Virus record (IMG/VR): IMGVR_UViG_3300042507_007717 | Span: 1 to 26,978 of that record | Source of the DNA: a virus | DNA: 26,978 nt | Strand: one strand, 5' to 3' | Shown: positions 1 to 26,978 of the stretch, one piece after another | Layout of the letters: each line of letters begins with the position of its first letter | Position numbering within the stretch: position 1 is the stretch's first letter | Notes under the pieces: generated by a model | Told to the model about the DNA's origin: nothing | The model's input: the letters and a program-made list of their open reading frames with translations, nothing else | Databases searched by the model: none | Program-made: the position numbers and the translations under genes

Positions 1-1
1 T

Positions 2-790
2 GTTTATGAATCTGTTTCCAAAGGATATTGGAGCAAGAACCAAGCCAACATCAAAGCTCCGTGGAAAGTAAAGCCGTGCTTGAGTGCGCAAGATCCTAAC
101 GACACAATCAATAAGATCAATCCAGAAGAAATCTCCAAACTAATATTTGATCAGTTGAATATAAACGATCAAATTCACATGAAAACAAAATTGATCGGAG
201 ACTTCTATAACAATCAAATCGTTGAACTTGTTCCAGATTTTTACTCTACTATTCCAGAGATCAAAAACAAGCATGTTTTCTTGCGTCCAGATTTTGGGTG
301 TCATTCCGAATATTTCTTTAAGTGGTGCGAATACTTGAATTCTTTTTCTATTTTTTCTCAATTCGAGTTGAACACTCAGATCTGTCAGCGCTTTGCTCAA
401 AAAATTAAAAAGATTTCGTATTTATTGACCAAAGACAGCAATATCAGCGAAACTCATTTGCGCGATTTAGAAAGCTTAAAAATTGAAGTGTGTATTTTGA
501 CTGAAAACGAAGAAGATTTGCCTGTACTACGAGAAAAGTATTTTGATTTTAATGTGCATTTGTATTTTAAAGCAAGCAAAAAGATGCTTGGTGATGAAGT
601 AGACTTTTCTAATTTATTCTTTTACTCTTCCAAAGTCATTTTATCACAAAACCAACAGTTCTCTTGCAAGTATAATTTCTTGCAAGGAAGAAATTCGCTT
701 GACAAAAATAATAATTTAGTAGACAATGAAGACTTACTAGCAGAATTACATCATTTCTACATATATGAAAAAACAAACGGAGCAAAATGA
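2..790 (+). CDS. 5'-truncated phage protein of unknown function
   Basis: The frame is open from the first bases of the window to a TGA at 788-790, so this is the C-terminal 262 residues of a longer protein whose start lies upstream. An internal TTG at 80 is not a convincing start because the reading frame continues through it. The protein looks globular, with no signal peptide or membrane segment. Alternating hydrophobic strands and helices in the second half (such as ISYLLTKDS and KIEVCILTENEEDLPVLREK) resemble a Rossmann-like fold, and a glycosyltransferase (GT9-like) is conceivable, but I see no diagnostic motif. It overlaps the next gene by 26 nt, so the two are probably translationally coupled. 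Function unknown. Confidence 0.7.
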   Translation, partial: VYESVSKGYWSKNQANIKAPWKVKPCLSAQDPNDTINKINPEEISKLIFDQLNINDQIHMKTKLIGDFYNNQIVELVPDFYSTIPEIKNKHVFLRPDFGCHSEYFFKWCEYLNSFSIFSQFELNTQICQRFAQKIKKISYLLTKDSNISETHLRDLESLKIEVCILTENEEDLPVLREKYFDFNVHLYFKASKKMLGDEVDFSNLFFYSSKVILSQNQQFSCKYNFLQGRNSLDKNNNLVDNEDLLAELHHFYIYEKTNGAK

Positions 791-1604
791 AGTGGCAGAG
801 CCTGTGGAAGAAGTTGTCACGCTCAAGCCTTGGGAGAAGTATCATCGGGATAAGCTTGGCCTTTTGACTTCAGTAGATTACATTTTCAATGAAGACGGAT
901 CTGTTAATTGGAGAGCAATGATCAAGCCAGAATTTTTGTATCCTAACAAGGATTGGTTTGAAATTCGCAAGCTCGACATGCCACAGTCAGTTGAAGGATT
1001 GGAAGACAAGCAGCTTCTTATCATGCTTGGAGGAATCAAAGAACTAGCCAAGCTTCGTGGATTTCATAGCGTTGACTATGATGTGCGAAACGTTCGCGAT
1101 GATTATGTCGTCGCTAAATGCACCATCAACTGGATGGGTAATTATGAATCCTCATTTGAGGAAATCGATTATTCGGAATACGCTAATGCCACAGCAGCCA
1201 ACACTGATGATTTTTGCTTCAAGTTCCTAGAAACTATTGCATGTAATCGAGCATTCGTTCGTTGCGTAAGGAACTATCTAAACGTACATATTGTTGGAGC
1301 CGATGAAATGGACAAGTCTAAGAATCGAGTTAGCGAGCCTCTTGAAACTACTATTTCCAACGCTTTGCCAATCTCTGCTCAAGGAACTCTTGAAAAAGCA
1401 GTTCACGAAAAGCTTAATCTCGTAGACTTTGAAAGCTTCAAAGTGTTTCTAAGAAGCCTTTGGAAGAAGGCTCAGGAAACCGAAAACACATCAGTTCTAG
1501 AGCTTCTTCAAGAAGCTAAGGAATGGAAGCAGTTCAAAGATGTCTCCGCTAAATCTGCGCGAGTTCTCTTGAAAATCGTAAATGAACATTCAAAGGATAA
1601 CTAA
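765..1604 (+). CDS. conserved phage protein, function unknown (279 aa)
   Basis: Complete ORF starting at ATG 765 inside the end of the preceding gene and overlapping the following GNAT gene by 23 nt. The N-terminus is acidic and probably disordered (about residues 1-20). A globular core follows, with a Cys/Asn/Arg-containing helix CNRAFVRCVRNYLNVHIVGADE (about residues 160-181), then a charged helical tail. That helix is loosely reminiscent of the NRA helix in single-strand annealing proteins such as Erf, Sak or Rad52-like families, but the match is too weak for an assignment. There is no transmembrane segment or signal peptide. A profile search (HHpred) for an SSAP fold would decide. Confidence 0.75.
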   Translation: MKKQTEQNEVAEPVEEVVTLKPWEKYHRDKLGLLTSVDYIFNEDGSVNWRAMIKPEFLYPNKDWFEIRKLDMPQSVEGLEDKQLLIMLGGIKELAKLRGFHSVDYDVRNVRDDYVVAKCTINWMGNYESSFEEIDYSEYANATAANTDDFCFKFLETIACNRAFVRCVRNYLNVHIVGADEMDKSKNRVSEPLETTISNALPISAQGTLEKAVHEKLNLVDFESFKVFLRSLWKKAQETENTSVLELLQEAKEWKQFKDVSAKSARVLLKIVNEHSKDN

Positions 1605-2040
1605 TCCTGACGATTTTTGTCGGATGATTGATGATTTAGAAGTTTTATTTTCCGAGGAAGATATTACTTCTGGTCATCAGTTGTTGAAGCACAATGCAGA
1701 AACAATCAAAGCCTCATTCGGGCATACTCAATTACTCAATTGGGATCTATTTGTTTGGGGGCATGAAGACAATCATCATTATGATTCCTGCATTATTTTC
1801 TACAACGATAAAAATGCTAAATTCGGCAAGAGGATTTTTTCTGAATTCCTATGGCTTTCCAAGAATCCAAAAGTAGGTTATAAATTATTTAAAACAGCGG
1901 TTGAATTCGCTCGAAAGCAAAAGTTCGAATTCATATCTATGTCCACAGTAGTAAAGCATCCGAAGCATTCAAAAACAAAATCTTTTTATGAAAAGATGGG
2001 ATTCCTAAAAGACTCTGAAACTTATATATCAAAATTATGA
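1582..2040 (+). CDS. GNAT-like N-acetyltransferase
   Basis: A 152-residue ORF whose C-terminal half reads like a GNAT fold: a central strand and helix (about residues 75-110), then a strand ISMST, a helix with SKTKSFYEKMGF and a final strand ETYISKL. The F-Y-E-K-M-G-F segment is the usual GNAT motif-B region. The acetyl-CoA loop (R/Q-x-x-G-x-G/A) is poorly defined, so activity is uncertain. Its ATG lies inside the end of the upstream gene and its TGA overlaps the next ATG (ATGA), indicating coupled translation. Phages often carry orphan GNATs acting on proteins or modified bases; the substrate here cannot be read. Confidence 0.6.
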   Translation: MNIQRITNPDDFCRMIDDLEVLFSEEDITSGHQLLKHNAETIKASFGHTQLLNWDLFVWGHEDNHHYDSCIIFYNDKNAKFGKRIFSEFLWLSKNPKVGYKLFKTAVEFARKQKFEFISMSTVVKHPKHSKTKSFYEKMGFLKDSETYISKL

Positions 2041-2201
2041 ACCAAAAAGCAGCAAAACAAATTAGATCAATCATTCCCCCAAATGATCCAGTCAGTCGTA
2101 GAAATTATCGACGCGCAAAGAAGAAGTATTCAAAGCTTCCAGCATTGGCCAAGCCTTTGTTTATGATTCAATTGGCAGAAATGCTCAATTCATCACATTG
2201 A
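2037..2201 (+). CDS. small basic protein (54 aa)
   Basis: A short ORF starting at an ATG that overlaps the stop codon of the GNAT gene (ATGA) and ending with TGA at 2199-2201. The product begins MNQKAAKQIRS and is strongly basic through the middle (VSRRNYRRAKKKYSKL), suggesting nucleic-acid binding, with a more hydrophobic C-terminus. The coupled start and protein-like composition support a real gene. It ends 9 nt inside the convergent tail gene on the other strand, so the two transcription units meet tail to tail without any visible terminator. Function unknown. Confidence 0.55.
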   Translation: MNQKAAKQIRSIIPPNDPVSRRNYRRAKKKYSKLPALAKPLFMIQLAEMLNSSH

Positions 2202-3311
2202 TACTTTGTATATTTTATAGTAACCTGTTGGAGTAACTCCCGACACATATACATTAGTAAAGCTACCGATCTGGTCAACTGAATAAGTCAGTTGACCAGA
2301 GTTCGTTATTGGGGACTCTAACAAAGCCCCAGAATTTCCGTTGGTAACAAGCTTCAATTCGGAGGATGTGTAGTTTGAACCCTCCCTAATTTGAACAGTG
2401 TAAAGAACAGTGTTGTAAACCCCGCTCTCGATTTGATCAAACAAGTGATTAGAATTTGCGCCAGTAATTTGCCCAGTAATCAAAGACGTATTAACAATTT
2501 CGTCTCCCAAGTACAACTCTAATTGATTGGCTGCTAGTATAGTTGGAACATCACTGTCGGCAGTTCTAGTAAATACATTTGGACCAAAATAAATAGCTGA
2601 TCCAGAACCTAGTGTTGAGTAGGGAACTATTGTAAAATAATATTCAGTATCATAATATAAACCAACTGGTTTGATATCAATTTGATTGATTTCTGATATA
2701 TCTTGAACGCTTTGAGTGTACAAGAAATTAGGATTGTCTGAGCTTTTTAAATTCGGATCAGAGTATAAACTAATGCCGCTATCAGTTGAAGCATACAAAT
2801 CGAATTTTTGAATATCTACGTATTTTAAATTATTTGCAAACTTTAAATTTACAGTTATCTTATCGTATAAAGCAGGTTCGGATAGATAAACTAGAGATCC
2901 GTCAATTACTTCAAAAGAGCTTATTTCTGGTAAGTTACCATATGCATAAAACTCTGATTGGAATATATTGCTATTGGCGTTGTTGGTTATTTTAGCTCTA
3001 ACTCCAAAATCTTTTTCATACACGCCAAATATGCTGGCATTTTCTATTTCTGTCAAAGTTAAGCTTCTACTGGTAGTTCCAGATTTATAATTAGCAAATA
3101 CTGTTTGACCTGATTTATTTAAAATATCAAATGCGACTGTCGAAACCAATGGGTTTTTAATTAAGTCATAGTCTGTTTGAATTACATTTTGTTGCAAATC
3201 AACTAGCGTGAAAGAAAAAGTTACATCTCGATTTAAATGTACTCCACTTCCCGTATAAACAGTTCCCAATGAACCAGTGTTTACTAAAAATTGTGTGTCG
3301 AATTCAAACAT
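2193..3311 (-). CDS. accessory tail protein downstream of gpJ-like gene
   Basis: Last gene of the minus-strand tail-tip operon, with its ATG 1 nt beyond the stop of the J-like gene. The 372 residues are rich in Ser, Thr, Asn, Gly and short beta strands with no membrane segment, as in phage fibre or adhesin proteins. Segments such as GLYYDTEYYFTIVPYSTLGSGSAIYFGPNVF (about residues 215-245) resemble fibronectin type III strands, and the same theme is seen at the end of the upstream J-like protein. Position directly after J is where tail fibre or receptor-binding accessory genes usually lie. A structural tail role is likely; receptor binding is inference. Confidence 0.65.
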   Translation of the reverse strand: MFEFDTQFLVNTGSLGTVYTGSGVHLNRDVTFSFTLVDLQQNVIQTDYDLIKNPLVSTVAFDILNKSGQTVFANYKSGTTSRSLTLTEIENASIFGVYEKDFGVRAKITNNANSNIFQSEFYAYGNLPEISSFEVIDGSLVYLSEPALYDKITVNLKFANNLKYVDIQKFDLYASTDSGISLYSDPNLKSSDNPNFLYTQSVQDISEINQIDIKPVGLYYDTEYYFTIVPYSTLGSGSAIYFGPNVFTRTADSDVPTILAANQLELYLGDEIVNTSLITGQITGANSNHLFDQIESGVYNTVLYTVQIREGSNYTSSELKLVTNGNSGALLESPITNSGQLTYSVDQIGSFTNVYVSGVTPTGYYKIYKVSM

Positions 3312-3312
3312 A

Positions 3313-6300
3313 TTATTTTACATTAAAGTTGGTGATAAACGCTCTATCATATGGAGTTGATGGTATTGGAGTATTTAAAATTAGTTTTCCAGATGTAGCG
3401 ATATCAGATGATGTATATGTAGTATTATTACCCAATGCTTGAACATTTAATAGCCAACGTCCTCCATAAATCAATCCAGTCACTCCGAAGTTGAGAGATG
3501 AAGAAGTTTGTCTGTATGTATCAGAGCTGTCATTATTTATGATTTGAGCAGTATATCCAGTCGCATTCGCAACTCCTGACCATGTGCCAGTTAAACTAAA
3601 GGTAGTTCCAAATGTCCCAGTATTAAACAGTGTAATAACTGGTGCGGCTAATTTATTAATTCCGATTGCTGCTTGAGCAACTGAATTAGCGTATGTTTGC
3701 GGCAAGAAGTCTGATGTAATGTGATTTTCAATTTCTTGAAATTTGCCAGTATCATACTTCGAAGCTGAGACACTGTATTCGTTTTGATTCTGTTCTCTAA
3801 TGCTTATTATTTTATAAATTTGATCAGACGCATTTTTTCTTTCAATACGATATACACTTCCTTCTCCAACGAACTGTAATAGATTTATATTTATATCGTT
3901 TTGATCTAGAAATAATTCACTTCCATAAGCGTAATTACTATCGTGACCAGTTACATTGAATGTCGTTATCTGAGGATTGTTTATAGTATTTATTTCGCTT
4001 TCTAAAATTCCATGATAACTATCAAATGGAACATCAATTCTATCTGCAACATTTCCTGATGGAGCAGTTCTTTTGGTTGAAGAAGCGCTGCTATAACGGA
4101 ATCCAGTAGAATCAACACCAGTATCAAAATATGTTATATCAGATATTCCAGTGTTGGTTATAACTTTATCGAATGTATCGTTGTCTTGATATGGTAATCC
4201 TGTTGCGAAAACAAACCCAGTATACCCAGTATTATAATAACAGAATAAACTATGACCAGAATATCCAGAACCAGTATACAGAGGAAATTGAGTAGGAAAT
4301 GGATTTCCTATGTTTGGATATCCAGTAGGATATCCACCGACATAACCAGAGAAATAATAACGACCAGTCAAGACATCATCAGAAGGTTCAATCAATCCAG
4401 TCAAGACATCAAAATACGGAACTCTATTTCTGTTTAATATAGCTATATCATTTAGCTCTTCATTAGTAGTATATCCAGTTGGTGTATAAACAGTTACTCT
4501 TCCAGTAAATGATCCACTGTCGTAGAAATTATCAATTCTTAAAGTTTTTTCCGCAATGTTTTTTTCTAGAATACGTCCATAGTTAGTGGACATGGTTTTC
4601 ATTTCATCTTCTACGATTACTAAATCGCCAGGTCGGCACAGCAAAGAATCGAGTCCAGCAGAAAATTCTATGCTCTGATTCTCTTTGATAGTCTGATAGA
4701 TCAAGTGCTGTCCTATGCGTCGTGCCATCGCTCTAGAGGTCACTCCAAGCGTGTTTATGTCCGTTTTGAATACTCCTCTCTTTCTGATATCAGCTTCGTC
4801 TTGAACGTATTCAATTTTGGTTTGATAGTTGTCAAAGCGATCTAAATAAACAACTTCAACAGTATTAAATTGCAAATCCCTACGATTATTAATGTAATTA
4901 AATACTCCGTCTTTTACGTTTGAGTTTGTGAATAAAGCTATTGGTTCTTTTGGTCTATCATCCAAAAAGTGAATTTCTGAGTTGCTAAAGAAAACGCTAC
5001 CTCTAAATAAGCTTGCTACGATATTGATTGCATCAAATATTTTAGTTTGATCTTTGAATAGAATATTGCACGAATATCTTGGCTCCAATCCTCCGATACC
5101 ATCCGATACTCCTTGGAAATAACCATTTGAATCAACTGCATCACAGAATCTTCCAATTTTATAAAGCTCCCATTTATTGATTTGGCTTTCATCAATATAA
5201 GCACCTAATCCATATCTTTTGCTAGTTAAAAGATCATAAATAATCCACGCTGGATTGTCTGTCCATTCCATTTTAAATTGTCCATCCCAGTCTCCATCAT
5301 AAACTAAGTTTGGAGAAGTGTATTGAGAAGCAGATTTAATGTATCTATTGTCAGATCTATCGGCAGATAATGGATAATAATTCATTGGAACATTAACCAG
5401 CTTTAATCTACAATCATAAGTTCTTTCTGGAACTGAACCAAATGTTCTTGCATCGATTTTAATTCCAGCGATTGCGGAAAATGGATATGAAAGATTTTGT
5501 TCAATAATTTCTGTAACTTTATACAGCGCAATTTCTTTTTTAAGCAAGACGGAGTTAGTTTCTGTAGAAAGCTTTTTGACTTTTATATATCTCTTAACAG
5601 ATGATGGATTTTCTTGATTAGTTAACTTTGGAAGTATAAAAGGTTTTGACAATACAGCTTGATCGAAAGTTGATTTTGATATGTTTGAAACATCTCTAAC
5701 GGCTTTAAAATAATCATTTTCTATTGATTCTAAATCTGGAGATCCAAAATCAATCAACATTTGCCCTTCAACCATTGCTATAACAGCATATTTTTTAGTC
5801 TTAGCATTAGATATTTCCCCATTGGATATCTTACCCCATTCGACTTCAATTTCTACAATAGCAGGAACTTTATCGCCAAGCTCTCGTTGATCACTAGTAC
5901 TTTTTGCAACAGTATCGCTTAAATTGCTGATAGCTAAAGTAAAAAATACAGAAGAAACTTCAGGATTTTCAATTGTATGAGTGATTGCTATAGCATCTTC
6001 ATCATATTCATTATCATTATTCCATTCGGAATAGCTTTGTTGCGCATTCCCAACTGTTGCTGCTCTTAAGTCATTGGAACCTTCTTGTTCATTCAAAGAC
6101 AGATTCAATTTAGGATTTTGTGGGCCAAAACCATTGGTTTTCCAATTACCATCAATTCGTCTAGTTTCATATCCAGCTATAAATGGACCACTCAATGGAG
6201 TTGTATAATCGTGATCAACATAAATATTTTTGAAATACTCTAATGGATCTTGATACTCTTGTCCATTTTTTAACTCACATGATATATTTAAGAAATTATA

Positions 6301-7536
6301 TTTTGCTGCTTTGTTTTGATAAGAAGATTCTTCGCCTATCTTGAATATTAATTTAGTATTTTCAGTAATGAATCCAGATAAATCACTGATGAATTGGCGA
6401 TTATAATAATAATCGTATGAATTCACTGAACTATTTGCTCCAAAATTTTGGACATTACCTTTTGTGGATCTATATGTTGTTGGTATTGCAATCACTAAAC
6501 ATCCATAAACTTTATTTGTATATTGATTATCAGTATCAACTGTAGGAACAAGTAGTTTGTAGATTTGATTTTGAGGTATATTTCTACTAAAGTTTTCGAG
6601 TTCAAAAGAAACTGTTTTAAAAACACCTTTACTATCAAAGATAGATTTCGTTGCTACTGCACCGTCATTTAATTCTTTTGGATTGTTTTTATCCGCAATT
6701 TCAACTACGATATATACAGTGTTTTTTGAATTCCAGTTGAATTTTTCTTTGCTCGCTTTTCCTTTCAACTCTTGAATTTTTTTCAATACTTGATTATTAA
6801 AGAACTTCTCTTGATCAGGTGAATCGCCTGAAAGTTCTTTAAGAGAAGTTTCTAGTTTTGACAATAAAGTTTTTGGCAATAAAGTATCGCTGGCGAATAA
6901 ACTTTGATTTGGATCAATATAATGGACTTCTAATTTTGATGCAGAATTTTCAAAATAAATAGGGCCAGAAATAGGCTTAACATTTTTAGTGTTACCTTTT
7001 AATTCCCATCCATTTTTAGAAATACCATCCACTAATATATCGTCTACTATTGGAGAATAATACTCATCTTTAGCATTAGCTACGCCTTGTTTAGTTTGAG
7101 TTGCTAATAATCTTCTCTCAGGTATTTTTGTTGTAAGATTTAGTCCATTTAAAACTACAAAAGGCTTATGAAAATAAGTTTTATAAGAATTATCACTATA
7201 GTATATATCTCCCAATACATTTAATGAGCTTGAAATTTCAAGACTTCCGATAACGTCACTAGCATTAATCGGGAAATATACAGAAGTTTGCTGGATAGGT
7301 GTATTGTCTAAATAAACACCTTGCAGAATACTAGCTTGTTTTCCAAGGGTCTGACCATTTTGATTGACAAGTCCTTCGATTGGTCCATCAGAAATCAAAT
7401 CAACAATCTCAGCAACGCTGTAAGAGTTTAATATTTCATAATTATCAAGCTTGGGTGGCTTGAGAATAGCGGGAGTTGGCTTTGGCTTACTTTTGCCACC
7501 GCCTTGAAATAAATTCTTCTTAATTAAATGCTTCAT
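3313..7536 (-). CDS. tip attachment protein J-like (host specificity)
   Basis: A 1407-residue homologue of the lambda gpJ central tail fibre family. The N-terminus has the typical Gly/Lys/Pro-rich start (QGGGKSKPKPTP) followed by the signature VAEIVDLISDGPIEGLVNQ and the YLDNTPI strand. The mid-region has the family block with WIIYDLLTSKRYGLG, then Tyr-rich segments with RYSCNILF and the dimer-interface-like YLDRFDNY. The C-terminal third is rich in T-G-Y/F repeats and ends in a fibronectin III-like domain (about residues 1290-1390). It forms the tail tip and contacts the receptor. Its ATG overlaps the stop of the I-like gene (ATGA). It is longer than lambda gpJ (about 1130 residues), the extra length lying mainly in inserted beta-rich segments. 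Confidence 0.9.
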   Translation of the reverse strand: MKHLIKKNLFQGGGKSKPKPTPAILKPPKLDNYEILNSYSVAEIVDLISDGPIEGLVNQNGQTLGKQASILQGVYLDNTPIQQTSVYFPINASDVIGSLEISSSLNVLGDIYYSDNSYKTYFHKPFVVLNGLNLTTKIPERRLLATQTKQGVANAKDEYYSPIVDDILVDGISKNGWELKGNTKNVKPISGPIYFENSASKLEVHYIDPNQSLFASDTLLPKTLLSKLETSLKELSGDSPDQEKFFNNQVLKKIQELKGKASKEKFNWNSKNTVYIVVEIADKNNPKELNDGAVATKSIFDSKGVFKTVSFELENFSRNIPQNQIYKLLVPTVDTDNQYTNKVYGCLVIAIPTTYRSTKGNVQNFGANSSVNSYDYYYNRQFISDLSGFITENTKLIFKIGEESSYQNKAAKYNFLNISCELKNGQEYQDPLEYFKNIYVDHDYTTPLSGPFIAGYETRRIDGNWKTNGFGPQNPKLNLSLNEQEGSNDLRAATVGNAQQSYSEWNNDNEYDEDAIAITHTIENPEVSSVFFTLAISNLSDTVAKSTSDQRELGDKVPAIVEIEVEWGKISNGEISNAKTKKYAVIAMVEGQMLIDFGSPDLESIENDYFKAVRDVSNISKSTFDQAVLSKPFILPKLTNQENPSSVKRYIKVKKLSTETNSVLLKKEIALYKVTEIIEQNLSYPFSAIAGIKIDARTFGSVPERTYDCRLKLVNVPMNYYPLSADRSDNRYIKSASQYTSPNLVYDGDWDGQFKMEWTDNPAWIIYDLLTSKRYGLGAYIDESQINKWELYKIGRFCDAVDSNGYFQGVSDGIGGLEPRYSCNILFKDQTKIFDAINIVASLFRGSVFFSNSEIHFLDDRPKEPIALFTNSNVKDGVFNYINNRRDLQFNTVEVVYLDRFDNYQTKIEYVQDEADIRKRGVFKTDINTLGVTSRAMARRIGQHLIYQTIKENQSIEFSAGLDSLLCRPGDLVIVEDEMKTMSTNYGRILEKNIAEKTLRIDNFYDSGSFTGRVTVYTPTGYTTNEELNDIAILNRNRVPYFDVLTGLIEPSDDVLTGRYYFSGYVGGYPTGYPNIGNPFPTQFPLYTGSGYSGHSLFCYYNTGYTGFVFATGLPYQDNDTFDKVITNTGISDITYFDTGVDSTGFRYSSASSTKRTAPSGNVADRIDVPFDSYHGILESEINTINNPQITTFNVTGHDSNYAYGSELFLDQNDININLLQFVGEGSVYRIERKNASDQIYKIISIREQNQNEYSVSASKYDTGKFQEIENHITSDFLPQTYANSVAQAAIGINKLAAPVITLFNTGTFGTTFSLTGTWSGVANATGYTAQIINNDSSDTYRQTSSSLNFGVTGLIYGGRWLLNVQALGNNTTYTSSDIATSGKLILNTPIPSTPYDRAFITNFNVK

Positions 7537-8225
7537 GTTATTGTATTTTGCTCTTGTAGAGCTAGATCTGTATCAGTTGGTTGATTTTTGCCAAATAAAG
7601 CGTTCGATATTCTTTGTCTTTGAGGATACGATTTAACTGTACTTTGGACGATTGAAGTACCAATTCTTAATCTTCCATAACCAACTGGAACAGGAACACC
7701 TTGCTCCGCTAAGTTTCCTTTTGAACTAATTAAAAATGATTCTTTTGCTCCGCTGATGCGAGCTTCTGTGCGTTGTGGTTTTTGCGATGGAGCTAAAGCT
7801 TGCTGAATAAGGGTGACAGCAATCATGTTTAATGCTCCACCAATGAATGAAGTCAAAGCAGTGGCAGTAAACCCAGCCGCCACTGATCCAGTAACAAGAG
7901 CGGCACCAACAGCGCCAGCGCCTCCAGTTAAAGCTCCTGCGATTGTTGTAATCAATGCCGTGAATCCTTGCCCACAAATAACAGGAGTTAAATCCACCAC
8001 AGTGATTGCTTTTTTTATTTCCAACTGTTCTGGATGAGCTATGTTTTCTCCATCCACAAGAATACTGTAGTGTATTCCTTGTTGTGACAATTCCAAAATG
8101 CGCTTTTTAAACAATGGTTTGTTAGCATCGATAGCCTCAATCGCTTGCTTTGGTTTTTCGATATGCATCGTAAATTCCTTGCCGAATTCACGCGCTAATA
8201 TACCATGTAAATTGATAATAGTCAT
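7533..8225 (-). CDS. tail assembly protein I-like
   Basis: A 230-residue member of the lambda gpI tail assembly family. The N-terminal ubiquitin-like/beta-grasp domain starts INLHGILAREFG and runs to about residue 85. A long Gly/Ala-rich hydrophobic stretch follows (about residues 85-145, with AGALTGGAGAVGAAL), and then the family's C-terminal block EQGVPVPVGYGRLRIGTSIV. The order L, K, I, J is exactly that of lambda-type tail tips, and both ends overlap neighbours by 4 nt (ATGA). The protein acts in assembly of the tail-tip complex and is usually absent from the finished virion. Confidence 0.9.
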   Translation of the reverse strand: MTIINLHGILAREFGKEFTMHIEKPKQAIEAIDANKPLFKKRILELSQQGIHYSILVDGENIAHPEQLEIKKAITVVDLTPVICGQGFTALITTIAGALTGGAGAVGAALVTGSVAAGFTATALTSFIGGALNMIAVTLIQQALAPSQKPQRTEARISGAKESFLISSKGNLAEQGVPVPVGYGRLRIGTSIVQSTVKSYPQRQRISNALFGKNQPTDTDLALQEQNTIT

Positions 8226-8632
8226 TTAAGTTTGCCCTTAATCCTTTCTAGTATCTTTACATCATAATCTTGATTTTTAGGTTCATAAATATGAAATTTA
8301 TTCGTATTGATAGAATATATGATAAAACTTAAGCAACAAGATTCAGACATCTTGATATCAAACTCAGAAGGAGACTCATCGCCAACAACATGACTATGAA
8401 AAACACCCATCAAAGAATATTCAGATTTAAACTTTAAATAACTCGCGGGATTGATTGAAAAAAAAGATTTAGGATCTTGGGCTTGGTTTTTTTCAATGGT
8501 AGCTACATAACATTTGGTTTTTTCGTCATAGCCAATAAATCCACAAATTTCATTGGATAAATTTCTATTCGAATGATTTGTCAAAAAATGTTTGACAATC
8601 ATAAAGGACTTATTTAAGATTTTATCTTCCAT
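8222..8632 (-). CDS. gpK-like tail protein, JAMM/MPN+ domain only
   Basis: A frame open further upstream is best started at the ATG at 8632 (MEDKILNK), which overlaps the end of the L-like gene by 11 nt; longer starts would run deep inside that gene. The 136-residue product has a complete JAMM metalloprotease signature: Glu28 in NEICGF, then H79-S-H81, seven residues, S89 and D92 (FHSHVVGDESPSEFD). Lambda gpK carries this domain plus a C-terminal NlpC/P60 domain. Here the protein ends right after the JAMM fold, so the peptidase half is missing or encoded elsewhere. It probably cleaves a tail-tip partner or acts structurally during tail assembly. Confidence 0.85.
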   Translation of the reverse strand: MEDKILNKSFMIVKHFLTNHSNRNLSNEICGFIGYDEKTKCYVATIEKNQAQDPKSFFSINPASYLKFKSEYSLMGVFHSHVVGDESPSEFDIKMSESCCLSFIIYSINTNKFHIYEPKNQDYDVKILERIKGKLK

Positions 8633-11012
8633 ATCTATCTGTTCCAGGGAATCCGCCAAATGGCAGGTAATTTTTTGGTGTTTGTGGTATGTAAGCTTCT
8701 TTTGAAATAAATGCGTTTTGATCGTAACTTTCAATTGAGTTGACGTATTCGCCGCTTAAATAAATAATTTGAGCAGCGTTATTAGATGCTTCTACTCTGT
8801 AAGTAGGAGTGTCTGTTAAATTCATATCCCACCAAGCAAACAATCCAGTTTTTAAAATACGATTATCTCCAGTGAGTTCATCATAATTTCTTGGGCTTGT
8901 TTTTTCTTTGTCTTCATTCCAGATATTTATCGTATCACGATTGAAAAACTTCTTTCGATAATCAATACCACTTTTGCCAGTCCATATAGCAGTCGATCCA
9001 AGTTTTAAATTACTTGTTAATTGAATGTTGGAAGTTATGTTGGAATTATTAGGAACTGGAGTAGCAACATCGCCAGTTGAAAATTGCCAATTATTAACTG
9101 CAAAAAACAAATCAGTCATACCACCTGTGAAACTTGGATTCTTAAATAAGAAGAACTCTCCAGATATTTTTTCACCTGTGTTACGCACCGCTAAAGTATA
9201 TCGAGATTCAAGATTGTCTTCATCGGATAATTTTATTTCTCCATTTGGGAAATTGGTAATAGATGTTCCGTTAGTTTTGCCGCCATAAATTTCTAAATGC
9301 AAAGCTTTTAGAGAAGTCGCATCCCAAGGCATTGTAATAGTTCTCGGAGTGACAATATATTGTGGAACAGTTCCGCTCACCAAAACAGTTGCGAAGTTTA
9401 ATACAAGATTATCATTTCCGCTGACGTAAAGATTAATTCCGCTGTATTGATTGTTTGGTTTTACATTATGGAAAATATTCAGCAGTTGATCTGATCTTGA
9501 AACACCACTTGGAAACTGAACCCAAGTAGCCATGTGTAAATCTTCTGAAGCGTATATTCCGCTGGTCTTAAAAGAATCATTGTATAAGCCTAATCCAGAA
9601 GGCTCAAATACAGCCACTTCTGCTAAACCAGCATTAGTGTCTGAACCGCTTCCACTGATTAATATTCTAGTAACTGTTTGGTTTGTGAATCCAGTTGTAG
9701 TTCTTGAACCGTTATTATTGATAGTAAGATTCGCATTAGTCAATTGGGTGGCACCACTAAATAATTTAATATTAGCTGTATTAAAATCAACAGAGGTGGA
9801 ATACCTATCGTAAATATCAATACGATTGATGATTTTTGGCGAATTCCATTCGAGTTGTATCCAAGGATCGGCAGTTCCAGTGCTGATCCATGCTAACCCT
9901 GTATCCAATGTCTTTTTTTGACCACCAGCATCGCCAGTTAATCCATCAGCAATGTTTCTAAATGCAGATCCAGATATAACGCTCGATCCAGTTATAGAAG
10001 CTTGAGAAGAAATGTTGTTGCTATTATATAGTTGCTTATGAGACAGATCGATAAAGTAACCCGATACAGAATAACTGTTGGAAGGAAGTACTTGAATTTC
10101 AGATGGTTGGAATCTTTTCTTGCATCCGTTTAGTTTTTTATTGCAACCGTCTCTTGTCCAATAAGTTTCATTATTGTCTGGCTGTGTGGATGATGTTGAT
10201 GTGTGACCCGTTTGTGCTACATACCAAATTTTAGCATATTCAGGAACATTTTCATTATTTTGATTTTGTAAAACTGGATTAATTATTATTTTTCTATTTT
10301 CCAAATAAACAGGATCTCCACTTTCATAAACACGCCCAGTTATCCATTCCCCAGAAAAAGACGAAGATGATAAATTTGCCCAGTTATTTCGCGACTTCGA
10401 ATTCATTTGAATTTCCTGCCCGTATTCTGTTTCTAATGGAGGTCCAGCGTAATTGCATCCATTTCCTCTATAATACCAAGAGCAATATCTCGACATCAAC
10501 AATCTAGCATTAACTTCAAAATTCTCCAAATCAAGTGGAGACGTTAATTCAAATTCGACGAAGACTTTATTTTCGGCAGTTTTTTGGCCAATGACAAATG
10601 TATCATTGCTTAATTCAGCAGAAGAATCTGCTTGTCCCCAAGGATTTCCTCCATCGAAGTTTACATCATCTAGATATTTTACAAAAGTTCTTTTTCTTAT
10701 CAACTTAGCGAATTGAAAATCATTATTATTCAGCAGTAGCTGAGTCATTTTATAATCTTTATTCGATATTCTAATTTTTGGTCTTGGCAACTGACCATTA
10801 GCTGTTACTTCGAATCCTTCAGATTCGACTGGAATTGGAATGTATTCTTTGGTTTGCCATGTAATAGAATTTTGGAAAATGGCACCGCCATGAAAAGGCA
10901 TGAAGTCATTTGGTTTATCAACTGGGTTGAAATATAATTGAAATAGTTCTACTATAGCCGTAGGCTGTAAATCTATTAAACTACTTGCAATTTTATCCTG
11001 TCCTTGTCCCAT
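8622..11012 (-). CDS. minor tail protein L-like with inserted carbohydrate-binding modules
   Basis: First gene of the tail-tip operon (796 aa). Residues 1-195 match the lambda gpL scaffold (ending YCSWYYRGNGCNYAGPP), and the last residues PFGGFPGTDRY are the typical gpL-type end. Four cysteines C177, C186, C290 and C297 keep the C-x8-C and C-x6-C spacing of the gpL Fe-S ligands. About 100 extra residues lie between the two pairs and resemble a CBM5/12-type module (EWITGRVYESGDPVY to ETYWTRDGC). Residues about 335-470 look like an F5/8C (discoidin) domain (WISTGTADPWIQLEW), followed by a LamG/concanavalin-like region to about 680. It sits at the tail tip and probably adds glycan binding. The ATG lies 8 nt after a GTGTAA motif. 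Confidence 0.85.
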   Translation of the reverse strand: MGQGQDKIASSLIDLQPTAIVELFQLYFNPVDKPNDFMPFHGGAIFQNSITWQTKEYIPIPVESEGFEVTANGQLPRPKIRISNKDYKMTQLLLNNNDFQFAKLIRKRTFVKYLDDVNFDGGNPWGQADSSAELSNDTFVIGQKTAENKVFVEFELTSPLDLENFEVNARLLMSRYCSWYYRGNGCNYAGPPLETEYGQEIQMNSKSRNNWANLSSSSFSGEWITGRVYESGDPVYLENRKIIINPVLQNQNNENVPEYAKIWYVAQTGHTSTSSTQPDNNETYWTRDGCNKKLNGCKKRFQPSEIQVLPSNSYSVSGYFIDLSHKQLYNSNNISSQASITGSSVISGSAFRNIADGLTGDAGGQKKTLDTGLAWISTGTADPWIQLEWNSPKIINRIDIYDRYSTSVDFNTANIKLFSGATQLTNANLTINNNGSRTTTGFTNQTVTRILISGSGSDTNAGLAEVAVFEPSGLGLYNDSFKTSGIYASEDLHMATWVQFPSGVSRSDQLLNIFHNVKPNNQYSGINLYVSGNDNLVLNFATVLVSGTVPQYIVTPRTITMPWDATSLKALHLEIYGGKTNGTSITNFPNGEIKLSDEDNLESRYTLAVRNTGEKISGEFFLFKNPSFTGGMTDLFFAVNNWQFSTGDVATPVPNNSNITSNIQLTSNLKLGSTAIWTGKSGIDYRKKFFNRDTINIWNEDKEKTSPRNYDELTGDNRILKTGLFAWWDMNLTDTPTYRVEASNNAAQIIYLSGEYVNSIESYDQNAFISKEAYIPQTPKNYLPFGGFPGTDRYGR

Positions 11013-11026
11013 AAGTTATTTTACAC
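11013..11026 (-). promoter_or_regulatory. GTGTAA-N8-ATG start signal, tail operon
   Basis: On the minus strand GTGTAA (11026-11021) lies exactly 8 nt before the ATG of the L-like gene, preceded by TATAAT. The same hexamer and spacing precede six other genes in this window. No Shine-Dalgarno sequence is present. Inference: late promoter core or start signal for the whole tail-tip operon. Confidence 0.6.
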
Positions 11027-11045
11027 ATTATAATACATAATAGAC

Positions 11046-11480
11046 ATGAACTTTACACTAATAAAACAGCTTGACAATGTTTTAGAAACAAAAATAATAA
11101 ACTTTTTTTTGAAATCAAAGCCTTATGATTTTTGCTGCTTGCCGTCGAGAAACTTGTCTGTGATCAAAATCAAAGAGTATATTCATCATTTATTCGCGCA
11201 TTCTGTGATTTATACTAGCGCAAACTTTTTTATTGCTTTGTCCGTAGAAAATGAAACAGCAACAATTGAATTCTTGTTTGGTTCTCCTTTTGAGGTGATT
11301 GGGGAATTTAAGAAATTTAGATTATTTTTCCACCAAATAAATCCTCAAGTCAAGAATTATTTTTCCGAAATACAGCGAAAGCATAAACGGCAGCATTTGA
11401 TCAAAATGATTCAGCGAAGAGACGAAACAGCGAAAATAAAGCTTGACAATCACAAAATCTGCGTATTATGGAATACATAA
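11046..11480 (+). CDS. hypothetical protein (144 aa)
   Basis: First gene of the plus-strand accessory cassette, divergent from the tail operon across 33 bp. The product starts MNFTLIKQLDNVLETKI and is alpha/beta with no signal peptide or membrane helix. The C-terminal third is basic (FSEIQRKHKRQHLIKMIQRRDETAKI) and ends ICVLWNT. The stop overlaps the next ATG (TAATG), so the two genes are coupled. A GNAT-derived fold is imaginable, but no motif supports it and I do not recognise the family. Confidence 0.65.
   Translation: MNFTLIKQLDNVLETKIINFFLKSKPYDFCCLPSRNLSVIKIKEYIHHLFAHSVIYTSANFFIALSVENETATIEFLFGSPFEVIGEFKKFRLFFHQINPQVKNYFSEIQRKHKRQHLIKMIQRRDETAKIKLDNHKICVLWNT
11443..11469 (+). promoter_or_regulatory. 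possible host-type promoter
   Basis: TTGACA at 11443-11448 and TATTAT at 11464-11469 lie at the end of the preceding gene, 11 bp before the nuclease-like gene start. The spacing is 15 bp, shorter than the preferred 17, so the call is weak. Confidence 0.3.
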
Positions 11481-11998
11481 TGGCTTATAGAAATAAATAC
11501 GACAAAGATGGTGCTTCATTCGCTCTTGGGGAAAACGCCGAAAACAGTTTCGTTAGCGCTGCTAAAAAAAACGGTATGGAAGTAGTTGTGGCATCTCGCC
11601 AAGATGAGTTCAATCACATCGATTTCCATGTTACTCATACTCATGATCAATTGAAGTTTTCTGTGGAGGTTAAATCTCGAAAGAAAGTCAAGCGTGCGGA
11701 TTCGAGTGTTAACGATGATTTGGTATGGGTGGAATTTAAGAATGTGCGAGGATCTCGCGGTTGGCTTTACGGAGGCGCAGATGCCGTCGCTTTCGAACGA
11801 GAAAACGATTTCGTTATCGTTGATCGAAAACTGTTGACGAGGCTCTGTGAGCGCCTCTGTGACCTCACAAAGCTGAACGTGGATGTTAAGATGCCTCTTT
11901 ACACAGCGTATCAACGTCGTGGACGACAAGATATCGTGTCACTCATCAAGATGACTGACATTTTGACAAACATCAAACATGCACTTTTAAAGAAGTGA
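11480..11998 (+). CDS. PD-(D/E)XK nuclease-like protein
   Basis: The start is placed at ATG 11480 (MAYRNKYDKDG), which overlaps the preceding stop, rather than at the in-frame ATG 12 nt earlier. In the 172-residue product, GENAENSFVSAAKKNG is followed by HIDFHV (Asp at about residue 48) and FSVEVKSRKK (Glu and Lys at about 63-65). This gives the D...(D/E)xK arrangement of PD-(D/E)XK nucleases with the preceding conserved Glu in the first helix. Then come VEFKNVRGSRGWLYGGADAVAFE and a helical C-terminus. Such small phage proteins may act in DNA repair, recombination or restriction-like cleavage; the substrate is unknown. It overlaps the sulfotransferase start by 4 nt. Confidence 0.65.
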   Translation: MAYRNKYDKDGASFALGENAENSFVSAAKKNGMEVVVASRQDEFNHIDFHVTHTHDQLKFSVEVKSRKKVKRADSSVNDDLVWVEFKNVRGSRGWLYGGADAVAFERENDFVIVDRKLLTRLCERLCDLTKLNVDVKMPLYTAYQRRGRQDIVSLIKMTDILTNIKHALLKK

Positions 11999-12660
11999 TT
12001 CCTGAATTAGCGTTTTTCCCTACGCAAAACCAAAAATGGGTGTTGCATCTTATCTTTGTGCGTATTCCTAAAAACGCTAGTTCTTCTATTTACAAGCATT
12101 TAGGAGATTTCAATCTAATCAAAAAACATGAATCATTATTTCGCGCAAATGCGAGCAATCCTCTATATCGTAATTTTTTTGACACGACCCATGCTAAGCC
12201 ATCTGAAATTAAACAACTAATTCCAGTCAACGTTAACAACTATTTTTCTTTTGCAGTGGTAAGAAATCCTTGGGATCGTTTCGTTTCCATGTATTCTTTT
12301 GTTTTGCAAAATGAACTATGGCGATTATTTAATCTACAGTCGCCGCCTTCTTTCAAAGAGTTTTGTTTGATTTGCGAAGAGAGAAAGAATCAAAATGATT
12401 TATACTTTTTCCCAATTCAGCAGCAGCACCTATGGATCTCTGGAGCTTTTGAAGTTCAAAAAATACTTAGGTTCGAAAATCTTGCAGAAGACTTTCGTTC
12501 AATGATTCTCGAAATAAATGCTTCTCATATATCTACAGAATTGCCGCACATAAACTCTTCAGATCACGATAAATACCAAAAATATTACGATAATTATACT
12601 AAAAATCTAGTGTCTTCCCTTTATAATGAAGATATACAAAAATTCAACTACACATTTTAA
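11995..12660 (+). CDS. sulfotransferase family protein
   Basis: GTG start overlapping the previous TGA (GTGA); no better ATG lies upstream. The 221-residue product carries both PAPS-binding elements of the carbohydrate sulfotransferase family: the 5'-phosphosulfate loop RIPKNASSSIYKHL (residues 23-36) and the 3'-phosphate block VVRNPWDRFVSMYSF (87-101, with Arg89 and Ser97). There is no signal peptide or membrane anchor, unlike eukaryotic Golgi relatives, so it would act in the cytoplasm. It would move sulfate from PAPS to a sugar or tyrosine. It lies in one cassette with two glycosyltransferase-like genes and UDP-galactopyranose mutase, which points to glycan decoration. The acceptor is unknown. 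Confidence 0.8.
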   Translation: MIPELAFFPTQNQKWVLHLIFVRIPKNASSSIYKHLGDFNLIKKHESLFRANASNPLYRNFFDTTHAKPSEIKQLIPVNVNNYFSFAVVRNPWDRFVSMYSFVLQNELWRLFNLQSPPSFKEFCLICEERKNQNDLYFFPIQQQHLWISGAFEVQKILRFENLAEDFRSMILEINASHISTELPHINSSDHDKYQKYYDNYTKNLVSSLYNEDIQKFNYTF

Positions 12661-12921
12661 ATGAATATTAAAATCGCAGCAACTAATCCAGTTTTCCCTG
12701 ATTTCCCTATGGGACAGAATGTTACATTTAATATCTCTCCAGTTGGAGATGGAATGTATCAACTGATGAACGGTGAAATTAAATACATTTTTGAACCCAA
12801 GAAAACATTTATTGTGAATGAGAATTCAATTTTAATCGAAGGCTTTATCACGGACAATACGAATGTTGGCCAAATGGCTTTTGAATTTTATTCCAATGAA
12901 AATTCTGAGAAATCTGCTTGA
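12661..12921 (+). CDS. hypothetical protein (86 aa)
   Basis: The ATG follows the sulfotransferase stop directly with no gap. The product starts MNIKIAATNPVFPDFPMGQNV and is predicted to be beta-rich (VTFNISPVG, EIKYIFEPKKTFIVNENSILIEGFI) with an acidic, polar C-terminus. No signal peptide, membrane segment or cysteine is present. It resembles a small beta-barrel or beta-sandwich protein, but I do not recognise a family. Its stop codon overlaps the -35 box of a likely promoter. Confidence 0.6.
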   Translation: MNIKIAATNPVFPDFPMGQNVTFNISPVGDGMYQLMNGEIKYIFEPKKTFIVNENSILIEGFITDNTNVGQMAFEFYSNENSEKSA

Positions 12922-12946
12922 CAAATCCACTTTCATCAGGTAAGCT
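12918..12946 (+). promoter_or_regulatory. host-type promoter with A/C-rich leader
   Basis: TTGACA (12918-12923) is separated by 17 bp from TAAGCT (12941-12946), giving a strong -35 and a moderate -10. The transcript would carry a leader of about 45 nt built of repeated ACAAA/ACACAGA units (12959-12999) with almost no G or U and therefore unstructured. No Shine-Dalgarno sequence precedes the ATG at 13000. Confidence 0.5.
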
Positions 12947-12999
12947 TCTATTCAGTAAGAAACACAGACAAACAAAGACAAACACAGAAAAAACAAAGA

Positions 13000-13200
13000 A
13001 TGAAAAATACTAAGGAAATCAAGTATTATGCCTTTGACAGCAAGGGAAATGTTCAGCAGTCTTATAGCTCTCTATTGCAGGGTGCTAGTAATTGGGCTAT
13101 TGATTGCGCTCGTCGAGTCAATGGGTATGTCACTGAAGTTTCATTCAATGGAATTTCGGAATCTTCTGAAAAAATCATTTTCGATCTGCGCGGAAAGTGA
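13000..13200 (+). CDS. hypothetical protein (66 aa)
   Basis: Small ORF directly behind a promoter-like sequence and an A/C-rich leader. The product MKNTKEIKYYAFDSKGNVQQ... contains a short beta-hairpin, a helix with GASNWAIDCARRVNG and a final strand pair. No motif or membrane segment is visible. The GTG of the next gene overlaps its TGA (GTGA), supporting a translated, coupled pair. Function unknown. Confidence 0.6.
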   Translation: MKNTKEIKYYAFDSKGNVQQSYSSLLQGASNWAIDCARRVNGYVTEVSFNGISESSEKIIFDLRGK

Positions 13201-13484
13201 CTATTATTAAAGTAGATTCAAATGATTTATTTCGTTATGTAGTAGGCAATACTTTGCGCGATCCTATTGAAGCTTGTATTGATTCAGAGAATCGCTATGA
13301 AGTTTTTGATTCTGGCATTTTTGATCACACTACAAAACAAATTTTAATTCAAGATAGCTCTTTCGTTGATTTTTGCACAGCGGTTTCTGAATTGAAAAGT
13401 ATAGTCGGTCAGCTTTCTACAGAAGAAATTATTTCTCGTTGCAAAGATTTCTCTTCAATTTCTATTAAAATTAATTTGGGGTAA
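13197..13484 (+). CDS. hypothetical protein (95 aa)
   Basis: GTG start overlapping the previous stop. The product MTIIKVDSNDLFRYVVGN is acidic and alpha/beta, with no recognisable motif, signal peptide or membrane segment. The stop overlaps the next ATG (TAATG), so it is embedded in a coupled chain ahead of the glycosyltransferase. It is small enough to be a partner or regulator of a neighbour, but nothing in the sequence shows this. Confidence 0.6.
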   Translation: MTIIKVDSNDLFRYVVGNTLRDPIEACIDSENRYEVFDSGIFDHTTKQILIQDSSFVDFCTAVSELKSIVGQLSTEEIISRCKDFSSISIKINLG

Positions 13485-14293
13485 TGTCGAAGGTCGCGTT
13501 TCTAGCATTAACCTACTCATCTTTCATCAAAAACGAAACGATGAGTAGGTTTTTTGATCCTGCGTTAAAAGATATATACAATCTATATATTCACAATAAA
13601 TATGATCTTCCTCCTAATCATTATTTTTCTGATTTTTGTATTCCGAAAAACAGGATAACAGAGACAGAATGGGGACATTACTCATTGGTTAAGGCTTCTA
13701 TAAATTTAATGGCTGAAGCTTTAAAAGATCCAGATAATGAATATTTTGTTTTAATCAGCGATTCTCACTGCCCTCTCTACGATATAGAGACTACTTGTAA
13801 TTTAATCAAGAACGATTTTGATACAATGTCATTTGCTGAGTGTGTTGCAGAAAAGCATCTTACTCCCAAAAGATTTGAACTTATACAAAATCCAGTTCGT
13901 ATTAAATATTCGCCTTTTAAAATTAAAAATGCTTTGTTTGTATCTCAATGGTTTATCTGCCGAAGAAGTGACGCCTCTTTCTTTCTTTCTAAAGAAAGCA
14001 ATTTGCGCAAATGGTTTAGTACTGATAAAGTTTCATTTGCTGATGAAATGTATTTTCCTCTTGTAGCAAATCATTTTGGTTTGGAATTTCAAATAAAGTC
14101 TAACTGTCATTTTAACTGGAAGTTGAATAGTTCTAAAAAACTAATTGCTTATGGAGCTAAAGCGGAGCCAAAATCCTATGAAAAAATTAATCATAGAATT
14201 ATTGACTCTTTGAGAAATACGAGTAATCTCTTTATTAGGAAAGTTCATCCTCTCACCATTATCGACAACGACTATATTTTCTCTAATGAATGA
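13484..14293 (+). CDS. core-2/I-branching-like glycosyltransferase (GT14)
   Basis: The 269-residue product reads like a bacterial or phage member of the core-2/I-branching (GT14) family. The N-terminal strand VAFLALTY is followed by ETEWGHYSLVKASINLMAEALKDPDNEYFVLISDSHCPLYDIET (about residues 58-101), matching the family's W-G...A.L.LL..A.....Y..LLS....P pattern. The acceptor-side block is SQWFICRRSDA, then FADEMYFPLVANHF with the expected D-E. There is no membrane anchor. It would transfer a sugar, typically GlcNAc or xylose in relatives, to a glycan. Neighbours point to phage-encoded glycan modification. It overlaps the next gene by 8 nt. Confidence 0.7.
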   Translation: MSKVAFLALTYSSFIKNETMSRFFDPALKDIYNLYIHNKYDLPPNHYFSDFCIPKNRITETEWGHYSLVKASINLMAEALKDPDNEYFVLISDSHCPLYDIETTCNLIKNDFDTMSFAECVAEKHLTPKRFELIQNPVRIKYSPFKIKNALFVSQWFICRRSDASFFLSKESNLRKWFSTDKVSFADEMYFPLVANHFGLEFQIKSNCHFNWKLNSSKKLIAYGAKAEPKSYEKINHRIIDSLRNTSNLFIRKVHPLTIIDNDYIFSNE

Positions 14294-14969
14294 TTCTAAA
14301 ATGGAAGTCAGGCGGGTAGATAAAAAAACCTGTGAAATCATAGTATCTCACAAACATTATTCTCGCACTCTCGGTATTTTTTGGGACGGTTTCGGACTGT
14401 ATAAAGATGACGTACTGATCGGTGTTTGCTGCTTCGGCCAACCTTCTCCAGCAATTCAAAAACACGCTTTTAAAAATCGAGACTTTAAGCTGTATGAATT
14501 GACTCGATTGGTTATTGATTCGGGGCATAAAAATGCTGCATCTTTTTTAATTAGTTCTTCAATGAAGATGCTCAAAGAAAAGCAATGCGCGTTGATCAGC
14601 TATGCCGACTCCGCTCATGGTCATAGCGGTATCGTGTATCAATCCACCAATTGGCTATACACAGGCTCTACAGTATCTCATGATTCTCTTTATTTGATTG
14701 ACGGAAAGCCGACTCACCCAATGACAATTCGCGACAAGTTTGGCGTTACTGAAATCTCTAATTGGGCTAAACAAAATAAAATCAGTAAAATCAAACCGTC
14801 TCCCAAGCATCGTTATTTCTTTTTTAAAGGATCAAAGCTTCAAAAGAAAAAAATGCGCGAGTCTCTTTCTTATAAAGTAATCGGTGAGTATCCAAAGTCT
14901 GAAAAAACAACTTATAATAGTGGAGATTTGTCTTGCGCTGAATATTATTCATTATACCATAAATCATGA
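14286..14969 (+). CDS. Mom-like / GNAT DNA-modification candidate
   Basis: The 227-residue protein follows the plan of the phage Mu Mom-like GNAT family. An N-terminal HKHYSRTLG segment precedes a strand pair with DDVLIGVCCFGQPS; then come YELTRLVIDSGHKNAASFLISSSMKML (the acetyl-CoA-type loop and helix) and ALISYADSAHGHSGIVYQSTNWLYTGS (about residues 102-128). The S-Y-A-D...G-H.G..Y.a.NW.Y.G pattern is the most family-specific part. Mom converts adenine to a carbamoylmethyl form that blocks restriction. Whether this homologue modifies phage DNA is inference. An HNH nuclease overlaps its end by 4 nt. Confidence 0.65.
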   Translation: MNDSKMEVRRVDKKTCEIIVSHKHYSRTLGIFWDGFGLYKDDVLIGVCCFGQPSPAIQKHAFKNRDFKLYELTRLVIDSGHKNAASFLISSSMKMLKEKQCALISYADSAHGHSGIVYQSTNWLYTGSTVSHDSLYLIDGKPTHPMTIRDKFGVTEISNWAKQNKISKIKPSPKHRYFFFKGSKLQKKKMRESLSYKVIGEYPKSEKTTYNSGDLSCAEYYSLYHKS

Positions 14970-15538
14970 ACATTGTTAGTCCAGACAGTAAAACTACATT
15001 GTTGCTTAACAATGCTTGGCAACCAATCAATACGATTACTGCCAGAGCAGCGTTTACGCATTTAATTAAAAACAATGTAGTTTCGTTAGACCAAGACAGC
15101 CAACTATTCCACAGCTTTGATACTTGGAATACATTAGCTTCTTTTTATGAAGATCAACCTTGCTTGCGCAGCGCAAAAAGTTTGTGGAGGATTCCAACTA
15201 TCATGGTTGTTTCTACCAAATTTTTTAGCCGCCCCAAGAAGAAAAAGTTATCTCTTGTTGAACTTGCTCGACTGCACGACAATGTGTGCCAGTATTGCTT
15301 GAATAGATATCCCGTTTCAGACTTGACTATTGATCACGTTCATCCTCGCAGTAAAGGCGGCACTGATGATCACTCGAATAGAGTTTTAGCGTGTCGTCCA
15401 TGCAATTCTCGCAAAGGATCAAAAACTCCTTGGTTTAATGTTCATGGTGAAGTTCCTGCTGCTCCATTGATTCCTGCAATCTCTTCTCTAATCTTAAACA
15501 AAAATAAAATTAGAAAAGAATGGCAGTCTTTTTTATAA
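14966..15538 (+). CDS. HNH endonuclease
   Basis: The ATG overlaps the preceding TGA (ATGA). In the 190-residue product, an N-terminal LLLNNAWQPINTITARAAFTHL block, as found in stand-alone bacterial and phage HNH proteins, is followed by the nuclease domain. This has CQYC (about residue 107), DLTIDHVHPRSKGG (the H of ββα-Me) and RVLACRPCNSRKGSKTP, so the two CxxC zinc pairs and the H-N-H catalytic set are intact. This family occurs in phage genomes as host-DNA nucleases or packaging helpers and is not clearly a homing enzyme. It lies inside a coupled operon, unlike the free-standing homing nucleases in the tRNA array. Confidence 0.85.
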   Translation: MNIVSPDSKTTLLLNNAWQPINTITARAAFTHLIKNNVVSLDQDSQLFHSFDTWNTLASFYEDQPCLRSAKSLWRIPTIMVVSTKFFSRPKKKKLSLVELARLHDNVCQYCLNRYPVSDLTIDHVHPRSKGGTDDHSNRVLACRPCNSRKGSKTPWFNVHGEVPAAPLIPAISSLILNKNKIRKEWQSFL

Positions 15539-15544
15539 AAGATT

Positions 15545-15814
15545 ATGGGCGCACTTCAATCCTTAATTAAATCACTAGAATTATTCCTGTCTTTAAAAAA
15601 CAAATTATTTTACTATGACATCCGCGAAAAATCTAAAAAACGACAAAACGAAATCATCGATGAGATTGAGAAACTCCGTTCTCGCGGTGATAGCAACTCT
15701 GCTGATCGTGCAGACCTCTTGCGTTTGGAACTCTCCCGAGAAAAATCAGAGCTTGAACATCTATCAACCTTCTACTCTAAGGCTTCAGAAAGATCAAAAG
15801 ATTCAAACAATTGA
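15545..15814 (+). CDS. coiled-coil protein, possible inner-spanin-like partner
   Basis: The 89-residue product has an amphipathic N-terminus (MGALQSLIKSLELFLSLKNK) followed by a long charged helix (residues about 25-80, with KRQNEIIDEIEKLRSRGD and RLELSREKSELEHL) typical of a coiled coil. A lipoprotein-like ORF starts inside it in the +1 frame and extends past its end, an arrangement like Rz/Rz1 spanin genes. A true inner spanin would need an N-terminal membrane helix, and the segment here is only weakly hydrophobic. So either it associates peripherally with the membrane or the pair does something else. A lysis role is a hypothesis only. Confidence 0.6.
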   Translation: MGALQSLIKSLELFLSLKNKLFYYDIREKSKKRQNEIIDEIEKLRSRGDSNSADRADLLRLELSREKSELEHLSTFYSKASERSKDSNN

Positions 15815-15899
15815 TGGTGTTTATGCTCCACAAAATGATGAAATCTGGCATTCCGATGCTCGTTTTAGAAAATTAGAAAGGGAAACTTATTTTAAATGA
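15660..15899 (+). CDS. small lipoprotein-like protein, overlapping gene
   Basis: I start this ORF at the ATG at 15660 (MRLRNSVLAVIATLLIVQTSC), which gives a clean signal: basic n-region, hydrophobic core of about 13 residues and a candidate lipidation cysteine at residue 21. The lipobox VQTSC is imperfect because Gln sits at -3. The mature part (about 60 residues) is polar and contains KDQKIQTIDGVYAPQNDEIWHSDARF. Most of the gene lies inside the coiled-coil gene in another frame, and the stop overlaps the following ATG. Size, signal and overlap resemble an outer-membrane spanin (Rz1-like). Confidence 0.6.
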   Translation: MRLRNSVLAVIATLLIVQTSCVWNSPEKNQSLNIYQPSTLRLQKDQKIQTIDGVYAPQNDEIWHSDARFRKLERETYFK

Positions 15900-16585
15900 A
15901 ACTGGCAGTAATGATTCGTGGTCATGTTAGAGATTCATTTCAAGATGATCAATTAGACAAGTTCTTGCTTTTGTTGGGCAAAGAATTCGATGTTTCTATT
16001 CATATTCATACTTGGAATATTTCTGAAGCTAGAAAGGGTTCTAGCTGGAGACATTTGGAATTTCAAAATCTATTTCTTGTGAATAGGTATAGATATACCA
16101 GCTATTTTAATCCTTCCAATCAAAAAAAGATCAAGCACTTGTATATCGATGATGATTCAAAAATCAATCTTAACGGCAACTTGGAAGGTCTTATTTGTAA
16201 GACACAATGTCCGTTGATTGGTTGGAAGAGAATGTTTTGGGGGCAGAACATGATTATAAAAAAAATCCATGATAGTGGAAAGAGGTATGACGCTGTTTTA
16301 TCGATACGACCAGATTTATTTAGCAGATTCGATGTTTCGACCTCAGATATTATAAAAATGATTTCTGAATTTAAAAATAAAAAAATATCTTTTTTAAATG
16401 ATCGGATTAGTAATCATTGTATAGAAGTTGATAATTGTTTTGTTGGTAAGGTTGATTTTGTTTATGAATTGATCAAATCAATGCATGAAGATTTAGATTC
16501 TTTGGTGGACAGATATTCAGATATCGTTTATCAAGAATCGTTGGTATATCATAGATCTTTCGAGCTTTTAAATGAAAAAAATTAA
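15896..16585 (+). CDS. glycosyltransferase-like protein
   Basis: The 229-residue product starts with MKLAVMIRGHVRDSF and soon has DVSIHIHTWNISEAR, a start shared with phage and bacterial putative glycosyltransferases (the 'I.GH.R.....DIFIHTW' pattern). Later blocks GWKRMFWGQNMIIKKIHDSGKRYDAVLSIRPDLFSRF (about residues 108-144) fit the same family, with an R-x-D motif likely in the nucleotide-sugar site. There is no membrane segment or signal. It overlaps UDP-galactopyranose mutase by 14 nt, so a role in using the UDP-Galf made by that enzyme is attractive, but the donor is not shown by sequence. Confidence 0.6.
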   Translation: MKLAVMIRGHVRDSFQDDQLDKFLLLLGKEFDVSIHIHTWNISEARKGSSWRHLEFQNLFLVNRYRYTSYFNPSNQKKIKHLYIDDDSKINLNGNLEGLICKTQCPLIGWKRMFWGQNMIIKKIHDSGKRYDAVLSIRPDLFSRFDVSTSDIIKMISEFKNKKISFLNDRISNHCIEVDNCFVGKVDFVYELIKSMHEDLDSLVDRYSDIVYQESLVYHRSFELLNEKN

Positions 16586-17591
16586 CATAATTGGCTGCGG
16601 TTTATCTGGTGCTGTTTCTGCTTTTATTTTGAAGCAAAAAGGGTTTGATGTAACTATTTTTGAATCTCGCTCTCATGTCGGGGGTAATTGCTATGATTCT
16701 AATTTTTGCGGAACTTTAACTCATAATTATGGACCTCATATTTTCCACACAGACGACGAAGAGGTTTTTTCGTTTTTGAGTCAGTTTACAGAATGGATTG
16801 ATTTTAAGTTGCAACCTATTGGTAATACCGTGGTTGGGAAAATACCATTGCCTTATAGCGATAAGACATGTTTCAAAGCTATCGGCAAAACTTTCTCTGC
16901 GGAAGAAATTCAGAATTATATTTTCCGAGATTATTCTGAAAAACAATGGGGCGTTAGTTTCGATAAAATACCAAAATCAATTACCAATCGCATTCCCAAA
17001 ACTAAAGACTGCGAAGACCCAACTTGGTTTGAGGGGCAAAAGTATCAGTGCGTTCCAAAGTTGGGGTATACCCATATGTTTAATAAAATGCTGGAAGGCA
17101 TTGATGTGAGATTAAACTGTTCCAGTAACGAATGGAAAGAAAGTCCTTGTGATTTTATTATTTTTACTGGCAAAATAGATGAATACTATGATTTTTGTTT
17201 TGGGCGCTTGCCGTATAGATCTTTAGAGTTCGAGCATAAAATAACAAACAAAAAAATGCCTTACTTTATTCAAAACGAAAATAATTCAAGTGCAGCTAAT
17301 ACTCGTCAATACGATCATAGTTATTTCTCTCCAAATCACAGCGGGCAAACGGTGATAACCAAAGAGTATCCAGTTGATTGCGGACCAAGCGACATACCTT
17401 ATTACCCAATTCCGTTCGGAGATGGAATGTCAATGTATAGTCAATATAAAAAATTAGCAGAGAAAGAAGATCGAGTATTATTCATTGGAAGATTGGCTAC
17501 TTATACATACTTGGATATGTGGATGGTTGTGAAACAAGCTATTTTAAAAATAAATAATTTTTTTATTGACGATGTCGATAAAAATGTGTAA
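16572..17591 (+). CDS. glf: UDP-galactopyranose mutase
   Basis: The 339-residue FAD enzyme converts UDP-galactopyranose to UDP-galactofuranose. The N-terminal dinucleotide fold has INIIGCGLSGAVSAF (GxGxxG at residues 8-13) and the Glu at the end of strand two (IFESRSHVGGNCYD). Then come THNYGPHIFHTDDEEVF, the family hallmark with its catalytic-site His, IPLPYS and NYIFRDYSEKQWG. The substrate-site Arg and Tyr blocks GRLPYRSLEFE and ANTRQYDHSYFSP follow, and the C-terminal FAD segment VLFIGRLATYTYLDMWMVV closes the fold. It is slightly shorter than the usual 360-390 residues. It is the last gene of the cassette, ahead of the terminator, and implies that phage or host glycans are altered with Galf. 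Confidence 0.92.
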   Translation: MKKINIIGCGLSGAVSAFILKQKGFDVTIFESRSHVGGNCYDSNFCGTLTHNYGPHIFHTDDEEVFSFLSQFTEWIDFKLQPIGNTVVGKIPLPYSDKTCFKAIGKTFSAEEIQNYIFRDYSEKQWGVSFDKIPKSITNRIPKTKDCEDPTWFEGQKYQCVPKLGYTHMFNKMLEGIDVRLNCSSNEWKESPCDFIIFTGKIDEYYDFCFGRLPYRSLEFEHKITNKKMPYFIQNENNSSAANTRQYDHSYFSPNHSGQTVITKEYPVDCGPSDIPYYPIPFGDGMSMYSQYKKLAEKEDRVLFIGRLATYTYLDMWMVVKQAILKINNFFIDDVDKNV

Positions 17592-17698
17592 GATATTTTG
17601 ATGGGAAAATATTCGTCAAATTCATTCCGACAAGCTAATCCGTTTATTTGGTTGGTTTGTTGATTGTTTTTTGGGTTTTAAATGTTTTTTCTTTTTTC

Positions 17699-17725
17699 AA
17701 CCCAGCCAAAAGCTGGGTTTTTTTT
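17699..17725 (+). terminator. rho-independent terminator
   Basis: AACCCAGC (17699-17706) pairs perfectly with GCTGGGTT (17712-17719) around a CAAAA loop and is followed by a run of T to 17725. It lies about 110 bp after the mutase gene and closes the accessory operon. Confidence 0.92.
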
Positions 17726-17854
17726 GTTTTAAATACAAAACGATGGCTCATGACGAGGGAGTGCCTGAAACGCCCAAGAGTACGGCGTGTTAGATTGGCC
17801 GAGGTTGAAGCTGCAAGGCTTGGAGAAAAAATCTGAGAAATTGCAAAAGAGTGT
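17726..17854. other. intergenic region, no convincing gene
   Basis: Between the terminator and the tRNA-array promoter I see only short ORFs. One begins at 17750 and would give 28 basic residues, but it has no start signal or family resemblance. Confidence 0.5.
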
Positions 17855-17889
17855 TTGACAAATCGGTTAGCGTGTAGTATTGTTACTAC
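17855..17889 (+). promoter_or_regulatory. tRNA-array promoter with inverted repeat over the -10
   Basis: TTGACA (17855-17860), a 17-bp spacer and TATTGT (17878-17883) form a host-type promoter. A perfect inverted repeat GTAGTA-TTGT-TACTAC (17874-17889) covers the -10 box and the expected start, so it may be an operator or form a hairpin at the RNA 5' end. Confidence 0.65.
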
Positions 17890-17892
17890 ATC

Positions 17893-17943
17893 ATCAGCGA
17901 CGGCGAGCCGCCACTGACTGATAGCAACTCGAAAGCGCAGTTG
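17893..17943 (+). other. structured leader before the tRNA array
   Basis: Two hairpins follow the promoter. The first is ATCAG (17893-17897)/CTGAT (17918-17922) enclosing GGCG (17902-17905)/CGCC (17909-17912). The second is CAACT (17925-17929)/AGTTG (17939-17943). The leader is locally more GC-rich than its surroundings. It may be a processing signal or small RNA upstream of tRNA-Glu. Confidence 0.4.
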
Positions 17944-17978
17944 TTCAAACAGTTCTTTTACATTTCAATTTCAACAAC

Positions 17979-18050
17979 GCTCTCATCGTCTAACGGTTAG
18001 GACATTTGGTTTTCAACCAACAAATCGGAGTTCGATTCTCCGTGGGAGTA
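17979..18050 (+). tRNA. tRNA-Glu(UUC)
   Basis: Acceptor GCTCTCA/TGGGAGT with discriminator A, anticodon loop TTTTCAA (TTC) and T arm CGGAG-TTCGATT-CTCCG. The outermost anticodon-stem pair is mismatched. CCA is not encoded. First tRNA after the array promoter. Confidence 0.9.
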
Positions 18051-18051
18051 T

Positions 18052-18089
18052 TTTAATAGCGGTTAGGACAAGATGGTTAGTCGGCAGTC
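18052..18089 (+). pseudogene. orphan 5' half of a tRNA-Met-like gene
   Basis: This stretch begins TTTAATAGCGG, identical to the 11 bases at the start of tRNA-Met (18672 onward), and then matches its D arm imperfectly through TGGTTAG-TCGGCAGT. It breaks off where the anticodon arm should follow, and the GIY-YIG gene comes next. It looks like the old 5' half left behind when the endonuclease element inserted. Confidence 0.65.
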
Positions 18090-18122
18090 TTTGAAATATA
18101 TACCTTCACACTAAATAAGTAT

Positions 18123-18668
18123 ATGAGATACACAATTTACAAGATTACGAATAACCTTAATGAAAAGGTTTATATAGGTAAACATCAGACAACAAATCCA
18201 AACGATACTTACTTTGGCTCTGGTAAAGCAATCATAGATGCCATAAAAAAGTATGGCAGAGAAAACTTTACGAAAGAAGTACTATTCGACTTTGATAATG
18301 AATGTGAAATGAATCTTATGGAAAAAGCGCTCATCACTGAAGATTTCGTATCTCGTAGTGATACGTACAACCTTGGTATCGGAGGTGAAGGTGGTCCTCA
18401 TTTTAAAGGTAAAAAGCACACAAAAGAAACAATCGATAAACTAAGATCTGTTGAGGTGTTGCAATCAACCAGAGAGAAGCTATCTCAGATCCAATCAGGA
18501 TCTAGGCATTTACCAGAAAATAAGAAAAAGATTTCTGAATCAATGAAAGGAAAGATTCGTTCAGAAGAAACCAAAAAGAAGATTGCTGAATCTTTAAAGG
18601 GTAGGACTCGTTCAGAAGAAACTAAGAAAAAGATTGCTGATTCAATGAAAAAACTCAGAGAATTTTAA
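18123..18668 (+). CDS. GIY-YIG homing endonuclease with NUMOD3 repeats
   Basis: The 181-residue protein opens with the GIY-YIG fold: YTIYKITNNLNEKVYIG (GIY- and YIG-equivalent strands at residues 3-19), FGSGKAIIDAIKKYGRENF (with the catalytic-type Arg in YGRENF) and a Glu in EKALITEDF. The C-terminal half holds NUMOD3 DNA-binding repeats (HTKETIDKL, NKKKISESMKGK, and RSEETKKKIAESLKG twice), as in T4 SegA-type free-standing homing enzymes. It lies between an orphan tRNA-Met 5' half and an intact tRNA-Met, suggesting insertion into that tRNA. The GTGTAA start motif of the two HNH genes is absent here; the same position reads CACTAA. Confidence 0.92.
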   Translation: MRYTIYKITNNLNEKVYIGKHQTTNPNDTYFGSGKAIIDAIKKYGRENFTKEVLFDFDNECEMNLMEKALITEDFVSRSDTYNLGIGGEGGPHFKGKKHTKETIDKLRSVEVLQSTREKLSQIQSGSRHLPENKKKISESMKGKIRSEETKKKIAESLKGRTRSEETKKKIADSMKKLREF

Positions 18669-18677
18669 AAATTTAAT

Positions 18678-18752
18678 AGCGGGGTAGAGCAGACTGGTTA
18701 GCTCGGGAGTTTCATAAGCTCTAGGTCGTGGGTTCAAATCCCACCCCCGCCA
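18678..18752 (+). tRNA. tRNA-Met(CAU), initiator-like
   Basis: Anticodon loop TTCATAA (CAT), D stem GAGC/GCTC and T loop TTCAAAT resemble bacterial initiator tRNA. Position 1:72 is an A-C mismatch, also initiator-like. However, the three consecutive G-C pairs of the initiator anticodon stem are missing (GGAGT/GCTCT). Discriminator A at 18752 is followed by CC. Confidence 0.85.
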
Positions 18753-18759
18753 CCTTTTT

Positions 18760-18831
18760 GGGTTGTTCGTTCAACGGATAGGACATCTGGCTACGAACTA
18801 GAAGATTGGGGTTCGATTCCCTAACAACCCA
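18760..18831 (+). tRNA. tRNA-Arg(ACG)
   Basis: Acceptor GGGTTGT/ACAACCC with discriminator A, anticodon loop CTACGAA (ACG) on stem TCTGG/CTAGA, and T loop TTCGATT. Canonical throughout. Confidence 0.92.
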
Positions 18832-18836
18832 CTTTA

Positions 18837-18905
18837 TAATACATCGTCTAATTAGGACTCCACCATACGCAGGTGGGAATCAGGGTGTAAATCCCTGTGT
18901 GTTAT
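18837..18905 (+). tRNA. atypical tRNA-Arg-like (ACG), lacks D/T-loop consensus
   Basis: A cloverleaf can be drawn: acceptor TAATACA/TGTGTTA, D stem GTC/GAC, anticodon arm CCACC-ATACGCA-GGTGG and T stem CAGGG/CCCTG. The D loop TAATTAG lacks GG and the T loop is TGTAAAT instead of TTCRANY, so the usual D-T contact cannot form. Base 37 is C and the discriminator is T. It may be a pseudo-tRNA or a regulatory mimic. Confidence 0.5.
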
Positions 18906-18910
18906 ATATT

Positions 18911-18994
18911 GTGTCAGCGCCGACGTTGGAGGGTCGGGGTAGGCTGTAACCCTATTGCCTTCGGGCTTAGTCTGTTCGAATCAGACCTGACACA
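18911..18994 (+). tRNA. tRNA-Tyr(GUA)
   Basis: Acceptor GTGTCAG/CTGACAC, anticodon loop CTGTAAC (GTA), long variable arm with GCC-TTCG-GGC as expected for bacterial Tyr, T loop TTCGAAT and discriminator A. Confidence 0.92.
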
Positions 18995-19002
18995 CTTTTT
19001 AT

Positions 19003-19077
19003 CCTCTCTAAGCTTTAACGGTGAAGCGTCTGTCTGAAGAACAGAATAAGTCGATTCGGGCGCGACAGAGAGGACCA
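19003..19077 (+). tRNA. tRNA-Phe(GAA), CCA encoded
   Basis: Acceptor CCTCTCT/AGAGAGG, anticodon loop CTGAAGA (GAA) on stem TCTGT/ACAGA, discriminator A74 followed by encoded CCA (19075-19077). Position 8 is A rather than T, and the 53:61 pair is an A-G mismatch next to T loop TTCGGGC, so it is slightly divergent. Confidence 0.8.
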
Positions 19078-19082
19078 TATTT

Positions 19083-19146
19083 GGGAAAGACCCGAATACG
19101 CATCAGGGTTTCGGTCGCCTGATGTAAAAGAAAAGACCGAGTATTT
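19083..19146 (+). ncRNA. compact pseudoknot RNA element
   Basis: Between two tRNAs. A small hairpin GGG/CCC (19083-19093) precedes GAATAC (19094-19099), which pairs with GTATTT (19141-19146). Inside, CATCAGG (19101-19107) pairs perfectly with CCTGATG (19118-19124). Its loop segment TCGGTC (19111-19116) pairs perfectly with GACCGA (19135-19140) across an A-rich linker, giving an H-type pseudoknot closed by an outer helix. It is not a tRNA. Function unknown. Confidence 0.5.
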
Positions 19147-19152
19147 TCAAAC

Positions 19153-19227
19153 GGGGATGTATCGGAACGCACTTCTAATGCGTGGCACCGTAAAGGATCA
19201 ATGCAGGTTCGAGTCCTGCCATCCCTG
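19153..19227 (+). tRNA. atypical tRNA-Arg-like (UCU) without D arm
   Basis: Acceptor GGGGATG/CATCCCT, T arm GCAGG-TTCGAGT-CCTGC and anticodon arm ACGCA-CTTCTAA-TGCGT (TCT) are all well formed. Only 7 nt (TATCGGA) stand where the D arm belongs, while the variable region is 19 nt. CGG (19163-19165) can pair with CCG (19088 of the next hundred, 19188-19190) to extend the central helix. The 3' half also encodes, on the other strand, the last codons of the HNH gene. Confidence 0.55.
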
Positions 19228-19719
19228 CTGCCTGCTCAATAAGCCATTGTCAAATTCCCAATGGCAATTTGGACATAATTGAACGATATTGTCTTTGTTA
19301 TTCACTTCCTTAATTAAGCTATCTTCTGTAAAAGAAGCCATCGCTTTAATATGGCACAGTTCAACATGCTTATTATAACCACAAGCAGCACATGGTTTTT
19401 TCGTCAACTCTTTGAACCAGCTTCTCGCTAAACCTCTTATGTGTGCATGAGTTGATGAACTATGAAGCAATTTGTTTCTGTCTCTATACTCTCCTATTGT
19501 AGTCTCTAGTATAGAATCTTTTTTACATTTTAAATACTCTTGATAGTGAGTCTCGCATCGAGAAGATCTATAGTTTCTTACTATGCTTTTGCAGTCTAAA
19601 CATGAACATAATCTAGTTAATTTTCTTTTTGGACTTTTTTTATTATTATATATCGCTGCACAAGTACGGCAGCAAAATTTTGGATTTTTAGTTTCTTCTT
19701 GACAATGTAAGCATTTCAT
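19198..19719 (-). CDS. HNH homing endonuclease
   Basis: I choose the ATG at 19719 (MKCLHCQEETKN) over the upstream TTG because GTGTAA lies exactly 8 nt before it. The 173-residue product has N-terminal zinc-binding pairs (CLHC, CCRTC) and a C-terminal HNH domain: CAACGYNKHVELCHIKAM with DNIVQLCPNCHWEFDNG (His, Asn, His and CxxC intact). The final residues GWQDSNLH are read antisense from the 3' half of the atypical tRNA-Arg, and the stop lies inside that tRNA. On its other side lies an orphan tRNA 3' half. The layout fits a mobile endonuclease that inserted into a tRNA and supplied a replacement end. Confidence 0.85.
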   Translation of the reverse strand: MKCLHCQEETKNPKFCCRTCAAIYNNKKSPKRKLTRLCSCLDCKSIVRNYRSSRCETHYQEYLKCKKDSILETTIGEYRDRNKLLHSSSTHAHIRGLARSWFKELTKKPCAACGYNKHVELCHIKAMASFTEDSLIKEVNNKDNIVQLCPNCHWEFDNGLLSRQQGWQDSNLH

Positions 19720-19733
19720 GTTAGTATTTACAC
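19720..19733 (-). promoter_or_regulatory. GTGTAA-N8-ATG start signal, HNH gene 1
   Basis: GTGTAA (minus strand, 19733-19728) lies exactly 8 nt before the ATG at 19719. Spacing is identical to that at the tail operon and five other genes. Confidence 0.6.
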
Positions 19734-19764
19734 GAATGAATACAACATCGTTCAAAAAAAAATC

Positions 19765-19793
19765 AATAGGGGTTCGATTCCCTTACGACCTAC
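19765..19793 (+). pseudogene. orphan tRNA 3' half
   Basis: T arm AGGGG-TTCGATT-CCCTT (19768-19784) is followed by an acceptor-like ACGACCT and A (19792). No 5' half that would pair with it is found upstream, where the HNH gene lies instead. It also does not pair with the 5' acceptor strand of the atypical tRNA-Arg. Read as the remnant of the insertion target. Confidence 0.65.
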
Positions 19794-19798
19794 TTTTC

Positions 19799-19869
19799 GC
19801 GGGATTAGTTTAATGGTAAAATAATAGCCTTCCAAGCTGAAGTCGAGAGTTCGATTCTCTCATCCCGCA
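19799..19869 (+). tRNA. tRNA-Gly(UCC)
   Basis: Acceptor GCGGGAT/ATCCCGC with discriminator A, anticodon loop CTTCCAA (TCC), T arm GAGAG-TTCGATT-CTCTC. The anticodon stem ends in a mismatch. Confidence 0.9.
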
Positions 19870-20206
19870 CTTTTTTTGTCATGCCATATGCGGCAAGGTC
19901 ACGTATATGAGCGATTGTGTTGACGTTTTACTTGCCATAAAGCAATATACACAACGTAATCCGACGCACGATGGTAATGTCAAGTGGCTTTGAAGATATC
20001 CATCCTCTGTGAGTTTCGGTAGTATGGCAAAGTTTTCAATGAACAGCTGTCTCTCATTTCGGCAGGAGAGTCTCCACAGTATCAAGGTTATGATACAGCG
20101 CTAGTGAAATTCTAGAACAACCGAGCCATTTAAATGGGGGAAGGATCGACATGCACTTAGGAACGTAGCCTAAGATGGTCGCTACGAATCTGGAACCCAC
20201 CAATTT
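19870..20206 (+). other. gene-free 337-bp stretch with RNA structure potential
   Basis: No convincing gene; only ORFs of under 30 codons on the plus strand and an unsupported one on the minus strand. Hand folding gives a possible pseudoknot (GGCAAG 19892/CTTGCC 19931 with TTGTGT 19915/ACACAA 19949). It also gives hairpins CTCTC/GAGAG (20051-20070) and GTATC/GATAC (20079-20096). A long rod at 20132-20206 pairs AAATGGGGG with CCCACCAATTT (two bulged A), then CGACAT with ATGGTCG (one bulge), then CTTAGG with CCTAAG around a 7-nt loop. It may be a structured RNA or degenerate tRNA debris. Confidence 0.35.
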
Positions 20207-20208
20207 CT

Positions 20209-20297
20209 CTGGTATTAGCTCAGCTTGGTGGAGTACCTGATTTGGGATCAGGAGGCCGTATTCGGAATCGTGGGTTCGAATCCCACCACCTAGACCA
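20209..20297 (+). tRNA. tRNA-Pro(UGG), CCA encoded, weak acceptor
   Basis: Anticodon arm CCTGA-TTTGGGA-TCAGG (TGG), canonical D arm with TTGG, T arm GTGGG-TTCGAAT-CCCAC, discriminator A followed by CCA (20295-20297). The 5' strand CTGGTAT pairs poorly with CACCTAG unless one T is bulged. The variable region is 17 nt with a CCG-TATT-CGG hairpin, unlike class I Pro tRNA. Confidence 0.7.
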
Positions 20298-20300
20298 TTT

Positions 20301-20402
20301 AAACATGTAGTTCAGTGGTAGATCACATCTTCTCTATGATGGTAAGCTACACCGCAAAAGAGAGAGGCTCTGAGGACGCGGGTTCGATTCCTGCCATGTT
20401 TA
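20301..20402 (+). tRNA. atypical tRNA-like gene, anticodon uncertain
   Basis: Acceptor AAACATG/CATGTTT with discriminator A, D arm AGTTCAGTGGTAGATC and T arm GCGGG-TTCGATT-CCTGC are normal. The anticodon stem CATC/GATG has only 4 pairs around an 8-nt loop TTCTCTAT, so UCU (Arg) or CUC (Glu) cannot be decided. A region of about 36 nt replaces the usual 5-nt variable loop; part of it (AGAGAG) could pair with the loop segment TTCTCT. A pseudo-tRNA or an interrupted tRNA is possible. Confidence 0.45.
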
Positions 20403-20415
20403 ATGTCTTTTTTAT

Positions 20416-20502
20416 GGGTGTGTGGCAGAGTGGCCGATTGCGCTAGTCTTGAAAACTAGAGGGGTCTTAAAGCCTCCGTGGGTTCGAATCCTACCGCACC
20501 CG
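20416..20502 (+). tRNA. tRNA-Ser(UGA)
   Basis: Acceptor GGGTGTG/CGCACCC with discriminator G, anticodon arm CTAGT-CTTGAAA-ACTAG (TGA), long variable arm, T arm GTGGG-TTCGAAT-CCTAC. Confidence 0.93.
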
Positions 20503-20509
20503 CTTTAAA

Positions 20510-20581
20510 GCCCAAGTAGCTCAGTGGTAGAGTTGCTCCTTTACACGGAGATTGTCGGCGGTTCGATCCCGTCCTTGGGTA
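20510..20581 (+). tRNA. tRNA-Val(UAC)
   Basis: Acceptor GCCCAAG/CTTGGGT with discriminator A, anticodon loop TTTACAC (TAC), D arm GCTCAGTGGTAGAGT, T loop TTCGATC. Confidence 0.9.
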
Positions 20582-20589
20582 TTTTTAAT

Positions 20590-20660
20590 TGGGGATTGGT
20601 GTAATGGTAGCACCGTAGATTTTGAATCTATTAGTGGGGGTTCGAATCCCTCATCCCCTG
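20590..20660 (+). tRNA. tRNA-Gln(UUG)
   Basis: Acceptor TGGGGAT/ATCCCCT with an open first pair (T-T), as is common for weak U1 pairs in Gln tRNA, and discriminator G. Anticodon loop TTTTGAA (TTG), T arm GGGGG-TTCGAAT-CCCTC. Confidence 0.9.
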
Positions 20661-20677
20661 CTTTTTTAATGTTTTTA

Positions 20678-20750
20678 GGGAGTATAATTCAATTGGTAGA
20701 ATACCTCACTTTTAATGAGTAAGTTTCGGGTTCGAGTCCCGATGCTCCCA
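20678..20750 (+). tRNA. tRNA-Lys(UUU)
   Basis: Acceptor GGGAGTA/TGCTCCC with discriminator A, anticodon loop CTTTTAA (TTT), T arm TCGGG-TTCGAGT-CCCGA. Confidence 0.92.
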
Positions 20751-20764
20751 CTTTATAAATTTAG

Positions 20765-20792
20765 TTGACTTCCTCGAAAGAGATGTTAGAAT
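20765..20792 (+). promoter_or_regulatory. internal tRNA-array promoter
   Basis: TTGACT (20765-20770), 16 bp, TAGAAT (20787-20792) stands just before tRNA-Asn, so the array has at least one internal host-type start. Confidence 0.55.
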
Positions 20793-20803
20793 GATCTCAT
20801 AAA

Positions 20804-20875
20804 TCTCAGTAACGCACTAGGCGTGCGACCGCTCTGTTAAAGCGTGTGAGCTTGGTTCGAATCCAAGACTGAGAG
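20804..20875 (+). tRNA. tRNA-Asn(GUU)
   Basis: Acceptor TCTCAGT/ACTGAGA with discriminator G, anticodon loop CTGTTAA (GTT), D stem CGCAC/GTGCG with a short loop TAGGC, T loop TTCGAAT. Confidence 0.9.
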
Positions 20876-20891
20876 CTTTTTAAAACAAAAT

Positions 20892-20965
20892 GCTTGGAGG
20901 GGGTCTGTAAGAATGCATATAATGAGGGTCAGCACCTCAAGATTCCACAAAAACTCCAAGCTCCA
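20892..20965 (+). ncRNA. tRNA-like hairpin ending in CCA, no T arm
   Basis: GCTTGGAG (20892-20899) pairs perfectly with CTCCAAGC (20954-20961), followed by T and CCA (20963-20965). Inside, GGGGTCT (20900-20906) pairs with AGATTCC (20940-20946). An apical arm TGAGG-GTCAGCA-CCTCA (20923-20939) looks like an anticodon arm with CAG (Leu). There is no TTCGA T loop and no D arm. It is tRNA-sized, so either a degenerate tRNA-Leu(CAG) or a tRNA-like structure. The next gene starts 9 bp later. Confidence 0.45.
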
Positions 20966-20973
20966 CTTTACAT

Positions 20974-21291
20974 ATGATATCAATAAAAATACTAGAACCT
21001 GATGACATTGTAGAACCTACTGATTGGTGCCGTCCATTACATCTGGAAACAATGAGTGGAGGGCAATCAGACTACTACTCGTTTGAATCAGATTATTCAG
21101 GCATTGCACAAAACAATGTGAAGTGGGTTCGCGTTAGAGATGTATTTGGTCCGTGTTGGTTGGGCAAGAGTGCTAAAGAACTCAACAAATACACTCAGCA
21201 TGAGATTGTTCGTGGTGAAATTCCACAAAAACATCGATTGACAGGACACAAGTCCTTGCATACGTTTTTTACTAATTTAAAAACTTTATAA
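20974..21291 (+). CDS. hypothetical protein (105 aa)
   Basis: A small gene inside the tRNA array, starting at ATG 20974 immediately after a tRNA-like hairpin; no Shine-Dalgarno sequence is visible. The product MISIKILEPDDIVEPTDWCRP has aromatic-rich segments (SDYYSFESDYSG, VKWVRVRDVFGPCWLGKSAKEL) that look like a beta-rich N-terminal part with two cysteines, then a helical basic end. No signal peptide or membrane segment is present. I do not recognise the family. The stop codon lies just before a cloverleaf-like structure. Confidence 0.6.
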   Translation: MISIKILEPDDIVEPTDWCRPLHLETMSGGQSDYYSFESDYSGIAQNNVKWVRVRDVFGPCWLGKSAKELNKYTQHEIVRGEIPQKHRLTGHKSLHTFFTNLKTL

Positions 21292-21293
21292 AC

Positions 21294-21392
21294 ATTCATA
21301 GGTCTGGTCACCCAGATGATATTGAGCATTCGGCTTCGATTACCGTAACCTCAATACGCGAAGAAACGAATTGATCACCGTTCGCCTAGAAT
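21294..21392 (+). ncRNA. cloverleaf-like structured RNA, not a tRNA
   Basis: ATTC-A-TAGG (21294-21302) pairs with CCTAGAAT (21385-21392) with one bulged A. It encloses three arms: TCTGG-TCAC-CCAGA (21303-21316); TATTGAG/CTCAATA (21320-21326/21350-21356) with an inner CGG/CCG; and GCGAA/TTCGC (21358-21362/21381-21385, whose last pair competes with the outer helix). The size and four-way junction recall tRNA, but there is no T loop, no anticodon-sized loop and no CCA. Likely a structured RNA of unknown role. Confidence 0.4.
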
Positions 21393-21400
21393 CATTTTAC

Positions 21401-21472
21401 GGCCCAAAAGCATAGACGGCGATGCACTGGTTTTGTAATCCAGAAAGTAGAGTTCAAGTCTCTATTGGGCCT
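21401..21472 (+). tRNA. tRNA-Thr(UGU)
   Basis: Acceptor GGCCCAA/TTGGGCC with discriminator T, anticodon loop TTTGTAA (TGT), D stem GCAT/ATGC, T arm TAGAG-TTCAAGT-CTCTA. Position 8 is A. Confidence 0.88.
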
Positions 21473-21478
21473 TTTAAT

Positions 21479-21551
21479 AGATGCATAGCTCAGATGGTAG
21501 AGCGTAGCTTTGATAAAGCTGGGGTCGTTGGTTCGAGTCCAACTGTGTCTA
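21479..21551 (+). tRNA. tRNA-Ile(GAU)
   Basis: Acceptor AGATGCA/TGTGTCT with discriminator A, anticodon loop TTGATAA (GAT), canonical D arm, T arm GTTGG-TTCGAGT-CCAAC. Confidence 0.92.
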
Positions 21552-21559
21552 CTTTTTAT

Positions 21560-21630
21560 GCGGCGTTGGTATAGGGGTTGTGCCTTAGTCTCCAAAACTA
21601 AAGAGGATCGTTCAAGTCGATCACGCTGTG
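21560..21630 (+). tRNA. tRNA-Trp(CCA)
   Basis: Acceptor GCGGCGT/ACGCTGT with discriminator G, anticodon arm TTAGT-CTCCAAA-ACTAA (CCA), T arm GATCG-TTCAAGT-CGATC. Confidence 0.92.
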
Positions 21631-21638
21631 CTTTTTTA

Positions 21639-21710
21639 GGGGGTATAGCATAACGGTAATGCACCTGCTTTGCAAGCAGACGATTGTCAGTTCGAATCTG
21701 ACTATCTCCA
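21639..21710 (+). tRNA. tRNA-Ala(UGC)
   Basis: Acceptor GGGGGTA/TATCTCC with discriminator A, anticodon loop TTTGCAA (TGC), T arm GTCAG-TTCGAAT-CTGAC. The third acceptor pair is G-T, the classical alanine identity element. Confidence 0.92.
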
Positions 21711-21715
21711 CTTTC

Positions 21716-21787
21716 CCGAGAGTAGCATATGTGGTAATGTCTAGGATTGTGACTCCTACTAATCAGGTTCGAGCCCTGACTCGCGGA
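21716..21787 (+). tRNA. tRNA-His(GUG), atypical acceptor
   Basis: Anticodon arm TAGGA-TTGTGAC-TCCTA (GTG), T arm TCAGG-TTCGAGC-CCTGA, acceptor CCGAGAG/CTCGCGG with one A-G mismatch. The usual extra G at -1 and C73 are absent (C at -1, A at 73). Confidence 0.82.
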
Positions 21788-21790
21788 TTT

Positions 21791-23137
21791 TTATCTTGAA
21801 ACTTCTTCCCAGTCCATTGATGAAAGAACTTTTGCGGGATTTCCTCCTGTTGCTGTTCCAGCAGAAATAACTAATGTTAGTTCCATTGGAGTATTAGTTA
21901 ATCCATTTCTTTCTAATTGGAATTTAAAAAGAGCTTCTTTCAAGATGTCAAGAGTTGGGCTTGATTGGTTTGTTTGATTAATAAATCCAGCAGCTAAAAC
22001 TCTACCTCCAGAAATGCTAGAAGCATCTTGTTTATATTCAACAGATGAATTTTCTCCAGCAGAGATCCAATTGCCGCTTCCTCCACTGGTAGTTCCGCTT
22101 GCAATTATTTTCCATTTAAAATTGCCAGTTGTTGTTGGCAAAATAGATAGCGCGGTAAGAATTACTATTGCATCTAATCTTTCTGGTTTTAATCTAATTG
22201 TAATTAGAGGGTAATCGGTGTTTGTTGATGTTATTAATTCATAAGGAGTAGTCACATTTGAACTTACTGCTTGTTGCAATCCTCTTAATTCATAACCACC
22301 CTCAGAAATAACAGAACTGCATATTTGTTTTAATGTGCTGCTACCAGATGTATTTGCTGTATTTTGTATTTCGTACCTTAAAGGTAAGGAAGCTGTAGTA
22401 GTATAGGTTGATGTGATGATATTAGCGTGGTGAAAAGTATGGCACAGAATAAACTGACCATTAATTATAAATCCCATTCTAACTGAGCCAAGACCCAACC
22501 ATTCGACATCCATCCACATAATCTGTGCTTTTGATATATCTAAAGTAAAAGCAGAAGCTCCAGTTCCATCTAGTTTGTCTCCATTCCAGTTTTCTTGGGA
22601 AACTCTTATTTCTGTACTTGGAGAACCATTGATTAAACTTCTTTCAACAAAACTTAAGGTGGAATTATTAAGCTCCAAAAACATTCCGTTATCAACTCCA
22701 AAATACCCTACTCTTTGTCTTAAACCAGTTTTCGCAGGCGACATCACAAAAGTACTAAGAGTCAATAAAGACTTTCCTGGTTGATAAGCAAAAACTTTTG
22801 ATGTTTCTCTATTAACAAATGATCCAGAAGCGTTTGTCACATTCAAATCAACTAATCCTTGATTTTGGTTAAATGCTACGCTGCCACTTGCGCCGCTCGC
22901 AGAAAACCAAAGACCATTGTCAGAGTATCTATGACTAGAATCAAATAATGTCATTGGTTCTGAAGTTCTCATTCTGCCGAATGCGTCAAAAGAAGTTGAT
23001 CCAGCGGAATTTGCAAAACTCAAATCTTCTTGCTCTAGAGGTCTATAATTATCATTTACTCTATCGTAAATAAATGGAATTTGTCCCGCTGTGTGAGATA
23101 ATTGAGAAAGATTATTAAAGGTGTAATACTGAGCCAT
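21791..23137 (-). CDS. virion structural protein (fibre/decoration type)
   Basis: A 448-residue minus-strand gene inside the plus-strand tRNA array. The N-terminal region contains SFDAFGRMRTSEPMTLFDSSHRYSDNGLWF (about residues 48-78), a segment I associate with structural proteins of marine T4-like and other large phages. The rest is Ser/Thr/Gly-rich beta strands (SGASGSVAFNQNQ, VRMGFIINGQFILCHTFHHAN, ASGTTSGGSGNW), with no membrane segment. It is probably part of the virion surface or a fibre; the exact position is unknown. GTGTAA lies exactly 8 nt before its ATG, as for the tail operon, supporting late expression. The stop is only 3 bp from tRNA-His. Confidence 0.75.
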   Translation of the reverse strand: MAQYYTFNNLSQLSHTAGQIPFIYDRVNDNYRPLEQEDLSFANSAGSTSFDAFGRMRTSEPMTLFDSSHRYSDNGLWFSASGASGSVAFNQNQGLVDLNVTNASGSFVNRETSKVFAYQPGKSLLTLSTFVMSPAKTGLRQRVGYFGVDNGMFLELNNSTLSFVERSLINGSPSTEIRVSQENWNGDKLDGTGASAFTLDISKAQIMWMDVEWLGLGSVRMGFIINGQFILCHTFHHANIITSTYTTTASLPLRYEIQNTANTSGSSTLKQICSSVISEGGYELRGLQQAVSSNVTTPYELITSTNTDYPLITIRLKPERLDAIVILTALSILPTTTGNFKWKIIASGTTSGGSGNWISAGENSSVEYKQDASSISGGRVLAAGFINQTNQSSPTLDILKEALFKFQLERNGLTNTPMELTLVISAGTATGGNPAKVLSSMDWEEVSR

Positions 23138-23151
23138 AATAATTATTACAC
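23138..23151 (-). promoter_or_regulatory. GTGTAA-N8-ATG start signal, structural gene
   Basis: GTGTAA (minus strand, 23151-23146) is 8 nt before the ATG at 23137. No Shine-Dalgarno sequence is present. Confidence 0.6.
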
Positions 23152-23202
23152 TTTGTTTTTCTTAGAGAGTTGTTTGCGGTGTGTTTTTTAAATTGTTTAA
23201 AA

Positions 23203-23276
23203 GAGCGAGTGATGGAATTGGTATACATATTGGCCTTAGAAGCCAAGTTTTGAGGGTTCGAGTCCCTCCTCGCTTA
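23203..23276 (+). tRNA. tRNA-Leu(UAG) with short variable loop
   Basis: Acceptor GAGCGAG/CTCGCTT with discriminator A, Leu-type D arm ATGGAATTGGTATACAT, anticodon arm TTGGC-CTTAGAA-GCCAA (TAG), T arm GAGGG-TTCGAGT-CCCTC. Only 5 nt (GTTTT) stand in place of the long class II variable arm expected for Leu. Confidence 0.82.
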
Positions 23277-23284
23277 CTTTTTTG

Positions 23285-23312
23285 TTGACTTCTTTGGTAG
23301 TGCTGGTATAAT
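23285..23312 (+). promoter_or_regulatory. host-type promoter for tRNA-Leu(UAA)
   Basis: TTGACT (23285-23290), 16 bp, then perfect TATAAT (23307-23312); the start would fall at about 23319, five bases before the intron-containing tRNA. The strongest promoter in the window. Confidence 0.75.
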
Positions 23313-23323
23313 GAAGGAGTAAT

Positions 23324-23608
23324 GGCCATGTGGTGAAATGGTAAACACAGCAGACTTATAGAAAATTTGAGTGCCTTATCGGAAACGGTAGGAGTAGAAC
23401 TTGTCAAATTCGGTGAAGGCTTTAAAATGCTAATACCGAGCCAAGCCTAAGAAATTAGGAAGGTGTAGAGACTAGACGGCAAGGATCTAAAGTAGAAATA
23501 CTATGATCAAGGTATAGTCCAGACCACAAACTGTAAAGGTAGTGAAAACTATAGTGGTAAGAAAATCTGCCGCCTTCGGGCTTGTCGGTTCGAGTCCGAC
23601 CATGGCTA
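23324..23608 (+). tRNA. tRNA-Leu(UAA) interrupted by a group I intron
   Basis: Exon 1 is 23324-23357 and exon 2 is 23562-23608. Joined, they give acceptor GGCCATG/CATGGCT, anticodon arm GCAGA-CTTAAAA-TCTGC (TAA), long variable arm GCC-TTCG-GGC, T arm GTCGG-TTCGAGT-CCGAC and discriminator A. This is a canonical class II leucine tRNA. Without removal of the 204-nt insert the anticodon loop cannot form. Confidence 0.92.
23358..23561 (+). ncRNA. group I intron (IC3-like) in tRNA-Leu(UAA)
   Basis: Inserted after U34, the site used by cyanobacterial and plastid tRNA-Leu(UAA) introns, and ending in the conserved G. P1: exon ACTT pairs with intron GAGT (23369-23372) with U-G at the splice site. P2: CTTATCG-GAAA-CGGTAGG. 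Core GAGCCAAGCC, P5 hairpin CCTAA-GAAA-TTAGG (23446-23459), then AAGGTGTAGAGACTAGACGG. P7: GACT (23470-23473) with AGTC (23516-23519). P8: AGTA-GAAA-TACT. P9: TAGT-GAAA-ACTA. No ORF lies inside. The GAGCCAAGCC and GGAAGGTG-AGAGACT-GACGG blocks match my recollection of the Anabaena intron closely. Confidence 0.92.
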
Positions 23609-23614
23609 CTATTT

Positions 23615-24043
23615 TTATTTAATTTTTCTCCTTCTCCAAGTCGGAGTTTGAGCGTGACAGTTGCAGCAAAGTAGCTTTAAATTTGATAGTTCGTTATTGG
23701 TTCTATCTCCATCAATGTGTTCAATTTCAATTGGTATTAATTTGCCTAACCAATGAGTATTATTACAGCACTCACAACAATGACCTCTTTGTTTGATCAA
23801 ATGAGGCTTCATTCTAACTGCTCTAGTATATTCTCCCCAATCTTTTAATTGCTGATCTTTATTCCAGCCTTGACCAGTCCAATGATCACAATTTAAATTC
23901 AGTCTTTTTAAATTTCTTTTCATATTGGCATGGTTTCCGCCAACAGGTTTTAAATTTAATTTTTTTAATAATTGAGACATTGAAAAAACTTCTTTACTGT
24001 AATTAATAATATCTTCATCTGTGTAATTTTTGTATTGACTCAT
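23615..24043 (-). CDS. HNH homing endonuclease
   Basis: The 142-residue free-standing enzyme lies 6 bp beyond the intron-split tRNA-Leu on the opposite strand. The N-terminal half is a helix-turn-helix-like recognition region (TDEDIINYSKEVFSMSQLLKKLNL, then GGNHANMKRNLKRLNL). The C-terminal HNH domain has CCECCNNTHWLGKLIPIEIEHIDGDRTNNELSNLKLLCCNCHAQTPTW, with zinc-type Cys pairs, His, Asn and His in place. This is the common phage W..HIDGd..NN...L..LC.NCH type. Its target may be the adjacent intronless tRNA-Leu or a neighbouring tRNA. The ATG is exactly 8 nt after GTGTAA. Confidence 0.9.
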   Translation of the reverse strand: MSQYKNYTDEDIINYSKEVFSMSQLLKKLNLKPVGGNHANMKRNLKRLNLNCDHWTGQGWNKDQQLKDWGEYTRAVRMKPHLIKQRGHCCECCNNTHWLGKLIPIEIEHIDGDRTNNELSNLKLLCCNCHAQTPTWRRRKIK

Positions 24044-24057
24044 ATATCTATTTACAC
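24044..24057 (-). promoter_or_regulatory. GTGTAA-N8-ATG start signal, HNH gene 2
   Basis: TATA-GTGTAA on the minus strand (GTGTAA at 24057-24052), then 8 nt to the ATG at 24043. Confidence 0.6.
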
Positions 24058-24109
24058 TATATTAAGCAGACGAAGCGGTTAATTCTAATGCCTTTTCAAA
24101 ATAATAAAA

Positions 24110-24181
24110 ACGCTTATAGCTCAATGGCAGAGCATGGCTCTCATAAAGCTGGGGTTATTGGTTCGAGTCCAATTGGGCGTA
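24110..24181 (+). tRNA. tRNA with CAU anticodon (elongator Met or Ile2)
   Basis: Acceptor ACGCTTA/TGGGCGT with discriminator A, anticodon arm TGGCT-CTCATAA-AGCTG (CAT), T arm ATTGG-TTCGAGT-CCAAT. The pairs needed for initiation are absent. It is either elongator Met or a lysidine-modified Ile; the adjacent Ile(UAU) tRNA makes Met more likely. Confidence 0.88.
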
Positions 24182-24188
24182 TTTTACA

Positions 24189-24260
24189 CCTCCTGTAGCT
24201 CAGTGGTAGAGCGGATTCTTTATAAGGGTCGGGTCGTTGGATCGTTCCCAACCAGGAGGA
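24189..24260 (+). tRNA. tRNA-Ile(UAU)
   Basis: Acceptor CCTCCTG/CAGGAGG with discriminator A, canonical D arm, anticodon loop TTTATAA (TAT) on a stem with two G-U pairs. The T loop is ATCGTTC, so positions 54 and 58 are A and T instead of T and A. UAU-Ile is rare in bacteria and would read AUA codons directly. Confidence 0.82.
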
Positions 24261-24277
24261 CTTTTTAATCTAAAAAA

Positions 24278-24403
24278 ATGAATCGTAAAAATTCGAAACA
24301 AACAAAAAACAAAGTAAAGCGCAAAGGTATTCACGCCAAAAGCAAAACCTCTCGTTTGAAAAATTCTAAGAATTACAAGAAGTCTTATCGAGGCCAAGGT
24401 TAA
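24278..24403 (+). CDS. very basic 41-residue protein
   Basis: A short ORF between tRNA-Ile and the next gene, whose ATG begins 2 nt after this stop. The product is almost all Lys, Arg, Ser, Asn and Gly (MNRKNSKQTKNK, then VKRKGIHAKSKTSRLKNSKN and YKKSYRGQG). I recall small phage proteins with a similar KG.HAK.K.S...NSKNYKK.YRGQG ending from other large phages, so I regard it as real and conserved, probably nucleic-acid binding. It has no Shine-Dalgarno sequence; an A-run precedes the ATG. Confidence 0.65.
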   Translation: MNRKNSKQTKNKVKRKGIHAKSKTSRLKNSKNYKKSYRGQG

Positions 24404-24404
24404 T

Positions 24405-24683
24405 ATGAAAATCCTAGCAAATACTTTGGTTGAAGTCGATGTATCAGAAGACGAACAGCGGAAAATTGCAGTAGCTTATCTTTTTAATATCTACGATTGG
24501 AAAGATGGTTATCACATTTGTGAAGAAAAAGTTTATCAAGCTGTGACTGTTCATCATCACGATGCATGGAGCGATGAAGTGTTTATTCGATATGCAACAG
24601 ATGATGATTATGTTGTGGCGAGTCTTCTGTTGAAAATTAAAAAAAGTAAACAATATGAAACAATCTCCCTCCCAAAAACTTAA
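24405..24683 (+). CDS. hypothetical protein (92 aa)
   Basis: Starts 1 nt after the basic 41-residue ORF and overlaps the following metallopeptidase-like gene by 29 nt. The acidic product MKILANTLVEVDVSEDEQRK contains a helix-strand pattern with a His cluster (AVTVHHHDAWSDEVFIRYATDDDYVVASLLLKIKK). The three consecutive histidines might bind metal, but no family is recognised. No signal peptide or membrane segment. Confidence 0.6.
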   Translation: MKILANTLVEVDVSEDEQRKIAVAYLFNIYDWKDGYHICEEKVYQAVTVHHHDAWSDEVFIRYATDDDYVVASLLLKIKKSKQYETISLPKT

Positions 24684-25311
24684 AAAAGCGGTTGAAGGAT
24701 GCAGCAAAGAGTTTGCCGATTTCTTTGATTGGTCTTTGGAATATTTGATCGAGCATAATAAGTCTATTAAAATGGTGAATGCTCGCCATGTAAATATGGG
24801 ACCATCCCAAAAATGTTCTGGGTGGTGCGATGGTTCAGAAATTGTTATTGCCCGCAAAAATCCTTTGTTTCAACAGATTTATGTTCATGAGTTTTCTCAC
24901 ATGAATCAAGCTGTAGAAGAATCTCCTCTTTGGGGAGATGATTCTGATTTTTGGGATCTCCTTTATACCAAGGGCTTAAGTATCCCTGATTATCAAAAAG
25001 TAATGGAGGTTATCGCTTTGGAAAGGGATTGCGAGAAAAGAGCGATTACCCATTCTAAAAAATGGAAACTATTTGATAATGAAGCTTACTCCAAACAAGC
25101 AAATACCTACCTTCATTACTATCAGTATATCTTTTTGACAAAAAAGTGGGTTAATTCGACTTCTATTTATCATCCGATGATTCTAGATGTTATGTCCTCA
25201 AAAATCAAAGACATTGGTTCGTTTTATGAAATTGATATGGACTTAATGAATCTGTTTCATCAATGCCTAGAACCAAAGGGTAAATATTATAAAAAAGGCT
25301 TTAGTTCTTGA
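24655..25311 (+). CDS. putative zinc metallopeptidase (HExxH)
   Basis: In this 218-residue protein an HExxH motif stands in a hydrophobic helix (YVHEFSHMNQ, His78, Glu79, His82). A Glu-rich helix VIALERDCEKRAI (Glu123 or Glu127) lies about 40 residues later and could give the third zinc ligand, the gluzincin arrangement. The N-terminal part has a GWCDGSEIVIARKNP strand leading into the active-site helix. There is no signal peptide, so it would act in the cytoplasm or in the virion. The next small gene and the tmRNA follow. The substrate is unknown; HExxH alone can be misleading. Confidence 0.6.
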   Translation: MKQSPSQKLKKAVEGCSKEFADFFDWSLEYLIEHNKSIKMVNARHVNMGPSQKCSGWCDGSEIVIARKNPLFQQIYVHEFSHMNQAVEESPLWGDDSDFWDLLYTKGLSIPDYQKVMEVIALERDCEKRAITHSKKWKLFDNEAYSKQANTYLHYYQYIFLTKKWVNSTSIYHPMILDVMSSKIKDIGSFYEIDMDLMNLFHQCLEPKGKYYKKGFSS

Positions 25312-25327
25312 ATGTTTGGGCGATATA

Positions 25328-25341
25328 GTGTAATATCTATT
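25328..25341 (+). promoter_or_regulatory. GTGTAA-N8-ATG start signal, 64-aa gene
   Basis: TATA-GTGTAA (GTGTAA at 25328-25333) with 8 nt to the ATG at 25342. It decides the start over an in-frame ATG at 25312. Confidence 0.6.
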
Positions 25342-25536
25342 ATGCCTATTCCAAAAGTTAAAAACAAAGAGAAAAGAAGCGATTATGTTGGTCGCTGTGT
25401 ATCAGAAATTTCCAGTGAATATGAAAACAACAAACAAGCTGTCGCTATTTGCTACAACTCTTTCAAAGAAGCAAAAGCTTCTGCCGAAGGTGTAGTGCAA
25501 CTTGGCGAAGATGAAATGTTGATTTTAAAAGATTAA
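25342..25536 (+). CDS. small conserved phage protein (64 aa)
   Basis: The start is placed at ATG 25342 (MPIPKVKNKEKRSDYVGRCV) because the GTGTAA signal lies 8 nt before it; ATG 25312 would place that signal inside the gene. The pattern MP.P....E...Y..RC.SE....Y.n..QA.AIC.....A recurs in phage proteins, often as a short domain of head or maturation proteins. Two cysteines (about residues 19 and 38) are part of that pattern. The C-terminus is acidic. Precise function unknown. Confidence 0.65.
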   Translation: MPIPKVKNKEKRSDYVGRCVSEISSEYENNKQAVAICYNSFKEAKASAEGVVQLGEDEMLILKD

Positions 25537-25544
25537 TTTCAAAC

Positions 25545-25920
25545 GGGTCTGTACTGGTTTCGACTTGATTAGTAGTTCATTAACTAGCATGTAGGAGTTG
25601 ATCGGATGGCTCCTTAAAAATCCGATCAAAAAAAACAAACGGCAAAAATAAAATTGTCAGCTTCCGCAAGCCAGTTTTCAGCCGCAAGGCTGTAGCTCTC
25701 GCTGCCTAAGCATTAACGCTCAGAGATACGCTCGCTCTACTCTGAGTTCAAAACGAGCAAAAAACAGTTTCAGTCCTGTCTGATTGAATGGTGGAGGATG
25801 CAAGGAACTACCAAGAACCGAGCGTCCCTAAGAATGATTCTCTTTGATGAATCAATATAAGCATGTTTGAAGGTTAGTGACAATTAGTTGAGGAAATGGG
25901 TTCGATTCCCATCAGATCCA
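25545..25920 (+). ncRNA. ssrA: tmRNA (one-piece)
   Basis: Acceptor GGGTCTG (25545-25551) pairs with CAGATCC (25913-25919), including the G3-U70 pair for AlaRS, with discriminator A. The 5' end has the hallmark CTGGTTTCGAC and the 3' end the T arm ATGGG-TTCGATT-CCCAT. The tag frame runs from GGC (25641) to TAA (25709): 22 residues beginning GKNKIVSFRK and ending AVALAA. A pseudoknot follows: CTCAGAG/CTCTGAG (25719-25746) with GCTCG/CGAGC (25730-25758). It would release stalled ribosomes and tag their products for degradation. Confidence 0.93.
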
Positions 25921-25927
25921 CTATTTC

Positions 25928-26014
25928 GGAAGATTGCCAGAGCGGTTTATCGGGACACTTTGCTAAAGTGTTGGAGTTTGAAAGCTTCCGAGGGTTCGAA
26001 TCCCTCATCTTCCT
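25928..26014 (+). tRNA. tRNA-Ser(GCU)
   Basis: Acceptor GGAAGAT/ATCTTCC, anticodon arm ACACT-TTGCTAA-AGTGT (GCT), long variable arm, T arm GAGGG-TTCGAAT-CCCTC. The base after the acceptor is T in a long T-run that may also end transcription of the array. Confidence 0.92.
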
Positions 26015-26039
26015 TTTTTTTATTTTTATCTATATTTTT

Positions 26040-26053
26040 GTGTAAAAGAAAGT
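26040..26053 (+). promoter_or_regulatory. GTGTAA-N8-ATG start signal, 79-aa gene
   Basis: GTGTAA at 26040-26045 with 8 nt to the ATG at 26054, preceded by a T/A-rich stretch. Confidence 0.6.
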
Positions 26054-26293
26054 ATGCCTAGACTTTTACAATCAGAAATACACTCTGAAAACTCTACAAA
26101 TCCAGATGTGTGGAGTGGGTACAGAGTGGATATTAAGTCTATGTTTGACGCTTCCACTATAAAAGAGGATTTTAATGATCATTTAATCCGAGAGTATAAT
26201 AGAAAAATTGAAAGATTGAATCAATTTTCTGGTTTGTATATTACTCCATTCGACGGCGGATTTAGATTTATTGGAAGCGACATCTCCTCTTAA
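26054..26293 (+). CDS. hypothetical protein (79 aa)
   Basis: A small ORF directly upstream of the endolysin. The product MPRLLQSEIHSENSTNPDVW is hydrophilic, with a central helix (FNDHLIREYNRKIERLNQF) and a short C-terminal beta segment (GLYITPFDGGFRFIG). No membrane helix or signal peptide is present, so it is not a holin by sequence. The GTGTAA signal and position suggest late co-expression with the endolysin. Family not recognised. Confidence 0.65.
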   Translation: MPRLLQSEIHSENSTNPDVWSGYRVDIKSMFDASTIKEDFNDHLIREYNRKIERLNQFSGLYITPFDGGFRFIGSDISS

Positions 26294-26307
26294 CATTTGA
26301 TAAAAAT

Positions 26308-26940
26308 ATGAACTTTTCAGAAAAACAAACTTTAGTAAAGAGAATTCAAAAAGCTTTGGGTATTGGTCAAGATGGTATCGATGGTCCTAATACATGGAAT
26401 GCCATAATTAAAAAAATCATTCCCCAATCCAATTCTGCAAAACCAGATAGCTCTCCTAGTAAGCTATCTGGAAAACTTGTTGCTTTAGCTAAGAAAGAAA
26501 TCGGCGTTGAAGAAGTAAATGGTTCTAATTGTGGACCTAGAGTGAATGAATATAAATCGGCTACATGGTTAGATTCTACTAAATCTTGGCCGTGGTGCGC
26601 AGCATTTATTTGTTGGTTATTCAGAGAATCAATGAAAGGTGGCGAATACACCTTTAAACGCCCTCAAACAGCAGGAGCATATGATTTTGAAAACTGGGCA
26701 AGAGATCAAGATTCTTCTGTTGTATTGAAGAAGCCTCATAAAGCTGATGTTCAAGCTGGCGATATTGTCATCTTCACATTCTCTCATATTGGCATTGCTA
26801 CCAGTGGTCCAGACAACGATGGGTATGTATCCACAATCGAGGGAAATACCGATGGATCTGGCAGCAGAGAAGGTGGCGCTGTTCTAGCAAAAAAAAGAAA
26901 ACTTTCTCAGATTAGAAGCGTCATTCGTCTAACAATATAG
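26308..26940 (+). CDS. endolysin: peptidoglycan-binding-like plus CHAP domain
   Basis: In this 210-residue lysis enzyme, residues about 5-38 (VKRIQKALGIGQDGIDGPNTWNAI) resemble a shortened PG_binding_1 repeat. A Ser/Pro linker follows, and residues about 55-208 form a CHAP/NlpC-like amidase domain. Likely catalytic Cys97 is in SWPWCAAFICWLF and His160 in FSHIGIATSG, with Glu178/Asn180 in STIEGNT completing the site. There is no signal peptide, so a holin from elsewhere would be needed. It should cleave peptide bonds or the amide bond of peptidoglycan at the end of infection. Its TAG is followed at once by the next GTGTAA signal. Confidence 0.88.
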   Translation: MNFSEKQTLVKRIQKALGIGQDGIDGPNTWNAIIKKIIPQSNSAKPDSSPSKLSGKLVALAKKEIGVEEVNGSNCGPRVNEYKSATWLDSTKSWPWCAAFICWLFRESMKGGEYTFKRPQTAGAYDFENWARDQDSSVVLKKPHKADVQAGDIVIFTFSHIGIATSGPDNDGYVSTIEGNTDGSGSREGGAVLAKKRKLSQIRSVIRLTI

Positions 26941-26953
26941 TGTAAAAATTGTC
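26940..26953 (+). promoter_or_regulatory. GTGTAA-N8-ATG start signal, last gene
   Basis: ATATA-GTGTAA (26940-26945), 8 nt, then the ATG at 26954. It overlaps the endolysin stop codon by one base. Confidence 0.6.
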
Positions 26954-26978
26954 ATGACGGATGAATTAGTATCTAAAT
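26954..26978 (+). CDS. start of a gene cut by the window end
   Basis: ATG at 26954 opens a frame reading MTDELVSK up to the window end. Only eight residues are visible, so no function can be given. The preceding GTGTAA-N8 signal supports it as a true start. Confidence 0.5.

Follow-up and report, generated by a model that had tools for sequence, protein, structure and literature searches.

A probable small RNA gene on a cassette within a phage tRNA/tmRNA array

Introduction

Phage tRNA clusters have so far been read almost wholly as suppliers of tRNAs. The cluster of phage T4 holds two small stable RNAs that are not tRNAs, rnaC and rnaD, which the AF158101 annotation places beside a homing endonuclease gene and tRNA genes, and the element described here, which we call e1, resembles them in this setting. 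The two T4 RNAs measure 139 and 119 nt against the 99 nt of e1, they share no sequence similarity with it (local scores of 9 and 8, inside the range of shuffles), and rnaC ends in a T arm whereas e1 has none in that place. To our knowledge, no role has been established for either rnaC or rnaD.

Also comparable are GOLLD and ROOL, two kinds of noncoding RNA that occur in phages and prophages, in many cases close to tRNA islands, and whose function is unknown (PMC12286853). Both are far larger than e1, with many GOLLD RNAs exceeding 800 nt (PMC12286853), and e1 gives no Rfam match that would join it to them. Nearer at hand, e1 is like a tRNA (RF00005) in having a closing helix with three arms and, as a locus, in its position and trailer, but it differs in giving no family match, in its loops of 4, 23 and 18 nt, and in lacking a CCA and a proper T arm. 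It is like tmRNA (RF00023) in being a non-tRNA RNA of the same operon, but it is without a tRNA-like domain and again without a family match. Beyond work on GOLLD/ROOL and reviews of RNase P, we found no literature on such phage tRNA-operon RNAs in a search whose scope took in few subscription papers.

Small stable RNAs of phage tRNA operons are recognized as non-tRNA elements that fill a gene slot in the cluster and give a discrete stable transcript; e1 fills such a slot and is a candidate for this kind. By analogy, it appears to be the same sort of RNA as rnaC and rnaD, the nearest kind known, though unlike them in sequence, and as a probable small RNA gene it would add a new sequence family to a kind that is known but poorly understood. 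By computation we established the boundaries of the cassette that carries e1, its conservation, its preserved pairs, and the absence of matches to known families.

Results and discussion

The array and the predicted parts of e1

The sequence analyzed, hereafter the window, is a virus record of 26,978 bases with a tRNA/tmRNA array on its + strand, for which ARAGORN called 21 tRNAs and a tmRNA (25545–25921) and Rfam added two more tRNAs. Missed by both was a probable tRNA-Phe(GAA) at 19003–19076 (+), whose acceptor stem shows two compensatory changes relative to the related array L009. A tail protein resembling lambda gpJ is encoded upstream of the array, while a virion protein within it resembles counterparts of cyanophages and HMO-2011. 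Among named phages the array has no close kin: a tRNA-containing query from it gave short stretches only, which among the matches listed lay mostly at tRNA genes, and queries with the tmRNA and with elements e3 and e4 (see below) gave no match.

Our focus is the interval bordered upstream by tRNA-Asn (20804–20876, +) and downstream by tRNA-Thr(UGU) (21401–21472, +). A sigma-70-like promoter match (TTGACT-16-TAGAAT, 20765–20792, +) precedes tRNA-Asn, with a match count at chance level. An earlier note on this DNA had placed in this interval, at 21294–21392 and between a small gene and tRNA-Thr, an RNA with an 8-bp bulged closing helix and three arms forming a four-way junction; our re-analysis returned the same coordinates (+ strand), the same neighbors (the small gene being a 105-aa ORF at 20974–21291, +, without PHROGs or Pfam matches) and, from the MFE fold and from relatives, the same arrangement. 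The closing helix, P1 (5′ strand 21294–21302, +), pairs 21294–21297 and 21299–21302 with 21385–21392, giving 8 bp around a single bulged A at 21298, and is kept in 3/3 distinct sequences. Arm 2 (21303–21316, +) has a 5-bp stem (21303–21307/21312–21316) and a variable 4-nt loop, which reads UCAC in the window and GCAG in the relative L014. Arm 3 (21320–21356, +), found also as an inverted repeat in an inverted-repeat listing, consists of a 7-bp stem (21320–21326/21350–21356), a 4x4 internal loop and an inner CGG/CCG hairpin (21331–21345) whose 9-nt loop holds UUCGAUU. Arm 4 (21359–21384, +) has a 4-bp CGAA/UUCG stem (21359–21362/21381–21384) and an 18-nt loop, and its 5′ strand is ambiguous, with candidate CGAA copies at 21359–21362 and 21367–21370. 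Arms 2, 3 and 4 thus have stems of 5, 7 and 4 bp. In the window every one of the 24 pairs is of a standard type, and the MFE of its e1 copy is this same junction except at the end of P1, where C21385 pairs with G21358 and not with G21302.

Relatives of e1 and its cassette layout

Including the window, five IMG/VR viral contigs carry e1, in three distinct sequences: the copies in 3300046028_009991 and 3300044951_002955 are identical to each other and match the window at 98/99 positions (the value for L001), and those in 3300042401_001110 and 3300042445_003528 match it at 94/99. These represent 3/5 of the distinct related arrays examined. The records 3300012667_001143 (L009) and 3300032268_001296 (L025) have related arrays, but neither contains e1 when searched over its full length by DNA comparison and with the model, so the element is dispensable.

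Broader searches added only chance matches. Pattern scans of viral contigs gave 2 stretches (both e1), 8 (4 e1 and 4 chance), 17 (4 e1 and 13 chance) and 30 (4 e1 and 26 chance), and a scan of genome contigs gave 2 stretches in Methylophaga MAGs that matched in the pattern region only. The 41 non-e1 stretches from the later scans (13 + 26 + 2) scored at most 23 against 99 for a full match, and a tRNA was present at 0/41 of these loci. A blastn search of named phages (E up to 10) picked out 8 records, all matching only in part and over short lengths, and an e1 covariance model found only known copies in 12 sources and, in four whole records, a sole match at the known copy in L001's record.

Comparing the arrays, we found the shared sequence to run from about 9 bases before the closing helix to about 6 after it. 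The 5′ edge, TTTATAAAC (21285–21293, +), is common to L014 despite a different upstream neighbor, and the 3′ trailer, CATTTT (21393–21398, +), is positioned as are the C-T(n) trailers of adjacent tRNA genes. Upstream, the slot that holds the 105-aa ORF in the window and L001 holds e3, an unrelated noncoding block, in L014/L015; downstream, the window has one tRNA-Thr and L001 and L014 have another, the two being different genes with a best local match of 38/55. In L009 and L025, e3 is joined straight to tRNA-Thr where L014 has e1. Hence e1 is a precise cassette, laid out as an RNA gene in a tRNA slot.

Since e1 is not a tRNA (see below) and has moved from phage to phage as one unit with its predicted fold intact, we consider it probably a gene for a small noncoding RNA that is released with the tRNAs and acts in trans; the gene forms a cassette within the tRNA/tmRNA operon of a siphovirus-like, uncultured phage. 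Its transcription, processing, stability and trans action we infer as follows: e1 would be co-transcribed with the neighboring genes of the array, excised at P1 by the nucleases that free the individual tRNAs, and left to persist as a four-way-junction RNA of about 100 nt that may act in trans during infection via its fold and loops. Judged from sequence comparison, the cassette layout, the precise edges, the 24 preserved pairs and the 98/99 identity to L001 count for an RNA gene, the adjacent ORF being less conserved at third codon positions (16 such differences in 106 codons between window and L001), and the compensatory changes of e2, e3 and e7 in the same arrays were counted for it as well. 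The high identity could partly come from recent exchange instead of selection.

It is rather unlikely that e1 instead serves in cis, as a folded spacer between the upstream transcript and tRNA-Thr that insulates them or aids their processing and is jobless once cut. Such a role would fit the tRNA-Thr(UGU) found directly after e1 in all three distinct sequences and the T-run trailer like those of tRNA genes, but it is weakened because L009 and L025 have tRNA-Thr in the same place without e1. Moreover, the tRNA-Thr genes that follow e1 are of two different kinds, the upstream neighbor changes too, and a plain spacer would need no conservation at 98/99.

Testing the predicted fold

Because the 24 pairs had been drawn from the window sequence alone, the relatives provide a fair test of the fold. 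All 24 are standard in 3/3 distinct sequences, and the variable sites (21308, 21311, 21330, 21358, 21369 and 21378) are unpaired in 6/6 cases, for which the chance is 0.016 given 51 unpaired positions among 99. Counting the inner MFE variants instead, L014 breaks the outermost arm-4 pair, 21358–21385, while 21369–21378, a pair inside arm 4 in the L001 MFE, is absent from the window and L014. By comparison and inspection of the three closely related sequences, tertiary contacts included, we saw zero compensatory changes. Lack of conservation of the pairs had been named in the earlier note as refuting the fold; on this test the outcome favors the structure, but without compensatory changes. In thermodynamic folding, also named there, the MFE of the window copy of e1 is the junction, but the L014 copy folded alone prefers another structure. 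Given about 10 natural flanking bases, L014 again has an MFE with P1 and arms 2 and 3, its arm 4 being shifted. Arm 4 is weak in itself (mean pair probability 0.49). Given full pair conservation, no compensatory change and the refolding of L014, the four-way-junction fold is likely, not proven.

Folding energy is ordinary for the composition of e1, at -21.6 against -18.0 +/- 2.7 for shuffles (z = -1.32), with 19/200 shuffles folding as well and 165/1000 as good in a second set. Its junction topology is rarer among shuffles than its energy, as 13/1000 dinucleotide shuffles had an MFE in which three or more arms meet in a junction closed by a terminal helix of 7 or more pairs. An energy inside the shuffled range and the lack of compensatory changes would both suit a coincidental fold in a conserved DNA spacer or recombination tract that has no RNA role. 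We regard this as quite unlikely, given that a junction drawn from one sequence predicted the variable positions in the others and that the edges of the module fall at the closing helix plus short flanks.

Identity of e1 and its relation to tRNA

The tRNA covariance model (RF00005) gave no match to e1 at E up to 10, whether in a permissive 521-nt search or in an 8301-nt search, ARAGORN called no tRNA there, and no Rfam 15 family exceeded threshold at e1 in the window or in the e1-bearing relatives L014 and L015. Together with the exact cassette edges and the pairs conserved throughout the relatives, these results agree with the earlier view of e1 as a structured RNA of a non-tRNA type. That view had also included the absence of an anticodon-sized loop and of a CCA, both of which the loop sizes and the CATTTT trailer bear out, and the absence of a T loop, which needs qualifying: e1 has no proper T arm, but a T-loop-like UUCGAUU is present in the inner hairpin of arm 3. 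This hairpin has the only UUCGA of e1, none lying in a T arm beside the acceptor 3′ strand, and, as read from the sequence, the string sits in its 9-nt loop with a C/A mismatch at the closing-pair position.

Within the trans-acting reading, e1 may be a decoy or sponge that titrates a tRNA-directed nuclease or some RNA-binding protein, one possibility among several. We consider improbable the specific form in which a tRNA-shaped e1 soaks up a host tRNA-targeting defense nuclease or a tRNA-binding factor: the four-way junction and the UUCGAUU loop string within a tRNA operon would accord with it, as would loops that vary on constant stems, but the arm sizes are not tRNA-like and there is no anticodon-like loop, CCA or tRNA-model match. 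That e1 is a decayed tRNA retaining part of its fold, as the earlier note had also proposed, would suit its place in a tRNA array, its cloverleaf-like topology and the UUCGAUU string, but is highly improbable and contradicted by the missing tRNA-family match at E up to 10 and by conservation rather than decay (98/99 and 94/99), with the string in the middle arm instead of the last, a length of 99 nt, and a separate tRNA-Thr in each of the three e1-bearing arrays.

Other candidate identities were considered. External guides for RNase P are defined by a 3′ RCCA and an acceptor/T-like stack formed with their target; e1, for which such a guide had been proposed, has the trailer CATTTT and neither an RCCA end nor an acceptor/T stack, so that a guide is not supported. 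A match of GATCACC in arm 4 to the 3′ end of 16S rRNA was rejected, as L014 breaks it. A short ORF within e1 (21316–21348, 10 aa) has a synonymous change as its sole difference, but it was rejected because it is very short and, on inspection only, has no evident ribosome site. Compared with e2, e3, e4 and T4 rnaC/rnaD, e1 showed no similarity above shuffles.

Other structured RNAs of the arrays

The same tRNA-Asn to tRNA-Thr interval holds e2 (20892–20966, +), a non-tRNA structured RNA with an 8-bp closing helix (GCUUGGAG/CUCCAAGC) and a UCCA end; five distinct arrays conserve it, and their 5 sequences show 2 compensatory pairs. A pattern scan gave 7 stretches, of which 5 were true e2 and 2 were chance (L013 and L016, with no tRNA there). 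Absent from the window is e3, a noncoding block of about 231 nt (L009:5053–5285, L014:2820–3047, L025:12020–12262, - strand) with 7 compensatory pairs in three sequences. Between e2 and e3 in L025 lies e4 (12266–12381, - strand), a single copy seen in that array only, with an 8-bp closing helix (GTTTCTCG/CGAGAAAC) followed by TCCA. Elsewhere in the window, e7 (about 20130–20201, +) is a tRNA-sized non-tRNA candidate with a CCA end and 6 compensatory pairs in three sequences, and e6 (about 19078–19150, +) is a block of two hairpins after tRNA-Phe, the first of which changes in sequence and keeps its pairing in relatives. The predicted fold of e6 has 4 pairs with compensatory changes, 2 of which are distant and may not be real. 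None of e2, e3, e4, e6 and e7 matched an Rfam family.

Judging from these candidates, the operon seems to be rich in structured RNAs other than tRNAs, several of which would be exchanged in the interval from tRNA-Asn to tRNA-Thr. A bolder reading, which we think unlikely, is that the operon, and above all this interval, stores unrelated small structured RNAs for exchange (e1–e4, with e6 and e7 elsewhere in the array), serving as RNA-based host-takeover or counter-defense modules that phages trade as tRNA-sized cassettes. If e1 and its neighbors are expressed, tRNA clusters would, besides tRNAs, encode small structured RNAs in varying sets, overlooked by tRNA finders and by Rfam. Comparing the arrays could then help to work out what the long-known rnaC and rnaD of T4 do, and would supply defined candidates for infection tests.

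Some further features of the record were noted in passing. In e6, a GGTC loop and a GACC may form a conserved pseudoknot. Of the tRNA-Arg(UCU) of L001 (3348–3420), the window has only the 3′ part (19761–19797), which, within 19151–19797, is split from the upstream block by an insertion with a minus-strand HNH gene and another tRNA-like match at 19153–19227. The tRNA-Leu(UAA) gene (23320–23610, +) contains a group I intron (Rfam match at 23348–23543) that its L001 copy (7260–7342) does not have. Farther upstream, a gene for a Mom-like DNA modification protein (14286–14969, +) lies near genes for a Branch-family glycosyltransferase (13484–14293) and a galactose-3-O-sulfotransferase-like protein (11995–12660, +).
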